The position numbers and the translations under genes are program-made. The notes under the pieces were generated by a model. That model did no database searches and was not told where the DNA came from. It worked only from the letters and a program-made list of their open reading frames with translations. A stretch of 64,000 bases of DNA from assembly GCF_006715085.1 (NCBI RefSeq), contig NZ_VFMM01000002.1, forward strand, positions 682,001 through 746,000, read 5' to 3'. Source of the stretch: Kribbella jejuensis (lineage in GTDB: Bacteria > Actinomycetota > Actinomycetes > Propionibacteriales > Kribbellaceae). This document shows, piece by piece, positions 1 through 64,000 of this stretch (position 1 is the first letter of the stretch; each line of letters begins with the position of its first letter).

Positions 1-2
1 GT

Positions 3-443
3 ACGGAGATCCCGACCGACCTCTCGCAGGTGCCGGTGGACCCGGCGCACCCGGTCGTGGCTCCGGGGGCGTACCTGCTCGAGCTGATCCCGGTGCCGGT
101 CGAGGACGTCGACCGGGCGAAGGCGTTCTACACCGAGCAGGCCGGGTTCGTCTGCGACGTGGACATCACGCCCGCCGAAGGGGTGCGGATCGTGCAGCTC
201 ACGCCGCCCGGTTCGTACTGCTCGATCTCGCTGACGGCCGGGCTGCCGCAGATGCAGATGGAGCCGGGTTCGCAACGCGGCCTGCACCTGGTCGTGAAGG
301 ACATCGAGGCGGCCCGCGCCGAGCTGATCGGCCGCGGCGTCGAGGTCAGCGGCACCGAGGACCTCGGCGGCGTCTTCTACGCCTGGTTCGCCGACCCGGA
401 CGGCAACACCTGGGCCCTCCAACATATGCCGTGGCGGAAGTAA
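3..443 (+). CDS. VOC (glyoxalase/bleomycin-resistance) family protein, possibly 5'-partial
   Basis: The C-terminal part reads as one VOC domain: the first strand and helix (LELIPVPVEDVDRAKAFYTE) are followed by a closing FADPDGNTWALQ segment, which is typical of the betaalphabetabetabeta module of glyoxalase-like proteins. Such proteins bind a metal or small molecule; the substrate cannot be told. A GTG at 30 would give 137 residues, a normal single-domain length, but no Shine-Dalgarno precedes it and the frame stays open to the left edge, so the true start may lie outside the window. A 12-bp inverted repeat follows the stop and may terminate transcription before pruA. Confidence 0.75.
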   Translation, partial: TEIPTDLSQVPVDPAHPVVAPGAYLLELIPVPVEDVDRAKAFYTEQAGFVCDVDITPAEGVRIVQLTPPGSYCSISLTAGLPQMQMEPGSQRGLHLVVKDIEAARAELIGRGVEVSGTEDLGGVFYAWFADPDGNTWALQHMPWRK

Positions 444-471
444 TTCAGCTGCGTTCGTGGTTGACGGTGCT

Positions 472-498
472 GGCGTGGCACCATGCTGGTGTCACGCC
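472..498. promoter_or_regulatory. 27-bp near-perfect inverted repeat between the VOC gene and pruA
   Basis: GGCGTGGCACCA (472-483) and TGGTGTCACGCC (487-498) form a 12-bp stem with a 3-nt loop; the single mismatch would be a G-U pair in RNA. No T-tract follows, so it could be an intrinsic terminator of the upstream gene or an operator for pruA, whose start is 63 bp downstream. Confidence 0.45.
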
Positions 499-560
499 TG
501 GCCATCCGCACCGGGGGTGACGCCAGTCCGGTCCACCGCACGATCGAGGAGTCCTGCCGC

Positions 561-2189
561 ATGGATGCCGTCACCGCCGTACCGACGCCCGCCAACGAGC
601 CCGTGAAGGGTTATGCGCCCGGCTCGGCCGAGCGCGCGAGCCTGGAGGCGAAGCTCAAGGACTTCACCGCGGCCGGGTCGATCGACCTGACCTGCACGAT
701 CGGCGGCGAGCAGAAGCTGGGCGGCGGCGCGCCGATCGAGGTCGTCCAGCCGCACCGGCACGCGCACGTGCTGGGCACGCTGGGTAACGCCACCGAGGCG
801 GACGGTCGCGCCGCTGTGGACGCGGCGCTGGCCGCGGCTCCGGCGTGGCGCTCGCTGTCGTTCGACGACCGGGCCGCGATCTTCCTGAAGGCCGCCGACC
901 TGCTGGCCGGCCCGTGGCGGGACACGCTGAACGCCGCCACCATGCTCGGCCAGTCGAAGACGATCCAGCAGGCCGAGATCGACTCCGCCTGCGAGCTGAT
1001 CGACTTCCTCCGGTTCAACGTCGCGTTCGCGCGGCAGATCGTCAGCGACCAGCCGATCTCGTCACCGGGGGTCTGGAACCGGGTGGACTACCGGCCGCTC
1101 GAGGGCTTCGTGTACGCGATCACCCCGTTCAACTTCACCGCGATCGCCGGCAACCTGCCGACCGCGCCCGCGCTGATGGGCAACACCGTGGTGTGGAAGC
1201 CGTCGCCGACCCAGCAGTTCGCGGCGCACTGGACGATGCGGCTGCTCGAGGCCGCGGGCCTGCCGGCCGGTGTGATCAACCTGGTCACCGGTGACGGCAT
1301 CGACGTGTCGAAAGCGGCGCTGACCCACCCGGACCTGGCCGGTATCCACTTCACCGGCTCGACCAAGACGTTCCAGTCGCTGTGGAGCACGGTCGGCGCG
1401 AACATCGCGTCGTACAAGACCTACCCCCGGCTCGTCGGAGAGACCGGCGGCAAGGACTTCATCCTCGCGCATCCGTCGGCGGATCCGGCGGTGCTGAAGA
1501 CCGCGATGGTGCGCGGCGCGTTCGAGTACCAGGGGCAGAAGTGTTCGGCGGCGTCGCGGGCGTACGTGCCGCGCTCGGTGTGGGACGTGCTGAAGGACGA
1601 CCTCGTGGCGGAGACCGAGTCGCTGACGATGGGGGACGTCACCGACCTGTCGAACTTCATCGGTGCGGTGATCGACGACCGCGCGTTCGCCAAGCACAAG
1701 GCGGCGCTGGACCGGGCGCGTTCGGTCGACTCGGTCGAGGTTGTTGCCGGCGGCACCTATGACGACAGCGAGGGGTACTTCGTCCGCCCGACGCTGCTGG
1801 TCTCGTCCGATCCCACCGACGAGATCTTCACCACCGAGTACTTCGGCCCGATCCTCGGCGTGCACGTGTACGAGGACGCCGACTACGCGTCGGTGATGAA
1901 GGGGATGGAGCACTCCGCGCCGTACGGCCTGACCGGTGCGGTGATCGCACAGGACCGGCACGCGATCGCGGAGGCGGCCGAGTACCTGCGGTTCGCGGCC
2001 GGCAACTTCTACGTCAACGACAAGCCGACCGGTGCGGTCGTCGGGCAGCAGCCCTTCGGTGGCGCCCGCGCCTCCGGCACCAACGACAAGGCCGGCTCGA
2101 TGTGGAACCTGATCCGCTGGGCCTCCCCGCGTTCGATGAAGGAAACCTTCACCCCACCCACCGACTACCGCTACCCCCACCAGGGCTGA
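561..2189 (+). CDS. pruA: L-glutamate gamma-semialdehyde (1-pyrroline-5-carboxylate) dehydrogenase
   Basis: Oxidises glutamate semialdehyde/P5C to glutamate with NAD+, the second step of proline degradation. The N-terminal NEPVKGYAPGS signature is specific to the P5CDH (ALDH4-like) group. The aldehyde-dehydrogenase catalytic residues are visible: Glu294 in VGETGGKDF and the nucleophile Cys328 in GQKCSAASRAYVP. The ATG at 561 was chosen because GAGGAG lies just upstream and the family motif starts about 13 residues in; the frame is open further upstream to 483 but that sequence looks like leader. The product is 542 residues, the usual length. No proline dehydrogenase is adjacent. The NAD-glutamate dehydrogenase at 33843 would take the product on to 2-oxoglutarate. 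Confidence 0.95.
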   Translation: MDAVTAVPTPANEPVKGYAPGSAERASLEAKLKDFTAAGSIDLTCTIGGEQKLGGGAPIEVVQPHRHAHVLGTLGNATEADGRAAVDAALAAAPAWRSLSFDDRAAIFLKAADLLAGPWRDTLNAATMLGQSKTIQQAEIDSACELIDFLRFNVAFARQIVSDQPISSPGVWNRVDYRPLEGFVYAITPFNFTAIAGNLPTAPALMGNTVVWKPSPTQQFAAHWTMRLLEAAGLPAGVINLVTGDGIDVSKAALTHPDLAGIHFTGSTKTFQSLWSTVGANIASYKTYPRLVGETGGKDFILAHPSADPAVLKTAMVRGAFEYQGQKCSAASRAYVPRSVWDVLKDDLVAETESLTMGDVTDLSNFIGAVIDDRAFAKHKAALDRARSVDSVEVVAGGTYDDSEGYFVRPTLLVSSDPTDEIFTTEYFGPILGVHVYEDADYASVMKGMEHSAPYGLTGAVIAQDRHAIAEAAEYLRFAAGNFYVNDKPTGAVVGQQPFGGARASGTNDKAGSMWNLIRWASPRSMKETFTPPTDYRYPHQG

Positions 2190-2199
2190 GTTATCCGAA

Positions 2200-2235
2200 G
2201 GCGCCGAGCACAGACAACTACCTATGCTCGGCGCC
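2200..2235. terminator. Stem-loop after pruA
   Basis: GGCGCCGAGCA (2200-2210) and TGCTCGGCGCC (2225-2235) are perfect reverse complements separated by 14 nt, 11 bp after the pruA stop. There is no T-tract. The position between convergent genes suggests a terminator. Confidence 0.55.
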
Positions 2236-2271
2236 ATGCCGTCTGGCGACGAGCCGCTCCAGACGCTCGTG

Positions 2272-2475
2272 TTACGCGGTCAGGTGGATTGGCTGGGTGG
2301 GTGGGTCGACGAGGAGGGCGGAGCCGCAGGTGATGCAGATCCACTCGTCTGGTTCGTCTACGGGGTAGTCCGACGGTTCGACGCGCTCGAACGGTGTCAC
2401 GGTGGCGCAGAAAGCGCAGTACTGCTCGTTGTCCGTGACGACGAGTGCGCGCCTCTTTCGCAGGGAACTTCGCAT
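2272..2475 (-). CDS. Small zinc-ribbon protein of unknown function
   Basis: A 67-residue protein with two CxxC knuckles (YCAFC near residue 20 and ICITCG near residue 48), the pattern of a small zinc ribbon. The N-terminus is basic and the middle acidic. No catalytic domain is visible and the function is unknown. The start is ATG with CGGAGG about 12 nt upstream, but that ribosome binding site lies inside a hairpin (2486-2529). It follows the DUF2505 gene on the same strand with 86 bp between them. Confidence 0.7.
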   Translation of the reverse strand: MRSSLRKRRALVVTDNEQYCAFCATVTPFERVEPSDYPVDEPDEWICITCGSALLVDPPTQPIHLTA

Positions 2476-2485
2476 CAGAACGGGT

Positions 2486-2529
2486 CACCTCCGGTGCAAC
2501 GCTTCCTTCTCAGGTTGCCACCGGAGGTG
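2486..2529 (-). terminator. Hairpin between the DUF2505 gene and the zinc-ribbon gene, covering the latter's RBS
   Basis: CACCTCCGGTG (2486-2496) and CACCGGAGGTG (2519-2529) are perfect reverse complements; adjacent CAAC/GTTG bases extend the stem with one bulge. On the minus strand it lies about 33 nt after the DUF2505 stop, and its 3' arm contains the GGAGG that serves the zinc-ribbon gene. It may be a terminator, a translational lock, or both. Confidence 0.5.
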
Positions 2530-2561
2530 CGGCCGTCAGTGCAGCGACACGGCGATCAGTC

Positions 2562-3053
2562 CTACTTGCCGCTCCACTCGTGGCCGAGGTCGTACTCCTT
2601 CTGCAGGCCGGAACGGATCGCGTCCACCACCATCGGCTCCATCTTCTTGCCGATCAGCGGTACGGCGACCTTCACCTCGAGGTCGATCGCCTGGACGGTC
2701 TGAGCTCCGTCCGCCGCGATCCGCGCGGTGCCCTTCAGCGTGACCGGCGTGTTGCTGATCTCGCCGGCCACGTCCGCGGTCCGCGAGCCGTCCGCCGCCG
2801 GCGCGTGCCAGGTCTCGGTCTGTACGAGAGTCAGCGTGTCGCCGACGAACTTCTTCGCCATGTCCGGGATGTCGACGGCCTCCATCCGCCGGCTGACCCG
2901 GACCACGGTGTCGGCGCCGGACGTGCTGACCTTGACGTCGTACGACAGTGCCTTGGTCTTCTCGCAGGCTTGCTCACGGAAGGCGGTGTCCGTGACGATC
3001 GCGAACACTTCCTCGGGGGTGGCGTCGTACGACGCCGACATCTTCAGCTCCAT
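2562..3053 (-). CDS. DUF2505 family protein
   Basis: A 163-residue protein matching what I know of the actinobacterial DUF2505 family: it starts MELKMSASYDATPEEVFAIVTD, like a START/SRPBCC-type domain, with a C-terminal amphipathic helix ending in YDLGHEW. The fold suggests a lipid or hydrophobic-ligand binding pocket, but no function is established. There is no signal peptide or membrane segment. ATG start at 3053. Confidence 0.8.
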   Translation of the reverse strand: MELKMSASYDATPEEVFAIVTDTAFREQACEKTKALSYDVKVSTSGADTVVRVSRRMEAVDIPDMAKKFVGDTLTLVQTETWHAPAADGSRTADVAGEISNTPVTLKGTARIAADGAQTVQAIDLEVKVAVPLIGKKMEPMVVDAIRSGLQKEYDLGHEWSGK

Positions 3054-3091
3054 GCGGTCATCATGGCATCACCGAGCAGGCATCGGGCGCC

Positions 3092-4546
3092 TCACACCGT
3101 GTTGAGCAGGTCGACCACCGACTGCTGCCGGGCCGCGTCGAGCTTGTCGACGGGGCCGTACCAGCGCAGGCCGTACTGGTCCATCGGCGTCCGGTCGGCC
3201 GCGTACGCGCGATCGGCCTGCTTCTGCAGGTACGCCGTGTACGGGTGATCGGACAGTGCCGCGTTGAGCTTGCCGAGCCCGCGGACATGCGCGCCTTTGA
3301 ACGACGGCCCGTCGCCGCCGCAGTCGCCGTCCTCGCACGGTTCGCGCAGAATGCCGTCCGTGGTGTGCAGCGACGCCGCTGTCGTCGATGCGTCGGCCAG
3401 AACGCGCGCCGAGGTCAGGTACGCCGAGTTGTTCGTTGCCTTGAACAACTCCGTGAGCCCGCCGATCAGCACGCCCTGGTTGTACGTCCACGCGGTCTGC
3501 CCGTTGTTCTTGCAGGTGGACAGGTCGATGCCGTCGTTCACCAGGTGTGAGCCGTTGATCATCCCGGTCTGCTGGAACCAGGTCCAGCCGGCCTGCGCGC
3601 GTTGCAGGTACGTCGAATCGCCGGCCACCCGGGTGTGCAGCTGCGCGTTGAGCTGGATGTACAACGAGTTCGAGATCGCGTTCTTGTACGTCTTCGCCTC
3701 GCTCCACCAGACCCCGCCGCCGCAGGTGTTGTCCCAGTACGCCGCCATGTGGTCCGCGTCGGCCCGTGCGGTCTGCAGGTACCGCGCGTCGCCGGTCAGG
3801 TCGTACGCGGCGACCCACGCGAGTCCCCACCACCCGGTGTCGTCGATGTAGTCGTTGCGGAACTGGCCCTCGAACTTGTTCAGGTTCAGGTCGTACGTCT
3901 TCCCGATCGCGTACGTGTAGCTCTTCATCCCGCTGACGCGGATGTTGTCGATCAGCGCGTTCAACGCATTCGCCGAGTTCCACCAGCCGGTCGTGTCGAA
4001 CAGTCCGGTGGACAGGTTGTAGTCCTGCATCAGCGCCGTCGAGGCCGCCGTACGACGGTCCCACGCGTTCCAGGTCGTCCGCGCCCAGGGGGTGCAGGCG
4101 ACGTCGGTGCGGTCACCGGCCTTGCCACAGGCGCGGAGTGCGCCGACGCCGAGGTTGTTCCAGTCGTCGACGTTGTACATCAGCGTGCGCCAACCGCGTT
4201 GGCCGGTCGGGATCGCGGTGTTGCCGAGCCGGCTGCCGCCGGACCAGGTGCGGCCGCCGTCCATCGAGCGGTCCAGCCACACCTCGTCGCCGGGGTTGCC
4301 GTTCTCGATCGAGGCCCAGCCCATCGCGTCGTCGTCGTCGAAGTGCAGCGTGATCGTGCGGCCGAACAGCGTCGTGGAGACCGGGGTCCGGTCCTTCGGG
4401 GCGAGCGCCGGGTCGCGGGCGTCGCAGTACTTGTTGCAGATCGTTGCCTGGGCGGTCATGGTCACCTCCGGCGTGGCCGGCGCCGGTGCGGGCGCGCCGA
4501 GGGGAGCGATCAGCAGGGCAAGGCTGGAAACGATTCCAACGGACAT
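3092..4546 (-). CDS. Secreted glycoside hydrolase family 76 (alpha-1,6-mannanase-like)
   Basis: An exported enzyme of 484 residues. An N-terminal hydrophobic segment ending in an Ala/Pro stretch serves as signal peptide. Residues about 30-120 form an extra N-terminal region, followed by an all-alpha (alpha/alpha)6 barrel of GH76 type. The adjacent catalytic aspartates of GH76 are seen in [21 protein letters not shown] and NQGVLIGGL are further typical barrel segments. Known members cut alpha-1,6-mannan backbones of fungal or mycobacterial glycans. The ATG at 4546 has AGGGAG upstream; a GTG immediately before it would add one residue. A near-palindrome TGGAAACGATTCCA (4525-4538) overlaps codons 3-7. 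Confidence 0.88.
4525..4538. promoter_or_regulatory. LacI-type operator candidate inside the GH76 start region
   Basis: TGGAA-ACGA-TTCCA is a 14-bp near-palindrome with a central CG, the layout of LacI-family sites. It lies within the first codons of the secreted glycosidase gene. Evidence is symmetry and position only. Confidence 0.25.
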
Positions 4547-4619
4547 CACAGATCTCCCTGGGGCGGTAGGAAGAAAGCGGTGTCACCGAAGGTAAGCGGA
4601 CGACCTCACCACGTCAAGA

Positions 4620-5135
4620 TCAGAACGTGAGGAGTGCGGTGAGGATCGTGGTGGCGACGACGAGGGTGGCGGCGATCGCGACGCGGCGGCCGCGGTTGCG
4701 GCGGCGGGCGATCGCGGTGCGGTCGGGGCGGGTGCTGCACGGGTCGAAGCCGAGCGCGTCGGCCGGTGCGAGCACACTGCCGAGCCGGGCGAGCACGGAC
4801 CGGCGCTCGGCCTGCCGGGTCGCCTCCTCGACCACCCGGCGGCGCATGAACTCCCGCAGCCGCGTCGCCGGCACCCGGACGTCCGCCGGTACGACGAGAC
4901 TCGACGGCAGCACGAGCTCGGCCGGCAACGGCAGCCCGGGCGGCAGCGCCTGCTGCACGACGGCGTGCGCGGCCGCCACCCGCCTCGCCCGGCTGATCGC
5001 AGGCGGGAGGATCAGGTAGGCGAGGTGGACCAGCGACCGGTAGTCGTCGAGCAACAACGCCTCGATCAGCGGCTCTTCCCGGGTCGGTCCTTGGACAGGA
5101 CCAGGAACGATCGGGCTTTCGACCGTGGCGGACAT
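4620..5135 (-). CDS. Tail-anchored protein with a sigma-factor-like N-terminal helical region
   Basis: A 171-residue protein of unknown function. Residues about 25-65 (LLLDDYRSLVHLAYLILPP onward) look like the first helices of ECF sigma region 2, but no region 4 is present and the DNA-melting residues cannot be recognised. The C-terminus has an Arg-rich stretch followed by one hydrophobic segment (VAIAATLVVATTILTALLTF), so it is probably anchored with the bulk in the cytoplasm. GAGGAG precedes the ATG at 5135. Divergent from the tryptophan dioxygenase gene. Confidence 0.65.
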   Translation of the reverse strand: MSATVESPIVPGPVQGPTREEPLIEALLLDDYRSLVHLAYLILPPAISRARRVAAAHAVVQQALPPGLPLPAELVLPSSLVVPADVRVPATRLREFMRRRVVEEATRQAERRSVLARLGSVLAPADALGFDPCSTRPDRTAIARRRNRGRRVAIAATLVVATTILTALLTF

Positions 5136-5218
5136 ACAACTCCTCGACTCGCGGCGTACGAGTGTTCCAACGAACGAATCACTGACCGGTCACGGATCTG
5201 TGGGCTAGTCTCCGTCAC

Positions 5219-6040
5219 ATGGGCAGTGGTGACGGGGTCGCGGGGCAGTGGGGCGGGGTCGACGTGAACTTCGGTGAGGAGGGCGGCCGGCTCACGTACG
5301 GCAGCTACCTCCGGCTGGCGGACCTGCTCGACCAGCAGCGGCTGGAGTCCGATCCGCCGGCGCACGACGAGCTGTTGTTCATCACGATCCACCAGGTCTA
5401 CGAGTTGTGGTTCAAGCAGATCCTGCACGAGCTGACCGCCTCCCGGGACGCGATGCTGAACGGCGAACTCTGGCTCGCCGAGCACCTGCTCCGCCGGGTG
5501 CACACGATCGAGCGGGTGCTCACCCAGCAGGTCGACATCCTGGAGACGATGACCCCACAGGACTTCGGCGAGTTCCGGCACCGGCTGTCGCCGGCGTCCG
5601 GGTTCCAGTCGGTGCAGTTCCGTGAGATCGAGTTCCTGTCGGCCGCGAAGGACCCTTCGTTCGTACGCCGGTTCCGCGGCCTGACCGAGGTGGAGCAGGA
5701 GCGCCTGCGCCGCCGCCTCGAGGAGCCGACGCTCTGGGACGCCTATCTCGAAGTACTGCGGAAGGCCGGGTTCGACACCGACTCGGAGGACTCGATCCGG
5801 GACGCGTTGCGGAAGGTGGCCGGCGACCGCTCGCACTACGCCGCGATCTGGGAACTCGGCGAGGCCCTGCTCCAGCACGACGAGCTCGCCGCCGCCTGGC
5901 GGGCCCGGCACGTGGTGATGGTCGAGCGGATGATCGGTACCAAGCCCGGTACCGGCGGCTCGTCCGGCGCCAGCTACCTGCGCAGCCGCCTCGACCTGCG
6001 TTACTACCCGCTGCTCTGGAACCTCCGCTCGGCCCTCTGA
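5219..6040 (+). CDS. kynA: Tryptophan 2,3-dioxygenase
   Basis: Haem enzyme opening the indole ring of L-tryptophan to N-formylkynurenine, the first step of the kynurenine route. The family core is clear: YGSYLRLADLLDQQR, then DELLFITIHQVYELWFKQ with the conserved His and Tyr of the active site, and the C-terminal YLRSRLDLRYYPLLWNLR. The 273 residues match bacterial enzymes. The ATG at 5219 has no strong Shine-Dalgarno, so initiation may be leaderless or weak. No kynurenine formamidase or kynureninase is in the window. If anthranilate is made, its catechol could enter the cat operon at 8.8-13.2 kb; that link is inference. Confidence 0.93.
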   Translation: MGSGDGVAGQWGGVDVNFGEEGGRLTYGSYLRLADLLDQQRLESDPPAHDELLFITIHQVYELWFKQILHELTASRDAMLNGELWLAEHLLRRVHTIERVLTQQVDILETMTPQDFGEFRHRLSPASGFQSVQFREIEFLSAAKDPSFVRRFRGLTEVEQERLRRRLEEPTLWDAYLEVLRKAGFDTDSEDSIRDALRKVAGDRSHYAAIWELGEALLQHDELAAAWRARHVVMVERMIGTKPGTGGSSGASYLRSRLDLRYYPLLWNLRSAL

Positions 6041-6080
6041 GCTGCTTCGCTAGGCTGCCCGGAACCCTCGAGGAGGCTTC

Positions 6081-6701
6081 GTGAAGCTGTACTCCGATGT
6101 CGGCGGGCAGCGGTTCCGGCAGGTCGTCGGCGACCTGCTGCTGGTCGGGTGGATCTGGTTGTGCGTGGAGCTCGGTCTGCTGATCCACCGGATGGTCGAA
6201 GCGCTCGGTGCCCCCGGACGCAAGGCCGCGGAGGCCGGTGACGGGTTGGCGGGAGACCTGCGGCGGCTGTCCGCGCCGATCGGCAAGGTACCGGCGGTCG
6301 GCGACGAGCTGCGGTCGCCGATCGACAGCGCCGCCGGCGCCGCCGGAAAACTCGCCCAAGCGGGGCGGGACCAGGTGCACGCGGTGGACCAGTTGGCGCT
6401 CGTGCTCGCGGGCGTGACGATCGGCCTGCCGGTGCTGTTCGCCGTACTGATCTGGGTGCCGCGGCGGATCCGCTTCGTCCGCCGGGCGCGGGCGGCGCAG
6501 AAGTTCATCGACAACGCCGCCGACCTCGACCTGTTCGCGCTGCGTGCGATGGCGAACCAGCCGATGCACAAACTCGCCAAGATCTCCGACGACCCGGTCA
6601 CCGCCTGGCGCTCGGGCGACGCGGACGTGATCGCGAAACTCGCGGGCCTCGAACTTCGCACCACCGGCCTCAGGCCGCCGCGGACCTCCAGCACTCAGTA
6701 A
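6081..6701 (+). CDS. Membrane protein of unknown function
   Basis: A 206-residue protein with a GTG start and a strong AGGAGG at 6071-6076. Two hydrophobic segments are seen, near residues 15-35 (VVGDLLLVGWIWLCVELGLL) and 110-132 (LALVLAGVTIGLPVLFAVLI). They are separated by a roughly 75-residue loop and followed by a basic cytoplasmic tail. No catalytic motif was recognised. It follows the tryptophan dioxygenase by 40 bp and could be co-transcribed. Confidence 0.7.
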   Translation: MKLYSDVGGQRFRQVVGDLLLVGWIWLCVELGLLIHRMVEALGAPGRKAAEAGDGLAGDLRRLSAPIGKVPAVGDELRSPIDSAAGAAGKLAQAGRDQVHAVDQLALVLAGVTIGLPVLFAVLIWVPRRIRFVRRARAAQKFIDNAADLDLFALRAMANQPMHKLAKISDDPVTAWRSGDADVIAKLAGLELRTTGLRPPRTSSTQ

Positions 6702-6714
6702 CCCCGCCTCGGGG

Positions 6715-6748
6715 CCGGCCTTCCCGCCTGGCCAAGCGGGAAGGCCGG
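6715..6748 (+). terminator. Strong hairpin terminator before the two-component genes
   Basis: CCGGCCTTCCCGC (6715-6727) and GCGGGAAGGCCGG (6736-6748) form a perfect 13-bp stem with an 8-nt loop shortly after the preceding stop codon. There is no T-tract, as is common in high-GC actinobacteria. Confidence 0.65.
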
Positions 6749-6772
6749 AGGTTGGTGAGTGCCGCACGTCCG

Positions 6773-6799
6773 CTTGACCATCGCTTGAGAGTTCCTTGA
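6773..6799 (+). promoter_or_regulatory. Three CTTGA direct repeats at 11-bp spacing upstream of the response regulator
   Basis: CTTGA occurs at 6773, 6784 and 6795, exactly 11 bp apart, ending 26 bp before the response-regulator ATG. OmpR/PhoB-family regulators bind direct repeats with one helical-turn spacing, so this is a candidate autoregulatory site. A similar, longer array is at 30531-30579. Confidence 0.6.
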
Positions 6800-6824
6800 G
6801 GGACGGACGGTTACGCTCTGAAGC

Positions 6825-7520
6825 ATGGCCCGGGTGCTGCTCATCGAGGACGACGATGCGATCCGGCTGTCGTTGGGGAAGTCCCTGACGGCGGCCGGGC
6901 ACGTCGTCTCGGCGGTGGCAGCCGGTGCGGACGGAGTGGCGGCGGTGGCGCGGGACAAGCCCGAGGTACTGCTGCTCGATCTCGGCCTGCCGGATCTGGA
7001 CGGGCGGGACGTGCTCGCGATGGTACGGGCGGTCAGTGACGTACCGGTGATCGTGGCGACGGCGCGGGACGACGATGCCAGCGTCGTACGGCTGCTGGAC
7101 GCGGGCGCGGACGACTACGTGATCAAGCCGTTCAGCGCCGCCCAGATGGACGCCCGGATCCGCGCCGTACTGCGACGGCTCGGGCAGGAACAGCACGGCG
7201 AATCGCTCACCGTCGAGGTCGGTGGTCTGCGGATCGATTCGCGCAGCCGCGAGGTGACCGTCGACGGTAAGCCGGTGGAGCTGACGCGCAAGGAGTTCGA
7301 CCTGTTGCTCGCGTTGTCGCGGCGACCTGGGGCAGTCGTGAGCAAACGTGAGCTGCTCGCGGAGGTCTGGGGGCTGCCGTGGGGCGGCGGCGACCGGACT
7401 GTCGACGTACACCTGTCGTGGTTGCGGCGGAAGCTCGGCGAGACGGCGGCCGCGCCGCGGTTCCTGCACAGCGTCCGCGGCGTCGGCGTGAAGCTGGCCG
7501 TGCCGGACCGGGACGGCTGA
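6825..7520 (+). CDS. OmpR/PhoB-family response regulator
   Basis: A 231-residue two-domain regulator. The receiver domain (about 1-115) has the acidic pocket (IEDDD), the phosphoacceptor Asp in LLLDLGLPDLDG, the conserved Thr in VATARDD and Lys in YVIKPF. The C-terminal winged helix (about 130-230) has the ELTRKEFDLLLAL and DVHLSWLRRKLG segments of the OmpR class. It is followed 2 bp later by a histidine kinase. Three CTTGA repeats upstream suggest autoregulation, and the same motif precedes the redox cluster at 30.6-33.7 kb, a likely target (inference). Confidence 0.93.
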   Translation: MARVLLIEDDDAIRLSLGKSLTAAGHVVSAVAAGADGVAAVARDKPEVLLLDLGLPDLDGRDVLAMVRAVSDVPVIVATARDDDASVVRLLDAGADDYVIKPFSAAQMDARIRAVLRRLGQEQHGESLTVEVGGLRIDSRSREVTVDGKPVELTRKEFDLLLALSRRPGAVVSKRELLAEVWGLPWGGGDRTVDVHLSWLRRKLGETAAAPRFLHSVRGVGVKLAVPDRDG

Positions 7521-7522
7521 CG

Positions 7523-8833
7523 GTGCGCCGGCGGATCCTGCTGCTCTCGGTGGGGATGACCACGCTGGTCGTGCTCGCGTTCGCCGTACCGCTGATTCTG
7601 TTGCTGCGCAGCACGACGGCGAGCGAGTCCAAGGACAAGGCCCGCAACCGGGCCGAGACTGTCGCGTACTACGTCGGCGATCAGGACCACACGAACGACG
7701 ACATCACGGCGTACATCAACGGTCTGCCCGCTGCGCCGGGACGGATCTCGGTGCGGCTGGCCGACGGTACGACGCTGGGCGATCCGCCGCCGGGCGGGGT
7801 GCCGACGCCGAAGTACGTGCCGGTCGGGGAGGACGACGGCGACGGCGATCGGAAGGGACCGCCGAAGGTCGGTGACGCCGACTACCGCGACCTCGACGGC
7901 GGCCTCGCGGTCGACGTCGGAGTCGGTACGCCGCACGGCACCGCGTCTGTCTGCCTCTACCTGACCGGCGACGAGCTGTACGCCGGACTCACCCCGCGGG
8001 TCCTGATCCTGGTCGGCGGAAGCCTCGTCGTACTGCTGCTCAGCATCGCGGGCGCGGAACTCGTCTCCCGCCGCCTCGCCCGCCCGCTGGAAGAGACCGC
8101 GAGTACGGCCGAACGCCTCGCCCGCGGCGACATGGACGCCCGCGCACCGACCACCGGGCCGACCGAAGTCGCAAAGGTCGGCTCCGCGCTGAACGGACTC
8201 GCCGACCGCATCGACGAGGTGATCGCGGTCGAACGCGAGGCGGTCGCGGACCTCTCGCACCGGTTGCGTACGCCGTTGACCGCACTTCGGCTGCAGGTCG
8301 AGGCGATGCCGGATCGCGAGAGCGCCGAGGAGCTCAACACCCAGGTCAACAGTCTCGAGCGAACGCTGACCGCGGTGATCAGCGCGGCCCGGCGACCGCA
8401 GCGGGAGGGGCGGGTCCCGCACTGTGACGCGGTCGAGGTGACGCGCCAACGGGCGGCCTTCTGGGAGCCGCTGTTCGAGGACCAAGGCCGGGAGTTGGCG
8501 CTCGATCTGCCGGAGGAGCCCGCGATGGTGCGGTCGTCCGCCGAGGATCTGGGCGCCGCGCTGGACGCCTTGGTCGAGAACGTGGTTGCTCACACTCCGG
8601 ATGGAACTCCGGCCAGGATCACACTGACGCGTACGGAGTCCGGCGTACGGATTGTCGTTGCGGACAAGGGTCCTGGGATCCCGTTGGGTGCGGGTGAGCG
8701 TGGCCGCAGCGACCGCGGCTCGACCGGCCTCGGCCTGGACATTGCCCGCCGCTGCGCCGAAGCCGCCGGCGGCCACCTCACCCTGCACCGCAACGAGGTC
8801 GAACTGACGCTCAGATCTTCGACGGGTGCGTAG
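7523..8833 (+). CDS. Membrane sensor histidine kinase
   Basis: Partner of the preceding response regulator. The GTG at 7523 (product MRRRILLLSVG...) is chosen because it sits 2 bp after the regulator stop and begins directly with the first membrane helix. About 436 residues. Domains in order: TM1 (about 3-27), an extracytoplasmic sensor of about 120 residues rich in Asp and Gly, TM2 (about 153-172), HAMP, HisKA with the H-box VADLSHRLRTPLTALRL, and HATPase_c with N-box DALVENVVAH and G-boxes ADKGPGIP and STGLGLDIARR. The signal sensed is not visible. The 3' end overlaps the convergent catC gene by 23 bp. Confidence 0.92.
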   Translation: MRRRILLLSVGMTTLVVLAFAVPLILLLRSTTASESKDKARNRAETVAYYVGDQDHTNDDITAYINGLPAAPGRISVRLADGTTLGDPPPGGVPTPKYVPVGEDDGDGDRKGPPKVGDADYRDLDGGLAVDVGVGTPHGTASVCLYLTGDELYAGLTPRVLILVGGSLVVLLLSIAGAELVSRRLARPLEETASTAERLARGDMDARAPTTGPTEVAKVGSALNGLADRIDEVIAVEREAVADLSHRLRTPLTALRLQVEAMPDRESAEELNTQVNSLERTLTAVISAARRPQREGRVPHCDAVEVTRQRAAFWEPLFEDQGRELALDLPEEPAMVRSSAEDLGAALDALVENVVAHTPDGTPARITLTRTESGVRIVVADKGPGIPLGAGERGRSDRGSTGLGLDIARRCAEAAGGHLTLHRNEVELTLRSSTGA

Positions 8834-9086
8834 CCAGCGGCGTGACCTGGATCTTCAGGTACGGAAAAAGCGGCAGGCTGGTCAGCAGGTCGTGGAGCTC
8901 GTCGTTCGACGACACGTCGAAGATGCTGAAGTTCGCGTACTCGCCGACGATGCGCCACAACTGCGGCCAAACACCTTTCTCCTGCAGCTCGACGGCGCGC
9001 GCCTTCTCGCGACTCACCAGGTCGGCGCGCACTGCCGGATCCAGGTCGGGAGGCAGGTTGACGTCCATGCGGACGTGGAACAGCAT
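8811..9086 (-). CDS. catC: Muconolactone delta-isomerase
   Basis: Third enzyme of the catechol branch of the beta-ketoadipate pathway, converting muconolactone to beta-ketoadipate enol-lactone. A 91-residue protein starting MLFHVRMDVNLPPDLDP and containing KGVWPQLWRIVGEYANFSIF, both typical of the family. The ATG at 9086 overlaps the catB stop by one base (TGATG) and is preceded by AAGGAGG lying inside the end of catB, so translation is coupled. Longer upstream frames are shadows of catB. Confidence 0.95.
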   Translation of the reverse strand: MLFHVRMDVNLPPDLDPAVRADLVSREKARAVELQEKGVWPQLWRIVGEYANFSIFDVSSNDELHDLLTSLPLFPYLKIQVTPLATHPSKI

Positions 9087-10221
9087 CAGGCCTCCTTCAT
9101 CAGCTGAGGACGGCGCAGGGCGGCGACCGCGTCGAGGTCGAGTTCCACCCCGAGGCCCGGGCCGCCGGGCAGTTGCAGCGCGCCGTCGCGATAGCTCAAC
9201 GGTGTACGCAGGACCTCCTCTGCGAACAGCAGCGGGCCGAAGAGTTCGCTGCCCCAGGTGACTCCAGGAGCAGCGCAGGCGAGGTGGAGCGACGCCGCCG
9301 TGCCGATGCCCGTCTCGATCGAGGTCCCCGCGTGGCATGGAATGCCGGCGGCAGCCGCGATGGCGACGATGTCGCGGGCTCGGCGGAGGCCACCGACCTT
9401 CGTTGTCTTCATCGACCAGATGTCGGCGGCGCGGAGGGACACCAACCGCAAGGCATCCACCGGTGTCCGCAAACTCTCATCGGCCATCACCGGTATCGGC
9501 AGCAGACGATTGAGCTCTGCCAGCGCCTCGACCTGTTCGCCAGGCACCGGTTGTTCGACGAGTTCGACTCCGGCAGCCGCGAGCCGGGGCAGGTACGTCT
9601 TCGCGGTCGTGAAATCCCAACGGGCGTTGAGATCCACGCGCACCCCGGCAGTCCCGGTGAGCTTCTCCGCGATCGCGCAAACCCGGCGCGTGTCTTCCTC
9701 AGGGGGCAGGGCGCCCATCTTCAGCTTGAACGTCCGATGCTCCCCGGACCGCAGCTTCGCCAGTGCCTCGTCGACGACAACCTCCTCGGGCTCGGCCCCG
9801 AGCGCCCACGTCACGTCGATCGACGTACGTGCCAGACCGCCGAGCAAGACGTGCACGGGTACGCCGAGCGACCGCGCCCACGCGTCGTGCAGAGCGACCT
9901 CGACCGCGCACTTCGCGTAGAGGTTCGCGTTCACGTGGTCGGAGATGTCCTGCCACAGCGAGGCGATGTCGTCGACGCGGCGCCCGGCCAGCAGCGGAGC
10001 GACGTACGTGTCGAGTGTGACCTTCATCGACTCGACCGATTCGCCACCCCACCACGGTCCGCCCGGGACCACGCCTTCACCCACGCCGGTGATGCCGTCG
10101 CGGGTGTGGACGAATGCCAGCAGGACCGGCTGGGCGGTCATCGTGACGCGAGCGAACCGGTGCGGCCGCCGGAGGGGTACGTCGATGATGACCGTTTCCA
10201 GCCGGTCGATCGTGAGCTCCA

Positions 10222-10222
<1 letters not shown>
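9086..10222 (-). CDS. catB: Muconate cycloisomerase
   Basis: Converts cis,cis-muconate to muconolactone. Enolase-superfamily protein of 378 residues with the capping N-terminal domain (MELTIDRLETVIIDVPLRRP) and a barrel carrying the TFKLKMG lysine strand, the metal-ligand strands VRVDLNARWD, ELVEQPV and MADESL, and the lysine of MKTTKVGG, as in the muconate-lactonising subgroup. The ATG at 10222 overlaps the catA stop by one base, and its own stop overlaps catC. The tight order catA-catB-catC implies one transcript. Confidence 0.93.
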
Positions 10223-12632
<2,410 letters not shown>

Positions 12633-12643
12633 GGAAAGTCCTT

Positions 12644-13189
12644 TCAGGCAAGGGCAAGGGGCGTGAAGACAGCGGCCGCGTCGAACCAGCCGCGGTCCGG
12701 GCAGTCGATGGAGCCGGACCAGTGGGTCTCGACCGGACCCAGGTAGCGGAACCGGCCGCCGTGGAAGAGCAGCGGGTCCCGGGCCGTGATCTCGACCGCG
12801 TCCACCTCACCGATCACGATCAGGTGGTCGCCGCCGTCGTACGTCCGCCACGGCCGGCACGAGATCGTCGTGGCCGCGCCGTCGAGCAGCGGAGCGAGTG
12901 GTCCGTCGACCCATCGGGGTGCGCGGTCCGCGGGACGTCCGGCGAAGTGCCAGGCGACGTCGAGTTGGTCGTGGGCCAGGACGTTGATCGCGAACGGCTT
13001 GCCGGTCAGGTACTGGCACGCCTTCGATGTGCGGTTCAGCGTGACCTGCGCGAGCGCGGGCTCGAGGGATACGGCGGTGAAGGCGTTCACGGTGGCCCCG
13101 TGCGGCCGCCCTTCGTCGCTGGTGCAGGTCACCACGGTCACGCCGGTGGCGAACTGGCCGAACGCGGTCCGGAGTTCTCGCGAGTCCAT
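12644..13189 (-). CDS. pheA2: Flavin reductase component of the two-component aromatic hydroxylase
   Basis: Short-chain flavin reductase (HpaC/PheA2 type) of 181 residues. It has the FMN-binding split-barrel segments [17 protein letters not shown] and [21 protein letters not shown]. It supplies FADH2 to the oxygenase encoded 11 bp downstream. A GTG three codons earlier (13198) overlaps the AGGAGG, so the ATG at 13189, 8 nt from that site, is the better start. First gene of the phenol/catechol operon and divergent from the IclR regulator. Confidence 0.88.
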
Positions 13190-13209
13190 CTGCGTCACCT
13201 CCTGGAGGT

Positions 13210-13246
13210 TGTACGCTCTGCGTACATCTCGTACGCTTGGCGTACG
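13210..13246. promoter_or_regulatory. Two 17-bp palindromic operators in the phenol operon/IclR intergenic region
   Basis: TGTACGC-TCT-GCGTACA (13210-13226) and CGTACGC-TTG-GCGTACG (13230-13246) share the core GTACGC-N3-GCGTAC and are perfect palindromes 20 bp apart, i.e. on the same helix face. They sit directly upstream of the flavin-reductase RBS and before the IclR gene, and are the probable binding sites of that regulator. Confidence 0.75.
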
Positions 13247-13323
13247 ACTAGACCTTGGGGTCCTCCGAGGGCAGCTGTCAAGAGCTCAACAACTTTTTCG
13301 TGACCCGTGGAAGGATGGCCCGC

Positions 13324-14139
13324 ATGACCGGGGAGGGGAGCGAACGCGACTACGTGCAGAGCATCGAGCGCGGGTTCGCCGTACTGCTCGCGTTCGACGC
13401 CGACCGGCCGAACCCGACGCTCGCGGAGGTCGCCACCGCGACGGGCTTGTCGCGTCCCGCCGTACGCCGGATCCTGCTGACCCTGCAGCGGTTGGGGTAC
13501 GTCGCCGCGCAGGGCAGCCGGTGGACGCTGACGCCGCGCGTACTCACGATCGGTCAGCACTACGCGGCCACGCACAGCTTCGTGGAGACCGCGCAGCCGC
13601 ATCTGCTCCGGCTCGCCGAGGAGACCCAGGAGTCGGCGTCACTCGCGCAGCTCGACGGCACGGACGTCGTGTACGTCGCCCGCGTCCAGGTACGCCGCAT
13701 CATGGCCGTCGCCGTCGACGTGGGCAGCCGGGTTCCGGCGCACGCGACCTCGATGGGACGCGTACTGACGGCCTGGGCGGACGCTTCGCTCGTCGACGCC
13801 GTGATCGCGGCCGGCCTGCCACGGTTGGCACACCGCACGATCACCGATCCGACCGCGTTCCGCGATGCGCTGCACCGGGTCCGGCAGGACGGGTACGCCG
13901 TGGTCGAGTCGGAGCTCGAGGACGGCCTGCTGTCGGCGTCCGTACCGGTTCGCAGGCCGGACGGCGACGTACTCGCGGCGCTCGCCTACTCCACGACAGT
14001 GGGGCGAATGACCGAGCAGCAGATCATCGAGAAGGTCATCCCGTTGATGCGGGAGACCGCTGAGGCGATCGCCGAGGACCTGCGGCTCCTGAGCGGCACC
14101 CGTCGCCTCGATGCCCAGGCTCGGGACGGGTTCTACTGA
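13324..14139 (+). CDS. IclR-family transcriptional regulator (CatR/PcaR-like)
   Basis: A 271-residue regulator with an N-terminal winged helix (YVQSIERGFAVLLAFDADRP, then LAEVATATGLSRPAVRRILL as the HTH) and a C-terminal IclR effector domain (VVYVARVQ, VPAHATSMGRVLTAW, DGYAVVESELEDGL). The PcaR/CatR-type start (ERDYVQSIERG) and position opposite the phenol-cat operon indicate that it controls that operon, probably responding to phenol, muconate or another pathway compound (inference). The ATG at 13324 has GGAAGG 9 nt upstream; upstream in-frame sequence to 13255 looks untranslated. Its 3' end overlaps the convergent LysR gene by 7 bp. Confidence 0.9.
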   Translation: MTGEGSERDYVQSIERGFAVLLAFDADRPNPTLAEVATATGLSRPAVRRILLTLQRLGYVAAQGSRWTLTPRVLTIGQHYAATHSFVETAQPHLLRLAEETQESASLAQLDGTDVVYVARVQVRRIMAVAVDVGSRVPAHATSMGRVLTAWADASLVDAVIAAGLPRLAHRTITDPTAFRDALHRVRQDGYAVVESELEDGLLSASVPVRRPDGDVLAALAYSTTVGRMTEQQIIEKVIPLMRETAEAIAEDLRLLSGTRRLDAQARDGFY

Positions 14140-15023
14140 ACCAGTCCCGCGAGGACGGACAACGCTCGCTGCAGCTGCGGCGACTCGTCGTCCGCGCGCG
14201 TGGCGGCGGCCAGTTCGACGGAGGCTTGGCCGGTGAGTGCGCGGTAGGCGACGCCGGGGACCCTCAGCTCTGCTGTCGGCGCCGGTACGACGGCGATTCC
14301 CAGGCCGGCCGCGACGAACGTGACCAGCGTCGACGTCTCCGCCACCTCATGCCGGATGCGCGGTTCGAACCCGGCCTCGCGACAGCGTGCGAGGACGGTG
14401 TCGTGCATCACCGATCGCCCACCACCCGCGTGGATCACGAAGTCCTCGTCAACCAGCTCCTCGAGCCGTACCCGGCGCCGCTCGGCCAACCAATGCCTGT
14501 CCGGTACCGCCACGATCAGCCGGTCGGCCCGCAGTACCTGGAGCCTGAGGGCCTCCTCGTCGACAGGCGGTCGCAGCAGCCCGAGATCGATTCGCCCGTC
14601 CACCAGCGCCCGTGCCTGATCGGGCGCGAGCATCTCGCCCTGCACCGCCACCTCGACGTCCGGCAGCTCCTCGCGCAGTGTGCGCACCAGACTCGGCAGC
14701 AGGCTGTACGTCGCCGAGCCGACGCACCCGATCGCCAAGCGACCCTGCAGTCCGGCGGCCACGCGCTGCGCCTCGCCCGCGGCAGATGACACGGCCGCGA
14801 TGATCTGCCGGGCCCGGACGAGGTAAGCCTCACCGGCGGGCGTGAGCTCGACACGTCGCGTCGTACGACGGAGCAGCTGCAGACCGAGCTCGCTCTCGAG
14901 TTGGCGAATCTGCTGCGACAGTGGCGGCTGGGCCATGTGCAGGCGGGCCGCGGCGCGGCCGAAGTGCCGTTCCTCGGCGACCGCGACGAAGTACCGCAGA
15001 TGGCGCAGCTCCACGCCTTTCAT
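14133..15023 (-). CDS. LysR-family transcriptional regulator
   Basis: A LysR regulator of about 296 residues: N-terminal HTH ([20 protein letters not shown], then [14 protein letters not shown]) and a type-2 periplasmic-binding effector domain ([19 protein letters not shown] onward). The start is ambiguous: ATG 15023 is used, a GTG three codons later would give the classic VELRHLRYF start, and ATG 15065 would add 14 residues; none has a good Shine-Dalgarno. It is divergent from the thiolase-enol-lactonase-CoA-transferase operon, which it probably controls, perhaps with muconate or beta-ketoadipate as inducer (inference). Confidence 0.88.
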
Positions 15024-15092
15024 ATTCGCAAAGTCTTGATCCTGCGTAAATGTGTATTTCTCCATATCGGTTTCCGGGCCTACGGTCGGGTC

Positions 15093-16310
15093 ATGAGCGA
15101 CCCGCGTGACATCGTGATCTGCGAGCCGATCCGTACGCCGGTGGGCCGGTTCGGCGGCGCGTTGTCCGCGCTGTCGGCGGCCGACCTCGCCACCGCCGCT
15201 CTCACCGAGCTGGTACGGCGGACCGGGCTGGCCGAAGGTGATGTCGACGACGTGATCCTGGGCCAGTGCTACCCGAACGGCGAGGCGCCGGCGATCGGCC
15301 GGATCGCGGCGCTCGACGCGGGCCTCGGCGTCTCGGTGCCCGGCGTGCAGATCGATCGTCGTTGCGGATCGGGATTGCAAGCCGTGCTGTACGCGGCGGG
15401 CATGGTCGCGACCGGGGCGGCTCGGCTGGTTGTTGCCGGAGGCACCGAATCCATGTCGCAGGTCGAGCACTACGCCCTCGGTCTGCGGACCGGCGTCCGC
15501 GGCGGGGTGGAACTGCACGACCGGCTGGTCCGCGCTCGCGAGACGGCCGGTGGGAAGGACCACCCGGTGCCCGGCGGGATGCTGGAGACGGCCGAGAACG
15601 TACGGCGCGAGTACGGCATCTCCCGCGAGGAGCAGGACGAGTTCGCGCTCCGCTCTCACCAGCGTGCTGTTGCCGCGCAGGCCGAAGGGCGCTTCGCCGA
15701 CGAACTGGTCCCGCTGGAGGTCCCGGGCCGCCGCGGTACCACGACGCGAGTCACCGCCGACGAGCATCCACGCCCAGACACCACACTCGAGAGCCTGGCC
15801 GCGCTGCGACCGGTCATGCTCACGACGGACCCCGAAGCGACGGTGACCGCAGGCAACGCGAGCGGCCAGAACGACGGCGCCGCGGTCTGCGTCGTCACCA
15901 CCCTCGACGAGGCCTCACGCCGCAACCTCCGACCGCTCGTCAGCCTCAGGTCCTGGGCGGTTTCCGGCGTTGGCCCTGAGGTGATGGGCATCGGTCCGGT
16001 CCCCGCCACCGCAGCGGCGTTGGCCCGCGCCGACCTCACCCTCGACGACCTCGACCTGATCGAGCTCAACGAGGCCTTCGCCGCTCAGGTTCTCGGCTGC
16101 CTGCGCGAGTGGAAGATCGACGCGGGCGACGACCGCCTGAACCCCAACGGATCCGGCATTTCGCTCGGCCACCCCGTCGGCGCGACCGGCGCCCGCATCC
16201 TCGCCACCCTGTCCCGCGAACTCCACCGCCGCAACGGCCGCTACGCGTTGGAAACCCTCTGCATCGGCGGCGGCCAAGGCATAGCGGCCGTCTTCGAGGC
16301 AGTCCGATGA
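15093..16310 (+). CDS. pcaF: Beta-ketoadipyl-CoA / acetyl-CoA thiolase
   Basis: Thiolase of 405 residues cleaving 3-oxoadipyl-CoA to succinyl-CoA and acetyl-CoA. Catalytic residues can be placed: the nucleophilic Cys in IDRRCGSGLQAVLYA, His in NPNGSGISLGHPVGATGAR, and the second Cys in LETLCIGGGQG. NEAFAAQ is also typical. Specificity for beta-ketoadipyl-CoA is inferred from the operon, in which enol-lactonase and CoA-transferase follow. The ATG at 15093 was chosen by family start (MSDPRDIVICEPIRTPVGRF); upstream sequence lies in the LysR promoter region. Overlaps the next gene by 4 bp. Confidence 0.92.
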   Translation: MSDPRDIVICEPIRTPVGRFGGALSALSAADLATAALTELVRRTGLAEGDVDDVILGQCYPNGEAPAIGRIAALDAGLGVSVPGVQIDRRCGSGLQAVLYAAGMVATGAARLVVAGGTESMSQVEHYALGLRTGVRGGVELHDRLVRARETAGGKDHPVPGGMLETAENVRREYGISREEQDEFALRSHQRAVAAQAEGRFADELVPLEVPGRRGTTTRVTADEHPRPDTTLESLAALRPVMLTTDPEATVTAGNASGQNDGAAVCVVTTLDEASRRNLRPLVSLRSWAVSGVGPEVMGIGPVPATAAALARADLTLDDLDLIELNEAFAAQVLGCLREWKIDAGDDRLNPNGSGISLGHPVGATGARILATLSRELHRRNGRYALETLCIGGGQGIAAVFEAVR

Positions 16311-17071
16311 TCGCCCACACTCTCAGCGGTCGGGCTCATGCGCCGACTGTTGTGCTGGCGAACTCGATGGGCGCCACCTGGGAGATGTGGGACGCCAACC
16401 TCGAAGAGTTGGAGGAGCATTTTCGGGTCGTCCGCTTCGACACGCGCGGTCACGGCCGCTCGCCGGTCCCGCCGGGTCCGTACACAATCGACGACCTGAC
16501 CGACGACATCGTCGACCTGCTCGACGAACTCCGCCTCGAGCGCGCCCACTTCGTCGGCCTCTCGCTCGGCGGCATGACCGGTCTCCGCCTCGCCGCCCGC
16601 AAGCCGTCCCGCGTCGACCGGCTGGTCGTCCTCTGCACCGGCGCTCGGCTCGATCCGCTGTCGCAGTGGACCGATCGCGCCGACCTCGTCCGCGCGAAAG
16701 GTACGGCGGCGGTCGCCGAGTCCGTCGTACGACGCTGGTTCACGCCGAGTTGGCTCGCCGAACATCCGCAGGTCCGCAAGGAGTGCGAGGAGATGGTCGC
16801 GTCGACACCGGCCGACGGGTACGCCGCGTGCTGCGAGATCATCGCCACGACGGACTTGACCGGCGACCTCCCCGACGTCACCGCGCCGACGCTGGCGATC
16901 GCGGGCGGCGACGACCTGGCCACCCCGCCGGGGCAGCTGGAACGCATTGCCGCATCAGTTGCTAATGGCAAGCTTCTCGTCGTACCGGACGCCGCTCATC
17001 TGGCCTCCGCCGAACGGCCCGACGTGGTGACGCGCGCCGTCGTCGCCCATCTTCAGGAGGACGACGGATGA
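16307..17071 (+). CDS. pcaD: 3-oxoadipate enol-lactonase (alpha/beta hydrolase)
   Basis: A 254-residue alpha/beta hydrolase that opens beta-ketoadipate enol-lactone. It has the oxyanion region (LANSMGATWEMWD), the DTRGHGRS strand, the nucleophile elbow GLSLGGMTG, the Asp strand (IAGGDDLATPP) and the C-terminal His (DAAHLASAERP). PcaD identity rests on these motifs and on its place between thiolase and CoA-transferase. ATGA overlaps on both sides show translational coupling. Confidence 0.9.
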   Translation: MIAHTLSGRAHAPTVVLANSMGATWEMWDANLEELEEHFRVVRFDTRGHGRSPVPPGPYTIDDLTDDIVDLLDELRLERAHFVGLSLGGMTGLRLAARKPSRVDRLVVLCTGARLDPLSQWTDRADLVRAKGTAAVAESVVRRWFTPSWLAEHPQVRKECEEMVASTPADGYAACCEIIATTDLTGDLPDVTAPTLAIAGGDDLATPPGQLERIAASVANGKLLVVPDAAHLASAERPDVVTRAVVAHLQEDDG

Positions 17072-17841
17072 GTATCGACAAGGTCATCGCCGGCGCGGCG
17101 GACGCGGTCGCCGACATCCCGGACGGGACGAGCCTCGCGGTCGGTGGGTTCGGACTCGCCGGGATTCCGTGGTTCCTGATCGAGGCGCTGCTCGAGCGGG
17201 GTGCCTCTGACCTCACCGTGGTGTCGAACAACTGCGGCGTCGACGGCGCGGGTCTCGGACTGCTTCTGGAACAAGGGCGGATCAGCCGGGTGATCGCGTC
17301 GTATGTGGGGGAGAACAAGGAGTTCGCCCGTCAGTACCTGGCCGGGGAGCTGACGGTCGAGCTGACGCCACAAGGCACGCTGGCCGAGCGGCTGCGCGCG
17401 GGCGGTGCCGGGATCGGTGCGTTCTTCACGCCGACCGGTGTCGGCACGCTGGTCTCCGAGGGTGGGCTGCCTTGGCGGTACGCACCGGACGGTACGGTCG
17501 CGGTCGCGTCACCGGCCAAGGAGGTGCGCATGATCCAGGGCCGGGAGATGGTGCTCGAGGAGGCAATCGTCACCGACGTCGCGCTGGTCCGGGCGGCGGT
17601 GGCCGATCGCGCCGGCAACTGTGTCTTCCACGCGGCGGCGCGGAACTTCAACCCGGTCGCAGCCATGGCAGGCCGATTGACGATCGTGGAGGCCGAGCAG
17701 GTTGTGGAAGTCGGCGAGCTCGCACCGGACGCGATCCATCTACCCGGCGTTTTCGTTCAACGCGTCGTACCCCTGACGCCTGAGCAGGCCGCGCAGAAGG
17801 CGATCGAGAAGCGCACGACCCGGCCACGCGGGGAGGCGTGA
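17068..17841 (+). CDS. pcaI: 3-oxoadipate CoA-transferase subunit A
   Basis: Alpha subunit of a family I CoA-transferase (SCOT-like), 257 residues. It has the glycine-rich CoA loop ([20 protein letters not shown]), VSNNCGVDG and [10 protein letters not shown]. Together with subunit B it moves CoA from succinyl-CoA to 3-oxoadipate. Succinyl-CoA:acetoacetate transferase is the main alternative; the aromatic operon context favours 3-oxoadipate. Confidence 0.88.
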
Positions 17842-17842
17842 G

Positions 17843-18469
17843 ATGCCCTGGACCCGCGATGAGATGGCCGCCCGGGCCGCCCTTGAGCTGAACGACGGCG
17901 AGTACGTGAACCTCGGGATCGGCCTGCCGACGCTTGTCCCCAACCACCTGCCACCCCGCTCGTCCGTGACGCTGCATGCGGAGAACGGCATCCTCGGCGT
18001 CGGCCCGTTCCCGTACGACGAACAGGTCGACCCCGACCTGATCGACGCAGGCAAGCAGACCGTCAGCGTGGTACCGGGAGCGTCGTACTTCGACTCCGCC
18101 ACCAGCTTCGCGATGATCCGCGGCGGCCACATCGACGTCGCCGTCCTCGGCGGCATGCAGGTCTCCGCGTACGGCGACCTCGCGAACTGGCTCGTCCCCG
18201 GCGCGATGGTCAAGGGCATGGGCGGCGCCATGGACCTCGTCAACGGAGCCCGTCGCGTCATCGTCCTGATGGACCACCGCACCCGCCACGGCGACCCCAA
18301 ACTGCTGACCACCTGCACCCTCCCGCTCACCGGCCGCGGCGTGGTCCACCGCGTCATCACCGACCTGGCCGTCCTCGACGTAACCCAAGGCACCTTCACC
18401 CTCGTCGACCTGGCCCCCGGTGTAACCCACTCCGAAGTCCAAGCAGCAACCACCGCCCCCGTCACCTGA
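17843..18469 (+). CDS. pcaJ: 3-oxoadipate CoA-transferase subunit B
   Basis: Beta subunit of the CoA-transferase, 208 residues. The catalytic Glu that forms the acyl-CoA thioester lies in [24 protein letters not shown] and the glycine-rich [19 protein letters not shown] segment are family hallmarks. It begins 1 bp after the subunit A stop (TGAG ATG) and ends the operon. Confidence 0.9.
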
Positions 18470-18534
18470 ACCGTGCCTCGACTATAGTCAGCGCGGATCT
18501 TGGGGGCTTGAAAGACTTTCTGGAGGGGAAACCT

Positions 18535-19488
18535 ATGAAGTTGCAGCGTTTTGCGCTGGCGTTGGCCGGTGCAGGCCTGATTGCGGCCGTGGCCGCATCC
18601 GTCCCGGCGGCTGCCGCCGGGCAGGCGGATCCGAAGCATCCGTTCGCCAAGAACGTGACGCCGAACACGCTCAAGGCGGCCGGCGACCCGTGCTTCAGCG
18701 ACGTCATGTCGCCGACCGCGACCGGCATGTCGCAGGAGACCATCGCGGTGCCGGGGCGGAGCGTCCAGGCGTTCCAGGACACGCCGTTCAAGTTCGTCGG
18801 CAGCCGCGCGGACACGACCTGGTACGGCGCCGTGAACGCCGCGGGCACGCAGATCTACTACTACGGTCTGCTCCTGCAGGGCGGCAACCTGTACCGGCAC
18901 ACGACCTACGCCCGTGACACCGGCGAAACCAGCAGCTGGGCGCCTACCTTCAAGAAGGTCGGCTCGGGCTGGAGCAGCTTCAAGTCGATCGCCACGTCGA
19001 ACTACAGCGTCGCCGCCCCGCGGCACGCGTACCTGTACGGTCTGAACACCAACGGCAGCCTCTACCGCTACCAGATCGTCGGCACCGGCTTCCGCGCGCT
19101 CGGCCCGCTTCCCGGGTTCCGCGGTTTCAAGGCGATGACCGTGATCAGCGAGACCGCGACGTACGACACGCTGCTGATGACGACCAACGCCGGTGCCCTG
19201 TGGACCGTCCACATCCCGGTCGCGGCCGGTGCGAAGCCGGTGCTCAAGCAGCTCCGTGCATCCGGCTGGGGCGCGTACGAGTCGCTCGTCATCCAGGGCT
19301 GCGGCACCCGCGGTGGTTCGCTCCTGGTTGCCGTCGACAAGGACACCCAGTCCGGGTACCAGTTCGCTCTGAGCAAGGCGAACGGCGCCGCGACCGCAAT
19401 CACGTCGTACGGCAAGATCCCGGCGCCCATGAACGGTGTGGACCACGTGTCGCTCACCACCCACTACGACCAGCTGGTCGGCGAGTAG
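18535..19488 (+). CDS. Secreted protein of unknown function with beta-propeller-like repeats
   Basis: A 317-residue exported protein with a clear signal peptide (FALALAGAGLIAAVAASVPA, ending AAA) and only two cysteines (near residues 50 and 256). The mature part has recurring segments with aromatic/Gly turns (WYGAVNAAGTQIYYYGLL, YLYGLNTNGSLYRY, ALWTVHIP) that resemble tachylectin-like propeller blades, suggesting carbohydrate or surface binding. This is weak and no enzyme motif was found. The ATG at 18535 has GGAGGGG upstream. A strong terminator follows. Confidence 0.75.
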   Translation: MKLQRFALALAGAGLIAAVAASVPAAAAGQADPKHPFAKNVTPNTLKAAGDPCFSDVMSPTATGMSQETIAVPGRSVQAFQDTPFKFVGSRADTTWYGAVNAAGTQIYYYGLLLQGGNLYRHTTYARDTGETSSWAPTFKKVGSGWSSFKSIATSNYSVAAPRHAYLYGLNTNGSLYRYQIVGTGFRALGPLPGFRGFKAMTVISETATYDTLLMTTNAGALWTVHIPVAAGAKPVLKQLRASGWGAYESLVIQGCGTRGGSLLVAVDKDTQSGYQFALSKANGAATAITSYGKIPAPMNGVDHVSLTTHYDQLVGE

Positions 19489-19503
19489 TCAGTCAGTTAC
19501 TGG

Positions 19504-19543
19504 ACCGCCACCCTCGGCACCTGTGCCGAGGGTGGCGGTTTTT
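19504..19543 (+). terminator. Rho-independent terminator after the secreted protein gene
   Basis: ACCGCCACCCTCGGCAC (19504-19520) and GTGCCGAGGGTGGCGGT (19523-19539) form a perfect 17-bp stem followed by TTTTT. It ends exactly at the stop of the convergent GH32 gene. This is the best intrinsic terminator in the window. Confidence 0.9.
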
Positions 19544-20865
19544 CAGTGGTCGAGGGTCCAGAAGTGGGCGTTCGGCGGGGCTTCGACGCGCCAGGCAGGT
19601 GGTGTGGTCGGGTAGACGCGGGTGCTGAGGACCCGGCCGGCGCTGGTGAAGACTTCCAGTACGGAGCCGTCGAGGAAGATCCGCGCCGCCGGGCGGCCGG
19701 ATGCCGGGTCGAAGGCGTCGGTTGCCTGCATGCGGCCGCGATGTGCGTGCGGGCTGAGGCTGGACTCGGTACGGTCGACCGTCACCGCATCGGCGTCCAG
19801 CGAGACGACCACCCGCTCCTGGTCGCTGAAGTGGATGATCACCTGTCCCGATCCTGACGGTACGGCGATCTCGCACTGCGGGCCTGTCGTGCAGCCGTCG
19901 GCCGGTACGCCGGGACCGGTGCGGAGCGTGTCTAGCGAAGGAATCGGTGCACTCCGCAGCGACGAGTCGGCGCCGAGCCAGACCACCCGCGGCAGTGAGA
20001 TCACGCCCGCCCAGTCGTCCCAGCCGTCGCGATCACGCCCCTCGGTCAACCACCCGAAGAGCAGCGGCCCGAACCGGCTCTCGCGCATCGCCGAGGCGGC
20101 GTAGAAGTTCGTCCCGTGATCGACCCGCTGCGGGACCAGCGGTACGTCGACGTCGAACGACAGCACCTCCGCGGAGCCACCCTCGGGTGACCACGATGCG
20201 ACAACGGCGATCCGCCTGTTGTCGAGCGTCAGTAATTGCGGGCATTCCCACGCGGCGCCGGTGTCCTCGCCGTTCACGGTACTGCGGGGGAGCTCGGCCA
20301 GCGGGCCGACGTACGTCCAGGTCTCGAGGTCGGGCGACTGGTACAGCGTGATGCTCCCGCCGCGGCCGGCGTACCCGGCGCCGACGGCGAGCCACCACGA
20401 GCCGTTCTCCTGCCAGACGAACGGATCGCGGAACATGATCGCGTCGTCGGTCGGGTCCGGGATCACCTGCCGCGGCGGTCCGAAGGACATGCCGCCGTCG
20501 TCGGACACCGCCGTCAGGACGGACTGGTACGGGCGGTTGTCGAGGTAGCCGGAGTAGAACGCGCGGATCCGGCCGTTGTCGAGGATCGTGTTGCCGGACC
20601 AGCAGCCGTCGGTGTCCGGCCCGCCCGGCAGCGGCGCCATCGCGGGCCGGTGCAACGTCCAGCGCACGTAGTCGGTCGACGTCACATGCCCCCATTCGAC
20701 CGGCACGTGCATCTCCAGCACCGGCCGCGACTGGAAGTACAGGTGGACGTCGGACCCCACTTCGAGAGGCCCGTTCGGGTCGTTCATGTACCCGCGCGGT
20801 GGCCGGATGTGGAACGCGGGGCGGAGGTGGGCGACCGTACGGGTGCCGGCCTGAACTTGGGTCAA
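19543..20865 (-). CDS. Glycoside hydrolase family 32 (beta-fructosidase/levanase)
   Basis: A 440-residue GH32 enzyme. The nucleophile is in RGYMNDPNGPL, the transition-state Asp in FRDPF, and the acid/base Glu in WECPQL. The five-blade propeller is followed by a C-terminal beta-sandwich (about 320-440) ending DGSVLEVFTSAGRVLSTRVY. No signal peptide, so it should cleave imported fructo-oligosaccharides in the cytoplasm. The likely start is TTG at 20865, overlapping the permease stop (TTGA) with AGGAG 9 nt before it. Last gene of the transporter operon. Confidence 0.9.
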   Translation of the reverse strand: MTQVQAGTRTVAHLRPAFHIRPPRGYMNDPNGPLEVGSDVHLYFQSRPVLEMHVPVEWGHVTSTDYVRWTLHRPAMAPLPGGPDTDGCWSGNTILDNGRIRAFYSGYLDNRPYQSVLTAVSDDGGMSFGPPRQVIPDPTDDAIMFRDPFVWQENGSWWLAVGAGYAGRGGSITLYQSPDLETWTYVGPLAELPRSTVNGEDTGAAWECPQLLTLDNRRIAVVASWSPEGGSAEVLSFDVDVPLVPQRVDHGTNFYAASAMRESRFGPLLFGWLTEGRDRDGWDDWAGVISLPRVVWLGADSSLRSAPIPSLDTLRTGPGVPADGCTTGPQCEIAVPSGSGQVIIHFSDQERVVVSLDADAVTVDRTESSLSPHAHRGRMQATDAFDPASGRPAARIFLDGSVLEVFTSAGRVLSTRVYPTTPPAWRVEAPPNAHFWTLDH

Positions 20866-21701
20866 CGGGATGCTCCTGCCGTGATGCCTGCGATGAAGTA
20901 CCTCTGGGCGAAGATGAACAGCACCACGCTCGGCAGGATCGCCAGGATGACGCCGGCCAGCACGATCGAGATCGAGCCGGTGCCGAGGTTTCCCTGCAGG
21001 CCGACCAGGCCGAGCGGCAGTGTGAAGTTGTCCTGCGACTGCAGGAAGATCAGGGGCCGGTAGAACTCCGCCCAGAAACCGGAGAAGTTCAGGATCGCGA
21101 GCGTCGCGATCGCCGGACCGGCCATCTTGGCGTAGATCATCAGGAACGTCTGGAAATGTCCCGCGCCGTCGATCCGTGCGGCCTCGCCGAGTTCGCGCGG
21201 CATCTGCATGAAGTACTGACGCATCAGGAACGTTCCGAAAGCGCTACCCAGCGCGGAAACCACCAGTGACAACGGGCTGTCGGACAGTCCGAGGTACCGG
21301 ATGATCACGAACACCGGGATGATGATCGTCTGCAGCGGCACCATCATCGTGGCCAGGAAGATCCCGAAGATCACCGAGCGGCCCGGGAAGCTGACCATCG
21401 CGAACGCGTAGCCGGACAGCGTGCAGGTGATGGTCTGGCCGATCACGATCAGCCCGGTCACGAGCACGCTGTTCACGAAGAACCGGCCGATCGGGATCCG
21501 GTCGAAAACCGCGCTGTAGTTGGAGAAGTCCGGATGCAACGGCAACCAATGCGGCGGGTTGCTGAACGCCTCGGCGGGCGTGCGCAACGACGTCGTGACC
21601 GTCCACAGCAACGGGCCGAGGGCAACCATCGCGGCGATGACGAGCACCAGGATGCCGGTCATCCTGCCGATCCGGGCCAGGACTGCGGTGGAGTGGCTCA
21701 T
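20862..21701 (-). CDS. Carbohydrate ABC transporter permease, MalG type
   Basis: A 279-residue inner-membrane permease with six predicted helices and the EAA loop (ELGEAARIDGAGHFQTFLMI) that contacts the ATPase. Starts MSHSTAVLARIG. Overlaps the upstream permease by 4 bp and the downstream GH32 gene by 4 bp. No ATPase is encoded here, so a shared MsiK-type ATPase elsewhere probably energises it (known for CUT1 systems in actinobacteria; inference here). Confidence 0.92.
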   Translation of the reverse strand: MSHSTAVLARIGRMTGILVLVIAAMVALGPLLWTVTTSLRTPAEAFSNPPHWLPLHPDFSNYSAVFDRIPIGRFFVNSVLVTGLIVIGQTITCTLSGYAFAMVSFPGRSVIFGIFLATMMVPLQTIIIPVFVIIRYLGLSDSPLSLVVSALGSAFGTFLMRQYFMQMPRELGEAARIDGAGHFQTFLMIYAKMAGPAIATLAILNFSGFWAEFYRPLIFLQSQDNFTLPLGLVGLQGNLGTGSISIVLAGVILAILPSVVLFIFAQRYFIAGITAGASR

Positions 21702-22630
21702 TGGTAGAACACCAGCTTTCGTGCGGCGAGGAACTGCAGCCCGGTGATCATCAGGATCGCCACCAGCAGCAGGATTGCGATCGCCGAGCCGTACCCGAAC
21801 TGCAGGTTCTGGAAGCCTTTCTGGTACATCGAGATCGTCACCGTCGTGGTCGCCGACCCCGGGCCGCCCTTGGTCATGATGTACGGCTGGTCGAACAGCT
21901 GCATGGCGTTGATCAAGGCAACGACCGCGGCGAACAGGATCGTTGGACTGATCAACGGAATCTTGATCCGGAACAGGGTCCGCAGCGCGCCGGCACCGTC
22001 GATCTGCGCGGCCTCGAGGACGTCGGTCGGTACCGACATCAACGAGGCGACGAACAGCACGAACGTGAACCCGACCTGCTGCCACACCGCGATCAGTACG
22101 ATCGTCGACGCCGCCCCGAAACCGCTGGTCAGCCACGGTACGTTCGGGATGCCGAGCAGCCCGAGGTAGTAGTTCACGACACCGAACTTGTAGTCGAACA
22201 GGTACCCCATGAAGATCGACACGGCCGCGGTCGACGCCAGCAGCGGCAGGTAGAACGCGGTCCGGAACAACGTCCGCACCCAGACGAGCTTGCGCTGGTT
22301 GACGAGTACGGCGAGCGCGAGACCGATGGTCAACTGCAGTACGACGATCGCGAGCGCCATCCCGAGCGTGACCCCGAAGGACTTCAGTACCGGACCGTCG
22401 TTGAACAGCTGCTCGTAGTTCTTCAGACCGACGTACCGCGGGCTCGAGATCACGTCCCAGGAGAAGAACGACAGCCCGAGCGACGCGAGGATCGGGATCG
22501 CCGTGAAGACCGCGACGAACAGTACCGACAACCCGATCATCGCGAAGCCGAACCGCGCCTCACCGTGTGCGGTCGGATGGCTGCGCCGTTTCACGACCGC
22601 CTTCGCGACGTCGGCGGTGACGGCGGACAT
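21698..22630 (-). CDS. Carbohydrate ABC transporter permease, MalF type
   Basis: A 310-residue permease: a cytoplasmic N-terminus, then six helices, with the EAA motif in DVLEAAQIDGAGALRTLFRI and TKGGPG near the end. The ATG at 22630 overlaps the stop of the binding-protein gene by one base. First permease of the fructan/sugar importer. Confidence 0.92.
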   Translation of the reverse strand: MSAVTADVAKAVVKRRSHPTAHGEARFGFAMIGLSVLFVAVFTAIPILASLGLSFFSWDVISSPRYVGLKNYEQLFNDGPVLKSFGVTLGMALAIVVLQLTIGLALAVLVNQRKLVWVRTLFRTAFYLPLLASTAAVSIFMGYLFDYKFGVVNYYLGLLGIPNVPWLTSGFGAASTIVLIAVWQQVGFTFVLFVASLMSVPTDVLEAAQIDGAGALRTLFRIKIPLISPTILFAAVVALINAMQLFDQPYIMTKGGPGSATTTVTISMYQKGFQNLQFGYGSAIAILLLVAILMITGLQFLAARKLVFYQ

Positions 22631-24033
22631 CAGCTCGCCCCCGCTGCCTTCTCGAGATCCGCCTGCAACCCGTCCAGGGCGGCCTTCGCGTTGCCCGAGG
22701 AGATCGCTTGCGTGGTCCGCTGGTTCAGCGCGGTCGCGAGCGCGTTGTAGTACGGCGGGGCGGGGATCGGCGCGGTGTCCGGGTGCTTGGTCAGCGTGTC
22801 GTAGAAGACCGACCAGTGCTTCGGCCCGGTCTTGCTGTACCGCGCGGCCGACACCAGGGACTTGCGGCCGGGGGTGGTCACGTTGCCCGGGAACACAAGG
22901 TCGAACGTGTCCGGCTTGACCAGCAGCTTCAGGACCTCCCAGGCCAGGTCCTTCTTCTTCGACGACTTGAAGATCGCGTACCCGCCGGCGCCGAACAGGT
23001 GCCGCTGGCTCTTCCACTTCGGGAACATCGTCACGTCGAAGCTGCCGTTCTTCATCCCGGCGTTGGCCAGGCCGCCGGCCCAGAATCCGCCACCGATCGA
23101 CATCCCGATCCGGTTCGACGCGAACAGACCCTGCAACGTGCCGCCACCGCCGACGTCCGGCGACGGCGAGAGGCCCTTCTTGGTCAGCTGGATCATGTAG
23201 TCCAGCGCCTCGACGGTGGCCTCGGAGTTCGCCGTCGGCGCGCCCCACTTCCAGCCGCCCTTGCGTCCGGCGGCGGCAGCGTCACCGGCGTACGCCTTGC
23301 TCCACAGCCAGTCGCCGCCGTCGTACTTGCCCTCTTCGAGCAGGTTGGCGTTGTTCGCGTACATGAACGACGTCCAGCTGCCCCACAGCCGGACCACCCA
23401 GCCGAAGGCGTTGATGCCCTTGAACTTGGCGATCTTCGTCGCCGCGGACTCGAAGTCGTCGAGCGTCCAGGTCTCGCTCGGCGGGGTCACGCCCGCGCGC
23501 TGGAACAGCTCGGTGCTGTAGAACATGTTGCCGGCGTTGAAGCTGTCGGGCAGCTCCCACAGGTGGCCCTGGTACATCATCGACTCGACCAGCGCCGGGT
23601 GGATGTCGGCGAAGTACTCCTTCAGCCCGGACAGATCCTTGGTGACGTAGTCGTCGAGCGGGATCGCGAGCTCCTTGGACGCCATCAGCTGCAGCCCCTC
23701 GGTCGCGACGCTGATGATGTCCGGGGGCGTGCCGGCCGCGATCTGGGTCAGCACCTTGGCCAGGAAGTCGTTCCAGTCGGTCCCGTTGATCGCGGAGATC
23801 TCGAACTTGATCGTCGAGTCGAGCTTGGCGATCTGCGGCTGCAACCGGTTCTGCAGCTGGGTCGCCTGCGCCTGCTCGCCGAAGTACAGCATCTTCAGCG
23901 ACTTCGACGAGCCGCCGCTGTCCTTGCTGCAGGCGGCCAGGTCGGCGAGCGCGGCAAGGCTCAGGCCACCGGCGCCGGCCTTCAGCAGCGTCCGGCGGCC
24001 GAGTGTGCCGCCGGCCGGATGAATACCTGTCAT
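22630..24033 (-). CDS. Sugar ABC transporter substrate-binding lipoprotein
   Basis: A 467-residue extracellular solute-binding protein (family 1). The N-terminus has a twin-arginine-like RRTLLKAGAGG followed by a hydrophobic stretch and a lipobox LAAC, so it is a lipoprotein, possibly Tat-exported. The mature part has typical elements (GTPPDIISV, LPDSFNAGNMFYSTELF). The neighbouring GH32 enzymes suggest fructo-oligosaccharides or sucrose as ligand. AGGAGG is ideally spaced from the ATG. The promoter lies in the mirrored LacI operator region. Confidence 0.9.
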   Translation of the reverse strand: MTGIHPAGGTLGRRTLLKAGAGGLSLAALADLAACSKDSGGSSKSLKMLYFGEQAQATQLQNRLQPQIAKLDSTIKFEISAINGTDWNDFLAKVLTQIAAGTPPDIISVATEGLQLMASKELAIPLDDYVTKDLSGLKEYFADIHPALVESMMYQGHLWELPDSFNAGNMFYSTELFQRAGVTPPSETWTLDDFESAATKIAKFKGINAFGWVVRLWGSWTSFMYANNANLLEEGKYDGGDWLWSKAYAGDAAAAGRKGGWKWGAPTANSEATVEALDYMIQLTKKGLSPSPDVGGGGTLQGLFASNRIGMSIGGGFWAGGLANAGMKNGSFDVTMFPKWKSQRHLFGAGGYAIFKSSKKKDLAWEVLKLLVKPDTFDLVFPGNVTTPGRKSLVSAARYSKTGPKHWSVFYDTLTKHPDTAPIPAPPYYNALATALNQRTTQAISSGNAKAALDGLQADLEKAAGAS

Positions 24034-24048
24034 GGGAGTTCCTCCTAG

Positions 24049-24066
24049 CGCCCAATACGTATTGAC
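24049..24066. promoter_or_regulatory. LacI operator, transporter-proximal copy
   Basis: CGCCCAATACGTATTGAC, with the palindromic core CAATACGTATTG (24053-24064) and central CG typical of LacI-family sites. It is the exact reverse complement of the copy at 24096-24113. Confidence 0.85.
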
Positions 24067-24095
24067 TCGGGACCGTAGCAGCGGCATAGAGTGGG

Positions 24096-24113
24096 GTCAA
24101 TACGTATTGGGCG
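24096..24113. promoter_or_regulatory. LacI operator, regulator-proximal copy
   Basis: GTCAATACGTATTGGGCG, core CAATACGTATTG (24098-24109). The two cores are 45 bp apart centre to centre in the divergent promoter region between the transporter and the lacI-type gene. The mirrored flanks make the two sites an 18-bp inverted pair. Confidence 0.85.
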
Positions 24114-24180
24114 AATCTGTGATAGGTAATTACCGGCGGCACCGAGGCCGTACGGTGTTTCAAATTTTTGGGGGAACCCG

Positions 24181-25239
24181 ATGGCGAAGAAGGCAGCCGG
24201 TGGGCCGAAGCGCGTCACGATGACCGATGTCGCGCGCCGGGCGGGGGTGTCGCAGCCGACCGTCTCGTTCGTGCTCAACGACCGCCGCGACGTCGCGGTC
24301 GCCGAGGAGACCCGGCGCCGGGTGCTGCAGGCCGCGGCCGAGCTCGACTTCGTCCCGAACCGGGCGGCCCAACTGCTCCGGTCGAACCGGTCGTTCACGA
24401 TCGGCGTCGTGACGAGTGGGATTGTCTCCCAGCCGTACGCCGGTCTGATCGTGCTCGGCCTGCAACAGGTCGTCCAGCCGGCCGGCTACGTCTGCATGGT
24501 CGTCGACACCACCGACGACCCGGGCCAGGGTGACGACGCGGTCGCGAGCCTGGTCGCGCAGGGCGTGGCCGCGATCGTGTACGCGTCGCTCTCGCCGAAG
24601 CCGTTGCACCGCAGCCCGCGGCTGGACGGGATCCGGACGATCTTCGTCAACTGCTGGCCGGAGGAGGGGCACGCCGACACGGTGTTGCTCGCCGACGAGT
24701 ACGCCGGGGGTCGCGCGGCTGCGGCGTCGGTGTTCGAGCGCGGGCATCGTGAGGTCGCGTTCCTCGGCGGTATGCGGGACGACTATGCATGCAGGGAGCG
24801 CCGGCGCGGGTTCGACGATGCCGCACGGGCGGCCGGGCTGAAGCCGTCGGAGCTCGTGCACCGGTACGGGAACTACCAGATCGGGAACGGGTACGACCTG
24901 GCGACCGAGGTAGTGGTCGAGCACAGTCCGACGGCACTCGTCTGCGGGAACGACCGGATGGCGATCGGCGCGCTGCTCGCGCTGCATGCGCTCGGGCTCG
25001 AGTGTCCGGGTGACGTCAGCATCGTCGGCTTCGACGACCAGCCGGACGTCGCCGACCAGGTCCGCCCCGGCCTCACCACAGCCGCCCTCCCGCACCTGAT
25101 GCTCGGCCGCCGCGCCGGCGAACTCCTGCTCGGCCCACCGGAAGAAGCCCCCGCCCGCTTGATCGTGGACTGCGAACTGATCGAACGAGACTCGGTCGGC
25201 GACCCGCCGAAGCAGCGTCGCCGGGTGGGTCCGAAATGA
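24181..25239 (+). CDS. LacI-family transcriptional regulator of the fructan locus
   Basis: A 352-residue repressor with an N-terminal HTH (VTMTDVARRAGVSQPTVSFV), a hinge (NRAAQLLRSNRSFTIGVV) and a periplasmic-binding-type effector domain ending with the SIVGFDDQPDVADQVRPGLT motif. Probably autoregulated and controlling the divergent transporter/GH32 operon through the two CAATACGTATTG sites. GGGGGA precedes the ATG. Its stop overlaps the following GH32-like gene (ATGA). Confidence 0.93.
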   Translation: MAKKAAGGPKRVTMTDVARRAGVSQPTVSFVLNDRRDVAVAEETRRRVLQAAAELDFVPNRAAQLLRSNRSFTIGVVTSGIVSQPYAGLIVLGLQQVVQPAGYVCMVVDTTDDPGQGDDAVASLVAQGVAAIVYASLSPKPLHRSPRLDGIRTIFVNCWPEEGHADTVLLADEYAGGRAAAASVFERGHREVAFLGGMRDDYACRERRRGFDDAARAAGLKPSELVHRYGNYQIGNGYDLATEVVVEHSPTALVCGNDRMAIGALLALHALGLECPGDVSIVGFDDQPDVADQVRPGLTTAALPHLMLGRRAGELLLGPPEEAPARLIVDCELIERDSVGDPPKQRRRVGPK

Positions 25240-26645
25240 TTCACTGGCGGCCTCCCGAGGGATTTGTCGGGGATGTGATCCCGTTCAGTTACGGCGGGCG
25301 GGTCTGGTTGTTCTACTTGCTGGATCGGCGGTCGGACGACCCGACCGCCGGACCGGGTGGGATGCCGTGGGCGCTGGTGTCGACGACAGACTTTGTGGAG
25401 TACGAAGACCACGGCGTCGTACTGCCGACCGGGGATCGGGATGCGGTCGACTTCGACTGCTACACCGGCAGCGTGATCGCGGACGGATCACGGCTGCATC
25501 TGTTCTACACAGGGCACAACCCGCGGCGGGGTTCAGACCGCGGTGCGTTCCAGGTCGTCTGCCACGCGGTGAGCGAAGGCGATCCGACCCAGTGGACGAA
25601 GGTGCCTGAGGACACCTTTGGTGCCCCCAACGGTTTCGTACCACAGGACTGGCGCGACCCGTTCGTCTACCGAACCGCACCCGATGAACCATGGCAAATG
25701 GTGCTGGCGGCACGGTACGACGACTCGCCTGATCGTCGCTGTGGAGTCGTGGCGCGGCTGACTTCCACAGACCTCAAGCGCTGGGAGCTCGCGCCACCTT
25801 TGTGGGAACCGCACCGCTACATCACCCAGGAGTGTCCGGACGTCTTCCAGTGGGGCGACTGGTGGTACTTGGTGTACTCCGAGTTCAGCGACGCGTTCCA
25901 GACCCGGTACCGGATCGCGCGCACCCCGGACGGCCCGTGGCTCGCGCCGCCGCGTGACACCGTCGACGGGCGCGCGTTCTACGCCGCCAAGTCGGTGCTG
26001 CACGAGGGACGCAGGTTCTTCATCGGCTGGATCCCTACAAAACAAGGGGATGCGTGGCAGTGGGCCGGCAATCTCGCCGTACTGGAAGCACACCAAGAGC
26101 CCGACGGCACGCTCGCGTTCGGGCTGCCCGCGGAGATCGTCGCAGCCTACGACGCCGCAGACGTGAAGCTGTCCCCGCTCGATGGCGCAGCTGACGTGCC
26201 AGGTCAAGGAGCCCACGACCGGTACGCCGCCTGGATCGGCGACCCCATGCCGTCGCATTGCCTGATCACGCTGACGGTCGACGTCGCGTCCGGTACCCAG
26301 TCCTTCGGCCTGCTGCTCCACGCCACCCCCGACGGCGAATACGCCACCATCCTTCGACTGGAACCCCAACGCAACCGAGTGGTCCTGGACCAATGGCCGC
26401 GCGGCCGCACCGGTCCCGCCCAGTGGCAGATCCACGGCGACGTCCCGCACGCCGTCGACCTGGAACGTCCGTGCCCACTCCCGCCCGGTCGCCACACCGT
26501 CCAGGTCCTCCTCGATGGCGCAACCGCCCAGGCAGTCGTCGACAACCGGGTCGCCCTGAGCTTCCGGCCGGACGCACCGGCAGGCCACCTCGGCTTCTTC
26601 GTAACCGACGGTGCGGTGGAGGTCGTCGAGCTTCGAGCCGGATAG
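25236..26645 (+). CDS. GH32-like beta-fructosidase
   Basis: A 469-residue protein with a five-blade propeller of the GH32/GH43 clan and a C-terminal beta-sandwich (about 330-469). Candidate catalytic residues: Asp in EGFVGDVIPF replacing the usual NDPNG, Asp in DWRDPFVY, and Glu in QECPDVFQW. The altered N-terminal motif separates it from the GH32 at 19543 and suggests a different linkage or a transferase-like activity. No signal peptide. Coupled to the LacI gene by a 4-bp overlap. Confidence 0.82.
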   Translation: MIHWRPPEGFVGDVIPFSYGGRVWLFYLLDRRSDDPTAGPGGMPWALVSTTDFVEYEDHGVVLPTGDRDAVDFDCYTGSVIADGSRLHLFYTGHNPRRGSDRGAFQVVCHAVSEGDPTQWTKVPEDTFGAPNGFVPQDWRDPFVYRTAPDEPWQMVLAARYDDSPDRRCGVVARLTSTDLKRWELAPPLWEPHRYITQECPDVFQWGDWWYLVYSEFSDAFQTRYRIARTPDGPWLAPPRDTVDGRAFYAAKSVLHEGRRFFIGWIPTKQGDAWQWAGNLAVLEAHQEPDGTLAFGLPAEIVAAYDAADVKLSPLDGAADVPGQGAHDRYAAWIGDPMPSHCLITLTVDVASGTQSFGLLLHATPDGEYATILRLEPQRNRVVLDQWPRGRTGPAQWQIHGDVPHAVDLERPCPLPPGRHTVQVLLDGATAQAVVDNRVALSFRPDAPAGHLGFFVTDGAVEVVELRAG

Positions 26646-26743
26646 CGTCCGTCGATTTCTTGCAAAGATCGATCGAGATATTGCGTAGCTGTGTCCGGGG
26701 CGTTACGGTCTGGCGCTAACCGCCCCTCGAGAGTGAGCAGCCC

Positions 26744-29700
26744 ATGTTCCGATCGATCAAACCTGTCAGCCTTGCCGCCTGCGGCGCCCTGATCGGCGCC
26801 GCCCTGTCCGCGCTCGCCCCGAGCTTCGCCCTGGCCGCGGCGTCCGCCGCGTCCGGTGGTGTCGGCGCGACGTTGCCGTACGTCGAAGTCCAGGCCGAGA
26901 ACTCCGCCACCAACGGAACCCTCATCGGGCCGAGTGCCGCGTACAACACGCTCGCCGCCGAGGCGTCGTACCGCAAAGCCGTGACATTGCAGGGCAGCGG
27001 GAAGTACGTCGAGTTCACGACACCGGTGGCGACGAACTCGATCGTGTTCCGCTACAGCATCCCCGACACCGGGTCCGGCTCGGTGTACACGCCGCAGCTG
27101 TCGTTCTACGTCAACGGTTCGAAGCAGTCGAACTTCACGCTGACCAACGCCTACAGCTGGTACTACGGCGGCTATCCGTTCACGAACTCGCCGGGCAGCA
27201 ACCCGCACCACTTCTACGACGAGGTGCACCGGCTGTTCCCGACGACGTACCCGGCCGGTACGAAGTTCCGGTTGCAGGTCGACGCCGAGGACACCGCCGC
27301 GTCGTACACGATCGACTTCGCCGACTTCGAGAACGTCCCGGCCGCGTTGCCGCAGCCGGCCGGTTCGGTGTCGGTGACCAGCCAGGGCGCCGATCCGACC
27401 GGCGTCGCGGACTCCACCAACGCGTTCAACGCGGCGATGGGCGCGGCCGGCGCCGGCGGAACGGTGTGGATCCCGGAGGGAACGTTCAAGATCCCCGGAC
27501 ACCTGATCCTGAACAACATCACGATCAAGGGCGCCGGCATGTGGCGGTCGACGATCGTTGGCGCGGCCCCCGGTTTCTACGGCAACTATGCGCCGAACGC
27601 CAGCAGCGGCGTACACCTCGCGGACTTCGCGATCTTCGGTGACGTGCAGGAGCGCAACGACGGCGCCCAGGTGAACGGCATCGGCGGCGCGCTGAACAAC
27701 TCGACCGTGGACCGGGTGTGGATCGAGCACGAGAAGGTCGGCGCCTGGATGGACGGGCCTTTCACCAATCTGGTGTTCAACGGCATGCGGATCCGCAACG
27801 TGACCGCGGACGGCATCAACTTCCACGACGGCGTGACGAACTCCAAGGTGACGAACAGCGACCTGCGCAACCTGGGCGACGACGGTCTGGCGACCTGGTC
27901 GGAGCAGAACGCCGACGCGAACGACTCGTTCGACCACAACACAGTTCAGTACCCCATCCTCGCGAACGGGATCGCGATCTACGGCGGTCACGACAACTTC
28001 GTCACCGACAACCGGGTGATCGACGCCGGCCTCACCCAGGGCGGCGGCATCCACGTCGCGCAACGGTTCAACTCGACCACGCTCGGCCGGACCGACGTTC
28101 TGCGGAACACGATCATCCGCTCCGGCAGTCTGGACCCGAACTGGCAGTTCGGCGTCGGCGCGCTGTGGTTCGACGCCCGCGACGGTGCGATGTCCGGCTT
28201 GACGAATGTCGACAACCTGCTGATCCAGCAGAGCCCGTACGAGGCGATCCAGTTCGTCTCCGGCTCGAACATCAGCAACGTCAAGATCAACAATGCGACG
28301 ATCCAGAACACCGGCACGTGGGTGGTTCAGGAGCAGGTCGGCGGCTCGGCGACGATCACCAACAGCACGGCCACCGGGACGCAGGCGCCCGGGCCGATCT
28401 ACAGCTGTGGCGTCGGTTTCACGCTCACCGACGGCGGCGGCAACTCGGGCATCTTCGCGCCTCCGCAGTGCCAGAACATCACCGCGCCGGCGTTCCCGCC
28501 GTACCTGCCGGACAACGGTTCGCAGCTCTCGATCAGCCCAAGTGCCTTGAGCTTCGGCTCGGTGGCGACCGGTACGTCGAGCGTGGTGCAGGCGGTCACC
28601 GTGACGAACAGCGGTACGGCGGCGGCGCCGGTCAGTTCGGTCGCGACCAGCGGTGACTTCACGCAGACGAACAATTGCGGCAGCAGCGTTGCGGCCGGCG
28701 CGTCATGCACGGTGAACGTGACGTTCACGCCCGCGGCGGCCGGCAGCCGTACCGGGAACCTGACCGTCACCGCGTCCGGGGTGGTGAACACCGTCCCGCT
28801 GTCCGGTACGGGCGTCGCGCCGGGTCCGATCCTGAACGCGAACCCGGGCAGCCTGTCCTTCCCCGACACGTCCGTGGGCAGCGCGTCCGCGACCCAGACC
28901 GTCATCGTGACGAACTCCGGTACGTCGTCGGCGACCGTCTCCGGGGTCGCGGCGACGGGTGACTTCACCCAGACGAACAACTGCGGAACCGTCGCAGTCG
29001 GCGCGTCCTGCACGGTCACGGTCACGTTCCGGCCGACCGCATCCGGCGCGCGGACCGGCAGCATCACGGTGACCAGCAACGCGAACAACAGCCCGGCCTC
29101 GATTTCCTTGACCGGGAACGGAATCGGATCCGACACCAACCTCGCTCTCGGGAAGCCGGCCACCGCCAGCAGCCAGGTCAACGGCACCCAGACGGCGGCG
29201 ACCGCGACCGACGGCGATGCGAATACCTACTGGGAAAGCGCGAACAACGCTTTCCCGCAATGGCTGCAGGTCGACCTCGGTACCGCCCGGAGCGTCGGCA
29301 AGGTCACCCTGAAGCTCCCGCCGAGCTCTGCCTGGGGAACACGCACCCAGACGCTCTCTGTGCAGACCAGCACGGACGGAAACGCATTCGCCACGCCGGT
29401 CGCGTCCGCGTCGTACACGTTCACGTCGCCCACCAACGTCGTGAACATCCCCGTACCGACGACGACCGCGCGCTACGTGCGCGTCAACATCACCGCCAAC
29501 ACCGGCTGGCCGGCCGGCCAGGTCTCCGAGTTCGAGGTCTACCCGAGCAGCAGCGGCGGCACCACCCAGCCCACCAACCTGTCCACCGGAAAGCCGACCA
29601 CCGAGTCCAGTCACAACGACGTCTATCAGTCCGGCAACGCCACCGACGGCAACCAGTCGACCTACTGGGAAAGCGCGAACAACGCCTTCCCGCAATGGCT

Positions 29701-29983
29701 CCAGGTCGACCTGGGCGCCCCCGCCACCTCCGGCCGAGTGGTTCTTCAGCTCCCTGCGACCTGGGGATCCCGCACCCAGACCCTGTCACTCCTAGGCTCC
29801 ACCAACGGCACAACCTTCAACGCCATAGTTGCCTCCGCCACCTACACCTTTGCCCCAAGCAACAACAACACCGTCACCATCACCTTCCCGGCAACCACCC
29901 AGCGCTACTTCCGCCTCAACCTCACCTCCAACACCGGCTGGCCCGCAGCCCAACTCTCGGAATTCCAAATCTGGTCCTCCTGA
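26744..29983 (+). CDS. Secreted multidomain glycoside hydrolase, GH87-like (mycodextranase/alpha-1,3-glucanase type)
   Basis: A 1079-residue exported enzyme. Domains in order: signal peptide (1 to about 33); N-terminal beta-sandwich (about 40-200, starting PYVEVQAENS); right-handed beta-helix (about 205-590) beginning VTSQGADPTGVADSTNAFNA, with recurrent N-x-T/I rungs and Asp-rich GDDGLATWSEQNADAND; two Ig-like choice-of-anchor D/ASH repeats (about 595-690 and 700-790); and two discoidin/F5-8C (CBM32-like) modules (about 800-930 and 945-1079). GH87 enzymes cut alpha-1,3-glucan or nigeran of fungal walls. The family call rests on the overall architecture, so another beta-helix hydrolase is possible. 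The two discoidin modules share nearly identical DNA. Confidence 0.8.
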   Translation: MFRSIKPVSLAACGALIGAALSALAPSFALAAASAASGGVGATLPYVEVQAENSATNGTLIGPSAAYNTLAAEASYRKAVTLQGSGKYVEFTTPVATNSIVFRYSIPDTGSGSVYTPQLSFYVNGSKQSNFTLTNAYSWYYGGYPFTNSPGSNPHHFYDEVHRLFPTTYPAGTKFRLQVDAEDTAASYTIDFADFENVPAALPQPAGSVSVTSQGADPTGVADSTNAFNAAMGAAGAGGTVWIPEGTFKIPGHLILNNITIKGAGMWRSTIVGAAPGFYGNYAPNASSGVHLADFAIFGDVQERNDGAQVNGIGGALNNSTVDRVWIEHEKVGAWMDGPFTNLVFNGMRIRNVTADGINFHDGVTNSKVTNSDLRNLGDDGLATWSEQNADANDSFDHNTVQYPILANGIAIYGGHDNFVTDNRVIDAGLTQGGGIHVAQRFNSTTLGRTDVLRNTIIRSGSLDPNWQFGVGALWFDARDGAMSGLTNVDNLLIQQSPYEAIQFVSGSNISNVKINNATIQNTGTWVVQEQVGGSATITNSTATGTQAPGPIYSCGVGFTLTDGGGNSGIFAPPQCQNITAPAFPPYLPDNGSQLSISPSALSFGSVATGTSSVVQAVTVTNSGTAAAPVSSVATSGDFTQTNNCGSSVAAGASCTVNVTFTPAAAGSRTGNLTVTASGVVNTVPLSGTGVAPGPILNANPGSLSFPDTSVGSASATQTVIVTNSGTSSATVSGVAATGDFTQTNNCGTVAVGASCTVTVTFRPTASGARTGSITVTSNANNSPASISLTGNGIGSDTNLALGKPATASSQVNGTQTAATATDGDANTYWESANNAFPQWLQVDLGTARSVGKVTLKLPPSSAWGTRTQTLSVQTSTDGNAFATPVASASYTFTSPTNVVNIPVPTTTARYVRVNITANTGWPAGQVSEFEVYPSSSGGTTQPTNLSTGKPTTESSHNDVYQSGNATDGNQSTYWESANNAFPQWLQVDLGAPATSGRVVLQLPATWGSRTQTLSLLGSTNGTTFNAIVASATYTFAPSNNNTVTITFPATTQRYFRLNLTSNTGWPAAQLSEFQIWSS
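29228..29715 (+). repeat. Duplicated discoidin-module DNA within the GH87-like gene
   Basis: The 53-nt segment 29228-29280 recurs at 29663-29715 with only three differences. Both encode YWESANNAFPQWLQVDLG. The rest of the two modules is more diverged. Confidence 0.8.
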
Positions 29984-29995
29984 CGAAGCAGCCCA

Positions 29996-30035
29996 CCTAC
30001 AAGCCTGGGTTGATGCGTCAACTCGGGCTTGTAGG
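29996..30035. promoter_or_regulatory. Long inverted repeat before the marR gene (terminator and/or MarR operator)
   Basis: Arms 29996-30013 and 30018-30035 pair over 18 bp with a 4-nt loop; the two non-Watson-Crick positions are G-U pairs in RNA. The centre GTTGA-TGCG-TCAAC has the TTGA-N4-TCAA form of MarR-family sites. It lies 13 bp after the GH87-like stop and 8 bp before the GTG of marR, so it could terminate the first gene and repress the second. Confidence 0.6.
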
Positions 30036-30043
30036 ATGGGGGT

Positions 30044-30523
30044 GTGAGTAGAGGGCCGTGGTTGGGTGATGGGGAGCAGAAGGTTTGGCGTAGTTATCTG
30101 TTGATGCAGCGGACGTTGGAGACGCATCTGGAGCGGCATCTGCAGCGGGAGTTCGGGTTGTCGAAGTCGGACTTCGAGATCTTGGTGAATCTGTCGGAGG
30201 CCGAGCACGGGCGGATGCGGGCGTTCGAGTTGAGCCGGGCGACGCAGTGGGAGAAGAGCCGGTTGTCGCATCACCTGACCCGGATGGAGAAGCGCGGTCT
30301 GGTGCGCAAGGAGGCCTGCGAGTCGCGGTATCCGGAGATCGTCATCACCGAGGAAGGGCTGGCGGCGATCAAGGCGTGTGCGCCGGCGCATGCCGCGCGG
30401 GTGCGGGAGTTCTTCGTGGACGTGTTCGGGGCGGAGCGGCTCGCGATGCTGGGCGAGGCAGCGGACGAGGTCGTGGAGACGATCGGCAGGCATTGCGACA
30501 CCGACTGTCCGCTGACCTCCTGA
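30044..30523 (+). CDS. MarR-family transcriptional regulator
   Basis: A 159-residue winged-helix regulator: YLLMQRTLETHLERHLQREF (dimerisation helix), LSKSDFEILVNLSEAEHGRM, recognition region ELSRATQWEKSRLSHHLTRM and wing RGLVRKEACESRYPEIVITE. Start GTG at 30044 with GGATGGGGG upstream. The His/Cys-rich C-terminus (RHCDTDCPLTS) is unusual and could sense a metal or redox state. The target is unknown; autoregulation through the palindrome just upstream is likely. It precedes the redox cluster, but an 11-bp repeat array separates them. Confidence 0.9.
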   Translation: MSRGPWLGDGEQKVWRSYLLMQRTLETHLERHLQREFGLSKSDFEILVNLSEAEHGRMRAFELSRATQWEKSRLSHHLTRMEKRGLVRKEACESRYPEIVITEEGLAAIKACAPAHAARVREFFVDVFGAERLAMLGEAADEVVETIGRHCDTDCPLTS

Positions 30524-30530
30524 GAGCTGG

Positions 30531-30579
30531 TTTCAGGGACCTTTCAGGAAGACTTGACGGTGGCTTGATCTTCTCTTGG
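30531..30579 (+). promoter_or_regulatory. Five 11-bp direct repeats upstream of the redox cluster (response-regulator site)
   Basis: Pentamers TTTCA at 30531 and 30542, CTTGA at 30553 and 30564, and CTTGG at 30575 recur with exact 11-bp spacing, ending 35 bp before the first gene. The CTTGA members match those before the OmpR-type regulator at 6825, also at 11-bp spacing. Confidence 0.65.
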
Positions 30580-30614
30580 AGTGCGGCTGAGGGGCCCCGG
30601 CCGAGGCTTGGGGC

Positions 30615-30887
30615 ATGGTCAGAACAGATGAATCCCAGCCCCAGCGGCCGCGCTGGTTGCGCCGTGCCTCCGCCGCCGCGATAGCGACCGCCGTGCTTGG
30701 TGTCGGCGCGACCGGAGTATCGGTCGCGGTCGTGTCGTCCAAGCACTCGAGCAACTCGAGCACGTCAACCAGTACGGATGACAGCAGTAGCTCCTCGAGT
30801 TCGAGCAACAGCGGATCCAGCTCGAGCGGTCTTGGCTCGACGAGTTCCAATTCCTCCGGTTCCCAGGGTGGGAGCAACGGATCATGA
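30615..30887 (+). CDS. Small membrane-anchored Ser-rich protein
   Basis: A 90-residue protein: a basic cytoplasmic start (RPRWLRR), one hydrophobic helix (about 17-41) and a C-terminal tail of nearly 50 residues that is mostly Ser, Asn and Gly. The tail is outside the cell or a flexible linker. It is the first gene of the redox cluster and overlaps apbE by 4 bp. FMN-binding proteins often occur next to apbE, but this one lacks an FMN-binding domain. Function unknown. Confidence 0.7.
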   Translation: MVRTDESQPQRPRWLRRASAAAIATAVLGVGATGVSVAVVSSKHSSNSSTSTSTDDSSSSSSSSNSGSSSSGLGSTSSNSSGSQGGSNGS

Positions 30888-31792
30888 CCGCGTCGCGTAC
30901 CTGGTCCGCGTGGAGTTGTACGGTCCGCCTGACCGTCGACGACCCCGCCGTACTCGGTGCGGCGTGCGGTGAGCTCAAGGCGCTGATGGACCGCGTCGAC
31001 AAGGCCGCCAGCCGGTTCCGCCCGGACTCGGAGCTTTCGGTCGTCAACAATCGCGCCGGTGCGCTCGTACCGGTGTCGCGGCTGCTCGTCGACCTGGTCG
31101 ACGTCAGCCTGGTCGCGGCCCAGGTCAGCGGCGGCGCGGTCGACCCGACGGTCGGTGCCGCGGTGATCGCGGCCGGGTACGACGCGGACATCGAGACGGT
31201 ACGGCGGCGCTTCCCGCAGCCGTACGGCGATCCGGTGAACGTCACTGGCTGGCAGGAGGTCCGGCTCAACCGGAAGCTCGCGCTGCTCGGCGTACCGCAG
31301 GGCTGCGCGCTCGACCTCGGCGCGACCGCGAAGGCGTGGACCGCGGACCGTGCAGCCAACCTGCTCAGCAAGCGCTACGGCTGTGCGGTTCTGGTGGAGA
31401 TCGGTGGCGACCTGCGCGCTGCGGGCACACCGAAGGAGCCCTGGATCATCACGGTCGCAGAGCGCGCCGGTGAACCCGGCGTACTTGTCACACTGGCCCA
31501 CGGCGGTCTGACCACGTCGACTCGCACGGTACGGCGTTGGCAGACGCCGACCGGCTACGGCCACCACGTCATCGACCCGCGCACAGGCCGTCCCGCGGAG
31601 GGCCCGTACCGGACCGCGTCCGTCTGGGCGCCGACCGCGGTACGGGCGAACACCTTCAGTACTGCGCTTGTCGCGACAGGCGAGGCCGCGCTGGGACGGC
31701 TGAAGCTGGCGGGGCACCCTGCTCGGCTGGTTGACGCAGACGGTGAAGTGACCGAGTTGTCGGGCTGGCCGACAACGAGCAGGGCCGCCTGA
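30884..31792 (+). CDS. apbE: FAD:protein FMN transferase (ApbE family)
   Basis: A 302-residue ApbE-like protein: ASRFRPDSELSVVNN, then GGAVDPTVGAAV, LDLGATAKAWTADRAANLL, the GGDLRAAG strand, and the C-terminal HHVIDPRTGRPA and ANTFSTALV motifs that bind FAD and Mg2+. It attaches FMN covalently to Ser/Thr of partner flavoproteins. There is no obvious signal peptide, so it may act in the cytoplasm or be exported unusually. No classic FMN-binding-domain substrate is encoded nearby. Confidence 0.88.
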   Translation: MTASRTWSAWSCTVRLTVDDPAVLGAACGELKALMDRVDKAASRFRPDSELSVVNNRAGALVPVSRLLVDLVDVSLVAAQVSGGAVDPTVGAAVIAAGYDADIETVRRRFPQPYGDPVNVTGWQEVRLNRKLALLGVPQGCALDLGATAKAWTADRAANLLSKRYGCAVLVEIGGDLRAAGTPKEPWIITVAERAGEPGVLVTLAHGGLTTSTRTVRRWQTPTGYGHHVIDPRTGRPAEGPYRTASVWAPTAVRANTFSTALVATGEAALGRLKLAGHPARLVDADGEVTELSGWPTTSRAA

Positions 31793-32337
31793 TGACACTG
31801 TGGTACCTCGCCCGCGCGGCCGGCGTGGTCACGATGGTCATGTTCACGGTGTCGGCCGTGCTGGGCATGGTGATGCCGCGGATCAAGTCCGCCGAGCGGC
31901 GGTTCTGGCTGCAGTACGTACACCGCTCCGCCGCTGTGACCGGTCTGGTGTTACTGCTGACGCACCTGGTCGCTGTGTTCTCCGACAGCTACGTGAGCAT
32001 CAGTCCGGTCGTCCTTGTCTGGCCCATCGGCTCCGGCTACCGGCCGTTCGCCATGGCAGTCGGCGCGCTCGCACTGTACGGCCTGGTGCTGGCCGCTCTG
32101 GTGGGAGCTGCCCGTGGACGGCTGGCTTCGTCCGAGAAGTTCACGAAGTACTGGCGCAAGCTGCACATCGCTGCGTCGGTCGGCTGGCTGCTGTCGATCG
32201 GACACGCACTGCTGGCCGGTACGGACCGCAGTACGCCGTGGATGCTCGGCATCACGGTCGGCTGCCTCGCTGCAGTCGCCACCGCGGGTGCGTACCGCCT
32301 CAACGCACTGCCTACCAAAGCTTGGAGGACCCAGTGA
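31792..32337 (+). CDS. Ferric-reductase-like transmembrane haem protein
   Basis: A 181-residue integral membrane protein with about five helices. Histidines at 44, 58, 125 and 138 sit in two helices with 13-14 residue spacing, the bis-haem pattern of ferric-reductase/NOX-like domains. It lacks the flavin/NAD reductase part, so electrons must come from another protein, plausibly the flavoprotein and ferredoxin encoded next. Starts by overlapping the apbE stop (TGATG). Confidence 0.85.
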   Translation: MTLWYLARAAGVVTMVMFTVSAVLGMVMPRIKSAERRFWLQYVHRSAAVTGLVLLLTHLVAVFSDSYVSISPVVLVWPIGSGYRPFAMAVGALALYGLVLAALVGAARGRLASSEKFTKYWRKLHIAASVGWLLSIGHALLAGTDRSTPWMLGITVGCLAAVATAGAYRLNALPTKAWRTQ

Positions 32338-33533
32338 TCACCGTTGACGAAACCAGGGTGATCGGTGAGGCCAGAGTTCTCGCCGGACTCGACCAGGGGC
32401 GTCTGAACATTCAGAGGCACCTCATGACGCACGGTCCGCTGCCGGAGCTCAGCCGTGACGACTACGTGCAGCTGTGTGAAGCCGTAGGACTCAGAGGACG
32501 CGGGGGAGCAGCCTTTCCGGTCGCACTGAAGCTCAGGGACCTCCCGGCACGTGGTGTGGAAGCAGTCGTGGTCAACGGCTCCGAGAGCGAGCCCGCGAGC
32601 CGCAAGGACCGCCTGCTCCTCACGCAGTCGCCCCACCTCGTCCTTGACGGCGCAGTGGGCCTGGCACGTGCACTGCGAGCACCACACGTACTGATCGCCG
32701 TACACGACGCGGCTGCAGCCATGTCGCTACGCGAGGCGCTGGTGGAGCGCCACGATCGCCTGGCGGTCGAGGTACGGGAGACGCCGGGCCGCTTCGTCGC
32801 GGGGGAGGCCCGTGCGGTGCTGAGCGTGCTGGAGGGCGGTACGGCGGTACCACCGGGGCGCAGGGTGCTGCCGACGCGTCAGGGCTACCACCGGCGGCCG
32901 ACGTTCCTGTCCAACGTGGAGACGTTCGCCCAGCTCGCGGTACTGGCGCGACTCGGATCCCGGAGGTTCAGCAGCACCGGCCTGACCAGTGAGCCTGGTA
33001 CGCAGCTCCTGACGATCGGGGGCACTGTACAGAGGCCCGGTGTGATCGAGACACCGACCGGTGTCCCGCTGGACACAGTCCTGCAGTACGCCGGTGCCGA
33101 GCCGGGCCCCGTACTACTGGGCGGGTACCACGGCCGCTGGCTGCCCACGACCGAGGGTGTGACGCTCCAGCGACCCGAGGTGTCCGCCGGCATCATCCTG
33201 GCGCTGGGCTCCGACACCTGCCCGCTGGGAGAGGTCACCCGGATCGCAGAGTGGCTGAGAGGTCAGTCAGCAGGCCAGTGCGGGCCGTGTATCTTCGGTC
33301 TCGCCTCACTTGTCGACGACTTCGCCAGGATGACCGTCGGCGATCCGGAGGGCTGGTACGGCGCGCAGCGGCATCTCGGGCTGGTTCCGGGCCGCGGAGC
33401 GTGCGCGCACCCGGACGGCGTTGCGAGGTTCCTCACATCGGCGCTCAAGGTTTTCGACCACGACGTACGCCGTCATCTGAACGGGCACGGGTGCGGCCGG
33501 CCTGTGCTCGGAGTGCTCGGAGGGACCCGATGA
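32334..33533 (+). CDS. NuoF/RnfC-like flavin and Fe-S oxidoreductase
   Basis: A soluble NAD(P)H:acceptor subunit of 399 residues. FMN/NADH-binding motifs LRGRGGAAFPVALKLRDL and VVNGSESEPASRKDRLLL match the NuoF/HoxF core, followed by an SLBB segment (about 215-290) and Cys-containing QCGPCIFGL and GACAHPDG segments for an Fe-S cluster. It is shorter than NuoF and has fewer cysteines than the usual 4Fe-4S loop. The GTG at 32334 overlaps the previous stop with GGAGG 5 nt upstream; longer frames upstream are shadows. Probably takes electrons from NADH. Confidence 0.85.
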   Translation: MITVDETRVIGEARVLAGLDQGRLNIQRHLMTHGPLPELSRDDYVQLCEAVGLRGRGGAAFPVALKLRDLPARGVEAVVVNGSESEPASRKDRLLLTQSPHLVLDGAVGLARALRAPHVLIAVHDAAAAMSLREALVERHDRLAVEVRETPGRFVAGEARAVLSVLEGGTAVPPGRRVLPTRQGYHRRPTFLSNVETFAQLAVLARLGSRRFSSTGLTSEPGTQLLTIGGTVQRPGVIETPTGVPLDTVLQYAGAEPGPVLLGGYHGRWLPTTEGVTLQRPEVSAGIILALGSDTCPLGEVTRIAEWLRGQSAGQCGPCIFGLASLVDDFARMTVGDPEGWYGAQRHLGLVPGRGACAHPDGVARFLTSALKVFDHDVRRHLNGHGCGRPVLGVLGGTR

Positions 33534-33727
33534 GCAAGCTGGAGATCGACTGGACGCGGTGCGACGGACACGGCTTGTGCGCAGGGCTGTTGCCCGACGA
33601 CGTGGTCCTCGACGAGTGGGGTTTCCCGGTGCTCCGGGGCCGCGAAATCACCCCGGGTGAGCTCCCGGACGCACGCCGCGCCGTCCTCGCCTGCCCCGCT
33701 CTCGCCCTACGCCTCACCAAACGATGA
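33530..33727 (+). CDS. Small ferredoxin
   Basis: A 65-residue ferredoxin: RCDGHGLCAG and ACPALAL supply three cysteines, with His where a fourth would be (CxxHGxC...CP). This is the 3Fe-4S or 3Cys/1His type common in actinobacteria, often a P450 partner. Here it is coupled by a 4-bp overlap to the NuoF-like gene and is its likely acceptor. Confidence 0.9.
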   Translation: MSKLEIDWTRCDGHGLCAGLLPDDVVLDEWGFPVLRGREITPGELPDARRAVLACPALALRLTKR

Positions 33728-33778
33728 CAGGCCCGTCCCGACACCACACCAGTGACAAAGGTGGACTAATCTCTGAGT

Positions 33779-33800
33779 GACCGCACAATGTCGTGCGGTC
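33779..33800 (+). promoter_or_regulatory. 8-bp stem-loop in the glutamate dehydrogenase upstream region
   Basis: GACCGCAC (33779-33786) and GTGCGGTC (33793-33800) are perfect reverse complements with a 6-nt loop, 43 nt before the ATG of the dehydrogenase. It could be a terminator for the redox operon, an operator or a leader hairpin. Confidence 0.4.
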
Positions 33801-33842
33801 CGGCGGCAGCGACGCCGACGTCACGTGTGGAGACGGTGGGGA

Positions 33843-36800
33843 ATGCAGAGCAAGCTGGACGTTCTGAAGGCCGATGTGATCGCCAAGGCGGTGGCCACGG
33901 GAACCCATGGGCACGACAAAATGGTCGAGCCGGACAGGCTGAAGACCTTCCTCGAGCAGTACTACCGGCATGTCGCCGCCGAGGACGTCGCCGAGCGCCA
34001 GCCGAACGACTGCCTGGGTGCAGCCCGGCACCACTACAAGTCCGCCATGACCCGGCCGCAGGGCACCGCGAAGGTGCACGTCTTCACCCCGACGCCGGAG
34101 GAGAACGGCTGGTCCGCCGCCGGCCGTACCGTGGTCGAGATCGTCGTCGACGACATGCCGTTCCTGGTGGACAGCGCGGCGATGGTGATCACCGAGCGCA
34201 ACCTCGAGTTGCAGCTGCTGATCCACCCGCAGTTCGTGGTCCGCCGTGACGTCGCCGGCATGCTGCAGGAGGTGTTGGAGGACACCACCAGCGCGGACGG
34301 GCACGACCTGGTCCGCGAGAGCTGGATGCACCTCGAGATCGAGCGGATCGCCGACGTCGCCGAACACCGCGCCCTCGAGCAGGAGCTGCTGAAGGTCCTG
34401 AACGACGTCCGCGAGGCGGTCGAGGACTGGCCGAAGATGCACGAGAAGGCGGTCAGCATCGCCGCCGGCCTGAACGCCGCTGACCTGCCAGTGCCGGAGA
34501 GCGAGGTGGAGGAAGCGCGCGAGCTGCTGGAGTGGTTGGCCGACGAGCACTTCACCTTCCTCGGCTACCGCGAGTACGACTTCAGCATGGAGGGCGACCA
34601 GGGCATCCTCCGCGGCAGCCCGGGGACCGGCCTGGGCATCCTCCGGCCGGACCCGAAGCCAGGCTCCGGCAAGCTGCCCCCGGAGGTGAGCGCCAAGGCG
34701 CAGGAGCGCAAGCTGCTGATCCTCACCAAGGCGAACTCCCGCTCCACCGTGCACCGCTCGACCTACCTGGACTACGTCGGCATCAAGCAGTTCGACGAGG
34801 ACGGTCAACCGGTCCGTGAGTGCCGGTTCATCGGTCTGCTGTCGTCGACGGCGTACACCGAGAGCGTCATGCAGGTCCCGGTGCTGCGGCGCAAGGCGCT
34901 GGAGCTGTTCCGGCTGACCGGCTTCGACCCGAACAGCCACAGCGGCAAGGGCCTGCTCGACGTGCTGGAGACCTACCCGCGCGACGAGCTGCTGCAGGCT
35001 CCTGTCGAGGACCTGCTGCCCATCGTGCAGTCGGTGCTGCACCTCCAGGAGCGTCGCGCGGTCAAGCTGTTCGTACGCCGTGATGTCTACAACCGGTACC
35101 TGTCCTGCCTGGTGTACCTGCCGCGTGACCGGTACACCACGGCGGTCCGCCTGCGCATGCAGCAGATCCTGAAGGACGCCATCCGCGCGGAGAGCGTGAC
35201 GTACGCCGCGTACGTCACGGAGTCCGTGCTGGCCCGCGTGCACTTCGTCGTACGCATGAAGCAAGGTGAGACCGTCGGAGAGTACGACGCGGACACCCTG
35301 GAGCAGCAGGTCGTCGAGGCGACCCGTGCCTGGGAGGACGACTTCACCGCGGCGCTGCATGCACAGGGCGGCGACGGCGCGGTCACCAAGCTCTTCCGTC
35401 GGTACGCCCACGCCTTCCCGGAGGCGTACAAGGAGGACTTCGACGCGCGCGTAGCGGTCAACGACGTCCACGTGCTCGAGGGGCTGCCCGCGGACAACGG
35501 GCTGGCCATGTCGCTGTACAGCCCGATCAACGAGGAGTGGGAGAGCGAGCGGCGGTTCAAGGTGTTCCGCACCGGGTCGCCGTTGTCGCTCTCGCAGGTC
35601 CTGCCGCATCTGAGCGCGATGGGCGTCGAGGTGGTCGACGAACGCCCGTACGAGATCCGCTGTGCCGACGGCACGATGGCCTACATCTACGACTTCGGTC
35701 TGCGTGCGCCTGAGGACACCGAGGAGCGCGAGGAGCTGCGCACGCTGTTCTCCGACACGTTCCAGGCCGTCTGGGAAGGACGGGCCGAGTCCGACAAGCT
35801 CAACGCCCTCGTACTGCGTGGCAGCCTCAGCTGGCGGCAGGTGTCGATCCTGCGCGCGTACCAGCGCTACATGCGCCAAGGCGGTACCCCGTTCAGCCAG
35901 GACTACATCGAGAACACCTTCCTGAACCACGTGGACGTGGCAGGCCTCCTGGTACGGCTGTTCGAGACCAGCTTCGACCCGGCGCGCGGCCCGGCCGACG
36001 ACCCGGAGCGGACGATGCTTACGGACCAGTTGGAGAAGGAGATCCTGGCCGCGCTCGACACGGTGCAGAGCCTGGACGAGGACCGCATCCTGCGCTCGTA
36101 CCTGACCGTGATGAAGGCGACGCTCCGGACGAACTACTTCCAGCCGGGGCCGGACGGGCAGCCGCGGTCGTACATCTCGCTCAAGCTGGAGCCGAAGGCG
36201 ATCCCGGACCTGCCGCAGCCGCGGCCGGCGTACGAGATCTTCGTGTACTCGCCGCGGGTCGAGGGTGTGCACCTGCGCTTCGGCGCAGTCGCGCGCGGCG
36301 GTCTGCGCTGGTCGGACCGGCGCGAGGACTTCCGCACCGAGGTGCTCGGTCTGGTCAAGGCACAGATGGTGAAGAACTCGGTGATCGTGCCGGTCGGCGC
36401 GAAGGGCGGGTTCTACGCCAAGCAGTTGCCGGACCCGTCGGTGGACCGGGACGCGTGGCTGGCCGAGGGCATCGCGTCGTACAAGACCTTCATCTCCGGG
36501 CTGCTGGACATCACCGACAACATCGTTGCCGGTGACATCGTTCCGCCCCGGGACGTGGTCCGCTACGACGGCGACGACGCGTACCTGGTGGTTGCCGCCG
36601 ACAAGGGCACGGCGACGTTCTCCGACATCGCGAACGGTGTCGCGAAGGAGTACGGGTTCTGGCTGGGCGACGCGTTCGCGTCCGGCGGCTCGGTCGGGTA
36701 CGACCACAAGGCGATGGGGATCACCGCCCGCGGCGCGTGGGAATCGGTCAAGCGGCACTTCCGCGAGATGGGCATCGACTGCCAGAGTCAGGACTTCACT

Positions 36801-38705
36801 GTCGTCGGTGTCGGCGACATGTCCGGTGATGTGTTCGGCAACGGGATGCTGCTGTCCGAGCACATCCGGCTGGTCGCCGCGTTCGACCACCGGCACATCT
36901 TCCTGGACCCGGCGCCGGACGCGGCCGCATCGTTCGCGGAACGCCGCCGGCTGTTCAACCTGCCGCGGTCGTCGTGGGCCGACTACGACGCCTCGCTGAT
37001 CTCCACCGGCGGTGGCGTGTACCCGCGGACCGAGAAGTCGATCCCGATCTCGCCGGAGGTGCGCGACGCGCTCGGGATCGACGGCGGCGTGACGAAGCTG
37101 ACCCCGGCCGAGTTGATGAACGCGATCCTGAAGGCGCCGGTCGACCTGTTCTGGAACGGCGGCATCGGTACGTACGTGAAGTCCTCGGCCGAGTCGAACG
37201 CGGACGTCGGTGACAAGGCCAACGACGCGATCCGGATCAACGGCGCCGACCTGCGCGCCCGCGCGGTCGGCGAGGGCGGCAACCTCGGCTTCACCCAGCT
37301 CGGCCGGATCGAGTACGCCGCGGCCGGTGGCCGGATCAATACCGACTTCATCGACAACGTCGCCGGTGTCGACACCTCCGACCACGAGGTGAACATCAAG
37401 ATCCTGCTCGACAAGGTGGTCGCGGACGGCGACCTGACCGAGAAGCAGCGCAACGACATCATCGCGTCGATGACCGACGAGGTCGGCGCGCTGGTGCTGA
37501 AGAGCAACTACCGGCAGAACATCGCGCTCGCCAACGCCGGCGCCCAGGCCCCCGCGCTGCTGCACGTCCACCAGGACTGGGTCCGGCGGCTGGAGCGCCA
37601 GGGCCTGCTCAACCGTGAGCTCGAGTTCCTGCCGAGCGTCAGCGAGTTCAAGCGGCGCAAGGCCGACGGGCGCGGGCTGACGTCGCCGGAGCTGTCGGTG
37701 CTGATCGCGTACACCAAGATCGTGATGGAAGCCGAGCTGCTCAAGACGTCGCTGCCGGACGACCCGTTCCTCAAGCACAAGCTGGCCAGCTACTTCCCGA
37801 AGGCGATCCAGGAACGGTTCGCCGACCAGATCCAGAGCCACCAGCTGCGCCGCGAGATCATCACGACGCAGGTCGTCAACGAGTTCGTCAACACCTCCGG
37901 CATCACGGCGTACCACCGGCTCTCGCTGGAAACCGGCGGGACCGAGGAGGACGTCGTCCGCGCGAACCTCGCGGCGTCGCGGATCTTCGCCCAGCCCGAG
38001 CTGCTGTCGCGGAACGCCGAGCTCGACAACGTGGTCGACGCCGAGACGCAGACCGGGATGCGGCTGGAGACCCGCACGCTGGTCGAGCGGGCGACCCGCT
38101 GGCTGGTGTCGAACCGGCGGCCACCGGTCGACATCGAGGAACTGATCGAGTTCTTCGGGCCGGGGATCGCGAAGCTGACCGCCGCGTTGCCCGACGTACT
38201 GCGCGGTCGTGAGCTCGCGCTGTTCGAGCAGCGGCGGGAAGCGCTGGTGCAGAAGCGGGTTCCGGAGGACTTCGCGACCCGGATCGCAGTCCTGCCGCCC
38301 GCGTATGCCGGACTCGGCATCGTGGAGACGGCGTCGCGCGACGACATCGACATCCTCGAAGTCGCGAAGGTGCATTTCGCGCTGGGAGAGCGGCTGCAGC
38401 TCGGACGTTTCCTGGAACGGATCATCGGACTGCCGCGCACCGACCGCTGGCAGACGATGGCCCGCGCCGCGCTGCGCGACGACCTGCACGCCGTGCACGC
38501 CCGGCTGACCCGTCAGGTTCTGGCCGGCACCGACGCCTCCGCCGAACCCGAGGATCGGGTCATCGCCTGGCAGGACCAGAACGCCGTGGCCCTGTCCCGT
38601 GCGTCCACCATGCTCGAGGAAATCGTCGAAACCGAGGGTCCTGAACTGGCCCAGCTGTCGGTCGGTCTGCGCCTGGTCCGGACTCTGATCGCCAACCAGG
38701 CTTAG
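33843..38705 (+). CDS. gdh: NAD-dependent glutamate dehydrogenase, large (about 180 kDa) class
   Basis: A 1620-residue enzyme of the L-GDH family known from Streptomyces and Pseudomonas, converting glutamate to 2-oxoglutarate and ammonia with NAD+. The long N-terminal half (about 1-700) contains the family's ACT-like regulatory segments ([20 protein letters not shown]); the catalytic core follows ([34 protein letters not shown] with the catalytic Lys), then the Rossmann region ([16 protein letters not shown]). The helical C-terminus extends to the end. The ATG at 33843 matches the family start; the frame is open upstream to 33777 without support. Its stop lies 4 bp from the convergent gntR stop. 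Confidence 0.95.
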   Translation: [1620 protein letters not shown]

Positions 38706-38709
38706 GTTC

Positions 38710-39444
38710 TCAGCGTTCGGATACCACGACGTCGACGGAATACTGGTCGGCCCGGTAGCAGTGGCTGCCGTATTCGACCGGCGTTCCGTCGGCGGCGTAG
38801 GCGGAGCGGGTCATCGTGATGAGCGGCTCCGCCTTGGACATGTGCAGGGTGCGGCGTTCCTCGGCGGTTGCGTTGCGGGCGCCGATCCGCTGACGGGCCA
38901 CCGTCGGGCGGATGCCGCGGGCGCGGAGTACGGCGTACAGGCCCTCGTGCGTGAGCTGTTCGAGGGTGAGGTCGTTGAGGGCCGGGGGCAACCAGTTGCG
39001 CATGATCGCGAGCGGCAGGTCGTCGGCGTACCGCAGCCGCACGATCGACACCAGCGGTGTACCGTGCGGGACCTCCAGGACGGCGGCGGCGCGTTCGTCC
39101 TGCGCGGCGCAGTCGAGGGCGAGTACTTCGGTCCGCGGTGTGCGGCCCTCGCGGGCGAGGTCGTCGTACAGACTGGTGAGCTCGGCCTTGCGGTGCACCA
39201 TCTGGTTCGCGACGGTGGTCCCGATGCCGCGGCGGCGGACCAGCAGGCCCTGGTTGACCAGCTCGGAGATCGCCCGCCGCACCGTCGGCCGAGACAGGCT
39301 GAGCCGGTCCGACATGCCGATCTCGTTCTCGAACGGATCACCGGGCCGCAACCGTCCGTCGGTGATGGCAGCGGTCAGCTGCTCAGCCAGCTGGTGGTAC
39401 AACGGCACCGGGCTGGACCGATCGAGCTGGATCGGCACGGTCAT
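38710..39444 (-). CDS. GntR-family regulator, HutC/UTRA type (inositol locus)
   Basis: A 244-residue regulator with an N-terminal winged helix (PVPLYHQLAEQLTAAITDGR, then MSDRLSLSRPTVRRAISELV) and a UTRA effector domain (LAIMRNWLPPAL, VEYGSHCYRADQYS). Divergent from the first inositol gene and so probably the local repressor. Closely related to the GntR protein at 60995. AGGAGG lies 12 nt before the ATG. Confidence 0.92.
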   Translation of the reverse strand: MTVPIQLDRSSPVPLYHQLAEQLTAAITDGRLRPGDPFENEIGMSDRLSLSRPTVRRAISELVNQGLLVRRRGIGTTVANQMVHRKAELTSLYDDLAREGRTPRTEVLALDCAAQDERAAAVLEVPHGTPLVSIVRLRYADDLPLAIMRNWLPPALNDLTLEQLTHEGLYAVLRARGIRPTVARQRIGARNATAEERRTLHMSKAEPLITMTRSAYAADGTPVEYGSHCYRADQYSVDVVVSER

Positions 39445-39481
39445 GGGCGGATGCTACCTCCTCATGTCCGGACGTGAGAAT

Positions 39482-39502
39482 GTGTTAACAAAGTATTGAC
39501 AC
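39482..39502. promoter_or_regulatory. Imperfect inverted repeat in the gntR/iolG intergenic region
   Basis: GTGTTAA (39482-39488) and TTGACAC (39496-39502) pair with one mismatch around a 7-bp spacer. TTGACA at 39496 could also serve as a -35 box for iolG, though no clear -10 follows. Candidate operator for the adjacent GntR regulator. Confidence 0.4.
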
Positions 39503-39589
39503 CTCCGGTGCGTGGCCGGAAAGCTGACGGGCGAACCGGTGCGCCCCGTGGCTGTGTGGCGCGCATGAGATCGAGACAGGGGTGCGCGG

Positions 39590-40576
39590 ATGCGGATCGG
39601 GCTGGTCGGGGTCGGGCGGATCGGGGCGTTCCACGCCGCGACGCTGAAGGAGTTGCCGGCGGTGGATCAGGTGGTCGTCGCCGACGCGGACCCGGCCCGG
39701 GCCCAGGCGATCGCGAAGGAACTGGGTGTCTCCTCGGTGCCCGACGTACCGGCGTTGCTCGCGTCCGGCCTGGACGGATTCGTGATCGCGGCGGCGACGT
39801 CCGCGCACGCGTCGCTGATCGAGGCGGGGCTCGCGGCCGGCGTACCGACGTTCTGCGAGAAGCCCGTCGCGCTCGACCTGGCGGAAACGTCGCGGGTGGT
39901 TGAGCTGGTCGAGGCGTCGACGGTGCCGGTGCACATCGGGTTCCAGCGCCGCTTCGACGCCGGGTACCAGGCCGCGCGGGCCGCGGTGCAGACGGGCGAG
40001 CTCGGCTTCGTCCACCACATCCGCGCCAACACCAACGACGCGTTCCCGCCGCACCACGAGTACATCCCCCAGAGCGGCGGCTTCTTCCGCGACTGCACGG
40101 TGCACGACTTCGACATCATCCGGTACGTCACGGGCCGCGAGGTGGTCAGCGTGTACGCCACCGGTGCGAACCGCGGCGAGACCTTCTTCGGCGAGTACGG
40201 CGACGTCGACTCGGCCGCGGCGCTGCTCACGCTGGACGACAGCACGTTCGTCGCGGTCAGCGGTACGCGGTACAACGGCGCCGGTCACGACGTACGGATG
40301 GAGTTGCACGGCAGCCTCGGGTCACTCGCCGTCGGCCTCGACTCGCACACCGCGCTCCGGTCGGCCGAACCCGGTGTCGCGTTCCCCGAAGGCCCGCCGC
40401 ACATGACCTTCATGGACCGCTTCCAGCCCGCGTACGTCGCCGAGCTGACCGCGTTCACCGAGGTCGTCGCCGGCACCCGCGAGGTACCGTGCACCGTCCG
40501 CGACGCGCTCGCCGCGTTCCGGATCGCCGACGCCTGCGAACTGTCCCGCCACGAAAACCGCATCGTCACGCTCTGA
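39590..40576 (+). CDS. iolG: Inositol 2-dehydrogenase-like oxidoreductase (Gfo/Idh/MocA)
   Basis: A 328-residue NAD(P)-dependent dehydrogenase: Rossmann GLVGVGRIGAFHAATL, the EKPVAL motif carrying the catalytic Lys, and the DCTVHDFDIIRYV helix with Asp/His that act in IolG enzymes. Probably oxidises myo-inositol to scyllo-inosose. A second homologue is at 53857, so one may act on scyllo- or another inositol isomer. First gene of the plus-strand inositol operon. Confidence 0.88.
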   Translation: MRIGLVGVGRIGAFHAATLKELPAVDQVVVADADPARAQAIAKELGVSSVPDVPALLASGLDGFVIAAATSAHASLIEAGLAAGVPTFCEKPVALDLAETSRVVELVEASTVPVHIGFQRRFDAGYQAARAAVQTGELGFVHHIRANTNDAFPPHHEYIPQSGGFFRDCTVHDFDIIRYVTGREVVSVYATGANRGETFFGEYGDVDSAAALLTLDDSTFVAVSGTRYNGAGHDVRMELHGSLGSLAVGLDSHTALRSAEPGVAFPEGPPHMTFMDRFQPAYVAELTAFTEVVAGTREVPCTVRDALAAFRIADACELSRHENRIVTL

Positions 40577-40585
40577 AGGGTTTCC

Positions 40586-41470
40586 ATGACCGACATTGCT
40601 GCCCGGATCGCCGGTGCCCCGATCTCTTGGGGCGTGTGCGAGGTACCGGGCTGGGGTTGGCAGTACGACGCCGCGACCGTACTCGCCGAGATGCGCGAGA
40701 CCGGGCTGGCGGCGACCGAGTTCGGGCCGGACGGGTTCCTGCCCGACGACCCGTCCGACAAGGCGAAGACGCTCGCGGATGTGGGGCTGCGGGCGGTCGG
40801 CGGCTTCGTTCCCGTCGTACTGCATGATCCGTCTGTTGACCCTTCCGCCGAGGTGGCTGCTGCTTTGGAGGGTTTCGTGGCAGCCGGCGCGGGGACGCTG
40901 GTGCTCGCCGCGGCGACGGGTTCGGATGGATACGACGATCGTCCGGTGCTGGACTCAGGCGGCTGGAGTACGTTGCTCGGCCGGCTCGACGGGCTGTCGG
41001 CGCTCGCCGCCTCCCGCGGCGTGCTGGCGACGATCCACCCGCACGTCGGCACGATGGTCGAGAACGCCGACGACGTCGCGCGGGTGCTGGACGGGTCGTC
41101 GATCGGCCTGACGTTGGACACCGGTCATCTGCTGATCGGCGGGGTCGACCCGGTGGCGCTGGCGGTCGAGAACGCCGCGCGGATCCGGCACACGCATCTG
41201 AAGGACGTCGACGCCGCGTGGGCCGCCCGGGTGCAGTCGGGCGAGGTCACCTACACCGACGCCGTACGCGCCGGTATGTACCGTCCGCTGGGCGCCGGCG
41301 ACATCGACATCGCCACGATCGTCGGCACGCTGGAGAAGTCCGGGTACGACGGTTGGTACGTCCTCGAACAGGACACGATCCTGCAGGCGCGCCCGACCGA
41401 CGAGGGGCCGGTGGCCGACGTACGGGCGAGTATCGCGCACCTCCACGAGATCGCGGCCACGGTTCGATGA
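40586..41470 (+). CDS. TIM-barrel sugar isomerase/epimerase, IolE/IolI-like
   Basis: A 294-residue xylose-isomerase-like barrel starting IAGAPISWGVCEVPGWGWQ, like inosose dehydratase IolE, with metal-ligand-type strands LTLDTGHLLIGG, HTHLKDV and the C-terminal VLEQD. It is either a second inosose dehydratase, with the main IolE at 49969, or an inosose isomerase (IolI-like). The sequence alone does not settle this. Follows iolG by 9 bp. Confidence 0.82.
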   Translation: MTDIAARIAGAPISWGVCEVPGWGWQYDAATVLAEMRETGLAATEFGPDGFLPDDPSDKAKTLADVGLRAVGGFVPVVLHDPSVDPSAEVAAALEGFVAAGAGTLVLAAATGSDGYDDRPVLDSGGWSTLLGRLDGLSALAASRGVLATIHPHVGTMVENADDVARVLDGSSIGLTLDTGHLLIGGVDPVALAVENAARIRHTHLKDVDAAWAARVQSGEVTYTDAVRAGMYRPLGAGDIDIATIVGTLEKSGYDGWYVLEQDTILQARPTDEGPVADVRASIAHLHEIAATVR

Positions 41471-41528
41471 CGCCGGATGGTTCTTCGGCCTGCGAGGCGC
41501 CGACGGACCGGCGGGATGGGAAGGTCTG

Positions 41529-42692
41529 ATGGTGGACGACGCACAGCTGGACGTACTGACGATCGGGCGGATCGGGGTCGACCTGTACCCGCTGCAGCTC
41601 GGCACGCATCTGGAAGATGTCACCTCGTTCGGGAAGTTCCTCGGCGGCAGCGCGACCAACGTCGCCGTCGCCGCGGCCCGGCACGGCCGCAGGTCCGCGG
41701 TGATCAGCCGGACCGGCAACGACCCGTTCGGCACCTTCATCCACCGCACCCTCGGTGAACTCGGCGTCGACGACCGCTTCGTCACCCCGGTGGACGGCCT
41801 GCCGACCCCGATCACGTTCTGCGAGATCTTCCCGCCGGACAACTTCCCGCTGTACTTCTACCGCTTCCCCAAGGCCCCCGACCTCGTCATCAACCCGTCC
41901 GAACTGGACCTCACCGCCATCCGCAACGCCCGCATCTACTGGTCCACCGTCACCGGCCTCTCCGCCGAACCCTCCCGCTCCGCCCACTTCACCGCCTGGC
42001 AAGCCCGCGGCCACGTAACCTCCACACCCCCCACCGCCACCACCGGCATCCCCGCCCCCTCGACACCCTCCGATCCCCCACCCGCCGCCCCGCCCGCCCT
42101 GCCCGGCCCGTCCGGAGCTGACTTCGCCGCCGGGGCACCCGTCGGCCAGCCACCCGCCGGCGCAGGCGTGGCAGGTGCGGCCTCTTCCGGCGCACCGTCT
42201 TCTGGCGTGCCGTTCGACCCGGGTCCCCAGTTCACCGTGCTCGACCTGGACTACCGGCCGATGTTCTGGGCGGATCCGAGTGAAGCGCATGAGCAGGTAT
42301 CACGGGCGCTGGAGTACTGCTCCGTTGCCGTCGGCAACCGTGAGGAGTGCGAGGTCGCCGTCGGCGAGACCGACCCGGACAAGGCCGCCCAGGCACTCCT
42401 CGACCGCGGCCTCGAACTGGCCGTCGTCAAACAAGGCCCCCGCGGCACCCTCGCCCGCACCCGCGACGAGCGCGTCGAAGTACCGCCGTACCCGGTCGAG
42501 GTCGTCAACGGCCTCGGCGCCGGCGACGGCTTCGGCGGCGCCCTCTGCCACGGCCTCCTCGCCGGCTGGCCCCTCGAAAAGATTATCCGCTTCGCGAACA
42601 CCGCCGGCGCGATCGTCGCCTCCCGCCTCGAATGCTCCACCGCCATGCCCACGACCGCCGAAGTCCTCTCCCACCTGCGAGCCGAAGCATGA
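41529..42692 (+). CDS. iolC: 5-dehydro-2-deoxygluconokinase with internal low-complexity insertion
   Basis: PfkB-family kinase of the inositol pathway phosphorylating 5-dehydro-2-deoxy-D-gluconate. N-terminal VLTIGRIGVDLYPLQLG and GGSATNVAVAAARHG, and C-terminal anion hole and catalytic Asp in VNGLGAGDGFGGALCHGL, are intact. Residues about 163-234 (42015-42230), between TAWQARGH and FTVLDLDYRPMFW, are an extra stretch rich in Pro, Ala, Gly and Ser not found in normal IolC, raising the length to 387 from the usual 310-330. The reading frame is unbroken. It is probably a disordered surface loop. Overlaps the aldolase gene by 4 bp. Confidence 0.9.
   Translation: MVDDAQLDVLTIGRIGVDLYPLQLGTHLEDVTSFGKFLGGSATNVAVAAARHGRRSAVISRTGNDPFGTFIHRTLGELGVDDRFVTPVDGLPTPITFCEIFPPDNFPLYFYRFPKAPDLVINPSELDLTAIRNARIYWSTVTGLSAEPSRSAHFTAWQARGHVTSTPPTATTGIPAPSTPSDPPPAAPPALPGPSGADFAAGAPVGQPPAGAGVAGAASSGAPSSGVPFDPGPQFTVLDLDYRPMFWADPSEAHEQVSRALEYCSVAVGNREECEVAVGETDPDKAAQALLDRGLELAVVKQGPRGTLARTRDERVEVPPYPVEVVNGLGAGDGFGGALCHGLLAGWPLEKIIRFANTAGAIVASRLECSTAMPTTAEVLSHLRAEA
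42015..42230 (+). repeat. Low-complexity C-rich insertion inside iolC
   Basis: About 216 bp in frame, encoding a Pro/Ala/Gly/Ser-rich segment that interrupts the conserved kinase fold. Cytosine is strongly enriched on the coding strand, as in the first part of the neighbouring aldolase extension. Confidence 0.75.
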
Positions 42693-45600
42693 CCCCCCAC
42701 GACGAAGACCAGTACTCCGAGGACGCCCGCCCCCTCCCGATCCGCCCCCGCCCCACCGAAGCCCCGGACGCAACCATCCAAACCCCCGCCCCCAACGACC
42801 CCACCATCCAAACCCCCGGCCCGAACGACCCCACCGCCCAGGCCTCGCGCTCGCCGGCCTCCAACGACCCAACGATCCGTTTCTCCCACCCATCCGGATC
42901 GAATGATCCAACGCTCGCATTCTCCCGCCCAACGGCGCTCGACAATCCGACCGGCTCCTCACGCCCAACGGCGCCCGAGAATGCGACCGGCTCCTCACGC
43001 CCGACGGTGCCCGAGGATGCGACCGGCTCCCCACGCCCAACGGCGCCCGACGATCCCGCCCTCCCCACGCCCGCGGCAGCCACCCCCCGCCCGCCACAAG
43101 ACCCCGCCTCGCAAGCCGCCACCTGGTGGGTAACACCGTCCCCAACAACCCCACCTGCCCCCACCCAGTCCCCAAACGACCGCATGCTCCACGGCCGCAC
43201 GCCGAATGCCCCAACCCCCCGCGGCACGGCCCCGACCAACCCAGCGCCCGGCGGTACGCCCCGAAGCGACCTGGCGCCCGGTGGTACGGCCCCGAGCAAC
43301 CCGGCGGCCGGCCGTACGGGCCCGAACGACCCACCGGGCGGAGGTACGACGCCGAGCAACGCGGAGGCCGGTGGTACGGCCCCGAGCGACCTGGCGGCCG
43401 GTGGTATGGCCACGAACGACCTAGCGGGCGGCCGTATGACACCGAGCAACGCGGCGGCCGATGGTATGGCCCGGACCCACCTGGCGGCCGGTGGTACAGC
43501 CCCGAAGGACCCGGCGACCGGTGGTACGACGCCAAGCGACCCACCGGCTCGCAGTACAGCCGCGGGCACTCCGACGGGCTCACCCCAGCATCGACAGGCA
43601 CCGTCCGCGCCGACCCACGCCTCCGGCCCGACCGATCCAACAGTGGTAGCGCGCCGTCCGCAGAACACGGATGCGCCAACCGCCGGCAACGACCCCCGAA
43701 CCGTCGTCGGCGGTGAACCGACCGGCCGGACCAACCCGATAGGTGCAATCGGCTCACCCGAACACCCCGCCCGCGGCGGGGACGCCACCGACCGCAGCCC
43801 GGCCTCGAACGACCCGACGGTGGTAGCGCACCGCCCCCACGACCTGAGCGCAGCCACGTACGCCGAACAGAACGACCCGACCGTGATCGGCCGCCACCCT
43901 GGAACCCTCCATGTACCAGGTGCCGACGACATCACAGTCATCTCGGACCCGAACGATCCCACCCTTGCCGCACGCCGACCGGCTGCCCCGTCACCCGGCG
44001 CCCGCATCACCGCCGCACACCGATCCGACGTATCGGAGCCCGACGATCCCACCATGGCAACACCCCGTACGGACGTCCCGCGGCCGGATGCCCACGCGCT
44101 CGCAGCCCGCCAGGGCGACGTACCAGAACCCAACACCCGCGGCGCTGCAACGGAACCAGCGAACGTACCTGCTGGAGCCGACTCACACGGAGTTGCTCCA
44201 GGGCGAGCCGACCTAGCTGCTGAGGCCGGCGCGCGCAGAGCTGCACCGGAGCGAGCGGGCGTACCTGCTGGAGCCGGCGCACACGGAGATGCTCCGGAGC
44301 GAGCTGACCGGCTTGGTGGGGCGGACGCCCGTAGAGCTGTAACGGAGCGAGCTGACCTAGTTGCTGGGGCCGATGCCCGCAGAGGTGCACCGGAGCGACC
44401 TGGCGGGGCTGGCGCCCGTGGAGCTGCAGTGGGAGCAGACGTATCTAGTGGGGCTGACGCCCGTCGAGATGCAGAGGCGCGAGCTGACGTACCTGGGGCA
44501 GATGACCCGGCGGTTGTGGCGCGGCGGGGTGATGTGGCTGGGTCGGATGACGTCACGGTGATCGGGGATCCGACCGATGTGAACCTGGGGGCGAACGAGC
44601 CGACGGTTGTAGTACGTGGGGGCGACGTACCTGGGCCTGATGATGCGACGGTACTCATGAACACTTCTTCGTCCGCGAATGCCGACGGTCAGACGACCGT
44701 GATTGCACACCTGAACCTTCCCGCCGAGCAGACGGCAGGTACGCAGAACGCCGACGTCCCTCAGGCTCCGCCCGGCCACCAGCTGACCGGTCAGACGCTG
44801 CGTGGGGCCCAACAAGCGACGCTCTCGCCCCGTAAGCCATCCGTTCAACGTGCAGCCGATCAGGCGACGCCCGATGCAGCGCGGCCCGAGACGGAGCGAT
44901 CCGGCGCGGAGGAGGCTGCCGCCCAGCAGGCTCGTGCTGCGCAGGCTCGCGCAGAACAGCCTGCGGAGGACGCCTACGGGACGCGGCAAGCCGAGGTAGC
45001 GGAAACGGACCCAGCGCAGGCCGAGGCGACGCAAGCCGAGCTGACGGGAACCGTGGCCATGGAGGCCGAGCCGACGGGGGCCGAGCCGACGGGGGCCGAG
45101 CCGACGGGGGCTGAAGCGATGAGGGCTGAGACGACACAGCCTCAGGTGACGCAAGCTGAGCCGACGGGGGCCGAGCTGACCGGGGCCGAGCTGACCGGGG
45201 CCGAGCTGGTGGGGGCCGAGCCGACAGGGGCCGAGCCGACAGGGGCCGAGCCGACGGGGGGTGAGGCGGCGCAGGCTGGGCCGACGTGGGCTGGGGGCGA
45301 GGAGGTGCCGGCCGAGCGGGTGCGGGGTCAGGTGCCGCCGGAGGACGGCTGGGGTGATCAGAGTCGGGACGGGCAGATGCGGGCCGATGGTTTACCGGCG
45401 GAGCAGGCGAACCTTCAGCGGCCGCGGGTGGAGCGTGCTGTCGTTGGAGAGGGCCGGGTTGAGCAGGCGTTGTCGGCCGAGCTGCCGGCGGCGCAGGTGG
45501 CGGATGGTGGTGCGGTTGAGGGAGAGGCGCTTGACGGGTCTCCCCTTGACGGTGCACTGCGTGCGGACGGTTTGGGCGGTGCGGGCGCGAGTGGTTTGAA

Positions 45601-47119
45601 TCCAGCTGGTCAGTTCACGTCGGGGGTCGGAGATGTGGCCGAGTCGGCTGGCGGTGCCGGTATGTCGGGTGCGGCGGCTGATGGAGTCGTGGCTGGTGGC
45701 GGGGCTGCGGTTGGTGGCGGGGCGGCTGGTGGAGTGGTCGGTGGTCGCGGAGCTGCGGCTGGTGTGGCTTCGGTTGCGGCTGGGGGTGTTGTTGCTGGCT
45801 TGGCGGGGGGCGTGGCTGGTGGTTTGGCGGACGACGATCGGCATGCGGAGTGGGGTTCTGGGGGCGAGGAGGCCGGGGATGATGGGTTGGCGTCGACTCA
45901 GGTCTATCCGGCGGTTGGTGGTGCGGACGAGTCAGATCGGCACGAGTCTGAGTCGTTGAACGGGGCCGGCACGGATGCCCGGGTGGGTGAGGGTGCCGGT
46001 GTGGAGAACCCTTACGTGGACGACGCTGCCGTAGGTGCGGTCGGTGGGGCTGCGGCTGTAGGTGCGGTCGACGAGGTGCCTGTGCATGCGGGAACTGATG
46101 TTGCCTCGGGTGCTGGCGCAGCTGGTGAGGTCGGGGATGCGGGGCTTGTTGGTCGTGCCGGTGATGACACTGCGGTAGCTCGTGCGGCTGGGGTTGGGGG
46201 ACGTGGGCGTGGGGTGTTGTTGGAAGGGGTTCGGGGACGGTTGGGGGAGTTGACTGAGGTTCGGGTTCGGTTTCCGGAGCGGGTTGTTGAGGGGTGGTTG
46301 GGGCGGCGGACGCGGGCGTTGGTGGGGGATGATGGGCGGCTTTTGATTGTGGCTGCGGATCATCCGGCTCGTGGGGCGTTGGGGGTGCGTGGTGATCGGA
46401 TGGCGATGGGTAGCCGGTTGGAGTTGGTTGCGCGGTTGGTGGTTGCGTTGCAGCGGCCGGGGGTGGACGGAGTGCTGGCTACTCCTGATGTGCTCGAGGA
46501 TCTGCTGTTGCTCGGGGCGTTGGAGGGCAAGGTCGTCATCGGGTCGATGAACCGGGGTGGGCTGCAAGGGGCGGCGTTCGAGTTGGACGATCGGTTCACG
46601 GCGTACCGGACGGCGGACGAGATCGCGGCGCGGCGGCTTGATGGCGGGAAGATGCTGACCCGCATCGACCTTGCCGATCCGGGGACCGTGGCGACGCTCG
46701 AGAGCAGTGCCGCGGCCGTGACCGGACTGGCTGAGCACAAGCTGATGGCGATGGTCGAACCGTTCTGGACGACCCGGGGTGCGGACGGGCGGGTGACGAA
46801 CGTGCTCGACCCCGACTCGGTGATCAAGTCGATCCAGATCGCCTCCGGACTCGGTGCGACCAGCGCGTACACGTGGTTGAAGCTTCCGGTCGTCGACGAA
46901 CTCGAACGGGTGATGGAGGCAACGACCCTCCCGACGTTGCTGCTCGGTGGCGACCCGACGGCGGCACCGGAAGCGACGTACGCCTCGTGGGGCAAGGCGC
47001 TCGAGCTGCCGTCTGTCCGTGGACTGGTGGTCGGACGGGCGCTGCTGTTCCCGCCGGACGGTGACGTGGCTGCAGCGGTTGATCATGCGGCCGCACTGGT
47101 GCATGGCAGCAACGGATGA
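42689..47119 (+). CDS. Inositol-pathway aldolase (Cgl0158-family barrel) with giant low-complexity N-terminal extension
   Basis: An unbroken 1476-codon frame whose ATG overlaps the iolC stop (ATGA). The last 290 or so residues (from about 46241) are a normal Cgl0158-type (beta/alpha)8 aldolase: LLIVAADHPARGALGV, VDGVLATPDVLEDLLLLGAL, IGSMNRGGLQGAAFELDDRF, LDGGKMLTRIDL, YTWLKLPVVDE. In iol operons this protein takes the place of IolJ, splitting the phosphorylated sugar acid. The first 1184 or so residues have no recognised fold: Pro/Thr/Asn-rich with recurring NDPT, a decapeptide repeat, Asp/Arg/Ala-rich units, Ala/Glu/Thr pentapeptides, then Gly/Ala/Val-rich sequence. Internal GTG/TTG codons at 46214-46250, with purine-rich sequence upstream, could also start a normal-sized aldolase. 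Whether the extension is translated is open. Confidence 0.8.
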   Translation: MTPHDEDQYSEDARPLPIRPRPTEAPDATIQTPAPNDPTIQTPGPNDPTAQASRSPASNDPTIRFSHPSGSNDPTLAFSRPTALDNPTGSSRPTAPENATGSSRPTVPEDATGSPRPTAPDDPALPTPAAATPRPPQDPASQAATWWVTPSPTTPPAPTQSPNDRMLHGRTPNAPTPRGTAPTNPAPGGTPRSDLAPGGTAPSNPAAGRTGPNDPPGGGTTPSNAEAGGTAPSDLAAGGMATNDLAGGRMTPSNAAADGMARTHLAAGGTAPKDPATGGTTPSDPPARSTAAGTPTGSPQHRQAPSAPTHASGPTDPTVVARRPQNTDAPTAGNDPRTVVGGEPTGRTNPIGAIGSPEHPARGGDATDRSPASNDPTVVAHRPHDLSAATYAEQNDPTVIGRHPGTLHVPGADDITVISDPNDPTLAARRPAAPSPGARITAAHRSDVSEPDDPTMATPRTDVPRPDAHALAARQGDVPEPNTRGAATEPANVPAGADSHGVAPGRADLAAEAGARRAAPERAGVPAGAGAHGDAPERADRLGGADARRAVTERADLVAGADARRGAPERPGGAGARGAAVGADVSSGADARRDAEARADVPGADDPAVVARRGDVAGSDDVTVIGDPTDVNLGANEPTVVVRGGDVPGPDDATVLMNTSSSANADGQTTVIAHLNLPAEQTAGTQNADVPQAPPGHQLTGQTLRGAQQATLSPRKPSVQRAADQATPDAARPETERSGAEEAAAQQARAAQARAEQPAEDAYGTRQAEVAETDPAQAEATQAELTGTVAMEAEPTGAEPTGAEPTGAEAMRAETTQPQVTQAEPTGAELTGAELTGAELVGAEPTGAEPTGAEPTGGEAAQAGPTWAGGEEVPAERVRGQVPPEDGWGDQSRDGQMRADGLPAEQANLQRPRVERAVVGEGRVEQALSAELPAAQVADGGAVEGEALDGSPLDGALRADGLGGAGASGLNPAGQFTSGVGDVAESAGGAGMSGAAADGVVAGGGAAVGGGAAGGVVGGRGAAAGVASVAAGGVVAGLAGGVAGGLADDDRHAEWGSGGEEAGDDGLASTQVYPAVGGADESDRHESESLNGAGTDARVGEGAGVENPYVDDAAVGAVGGAAAVGAVDEVPVHAGTDVASGAGAAGEVGDAGLVGRAGDDTAVARAAGVGGRGRGVLLEGVRGRLGELTEVRVRFPERVVEGWLGRRTRALVGDDGRLLIVAADHPARGALGVRGDRMAMGSRLELVARLVVALQRPGVDGVLATPDVLEDLLLLGALEGKVVIGSMNRGGLQGAAFELDDRFTAYRTADEIAARRLDGGKMLTRIDLADPGTVATLESSAAAVTGLAEHKLMAMVEPFWTTRGADGRVTNVLDPDSVIKSIQIASGLGATSAYTWLKLPVVDELERVMEATTLPTLLLGGDPTAAPEATYASWGKALELPSVRGLVVGRALLFPPDGDVAAAVDHAAALVHGSNG
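43226..43555 (+). repeat. Eleven tandem 30-bp units encoding a decapeptide repeat
   Basis: In the aldolase extension, 11 consecutive units of exactly 10 codons read like TAPSNPAAGR, TTPSNAEAGG and TAPSDLAAGG (consensus T/M-x-P-S-N/D-x-A-x-G-G). Units differ at several positions, so the array is not freshly expanded. Confidence 0.9.
44200..44560 (+). repeat. Imperfect repeats of about 18-20 residues rich in Ala, Asp and Arg
   Basis: Protein segments such as APERADRLGGADARRAVTER recur several times with substitutions and small length changes (GADARRGAPERP, GADARRDAEARAD). The period is irregular, unlike the decapeptide block. Confidence 0.6.
45065..45269 (+). repeat. Tandem 15-bp repeats encoding AEPTG/AELTG pentapeptides
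   Basis: The unit GCCGAGCCGACGGGG or close variants occurs about three times at the start and about seven times at the end of this stretch, giving AEPTG and AELTG pentapeptides separated by a less regular Met/Gln/Thr segment. Confidence 0.85.
46190..46214 (+). other. G-quadruplex motif at the start of the aldolase core
   Basis: Four G-tracts (46190-46193, 46196-46200, 46205-46207, 46211-46214) with loops of 2, 4 and 3 nt on the coding strand meet the standard G3+N1-7 rule. The motif sits where the low-complexity extension ends and the conserved aldolase begins, within a wider G/T-rich coding strand. Confidence 0.7.
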
Positions 47120-47165
47120 TCTGCGGCTCCCGGACGCGAGAGATTTCTGACGAAGGACGGTTGGG

Positions 47166-48065
47166 ATGACTGAATGGGTTCGGCCCGCCGGTACGGCGGC
47201 GGACGGCGGGTACGACGTGGTGGTACGGCCCGGCGAGCCGCAGTGGCATCACAGCGGCCTGCTGGTCCGGACGCTGTTGCCCGGGCAGTCGGTGGAGATC
47301 GACACCGGGGACTGTGAGTACATCGTCCTGCCGTTGAAGGGTTCGGCGGAGGTGATCGTGGACGGTGAGGCCGTACCGCTCGGTGGTCGGGCCGACGTGT
47401 TCGCGGGTGCGACGGATCTCGCCTACGTACCGCGGAACTCGACCTTCGCGGTGGTGAGCGCCGGCGGCGCGCGGATCGCGTTCCCGCACGCGAAGGCCGC
47501 CGCGGACCATCCGTTCCGGCGGCTCGGCCCCGAAGACGTCGAGACCGAGCTGCGCGGCGCCGGGGTCGCCTCCCGTCAGGTTCGTAACTTCGGTACGCCG
47601 GGCGTCCTCGACGCGGACTCGATCATCGCCTGCGAGGTGATCACGCCGGCCGGGAACTGGTCGTCCTACCCGCCGCACAAGCACGACGAGCACCGGCCCG
47701 GGAAGGAGAGCGAGCTCGAGGAGATCTACTACTTCGAGCTGCAGCTGTCCGACGACGTACCGGAAGATGTCAAGGGCAACGACCCGATCGGCTACCAGCG
47801 GGTCTACGGTACGCCGGAACGTCCGATCGACGTCCTCGCCGAGGTGCACAGCGGCGACGTGGTGCTGGTCCCGCATGGTTGGCACGGGCCGGCGATGGCA
47901 CCGCCCGGCTACGACATGTACTACCTGAACGTGATGGCCGGCCCTGGCAAGGAACGCCAGTGGCTGATCACCGACGACCCGCAGCACGCCTGGGTCCGTG
48001 AGTTGTGGAACTCCCAACATATCGATCCGCGCCTGCCTTTCGGAGAACAAGGAGCTGAGTCATGA
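47166..48065 (+). CDS. iolB: 5-deoxy-glucuronate isomerase
   Basis: A 299-residue bicupin converting 5-deoxy-glucuronate to 5-dehydro-2-deoxygluconate, the substrate of IolC. Family features: CEYIVLPLKGSAEVIVDGE in the first cupin, and SSYPPHKHDEH with metal-binding histidines plus LEEIYYFEL and VVLVPHGWHG in the second. AAGGA precedes the ATG. It follows the aldolase by 46 bp and overlaps iolD by 4 bp. Confidence 0.95.
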   Translation: MTEWVRPAGTAADGGYDVVVRPGEPQWHHSGLLVRTLLPGQSVEIDTGDCEYIVLPLKGSAEVIVDGEAVPLGGRADVFAGATDLAYVPRNSTFAVVSAGGARIAFPHAKAAADHPFRRLGPEDVETELRGAGVASRQVRNFGTPGVLDADSIIACEVITPAGNWSSYPPHKHDEHRPGKESELEEIYYFELQLSDDVPEDVKGNDPIGYQRVYGTPERPIDVLAEVHSGDVVLVPHGWHGPAMAPPGYDMYYLNVMAGPGKERQWLITDDPQHAWVRELWNSQHIDPRLPFGEQGAES

Positions 48066-49969
48066 CGGTGCGTCTCACGGTCGCGCAGGCGCTGGTGCGA
48101 TTCCTGAGCGTCCAGTACTCGGAGCGGGACGGGGTCCGGCAGCGGTTGATCGCGGGGTGCCTGGGCATCTTCGGTCACGGCAACGTGGCCGGGGTCGGCC
48201 AGGCGTTGCTGCAGTCGGAGCTCCAGGACCCGAAGGCGCTGCCGTACATCCTGGCCCGGAACGAGCAGGCCATGGTGCACACGGCGGCGGCCTTCGCCCG
48301 CACACGTGACAGGCTGCAGACCTATGCCTGTACGGCGAGCGTCGGTCCCGGCTCGACCAACATGGTGACCGGTGCGGCACTCGCCACGATCAACCGGCTG
48401 CCGGTGCTTATCCTCCCTTCGGACGTGTTCGCGACGCGGGTGGCGACACCCGTGCTGCAGGAACTGGAGAGCTTCGGCGCCGGTGACGTCTCGGTCAACG
48501 ACGCGTTCCGCCCGGTGTCGAAGTACTTCGACCGCGTCTGGCGGCCCGAACAGTTGCCGTCGGCACTGATGAACGCGATGCGAGTGCTGACGGATCCGGT
48601 CGAGACCGGCGCGGTGACGCTGGCCCTCCCGCAGGACGTCCAGGCCGAGGCCTACGACTGGCCGGACGAGCTCTTCGTCGAGCGCACCTGGTACGTCGCA
48701 CGCCCCTTGCCGGAGGCATCAATTGTCGACAAGGCGCTAGATCTCCTACGGTCCGCGCAGCGTCCGTTGATCGTGGCCGGCGGTGGCGTGCACTACTCCG
48801 GTGCCGAGGACGCGTTGCGTGAGTTCGCTGAGAGGACCGGCATCCCCGTGTCGGAAACCCAAGCAGGTAAGGGATCTCTGAGCTGGGATCATCCGCAGTC
48901 GGTGGGCGCGGTCGGCTCGACGGGGACCACGGCAGCCAACGCGCTGGCGCGGGACGCCGACCTGGTGATCGGCATCGGCACCCGCTACAGCGACTTCACG
49001 ACAGCCTCGCGGACGGCCTTCCAGAACCCGGATGTGCGGTTCCTCAACATCAATGTCGCGCGCTTCGACAGTGGTAAGCATGCAGGCCTCCCGGTAGTGG
49101 CCGATGCGCGGGAAACCCTTGTTTCGCTGGGGTCCGCACTCGGCGAGTGGTCCGTGGATGCCAATTACACAGCCGAGGCCCAGGAACTCACCAGGACCTG
49201 GAACGGAACTGTGGACGCAATTTTCCGGCCCACTCCCGAACGGATGGCGGCTGAAGGACTGCTCACTCAGGGCGAGGTGATCGGAACCGTCAACGAATTG
49301 TCGGCGGCGTCTGATGTGGTTGTGTGTGCGGCCGGATCGATGCCGGGCGACCTCCACAAACTGTGGCGGACACGCGACCCGAAGGGATACCACGTCGAAT
49401 ATGGCTACTCCTGCATGGGATACGAGATCGCCGGCGGCCTCGGGGTCCGGCTCGGCGCACCGGATCGCGACGTGTTCGTCCTGGTCGGCGACGGGTCGTA
49501 CCTGATGATGTCCAGCGAGCTGGCGACCGCGGTCCAGGAGAACCTCAAGATCATCGTGGTCCTGGTGCAGAACCACGGCTTCGCGTCGATCGGCGCGCTC
49601 TCGGAGTCGCTCGGCTCCCAGCGGTTCGGTACGGCGTACCGCAAGCGCACCGGCGATGGCCGGCTGGACGGCGACTACCTGCCTGTCGACCTGGCCGCGA
49701 ACGTGCGCAGCTTCGGCGTCGAGGTGATCGAAGTGCACAGCAAACCCGATCTGGAGAAGGCGATCCAAACCGCGAAGGCGGCGAGCGGCCCGATCGCGAT
49801 TCACGTCACCACGGATCCGATGATCGGCGGCCCGGACAGCGACTCGTGGTGGGACGTCCCGGTCAGCGAGGTCTCGGAGCTGCAGACGACGCAGTCGGCC
49901 GCGGCGTCGTACGAGGAGAGCAAGAAGGCCCAGCGTCCGTACCTGTCTCCGGCCGAGGGGGACAGCTGA
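48062..49969 (+). CDS. iolD: 3D-(3,5/4)-trihydroxycyclohexane-1,2-dione hydrolase
   Basis: ThDP-dependent C-C ring-opening enzyme of the inositol pathway, 635 residues. Three domains as in acetolactate synthase-like enzymes: PYR domain with the catalytic Glu in LARNEQAMVHTAAAFAR, a central Rossmann domain (about 215-370), and the PP domain with the ThDP/Mg motif VGDGSYLMMSSELATAVQEN. Overlaps iolE by one base. Confidence 0.95.
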   Translation: MTVRLTVAQALVRFLSVQYSERDGVRQRLIAGCLGIFGHGNVAGVGQALLQSELQDPKALPYILARNEQAMVHTAAAFARTRDRLQTYACTASVGPGSTNMVTGAALATINRLPVLILPSDVFATRVATPVLQELESFGAGDVSVNDAFRPVSKYFDRVWRPEQLPSALMNAMRVLTDPVETGAVTLALPQDVQAEAYDWPDELFVERTWYVARPLPEASIVDKALDLLRSAQRPLIVAGGGVHYSGAEDALREFAERTGIPVSETQAGKGSLSWDHPQSVGAVGSTGTTAANALARDADLVIGIGTRYSDFTTASRTAFQNPDVRFLNINVARFDSGKHAGLPVVADARETLVSLGSALGEWSVDANYTAEAQELTRTWNGTVDAIFRPTPERMAAEGLLTQGEVIGTVNELSAASDVVVCAAGSMPGDLHKLWRTRDPKGYHVEYGYSCMGYEIAGGLGVRLGAPDRDVFVLVGDGSYLMMSSELATAVQENLKIIVVLVQNHGFASIGALSESLGSQRFGTAYRKRTGDGRLDGDYLPVDLAANVRSFGVEVIEVHSKPDLEKAIQTAKAASGPIAIHVTTDPMIGGPDSDSWWDVPVSEVSELQTTQSAAASYEESKKAQRPYLSPAEGDS

Positions 49970-50877
49970 TGGGGAAGGTCCACATCGGTACGGCGCCGGA
50001 CTCGTGGGGCGTCTGGTTCGCCGACGATCCGCAGCAGACGACGTGGACGCGGTTCCTCGACGAGGCTGCTGCGGCTGGGTACACGCGGATCGAGCTCGGT
50101 CCGTACGGCTACCTCCCGACGGATCCGGTGCGGTTGAAGGAGGAGCTCGACCGGCGCGGGCTCACGATGACGGCAGGTACGACGTTCGAGCAGTTGCACC
50201 GCCCCGACGGGTGGGAGGCGACGTGGCGCGACATCGTGAAGACGGCCGAGCTGACCGCGGCGATGGGCGCGAAGCACCTGGTCGTGATGCCGTCGATGTG
50301 GCGTGGCGACAACGGCGAGATCGTCGAGGAGCGGCTCGACCACGAAGGACAGGCCAAGCACGGGCGGGCGGTAACGGAGCTGGGTCGTCGGCTGGCCGAG
50401 GAGTTCGGGCTGCGGACGCAGTACCACCCGCATGCGGACGGCCATGTGGACACGCAGGACACGGTCGAGCGCTTCCTCGAGGAGACCGACAGCGCCTACG
50501 TGAACCTGTGCCTCGACACGGGGCACATCAGCTACTGCGGCGGCGACAACCTCGAGCTGATCCGGAAGTACCCGGACCGGATCGGTTACGTACACCTCAA
50601 GCAGGTCGATCCGAAGGTGCTCGGGGAGGTCGAGGCGGAGGGTCTGAGCGTCGACGAGGCTGTCCGGCGGGGCGTGTTCTGCGAGCCGCCGTACGGCGTA
50701 CCCGAGCTGCCGCCGGTGCTGGAAGCGCTTGCCGGGTTGGATGCCGACGTGTTCGCGATCGTCGAGCAGGACATGTATCCGTGCGCTCCCGACGTACCGC
50801 TGCCGATCGCGGAGCGCACGCTCACGTATCTGAAGTCACAGCAGCTGATCACCGGCGGGGGTGGCGAATCGGATTAA
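49969..50877 (+). CDS. iolE: Inosose dehydratase-like TIM barrel
   Basis: A 302-residue xylose-isomerase-type barrel: HIGTAPDSWGVWFADDPQQT at the start, metal-site strands LVVMPSMW, TQYHPHADGHVDT, NLCLDTGHISYCGG, YVHLKQV and VEQDMYP. It dehydrates scyllo-inosose to the diketone used by IolD. Its tight coupling to iolD makes it the better IolE candidate of the two in the locus. The start overlaps the iolD stop (TGATG). Confidence 0.9.
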   Translation: MGKVHIGTAPDSWGVWFADDPQQTTWTRFLDEAAAAGYTRIELGPYGYLPTDPVRLKEELDRRGLTMTAGTTFEQLHRPDGWEATWRDIVKTAELTAAMGAKHLVVMPSMWRGDNGEIVEERLDHEGQAKHGRAVTELGRRLAEEFGLRTQYHPHADGHVDTQDTVERFLEETDSAYVNLCLDTGHISYCGGDNLELIRKYPDRIGYVHLKQVDPKVLGEVEAEGLSVDEAVRRGVFCEPPYGVPELPPVLEALAGLDADVFAIVEQDMYPCAPDVPLPIAERTLTYLKSQQLITGGGGESD

Positions 50878-50958
50878 CGGCCACGGGAGCGTCGGCATAT
50901 GTGACACTCTCGGGTCCCAAGCAACTCAGCGGAACACCCGAAAGGCTGGTAGCAAGTC

Positions 50959-51954
50959 ATGGTTCGGTGGCAGAAGAAGGCGGTGGCCGCGGTCGCGGCT
51001 GTCGCACTTGCCGCGGCTCTGGCCGCGTGCAGCTCCTCCGGCGGCAAGCAGAAGGAGCAGAGCTCCAGCGGCAGCGGCGGTAACGTCGCCGACACGCCGC
51101 GGATGAAGGTTGCCCTGATCACCCATTCAGGGCCCGGCGACACCTTCTGGGACATCGTCCGGCGCGGCGCCGAGGCGGCCGCGAAGAAGGACAACATCGA
51201 GCTGCAGTACTCCGCCGACCCGGACGGCGCTGCCCAGGCGAACCTGGTGCAGACCGCGATCGACTCGAAGGTCGACGGTATCGCGGTCACGCTGAACAAG
51301 CCCGACGCGGTGATCCCGAACGTCAAGAAGGCGATCGCGGCCGGTATCCCGGTGACGATCCTGAACGGTGGCCTCGACCGGTGGAAGACCACCGGCGCCC
51401 TCGGGTACTTCGGCCAGGACGAGCGGATCGCCGGCCAGGCGACCGGTGAGAAGCTCAAGCAGCTCGGCGCGAAGAAGGTCATCTGCGTCATCCACGAGCA
51501 GGGCAACGTCAGTCTGGAGGCCCGCTGCCAGGGCATCAAGGACAAGTTCGGCAACGTCGAGAACGTCAACGTCAACGGCACCGACCAGCCCGGGACCCAG
51601 GCGACCTTGACCTCGAAGCTGCAGGCCGACAAGACCGCCGACTACGTCGTCGCGCTGAACGCCGGCATCGCGCTGACCGCGGTCCAGGCGGTCAAGGACG
51701 CGGGGTCGTCGGCGAAGGTCGCGAGTTTCGACATGAGCAAGGAAATGGTCAAGGCGGTCCAGGACGGCACGGTGCAGTTCGCCGTCGACCAGCAGCCGTA
51801 CCTGCAGGGCTACCTGGCGATCGACGCGATCTGGCTGTACAAGACGAACGGCGACACCATCGGCGGTGGCGACGCGACACTGACCGGCCCGGCGTTCATC
51901 GACAAGTCGAACATCGCGGCGGTCCAGAAGTACGCCGAAGCCGGGACGCGCTGA
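50959..51954 (+). CDS. Sugar/inositol ABC transporter substrate-binding lipoprotein (RbsB type)
   Basis: A 331-residue periplasmic-binding-protein-like lipoprotein. Signal sequence AVAAVALAAALAAC with lipobox LAAC; the mature part begins after a Ser/Gly linker and has the type-1 fold (MKVALITHSGPGDTFWDIV, AVTLNKPDAVIPNVKKAI, GYFGQDERIAGQATGEKL). Ligand inferred as an inositol from the locus. The Shine-Dalgarno is weak. Confidence 0.9.
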   Translation: MVRWQKKAVAAVAAVALAAALAACSSSGGKQKEQSSSGSGGNVADTPRMKVALITHSGPGDTFWDIVRRGAEAAAKKDNIELQYSADPDGAAQANLVQTAIDSKVDGIAVTLNKPDAVIPNVKKAIAAGIPVTILNGGLDRWKTTGALGYFGQDERIAGQATGEKLKQLGAKKVICVIHEQGNVSLEARCQGIKDKFGNVENVNVNGTDQPGTQATLTSKLQADKTADYVVALNAGIALTAVQAVKDAGSSAKVASFDMSKEMVKAVQDGTVQFAVDQQPYLQGYLAIDAIWLYKTNGDTIGGGDATLTGPAFIDKSNIAAVQKYAEAGTR

Positions 51955-51963
51955 GGTAGCGCC

Positions 51964-53010
51964 ATGGCATCGACCATCACCTCACCCGCATCGGCGGACG
52001 ACCGCGTCTCCGCTCGGTCCCTCGGCGCCCGGCTGCTCAGCCGGCCCGAGATCGGGTCGCTGGTCGGCGCGGCCGTGATCCTGGTGTTCTTCCTGATCGC
52101 GGCGCCGCCGTTCCGCAATATCGACAACACGGGCACGATCCTGTACCAGGCCGCGCTGATCGGGGTGATGGCGGTGCCGGTCTCGCTGCTGATGATCGGC
52201 GGCGAGTTCGACCTCTCGGCCGGCGTCGCGGTGACGACGTCCGGCCTGACCGCGGGCATCTTCTCGTACCAGTTCAGCATGAACGTCTGGGTCGGCGTTC
52301 TGGTCGCGCTGGTCTTCTCACTCGCGATCGGTGCCTTCAACGGCTGGTTGCTGATGCGGACCGGACTGCCCAGTTTCCTGGTGACGCTGGGTACGTTCTT
52401 CATCCTGCAGGGCCTGAACATCGCGGTCACCCGGATCACCTCCGGCGCCGTCGCGTCGAACTCGATCAGCGACATGGACGGGTTCGGCGCGGCGAAGGCG
52501 ATCTTCGCGTCGGAGTTCAAACTCGGCGGTATCACGGTCAAGATCATCATCGTCTGGTGGATCGTGTTCGTGGCGATCGCCGCGTGGGTGCTGCTGAAGA
52601 CCCAGATCGGCAACTGGATCTTCGCGGCCGGCGGTGACGCGGCGGCCGCGCGGGCGGTCGGCGTACCGGTGAAGAAGGTGAAGATCGGGCTGTTCATGGC
52701 GGTCGGGTTCTTCGCCTGGTTCACCGGCATGCAGTTGCTGTTCAACTCCAACGGCGTCGTGCAATCCGGTGAGGGCGTCGGCAAGGAGTTCCTGTACATC
52801 ATCGCCGCGGTCGTCGGCGGCTGTCTGCTCACCGGCGGCTACGGTTCGGTCGTCGGTGCGGCGGTCGGTGCGCTGATCTTCGGCATGGTCCAGCTCGGCG
52901 TGGTGTACGCCGGCTGGAATCCGGACTGGTTCAAGGCGTTCCTGGGCGCCATGTTGCTGCTGGCAACCATCGTGAACCTGGTCGTGAAGAAGCGGGCGGA
53001 GGCACGATGA
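51964..53010 (+). CDS. Ribose/inositol-type ABC transporter permease
   Basis: A 348-residue permease of the BPD_transp_2 (RbsC) class with about ten hydrophobic helices. Typical segments: SLLMIGGEFDLSAGVAVTTS, FNGWLLMRTGLPSFLVTLGT and ARAVGVPVKKVKIGLFM. Starts 9 bp after the binding-protein gene with GAGG upstream and overlaps the ATPase gene by 4 bp. Confidence 0.92.
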   Translation: MASTITSPASADDRVSARSLGARLLSRPEIGSLVGAAVILVFFLIAAPPFRNIDNTGTILYQAALIGVMAVPVSLLMIGGEFDLSAGVAVTTSGLTAGIFSYQFSMNVWVGVLVALVFSLAIGAFNGWLLMRTGLPSFLVTLGTFFILQGLNIAVTRITSGAVASNSISDMDGFGAAKAIFASEFKLGGITVKIIIVWWIVFVAIAAWVLLKTQIGNWIFAAGGDAAAARAVGVPVKKVKIGLFMAVGFFAWFTGMQLLFNSNGVVQSGEGVGKEFLYIIAAVVGGCLLTGGYGSVVGAAVGALIFGMVQLGVVYAGWNPDWFKAFLGAMLLLATIVNLVVKKRAEAR

Positions 53011-53864
53011 CCACCACGGAGTCGTTCGCGGACGAGGCGGCTGCCAGCCCCAACTCGCCCATTGTGCTGCTCGAGGACGTCGGCAAGAGCTACGGCAACA
53101 TCAACGCGCTGCGCGGGGTGTCGCTGGCCGTCCGGCAGGGCGAGATCACCTGCGTGCTGGGGGACAACGGCGCGGGCAAGTCGACGCTGATCAAGATCAT
53201 CGCCGGCCTGCACGACTACACCTCCGGCCGGATGTCGGTGAACGGCGAGGAACGGCACTTCTCCTCGCCGCGCGAGTCGCTCGACAGCGGGATCGCGACC
53301 GTCTACCAGGACCTCGCGCTGGCGCCGCTGATGTCGGTCTGGCGGAACTTCTTCCTCGGCAACGAGATCACCAGGGGACCGTTCCGGCAGCTCGACGCGG
53401 CGAAGATGAAGCGGATCGCCGAGGAGGAGCTGACCAAGATGGGGATCTCGATCCCCGACCTCGAGCAGCCCGTCGGGAAGCTGTCCGGCGGCCAGCGGCA
53501 GTGCGTCGCGATCGCGCGCGCGATCCACTTCGGCGCCAAGGTGCTGATCCTGGACGAGCCCACCGCGGCGCTCGGGGTGAACCAGTCCGGTGTGGTGCTG
53601 AAGTACATCGTGAAGGCGCGGGACGCCGGGATCGGGGTCATCTTCATCACCCACAACCCGCACCACGCGTACCTCGTCGGCAACCACTTCGTCGTGCTGA
53701 AGCTCGGCCGGGTGGCGCTGGACACGCACCGGTCGCAGATCACGCTGGAGCAGTTGACCACCGAGATGGCGGGCGGTTCCGAGCTGGAGGCCTTGAGCCA
53801 CGAGCTCCGGGAGATCGATCCTGGAAGGGTCGTGGACCAACCACAGGGGAGGGACGATGAGTGA
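53007..53864 (+). CDS. ABC transporter ATP-binding protein, single-domain
   Basis: A 285-residue ATPase: Walker A GDNGAGKSTLIK, Q-loop in TVYQDLALAPLMSV, signature LSGGQRQCVAIARAI, Walker B VLILDEPTAALG and switch His in FITHNPHHAYLV. It has one nucleotide-binding domain, unlike the fused double-domain RbsA, so it should act as a homodimer. Overlaps the next gene by 8 bp. Confidence 0.92.
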   Translation: MTTTESFADEAAASPNSPIVLLEDVGKSYGNINALRGVSLAVRQGEITCVLGDNGAGKSTLIKIIAGLHDYTSGRMSVNGEERHFSSPRESLDSGIATVYQDLALAPLMSVWRNFFLGNEITRGPFRQLDAAKMKRIAEEELTKMGISIPDLEQPVGKLSGGQRQCVAIARAIHFGAKVLILDEPTAALGVNQSGVVLKYIVKARDAGIGVIFITHNPHHAYLVGNHFVVLKLGRVALDTHRSQITLEQLTTEMAGGSELEALSHELREIDPGRVVDQPQGRDDE

Positions 53865-54930
53865 CCTGCGCGTCGGCGTCGTCGGCGTCGGGGTGATGGG
53901 CGCGGACCATGCCGAGCGTGTCGCGCGGAAGACGTCGGGCGCACGGCTGGTCGCGGTGTCCGACGCCGATCGCGGCCGGGCCGAGGCGCTCGCCGCTCGG
54001 TTGTCGGAGGGCCTGGGCGGCGAGTCCGAGAGCACGGCGCGGCACTCGGGCGGCACGGCGTACGTCGACAGCGTCCGGGTGGTCGAGGACCCGATGGAGC
54101 TGATCGCGGCCGATGATGTCGACGCGGTGATCCTGGCGTCACCGGGGTTCGCGCATGCGGATCAGCTGTTCGCCTGCCTCGAGCACGGGAAGCCCGTGCT
54201 GTGCGAGAAGCCACTGACGATGGACGCGGCGTCGGCTCTCCGTGTCGTCGAGGCCGAACACAAGCTCGGGCGGCAGCTGATCCAAGTCGGGTTCATGCGC
54301 CGCTTCGATCCGGAGTACGCCGCTCTGAAGCAGCTGCTCGATTCGGGCGAGCTCGGGCGGACACTGCTGCTGCACAACGTGCACCGGAACAAGTCGGTCG
54401 CATCGTCGTTCCGGAGCGAGATGATCGTCCGGGACTCGATGGTGCACGAGGTCGACGTCGCCCGCTGGCTGTTCGGCGAGGAGATCACCCGGATCACCGT
54501 GTACACGCCGAAGCCGACGAGCCTGGTGGCGGAGGGCGCGTTCGATCCGCAGCTGGCGGTGTTCGAGCTGGCGAGCGGAGCGATGGCCGACGTGGAGGTT
54601 TTCGTCAACTTCCAGGTCGGGTACGAGGTCCGCTGTGAGGCCGTTGCCGAACGAGGCAGTGCGACGGTCGGACTCGGGTCCGGTGTGTTCACCCGCGCGG
54701 GCGAACACTGGGGCGGCGCGATGCCGGCCGATTTCCGGATCCGGTTCGAGCAGGCGTACGACCTCGAAGTACAGCGTTGGGTCGACGCGACCAGACGCGG
54801 CGAGATCGACGGGCCGAGCGCCTGGGACGGGTACGCCGCGGCGGCCGTCTGTGAGGCCGGGCTCGAGTCGCTGAGCAGCGGCACGCCGGTCGACGTCGCA
54901 CTGGCCGACCGCAGCAAGGTCCTCGGATAA
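53857..54930 (+). CDS. iolG: Inositol 2-dehydrogenase-like oxidoreductase (second IolG)
   Basis: A 357-residue Gfo/Idh/MocA enzyme: Rossmann VGVVGVGVMGADHAERVAR, catalytic EKPLTM, QVGFMRRFDPEYAALK and the MVHEVDVARWLFGEEI helix typical of inositol dehydrogenases. Longer than the copy at 39590, with extra residues around 50-60. Coupled to the transporter operon. Confidence 0.9.
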   Translation: MSDLRVGVVGVGVMGADHAERVARKTSGARLVAVSDADRGRAEALAARLSEGLGGESESTARHSGGTAYVDSVRVVEDPMELIAADDVDAVILASPGFAHADQLFACLEHGKPVLCEKPLTMDAASALRVVEAEHKLGRQLIQVGFMRRFDPEYAALKQLLDSGELGRTLLLHNVHRNKSVASSFRSEMIVRDSMVHEVDVARWLFGEEITRITVYTPKPTSLVAEGAFDPQLAVFELASGAMADVEVFVNFQVGYEVRCEAVAERGSATVGLGSGVFTRAGEHWGGAMPADFRIRFEQAYDLEVQRWVDATRRGEIDGPSAWDGYAAAAVCEAGLESLSSGTPVDVALADRSKVLG

Positions 54931-54955
54931 GACACCCTGGTAGTGAGGAAACATC

Positions 54956-56458
54956 GTGAGTACTGACATCAAGCGCATCACCCACCTCGTCGGCGGCAGC
55001 TCGTGGACCGGGGTCGCCGAGCGGACCAGCAACGTCTACAACCCGGCGACCGGCCAGGTGACGGGCGAGCTGGACCTCGCGTCGGCGGCGACCGTCGACG
55101 AGGTCGTCAAGGTCGCTCACGACGCGTCGAAGGCCTGGGCACAGACGTCGCTCACCAAGCGCGCGCAGATCCTGTTCGCGTACCGCGAGCTGGTCAGCCG
55201 GAACAAGGACCGGATCGCGGCGCTGATCACCGCCGAACACGGCAAGGTGCTGTCCGACGCGGTCGGCGAGGTGACCCGCGGGCTCGAGGTGATCGAGTTC
55301 GCGTGCGGCATCCCGCACCTGCTCAAAGGCGGGTACAGCGAGGGCGTCTCGACCAAGGTCGATGTGTACTCGATCCGCCAGCCGCTCGGGGTCTGCGCGG
55401 TCATCTCGCCGTTCAACTTCCCGGCGATGGTGCCGATGTGGTTCGTCCCGATCGCGGTTGCCTGTGGCAACAGTGTGGTGATCAAGCCGTCCGAGAAGGA
55501 TCCGTCCGCGGCGAACGCGATGGCCGAGCTGTGGAAGGAGGCCGGCCTGCCGGACGGTGTGGTGAACGTCGTGCACGGCGACAAGGAGGCGGTCGATCGG
55601 CTGCTCGAGCACCCGGACGTGAAGTCGATCTCGTTCGTCGGGTCGACGCCGATCGCCAAGTACGTCTACGAGAACGGTACGAAGAACGGCAAGCGCGTGC
55701 AGGCGCTCGGCGGCGCTAAGAACCACATGATCGTGCTGCCGGACGCGGATCTGGATCTCGCCGCCGACGCGGCGGTGAACGCCGGGTTCGGATCGGCCGG
55801 CGAGCGCTGCATGGCGATCTCCGCGCTGGTCGCGGTCGAGCCGATCGCGGACGAGCTGATCGGCAAGATCAAGGAGCGGATGGCGACCCTCAAGACCGGC
55901 GACGGGACGCGTGGGTGCGACATGGGTCCGCTCGTCACGGGTGCGCACCGGGACAAGGTCGCCGGGTACGTCGCGGCCGGGGTCGAGGCCGGCGCGGAGC
56001 TGGTGGTCGACGGACGTGAGGGTAACTTCGACGGCGCGGACGACGGGTTCTGGCTGGGTCCGACGCTGTTCGACAAGGTCACGCCGGAGATGTCGATCTA
56101 CACCGACGAGATCTTCGGCCCGGTGCTGTCCGTGGTGCGGACGACGTCGTACGACGCGGCGCTCGACCTGGTGAACTCGAACCCGTACGGGAACGGGACG
56201 GCGATCTTCACCAACGACGGCGGCGCGGCCCGGCGGTTCCAGAACGAGGTTGAGGTCGGGATGGTCGGTATCAACGTCCCGATTCCGGTGCCGATGGCGT
56301 ACTACTCGTTCGGCGGTTGGAAGAACTCCCTGTTCGGCGACACGCACGCGCACGGAACCGAAGGCGTCCACTTCTTCACCCGAGGCAAGGTCGTCACTTC
56401 CCGCTGGCTGGACCCGTCCCACGGCGGAATCAACCTGGGCTTCCCGACCCACGACTGA
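54956..56458 (+). CDS. iolA: Methylmalonate-semialdehyde dehydrogenase (CoA-acylating)
   Basis: A 500-residue aldehyde dehydrogenase of the MmsA/IolA type, making acetyl-CoA from malonate semialdehyde at the end of inositol breakdown (also propionyl-CoA in valine breakdown). The catalytic Cys is residue 285 in GSAGERCMAISA, with CAVISPFNFPAMVPMWFVPI and the C-terminal FGGWKNSLFGDTHAHG typical of MmsA. GTG start with GAGG upstream. Last gene of the inositol set. Confidence 0.93.
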   Translation: MSTDIKRITHLVGGSSWTGVAERTSNVYNPATGQVTGELDLASAATVDEVVKVAHDASKAWAQTSLTKRAQILFAYRELVSRNKDRIAALITAEHGKVLSDAVGEVTRGLEVIEFACGIPHLLKGGYSEGVSTKVDVYSIRQPLGVCAVISPFNFPAMVPMWFVPIAVACGNSVVIKPSEKDPSAANAMAELWKEAGLPDGVVNVVHGDKEAVDRLLEHPDVKSISFVGSTPIAKYVYENGTKNGKRVQALGGAKNHMIVLPDADLDLAADAAVNAGFGSAGERCMAISALVAVEPIADELIGKIKERMATLKTGDGTRGCDMGPLVTGAHRDKVAGYVAAGVEAGAELVVDGREGNFDGADDGFWLGPTLFDKVTPEMSIYTDEIFGPVLSVVRTTSYDAALDLVNSNPYGNGTAIFTNDGGAARRFQNEVEVGMVGINVPIPVPMAYYSFGGWKNSLFGDTHAHGTEGVHFFTRGKVVTSRWLDPSHGGINLGFPTHD

Positions 56459-56574
56459 ACCGCGCATTTTGGGTGTAGCGTCGAACGTGACCCCCGGGGC
56501 ATGAGGAGTACCGCGGTGCATGCAGGGCCACCGGCCCGTCCGAAGTCCGCGATCAGCAAGCCCAGGAGTGCGTC

Positions 56575-56688
56575 ATGGCCAAGAACAAGGGCGGACGCGA
56601 AGTCCGCAAACCCAAGCAACCCAAACAGCCCAAAGCCAGCCCGAGCGACAGCGCAATCATCCCGCCGACCAAACAGACGCGGAAGTAG
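56575..56688 (+). CDS. 37-residue basic, Lys/Pro-rich small protein
   Basis: A short gene with AGGAG just before ATG. The product begins MAKNKGGREVRKPKQPKQPK and ends PPTKQTRK. The Lys/Pro-rich, probably disordered composition and the MAKNKGGRE start resemble small conserved proteins I know from other actinobacteria; the function is unknown. It lies between iolA and the APH-fold gene. The remaining 56689-56941 shows no gene. Confidence 0.65.
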   Translation: MAKNKGGREVRKPKQPKQPKASPSDSAIIPPTKQTRK

Positions 56689-56941
56689 CGCCCGCCGGAC
56701 CACGAGTCCCGGCGAGACAGCTCGGAACACGATCGCTGTGGCCAACCAGTTTCCCGGGCGGCCGACGCCGTCCGGGACAGCGGCCGTTGACCGGCGACGG
56801 GAGGTTGGGTACCGTCGTCGGCGCGTGTGAGGGCGCGTCGAGACTCGCCGGAAGGCTTGAAGCCACCTCAACTCCTGAACCGAGCGCAGTTGATGACGCT
56901 CTCTTGAGACCCGTGCGAGTCCGGGTGCGAGAGGACGCGTT

Positions 56942-58090
56942 GTGAAACTGCTGCCGGATCGGCCCAGCATCGAGTACCTGCGCAAGGAAGCCAAGGATCT
57001 TCTGGCCGTACTGCGTGATTCCCGGCCGGACACGTCGCTCGCAGAAGCGCAGCGGGCACTGGCCGCGGAGTACGGCGTACGGGACTGGCCCGCGTTGAAG
57101 GCGGAAGTCGAGCGTCGGGTGGCGGATTCGCTCGCAGCACCTGCTGGGTTGGCTGAGGAGCTGGCGGAGGTGTTCGGGCTCGGGAAGGTGGCGGCGCCCG
57201 CCAAACCGGTCGTGTTCACGGCGATGGGGCGTTGCTGGGACATCTCCACGGATCGCGGACGGTGGCTCGCGGTCACGGTCTACCACTGGATCACCAACGA
57301 ACAGGCCGAAATCGGTGCCCGGCTACGCGACGCGGCGACGAGCGCGGGCGTGGCGGCGCCGACACCTGCGCGAAGCCCGCACGGGAGGTTGGTGGAGAAC
57401 GTTCGCGGTGATAACTGGCGTGTCCACGAATGGCTCGAGGTCGGGCCGTCGCCAGTGCTGCCGGTGTCGGCGGCGTTGGCGCAACGAGTGGGCGCGACGC
57501 TCGGGACGCTGCATGCGTTGGCGATGCCGAGCGATGCACCGATTCACGGCTACCTGGTCGATCGCCGCGCCGACACTGAGTGGGACCAACTGCTCGGTCG
57601 TGCGCGTGCTGCCGGGAAGCCGTGGGCCGAGCGGCTGGATGCACTGCTGCCGACATTCCGGGAGTTGGGTGCGATCGAGCTCGATGTGTCGCGGGAGCTG
57701 ATGCTGTGCAATCGCAATCTGATCCCGACGCATGTCCGGCTGGGGCGTGACGGCGGGTTGATCGTGATGGAGTGGGACTTCGCCGGTTCGCTCACGCCTG
57801 AGCTCGAGGTGGGGTCCGCGCTGACCCAGTGGGTGTCGCGGCCGGAGCTGAATCTCAAGGGGGTGGAGGCTTTCCGAGACGGGTATCGGGAGGTTCGGGA
57901 GTGGCCGTCGCTCGGAATCGGGTCGTTCGCGGTGGCGATCAGCGGGTGGCTCAACTGGGCGTACAACGCGATCTGTGAGGCGATCGATCCGGGGGATGCG
58001 GACCGGGCGATCTTCGCGGAGCGGGAAGCGGTCGGCGTCCTCGATCGGCCGATGACTTGTCGGGGCCTTGAGCAACTACTGGTCGTTTGA
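56942..58090 (+). CDS. Aminoglycoside-phosphotransferase-fold protein with N-terminal helical module
   Basis: A 382-residue protein. Residues 1-60 (LPDRPSIEYLRKEAKDLL to YGVRDWPALKAEVE) are a helical module often found at the N-terminus of actinobacterial proteins. The rest resembles the APH/choline-kinase fold, with the aspartate-bearing strand replaced by LMLCNRNLIPTHVRL and a DFG-like MEWDFAGSLTPELEVGS. The Brenner HxDxxxxN motif is not intact (ELMLCNRNLIP), so catalytic activity is doubtful. GTG start with AGAGGA upstream. Overlaps the convergent LysR gene by 15 bp. Confidence 0.75.
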   Translation: MKLLPDRPSIEYLRKEAKDLLAVLRDSRPDTSLAEAQRALAAEYGVRDWPALKAEVERRVADSLAAPAGLAEELAEVFGLGKVAAPAKPVVFTAMGRCWDISTDRGRWLAVTVYHWITNEQAEIGARLRDAATSAGVAAPTPARSPHGRLVENVRGDNWRVHEWLEVGPSPVLPVSAALAQRVGATLGTLHALAMPSDAPIHGYLVDRRADTEWDQLLGRARAAGKPWAERLDALLPTFRELGAIELDVSRELMLCNRNLIPTHVRLGRDGGLIVMEWDFAGSLTPELEVGSALTQWVSRPELNLKGVEAFRDGYREVREWPSLGIGSFAVAISGWLNWAYNAICEAIDPGDADRAIFAEREAVGVLDRPMTCRGLEQLLVV

Positions 58091-58993
58091 GAGAGCGGCG
58101 GCCAGGGCTTTGGCTGCTGGGTCGGAGAGGTGGCCGTGGAGGAGCTCGATGCGGTGTACCAGGTGGGGGCTGGTGAGGGGGATCGCGGCGAGCTCCTGGG
58201 GGACTGCTGAGCGGGGGAGGACGGCGAGGCCGTGGCCGGCTGCAATCAGGGTGTGCAGCGTGCGGAGGTCGGTGCCGGTGTAGGTGAAGGCCGGGCGGAT
58301 CGCGTCGGAGCCGGCGGCGGCGCGGAGGGCGGGCAGTGGGGCGGCGAGGGCAGGCGCGTCGATCCACCGCGCGTCAACCAGGTCCCCCAGGGACAGCCCA
58401 CTCCGGGGGTCCGGCAGGGTGTTGGGCGGATGGGGGGTTGTCGGGCGGGCTAGGGGGTGGTGTTTGGGGAGGGCTACTACGAGGGCTTCGTGGGTGAGGG
58501 GGGTGGTGCGGAGGTGGATGGTGTCTGAGAGGCGGAGGGGGTCGCTGGGGGCGGCGATGCCGTCGGTGGTGGCGAGGGTGAAGGTGCCGGCGGCCACGCC
58601 TGCGACGACCTGGGCTCGGCTGCAGATGGTGAGCGAGATCTCCGTTCCCGGATAGGTACGGCGTAGTTCGGCCAGTAGGCCGACCAGGGAAGGTGCTGCC
58701 AGCGGGGAGGCTGCGAGGGCGAGCGTGGTGGGTGCGGCGGTGACGGTTCGGCGTACGTCGGCTCGGGCGGCGTCCAGGCGGAGCAGGAGCGGGCCGGCGT
58801 GTTCGAGGAGGCGTTCGCCGGCTGGGGTCGGGGTCACGGGACGGCGGTGGAGGAGTGGCGTGCCCAGGTCGGTTTCGAGGGCGGCGATATGGTGCGAGAC
58901 AGCCGACTGGGTGTAGCCGAGTTGCGTGGCGGCGGCCGAGAACGAGCCGCACTCGGCGACCGCGACGAAGGTCCGCAGCAGATGGGGATCCAC
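58076..58993 (-). CDS. LysR-family transcriptional regulator
   Basis: A 305-residue LysR protein: HTH (HLLRTFVAVAECGSFSAAAT, then LGYTQSAVSHHIAALE) and a substrate-binding-like effector domain with a Pro/Thr/Arg-rich loop near residues 175-195. GTG start at 58993. Divergent from the amidotransferase-like gene, its probable target; the dyad at 58998-59012 is a candidate site. Confidence 0.9.
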   Translation of the reverse strand: MDPHLLRTFVAVAECGSFSAAATQLGYTQSAVSHHIAALETDLGTPLLHRRPVTPTPAGERLLEHAGPLLLRLDAARADVRRTVTAAPTTLALAASPLAAPSLVGLLAELRRTYPGTEISLTICSRAQVVAGVAAGTFTLATTDGIAAPSDPLRLSDTIHLRTTPLTHEALVVALPKHHPLARPTTPHPPNTLPDPRSGLSLGDLVDARWIDAPALAAPLPALRAAAGSDAIRPAFTYTGTDLRTLHTLIAAGHGLAVLPRSAVPQELAAIPLTSPHLVHRIELLHGHLSDPAAKALAAALSNDQ

Positions 58994-58997
58994 GAGT

Positions 58998-59012
58998 ATC
59001 AGTATCTCTGAT
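58998..59012. promoter_or_regulatory. LysR-type dyad between the lysR gene and the amidotransferase-like gene
   Basis: ATCAG-TATCT-CTGAT is a perfect dyad with 5-bp spacer and holds a T-N11-A LTTR box. It lies 4 bp from the LysR start codon, suiting autorepression, and 57 bp from the divergent gene. Confidence 0.5.
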
Positions 59013-59069
59013 CGACCATGCAGACATCATCGTTGGCGCTGATGCGCAGCTCACGCTCAGGATGGACCC

Positions 59070-59804
59070 ATGAACGCTTACTCCGGACGCCTCGCCTTGG
59101 TCGGTGACCGCTCGCCGCATGTTCGCTCCCATGCCCGGATCCCCGGTCTGCTCCGGGAGCTCAAGGAACGCGACCACCTCGACCTCGACGTCTATTGGGT
59201 ACCGACCGGCGAGTCGGTCGAAGGCTTCGACGGGGTGTGGCTGCTCCCGGGCAGCCCGTACAACAGCGAAGCCGGAGCGATCCAAGCCGTCCGCACGGCC
59301 CGCGAGCAGGGCATCCCGTTCCTCGGTACCTGTGCCGGTTTCCAGCACGCGATGCTCGAGTTCGCGCGCAACGTCTGCGGTGCGACCGGCGTACAGCACG
59401 GTGAAACCACGCCGGACGCCGACGACCTGCTGATCGTCCCGCTGCAGTGTTCGCTCGCAGGTCACGAAGGCGCCGTACAGGTGACGCCGAACACCAAGGC
59501 AGCGCAGTTGCTCGGCGTCGAGCGGTCGATGGAGCGCTACCACTGCTCGTACGGTCTGGACAGCAGCAGGCTCGACCTGTTGCGGGAGCACGGCATGGTG
59601 TTCAGCGGGTACGACGACGAGGGCGAACCGAGGATTGCGGAGCTACCCGGTCACCCGTTCTTCCTGGCGACGCTGTTCCAGCCGGAGCTGGCCGGTGACG
59701 GCACGCGTCCACACCCGTTCGTGCAGGCGTTCGCGCATGCCGTTGCCGGCCGCAACGATCAGATCGTGGACGACGGCCGCGGCGCCATCCCGGCGGCGCC
59801 GTAG
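59070..59804 (+). CDS. Class-I glutamine-amidotransferase-like protein (CTP-synthase C-terminal-like)
   Basis: A 244-residue protein resembling the glutaminase half of CTP synthase. The nucleophile-elbow Cys is in FLGTCAGFQHAMLEF, with VWLLPGSPYNSEAGAI before it. The usual HPE motif of the catalytic triad appears as FQPEL, with Gln for His, so normal glutaminase activity is doubtful; proteins of this CTP-synthase-like group may share this change (from memory). AGGA precedes the ATG. The 3' end overlaps the convergent oxidoreductase gene by 46 bp. Confidence 0.8.
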   Translation: MNAYSGRLALVGDRSPHVRSHARIPGLLRELKERDHLDLDVYWVPTGESVEGFDGVWLLPGSPYNSEAGAIQAVRTAREQGIPFLGTCAGFQHAMLEFARNVCGATGVQHGETTPDADDLLIVPLQCSLAGHEGAVQVTPNTKAAQLLGVERSMERYHCSYGLDSSRLDLLREHGMVFSGYDDEGEPRIAELPGHPFFLATLFQPELAGDGTRPHPFVQAFAHAVAGRNDQIVDDGRGAIPAAP

Positions 59805-60760
59805 CACTCGTCGATGAGCTCCATCGTGGCCAGTGCGTCGTCGGCGTCGGTGAGCAGCGGGGCACCGTTGCGGATCGCGCCGGCGAACGCCTCCAGTTGG
59901 TACGTGTACGACGTACGCGTGCCGAGGTGCTCGACCCAGGTGTCTTCCTTCGTCGTCACGATCACGCGGTCGTCGTTCTGCGGCAGCACGTAGAACGGCG
60001 CGAACGCCTCGCCACGGCTGCCGACGACCTTGAGGCTGAACTCGACGTTCTCGGCAGCCATGCTGGTGCGCACGGTCCCCGTCGCACCACTTGGGAACTC
60101 CAGGTCGGCGTTGAGCCACTCGTCGACACCAGGCATGCGCTTGCGTTCACCTGCTCGCGCACTGAGCAGCTTGGGTGCACCACCGGCGTACTGCCCGAAC
60201 ATGCGCTGCGCATGGAGCGCGTAGCAACCCACATCCATCACCGCGCCACCAGCCAGCGGCAGCGACCAGCGCGGGTCGTCGTCAGCCGGCGGAGGCATCA
60301 CCATGGTCGCCTCGACGTGCTGCAGGTCCCCCAGCTCGCCCTTGGCGACCAGTTCCTGCAGCCGCCGCATCACCGGGTGGTACGCGTAGTGGAAGGCCTC
60401 CATGAACACCAGCCCGGATGCGTGGACGGCCTCCCGCACTTGCAAAGCCTCGGCGGCGTTGCTGGCCGACGGCTTCTCCGTGAGTACGTGTTTGCCGGCC
60501 GCCAGCGCTCGCAGGTTCCACGGGCCGTGCAGCCCGTTGGCCAGCGGGTTGTAGATCGCTTCGATCTCGGGATCGTCGATCAGTGCCTGGTACGACGGAT
60601 GGACCCGTTCGACCCCGTGCTCGGCGGCGAAGGCCTCGGCCCGGTCGGTGTCGCGCGCGGCCACCGCGACCAGCCGGGCGCCGGTCAGCTTGGCCGGCTC
60701 GACGATGGCCCGGCCGGCGATCCGGGCGGCACCGAGGATGCCGATCCGCAACGGTTCCAT
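59759..60760 (-). CDS. Gfo/Idh/MocA-family oxidoreductase
   Basis: A 333-residue NAD(P)-dependent dehydrogenase: Rossmann IGILGAARIAGRAIVEPA, NPLANGLHG, catalytic Lys in LTEKPSASN, and the family segments FMEAFHYAYHPVMRRLQEL and GGAVMDVGCYALHAQR, as in the trans-1,2-dihydrobenzene-1,2-diol/glucose-fructose oxidoreductase-like group. Substrate unknown. GAAGGAG precedes the ATG at 60760. Divergent from the second GntR gene, a possible regulator. Confidence 0.88.
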   Translation of the reverse strand: MEPLRIGILGAARIAGRAIVEPAKLTGARLVAVAARDTDRAEAFAAEHGVERVHPSYQALIDDPEIEAIYNPLANGLHGPWNLRALAAGKHVLTEKPSASNAAEALQVREAVHASGLVFMEAFHYAYHPVMRRLQELVAKGELGDLQHVEATMVMPPPADDDPRWSLPLAGGAVMDVGCYALHAQRMFGQYAGGAPKLLSARAGERKRMPGVDEWLNADLEFPSGATGTVRTSMAAENVEFSLKVVGSRGEAFAPFYVLPQNDDRVIVTTKEDTWVEHLGTRTSYTYQLEAFAGAIRNGAPLLTDADDALATMELIDECYGAAGMAPRPSSTI

Positions 60761-60994
60761 GCCTTCTCCTTCGAGGGTCGGCCGCACGGGTGAACCCCGC
60801 GGGGGCGTGTTCCGCCGGTAAGAGTAGCTCGCGGATCCGGCGGGGAACGCGCCATCCTGCCTGACGGGCGGCGCCGCCGGACACCGGTTGCCCGTGATCC
60901 GGACGCGATTCATCGAACGTTCACCGGTACGGCAGGTCTGATCAAATCCCGACGGCGGCTCGACGGATTCCGGTCCAGCCTTCAGGATGAGCCC

Positions 60995-61738
60995 ATGAGT
61001 ACCGTCCAGGTCCAGGTCGATCGGAACAGCCGTACGCCGTTGCACGTGCAGTTGGCGCAGCAGCTGGAGGCGGCCATCCAGGGCGGCGAACTGCCCGTCG
61101 GGTCCCGGCTGAGCAACGAGGTGGACCTGGCCGAGGCGTACGGGCTCAGCCGGCCGACCGTGCGGCAAGCGATCGCCAGACTGGTCGACCAGGGCCTGCT
61201 GGTGAGAAAGCGTGGCGTCGGCACCCAGGTGGTCGGGAGTTCTGGACAGGTACGTCGTTCGCTGGAGCTGACCAGCCTGTACGACGACCTCGCGGCAGCC
61301 CACCGCAAGCCCGAGACCGAAGTACTGCGCTTCGGTATCTCTCCTGCGACCGCAGAGGTTGCTACTGCACTGCAGCGCGAACAGGGCGACCGGGTGCTCA
61401 GGCTGGAACGCCTCCGGCGAGCTGACGGCGAGCCACTGGCCTTCATGCGCAATTGGCTGCCACCCGAGATACTGGAGACCGACCCCGCGACGCTGGCCGA
61501 GCGTGGGCTCTACCAACTGCTCCGCGCAGAAGGGGTCCGGCTGAAGGTCGCACACCAGACCATCTCCGCGACACCGGCAACCGTGGAGCAGGCGCGCCTC
61601 CTGGCGGAAGAGCCAGGCTCTCCGCTGCTGGCGACCACCCGGATCACGTACGACGACCACGGGCAGCCCGTTGAGTACGGGTCGCACCTGTACCGCGCGA
61701 GCCGGTACTCGTTCGAGCACACACTGGTCCACCGCTGA
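60995..61738 (+). CDS. GntR-family regulator, HutC/UTRA type (paralogue of the 38710 gene)
   Basis: A 247-residue regulator: winged helix (PLHVQLAQQLEAAIQGGELP, then AYGLSRPTVRQAIARLVDQG) and UTRA domain (LELTSLYDDLAAA, LAFMRNWLPPEIL, VEYGSHLYRASRYS). It shares many segments with the GntR gene at 38710. Divergent from the Gfo/Idh gene; no clear operator was seen in the 234-bp gap between them. Confidence 0.92.
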   Translation: MSTVQVQVDRNSRTPLHVQLAQQLEAAIQGGELPVGSRLSNEVDLAEAYGLSRPTVRQAIARLVDQGLLVRKRGVGTQVVGSSGQVRRSLELTSLYDDLAAAHRKPETEVLRFGISPATAEVATALQREQGDRVLRLERLRRADGEPLAFMRNWLPPEILETDPATLAERGLYQLLRAEGVRLKVAHQTISATPATVEQARLLAEEPGSPLLATTRITYDDHGQPVEYGSHLYRASRYSFEHTLVHR

Positions 61739-61934
61739 GCCTGCCGGATTGCAACAAGCTGCAGAATTCTGGACCTGGCCGTTAGCGGATCGATACGGTG
61801 AGTGAGCCATCCGCGTGTCACGGTTGTCCACAGGCACGGCGAACACGAGTGGCGCCCGGTGCGCGCGAGTTGAAAGGATGTCGCGCACGGTGACCGAGCG
61901 TGGGTCGCCACTGGGGACCTACACGGGGAGATCG

Positions 61935-63212
61935 ATGACTGCGGACAGGCTCGACGCGCACCGTTCGAGTTGGAACGGCGCCATCGAGCTGATCGACGCC
62001 CAGGTCCGGGACGTGGTCCGGCGGGAGGGGATCGATCCGCTGCGCGATCCCGGTGCGGTCAACGCGATCGTCGCCACCGTCGTCCGGGAGTACGACGAGC
62101 GCAGCCTGACCGGCGTGGTGCCGCCGATCGCAGACCTGGAGGCGGTCAGCCGGGAGGTGCACGACCGGGTCGCGGGCTTCGGGCCGCTGCAGCGCTACCT
62201 GGACGATCCGACCGTCGAGGAGATCTGGATCAACGAGCCGAGCCGGGTGTTCATCGCCCGCGAGGGCCGGCACGAGTTGACCACGACCGTGCTGACCGAG
62301 GAGGAGGTCAGCGATCTGGTCGAGCGGATGCTGAAGACCACCGGCCGCCGGATCGACGTGTCGCAGCCGTTCACCGACGCGCGCCTGCCGGACGGCAGCC
62401 GGGTGCACATCGTCCTCGGCGGCATCACCCAGCGGTACGCCGCGATCAACATCCGCAAGTTCACCGTCCGGGCGACCCGGCTGAGTGACATGGTCCAGCT
62501 CGGTTCGCTGACGCCGCACGCGGCCGCCGTGCTCGAGGCATCCGTTGCCGTCGGCCTCAATGTGCTGGTCTCCGGTGGCACCCAGGCCGGCAAGACCACG
62601 ATGCTCAACGCGCTGGCCGGTTCGATCCCGGGCAGTGAGCGGGTGATCAGCTGCGAGGAGGTCTTCGAGATCAAGCTGCCGATCCCCGACTGGGTGTCGA
62701 TGCAGACCCGGCAGGCGGGGCTCGAGGGTACCGGTGAGGTGCGGCTGCGGGACCTGGTGAAGGAGTCGCTGCGGATGCGGCCGTCCCGGGTGATCGTCGG
62801 CGAGGTCCGCGGCGAGGAGTGCCTCGATCTCCTGCTCGCGCTGAACAGCGGCCTGCCCGGGATGTGCACGATCCATGCGAACTCTGCGCGCGAGGCGCTG
62901 ACCAAGATGTGCACGCTGCCGCTTCTTGCGGGGGAGAACATCGGCTCGCGGTTCGTGCTGCCGACGGTGGCCGGTTGCGTCGACCTCGTCGTCCACCTCG
63001 GCGTTGCCGCGGACGGGCGCCGGCGGGTGCGGGAGATCGTCGCGGTCACCGGGCGCGTGGAGGAGCAGGCGATCGAGACGGAGACGCTGTTCTCGACGCA
63101 CGACGGGTATCTGCGTCGCGCCGAGGGGCAGTTGCCGCATCCGGAGCGGTTCCAGCAGGCCGGGTACAACGTGGCCGGGCTGCTGACCGAGCTGCCGCGA
63201 GGGGCGCGCTGA
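61935..63212 (+). CDS. cpaF: Tad/Flp pilus assembly ATPase (CpaF/TadA)
   Basis: A type II/IV secretion-type ATPase of 425 residues: N-terminal domain ending FGPLQRYLDDPTVEEIWINE, Walker A in VSGGTQAGKTTMLNAL, the Asp/Glu box SCEEVFEIKLP, Walker B region PSRVIVGEVRGEECLDLLLA, and HANSAREALTKM with the His-box. It powers assembly of Flp-type pili. The start is uncertain: ATG 61935 has GGGGAG upstream, while ATG 61878 has its purines directly abutting. Followed at once by tadB. Confidence 0.92.
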   Translation: MTADRLDAHRSSWNGAIELIDAQVRDVVRREGIDPLRDPGAVNAIVATVVREYDERSLTGVVPPIADLEAVSREVHDRVAGFGPLQRYLDDPTVEEIWINEPSRVFIAREGRHELTTTVLTEEEVSDLVERMLKTTGRRIDVSQPFTDARLPDGSRVHIVLGGITQRYAAINIRKFTVRATRLSDMVQLGSLTPHAAAVLEASVAVGLNVLVSGGTQAGKTTMLNALAGSIPGSERVISCEEVFEIKLPIPDWVSMQTRQAGLEGTGEVRLRDLVKESLRMRPSRVIVGEVRGEECLDLLLALNSGLPGMCTIHANSAREALTKMCTLPLLAGENIGSRFVLPTVAGCVDLVVHLGVAADGRRRVREIVAVTGRVEEQAIETETLFSTHDGYLRRAEGQLPHPERFQQAGYNVAGLLTELPRGAR

Positions 63213-64000
63213 TGGGGCTGCTGATCGGGCTGTTCTTCGGGGTCGGGCTGCTGCTGATCATCGCGTCGTTCGTGGCCCCGGCCGAGGTCGTGCCCGGTTC
63301 GGACGGGCGGGTGCGCGGCAAGGCCCGGGACCTGCTCGCGAGCGCAGGTATCGAGGGGCTGACGCCGGGCGCGTTCATGGGCGCTTGCGTGATCCTGGCG
63401 CTGGTCTCGTTCCTGTTGATGTTCGCGGTGTCGAAAACGTTGCCGGTGGCATTGGTTTTCGCGGTGATGGCCGGCTGGGTGCCGATCGCGATCGTCCGGT
63501 CGCGGGCGCGGAAGCGGCTGGCCGAGTTCCGCGAGCTGTGGCCGGACGTGGTGGACAACATCGCGTCCGCGGTGCGGGCAGGCCTGTCGTTGTCGGAGGC
63601 GCTGGCTCAGGTGGGCGAGCGCGGACCGTTGCCGTTGCGCGATCCGTTCCGGCGGTTCGGTGCGGACTACGCGTCGACCGGCCGGTTCGCGGAGTCGCTC
63701 GACCGGTTGAAGGCGCGGCTCGCCGACCCGGTCGGTGACCGCGTGGTGGAGGCGTTGCGGATCGCGCGAGAAGTCGGTGGTGGTGACCTCGGACGGCTGC
63801 TGCGGTCGCTGTCGTCGTTCCTGCGCGACGACGCGCGGACCAGGTCCGAGCTCGAGTCCCGGCAATCGTGGTCGGTGAACGGGGCTCGGGTCGCGGTGGC
63901 GGCGCCGTGGCTGGTGCTGCTGTTGCTGTCGTTCCAGGGCGACGTCATCCAGCGGTACAACTCGCCCGTCGGCGCGGCGATCATCGCGGCCGGCGCGGTC
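63212..64000 (+). CDS. tadB: Tad pilus inner-membrane protein TadB (type II secretion F domain), 3'-partial
   Basis: Starts with ATG overlapping the cpaF stop (TGATG) and runs off the window after 263 codons. An N-terminal helix (GLLIGLFFGVGLLLIIASFV), a second hydrophobic pair (about 50-90), then the T2SSF cytoplasmic domain (ELWPDVVDNIASAVRAGLSL with the typical G-x-S-L-x-E-A segment) and the beginning of a further helix (VAVAAPWLVLLLLSF). Platform protein for the CpaF ATPase; TadC and the pilin genes should follow outside the window. Confidence 0.88.
   Translation, partial: MGLLIGLFFGVGLLLIIASFVAPAEVVPGSDGRVRGKARDLLASAGIEGLTPGAFMGACVILALVSFLLMFAVSKTLPVALVFAVMAGWVPIAIVRSRARKRLAEFRELWPDVVDNIASAVRAGLSLSEALAQVGERGPLPLRDPFRRFGADYASTGRFAESLDRLKARLADPVGDRVVEALRIAREVGGGDLGRLLRSLSSFLRDDARTRSELESRQSWSVNGARVAVAAPWLVLLLLSFQGDVIQRYNSPVGAAIIAAGAV

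Follow-up and report, generated by a model that had tools for sequence, protein, structure and literature searches.

A long, predicted disordered N-terminal tail with a repeated threonine motif on an aldolase-type barrel of the Kribbella inositol operon

Among bacterial enzymes, RNase E has a large disordered, non-catalytic region with short conserved segments (as presented in the available part of PMC4435900). That region is C-terminal, belongs to another enzyme and has known partners, whereas the tail that we describe here, on an enzyme of the soil-dwelling genus Kribbella, is N-terminal and has only putative partners. A further point of comparison is the N-terminal ETTS phosphorylation motif of GarA/OdhI in Actinobacteria, a metabolic protein that, according to the available part of PMC12321487, has an N-terminal Thr with an acidic residue nearby; the Kribbella tail differs in carrying another motif, in many copies, on an enzyme, and its phosphorylation would be a guess. 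The inositol aldolases characterized in the available part of PMC9007349 are IolJ and DUF2090 fusions, and the name Cgl0159 was not found in the open-licence literature. Judged by titles and abstract openings, we recognized no description of a tailed Kribbella aldolase in that literature, and nothing was found there on the growth of disordered regions in Actinobacteria.

The protein described here resembles a Cgl0159-like (beta/alpha)8 protein in that its Pfam barrel is full-length and adjoins iolC, an arrangement shared by nearly all of the related loci inspected. In relatives outside Kribbella at most 22 residues stand before the barrel (64 of 64 measurable cases), whereas here there are approximately 1180; the claim of the first-pass annotation that the barrel normally has no extension agrees with these measurements.

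The tailed gene and its repeats

The window is the whole 64,000-nucleotide stretch of Kribbella jejuensis DNA that was analyzed, and all features given below lie on its (+) strand. Translation of the tailed gene (42689..47119) yields an unbroken frame of 1476 codons, from the ATG at 42689 to the TGA at 47117-47119. The gene sits in an inositol operon, where it overlaps its upstream neighbour iolC (5-dehydro-2-deoxygluconokinase; 41529..42692; PF00294 and TIGR04382), the iolC stop and the ATG sharing the letters ATGA, and precedes iolB (47166..48065; PF04962 and TIGR04378). Translation and overlap together confirm the initial reading of the barrel as the end of an unbroken 1476-codon frame with an ATG coupled to iolC. 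The last ~296 codons encode the Cgl0159-type barrel (46229..47116; Pfam match 46334-47092). In particular, PF22649 (Cgl0159) covers residues 1216-1468 (E 1.5e-124; profile positions 1-251 of 251; 414.7 bits vs a curated cut-off of 27), and the alignment with PDB 3fok (Cgl0159) begins at residue 1188. No second Pfam family was matched in the whole protein at E <= 0.01. Operon and fold suggest that the barrel has aldolase activity on an inositol-pathway phosphate.

Residues 1-1180 (42689..46228) constitute the N-terminal tail, which is without a Pfam match and is predicted to be disordered. An orthologous tail is predicted to lack structure, and single-sequence prediction places no strands in residues 740-1180, so that the disorder proposed at first is borne out by prediction; that such a tail might form condensates or scaffold the pathway was a further suggestion of the first-pass annotation. 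A Thr motif, [DE]-x-T-[VIM]-[VIMAFL] and mostly N/D-D-P-T-V-V/I, recurs along the tail; it is present in 22 of 22 rows of one Kribbella clade and in 0 of 16 other rows. Conserved islands of the tail are separated by lineage-specific tandem repeats. The N-terminal island (residues 1-100, 42689..42988), which BLASTP matches to as many as 15 of the 21 other DPTV tails, is accompanied by 12-codon tandem repeats (42922..43056) and by 10-codon repeats of period 30 (43226..43542), most of whose length is unmatched in those 21 tails. Motif island A (residues 313-475, 43625..44113) has motif Thr codons starting at 43640, 43817, 43880, 43934 and 44051; beyond 16-codon repeats (44136..44402) lies motif island B (residues 601-720, 44489..44848), with Thr codons from 44555, 44603 and 44648 and with BLASTP matches in 8 to 12 of the 21 other tails. 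Further on are 5-codon repeats of the form AE[PL]TG and period 15 (45019..45293) and Gly/Ala/Val-rich repeats (45673..45830), the latter unmatched in the 21 other tails. Both the exact 10- and 5-codon periods and the several repeat types without a recognizable fold that had been described at the outset were thus recovered. Tandem arrays had a period divisible by three in 104 of 107 cases. In phmmer, the 5-codon repeats weakly match pentapeptide-repeat proteins and the designed beta1 (PDB 4yfo, and others; best E 1.4e-6), but the tail repeats have no Pfam pentapeptide match, Pro occurs in many of them and no strands are predicted; a pentapeptide-repeat beta-helix was therefore rejected.

Coding signal across the tail

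Between 42689 and 46228 there are 0 stops in the frame of the gene. The remaining forward frames contain 30 and 32, and the three frames of the opposite strand 11, 14 and 7. None of 500 sequences simulated with a first-order Markov model was open (mean 22.6 stops, minimum 11), and neither was any of 500 simulated with a second-order model (mean 20.7, minimum 9). Moreover, the coupled start is in frame with the barrel in 31 of 36 Kribbella rows, and the N-terminal peptide is matched in all 15 of the other clade II tails.

Because protein-guided dN/dS is biased downwards (0.14-0.47 for the tail vs 0.01-0.10 for the barrel, in 13 chosen pairs), our argument rests on DNA-only alignments of nine disjoint pairs that were hand-picked among near relatives. 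In these alignments 60 of 85 gaps were divisible by three, difference rates at the three codon positions were 0.265, 0.273 and 0.392, and 7441 bases were aligned in frame vs 331 out of frame. Codons with a single difference were synonymous in 443 of 876 cases in frame; for the two alternative frames the counts were 206 of 945 and 175 of 878. The two pairs of the motif-free clade showed little or no coding signal in this test. Note that among the best 40 pairs by barrel identity the remoter ones show many gaps not divisible by three, as would be expected of failing alignments. Triplet indels, the in-frame synonymous excess, the conserved islands and the triplet-period repeats uphold the earlier suggestion that a translated sequence has been under selection and has expanded, and we are confident that the tail is translated and disordered.

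Length series and conservation of the motif

Across 38 related rows, the same barrel at one locus is preceded by anything from a few residues to 1180, and the gap from iolC to the barrel ranges from 14 to 3536 bp in the 36 Kribbella rows where iolC is visible. The tail measures 246 residues in K. sindirgiensis and 514 in K. soli. Tails of the motif-bearing clade measure 129 to 1180 residues; some Kribbella carry merely 6 to 26 residues in place of a tail, and another Kribbella clade has unrelated tails that are free of the motif. A further iolC-aldolase pair, without such a tail, occurs in each of two genomes (G012 and G032). The 22 motif-bearing rows appear, with weak support, to be a single clade.

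In 13 chosen pairs, 108 of 130 aligned motif Thr were retained, compared to 328 of 636 for other Thr and 5278 of 9496 for all residues; since these pairs share genomes, the p value of the contrast is too small. The conservation of the motif may be due in part to shared ancestry and alignment anchoring. One row (G034) has a single motif copy, which is within its own shuffle range. The genome contains 15 coding-type sites for DPTV[VIM] vs 3 for a control pattern; 3 of the 15 are in the tailed gene and the other 12 are each at a separate place. No motif-bearing array was found outside the tailed gene in the genome or the genus by searches that were insensitive, one of them recovering the gene itself in 6 of the 22 tailed genomes; four marginal matches outside the gene were read individually and none was such an array. 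On balance these findings lean towards selection of the motif as a binding site. The first-pass annotation had seen neither the conservation and repetition of this Thr motif nor the series of tail lengths across the genus.

Alternative explanations and a possible role for the tail

It had been proposed that the real aldolase starts near 46241, the 3.5 kb before the barrel being untranslated in practice and initiation occurring internally near 46214-46250. A GTG at 46214 and TTG codons before and in the first barrel helix would be available, and TTG codons at the Leu of this helix are common among tailed rows. However, a coding signal crosses the tail, the N-terminal peptide is conserved, and no start codon near the barrel is common to the tailed rows: 3 of 22 lack any ATG, GTG or TTG within 30 codons upstream of the barrel, and in the other 19 such codons stand at scattered places, none of them shared. 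In one genome (G016), moreover, the frame is uncoupled from iolC, and a GTG behind GGGAGG, 115 bp past the iolC stop, precedes the same N-terminal peptide. Together with the coupled start in most rows, this speaks against the proposal, which we consider very improbable; the sequence comparisons strongly support translation from the iolC-coupled ATG, and a rare internal start might occur besides.

A greater challenge comes from tolerated, non-adaptive expansion, whereby repeat slippage in a GC-rich gene would add in-frame filler at an insertion-tolerant N-terminus, translation of the barrel from the coupled start would keep the frame open, and motif copies would reflect shared ancestry and repeat duplication. 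This stays the main rival because some Kribbella lack the tail, and we regard it as a substantial possibility, if not the favoured one. It could account for the great range of tail length, the unrelated motif-free tails of the other clade and the apparent exchange, in G008 and G025, of the coupled start for one near the barrel. Third-position GC is also lower in the tail (0.687) than in iolB, iolC and iolD (0.854-0.876), and the neighbouring IolC has a Pro/Ala/Gly-rich low-complexity insert of its own (42012..42233), which in an alignment of 40 IolC rows amounts to ~70 residues more than in most relatives, with such inserts in G000, G013 and G014 and slight ones in G019 and G003. Weighing against tolerated expansion are the synonymous excess inside the tail, its conserved islands, the better retention of Thr inside the motif than outside it, and the presence of the motif in every row of its clade. 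Family 2 encapsulin shells use disordered cargo domains, and the window's genome has two genes for PF19307 (SrpI-like), as would suit a cargo-loading tail; yet of the 16 clade II genomes that carry a DPTV tail, 14 lack any match to PF19307, and two PF19307 genes are present in G029, where the tail is replaced by 6 residues. With the shell gene absent from most tailed genomes, cargo loading was rejected as exceedingly improbable.

We slightly favour a disordered multivalent binding tail, a reading drawn from sequence. The product would be one long protein in which an aldolase-type barrel follows a disordered N-terminal tail. The tail appears to have grown through in-frame tandem duplications in the interval from the coupled start codon to the barrel, a step supported by the data above, and its DPTV type would probably have arisen once, for which support is weak. 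What is seen to be kept is the N-terminal peptide and several copies of mostly [ND]-D-P-T-V-[VI], and neither length nor filler. The tail might then be a flexible multivalent tether to which a partner docks at each motif, with filler setting the reach and an oligomeric barrel displaying many copies; to judge from tailless relatives, it would be dispensable for barrel function.

That a PknA/PknB-type kinase phosphorylates the motif Thr and that an FHA domain then recognizes it is a guess, and an unlikely one. The PknA depletion logo in the available part of PMC7164672 has an acid at -1 and -3 to -6, Pro at -1 and +2, Leu/Val at +3 and Lys/Arg at +4. Residues around the tail motif Thr include Pro at -1 (72%), Asp at -3 (36%; Asn 48%), Val at +3 (21%) and Arg at +4 (24%), with Pro at +2 not among them, so that agreement with the PknA preference is partial. 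The genome holds 7 FHA and 14 kinase domains; among these 21 frames, two of which (L184 and L197) are cut by locus ends, the motif is absent from all 7 FHA-protein frames and occurs as a single copy in 4 of the 14 kinase frames, and a motif shared with these proteins was rejected. More doubtful still is a multivalent scaffold, controlled by Thr phosphorylation, through which an oligomeric aldolase would gather an FHA partner or the enzymes of inositol breakdown around itself, the IolC insert joining in within the longest-tailed lineages and repeat number tuning valence and reach between species.

The locus offers a natural length series with built-in controls, namely the tailless sisters and the tailless second copy in G012. 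With this series, the choice between filler and binding array can be put to a direct test for a disordered, fast-growing tail of a metabolic enzyme in bacteria, and the Kribbella tail is well suited, as a natural case, to studying the role of tails of this kind in bacterial cells.

Reading frame, composition and predicted fold of the tail

In the operon, an iolG-like and an iolE-like gene are followed by iolC and the tailed gene; then come iolB, iolD and the genes for a sugar ABC transporter, another dehydrogenase and an aldehyde dehydrogenase. The tailed gene runs on the forward strand from an ATG at 42689, which overlaps the iolC stop, to a TGA at 47117-47119 (1476 codons). Its product matches PF22649 at residues 1216-1468 (Pfam) and PDB 3fok aligns with residues 1188-1473; considered as an enzyme, the product is an unremarkable relative of Cgl0159, and its novelty sits in the tail (residues 1-1180; 42689-46228). 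The first-pass annotation had described a long unbroken frame, coupled to iolC, ahead of the barrel, and this description held: the tail contains no stops in the frame of the gene versus 30 and 32 in the remaining forward frames, and no simulated sequence of tail length stayed open under either a first-order or a second-order Markov model (500 sequences each). The tail is free of Cys and has just 2 Lys; 158 of its residues are acidic, 82 basic (counting Lys and Arg) and 13 aromatic. All tandem arrays scoring >100 in the 64-kb window are confined to 42773-45764. Note that GC and AT skew swing strongly across 42000-46500: C and A are in excess where the tail begins, G and T where it ends, in parallel with a shift in the filler from Pro/Thr-rich to Gly/Ala-rich. 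(Elsewhere in the window, 26744-29983 encodes a 1079-residue protein with alpha-1,3-glucanase, Ig-like and F5/8 type C domains.)

The extension had also been said to have no recognisable fold, and disorder prediction agrees. In particular, AlphaFold2 modelling of the orthologue from K. sindirgiensis (alignment of 33 relatives) predicted no secondary structure through residue 233, with a mean pLDDT of ≤55 in each ten-residue block up to that point and a pLDDT mostly >80 in the barrel. Residues 740-1180 of the window tail, modelled alone, had a mean pLDDT of 42.5 and two adjoining helices, both within the first 52 residues; this single-sequence run is weak evidence.

Translation, selection and expansion

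The open frame by itself could be explained by the downstream barrel. In DNA-only alignments of nine disjoint pairs of tails, 60 of 85 gap lengths were divisible by three, difference rates at codon positions 1, 2 and 3 were 0.265, 0.273 and 0.392, and single-difference codons were synonymous in 443 of 876 cases in frame; the other two frames gave 206 of 945 and 175 of 878. It is this synonymous excess that points to selection, of a mild kind, on the residues of the tail. The coding signal was best for G015/G022 (66 synonymous, 27 not) and little or none for two pairs from a motif-free clade (G024/G004 and G006/G035). For 13 chosen pairs, dN/dS was 0.14-0.47 in the tail versus 0.01-0.10 in the barrel, the alignment being biased to low values. 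Within a pair, synonymous difference in the tail frequently reached two to three times the value of the neighbouring barrel (for G023/G005, 0.343 versus 0.128), though G021/G009 did not show this.

We compared the window tail by BLASTP with the 21 other "DPTV" tails, so called because they bear the motif [DE]xT[VIM][VIMAFL], mostly as [ND]DPTV[VI]. Three islands emerged: residues 1-100 (matched in 9 to 15 of 21 tails), 313-475 (3 to 9) and 601-720 (8 to 12). All 15 tails that match residues 1-100 belong to clade II and make up the rest of that clade; among clade I tails the only likeness is an RPIPIRRP-like stretch, similar by eye, in G021, G009 and G003. For the stretches between and after the islands the count was 0 to 3 tails, and residues 901-1180 had no BLASTP match in any of the 21. 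Of the 107 tandem arrays in the 22 tails, 104 have a period divisible by three which, together with the synonymous excess, bears out the earlier proposal of selection on, or expansion within, a translated sequence. Judged from these comparisons, the history of the tail looks like in-frame expansion around a conserved skeleton.

Distribution and history of the tail

The window, which belongs to a Kribbella genome, was searched against 36 genomes of the same genus, and the tail survey covered 37 Kribbella genomes, with G058, the 38th, left out. iolC is visible upstream of the barrel in 35 of the 37 (G015 and G022 run off contig edges) and also in L085 (NZ_JAAGLV010000002.1), a record named Streptomyces sp. 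SID13031 whose IolC and barrel group inside Kribbella in our tree and which is probably a misnamed Kribbella. Across the resulting 36 rows, 14 to 3536 bp separate the iolC stop from the barrel, and a start overlapping the iolC stop with a frame open to the barrel is found in 31 (the exceptions are G008, G016, G025, G027 and L085). Kribbella and L085 account for 15 of the 80 named loci; among the 65 others, all 64 that were measurable have ≤22 residues ahead of the barrel. On this sequence evidence, the tail is seen only in Kribbella among the relatives compared. A second iolC-aldolase pair, more distant and lacking such a tail, is present in G012 and G032. (Outside the window, at G000:C2:1028444-1032778, the window's genome carries two adjacent family 2 encapsulin-type genes (PF19307, SrpI-like); side-by-side PF19307 pairs occur in 15 of 38 Kribbella genomes.)

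In a tree built from IolC and the barrel (43 rows), gaps are 14 bp in the deepest Kribbella lineage (G029), 11 bp in a sister MAG (L086) and 14-74 bp in a four-member group (support 84/56). The best tree unites the 22 DPTV rows, though weakly (72/64), and one state change then suffices; for all tails >35 residues, whatever their type, three are required. In the remaining 11-row clade tails are short or unrelated, and motif-free. Together with the tree pattern, these tails suggest that unrelated filler was gained more than once behind the iolC-coupled start codon.

The threonine motif and a possible role

The motif, a pattern defined after inspecting the sequences, occurs in all 22 DPTV tails (1 to 9 copies each; shuffle means 0.03-0.41) and in 0 of 16 rows outside the group; the single copy in G034 falls inside its own shuffle range. 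Neighbouring residues were tallied over 121 sites; the most frequent are P at -6, G at -5, P/A at -4, N/D at -3 and P at -1 (72%), followed by V at +1, V/I/A at +2, A at +3 and R at +5, where D/E at -2 and the residue classes at +1 and +2 are imposed by the pattern itself. In aligned cases, motif Thr was retained in 108 of 130, other Thr in 328 of 636 and all residues in 5278 of 9496.

We propose that the tail may be flexible and multivalent, with the motif binding a partner. The entry PDB 3fok has ten chains; if these represent a decamer, each particle would display dozens of motifs. The motif Thr might, as a guess, be phosphorylated: a study of M. tuberculosis (PMC7164672) describes a site preference after PknA depletion that agrees with the motif only partly. 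The genome encodes 7 FHA and 14 kinase domains; the motif array is absent from these proteins, and 4 of the 14 kinases contain a single copy. The chief rival to a binding tail is tolerated expansion, favoured by the range of tail lengths, the tailless sister lineages, the low third-position GC of the tail and the low-complexity inserts in IolC. At 42012-42233, IolC carries an insert of ~70 residues, rich in Pro, Ala and Gly; most Kribbella have none at this site, and extra residues number ~70 in the window's genome (G000), 79 in G013, 28 in G014, 4 in G019 and 5 in G003. The four clade II carriers rank 1, 2, 3 and 5 of 16 by tail length, in a ranking that ignores kinship. The insert and long tail together could reflect a common mutational push or a role that they share.

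A binding role is what we infer for the tail. The original observation was right and can be extended: the aldolase carries a translated, fast-changing, disordered tail with a conserved short motif, seen here only in Kribbella.
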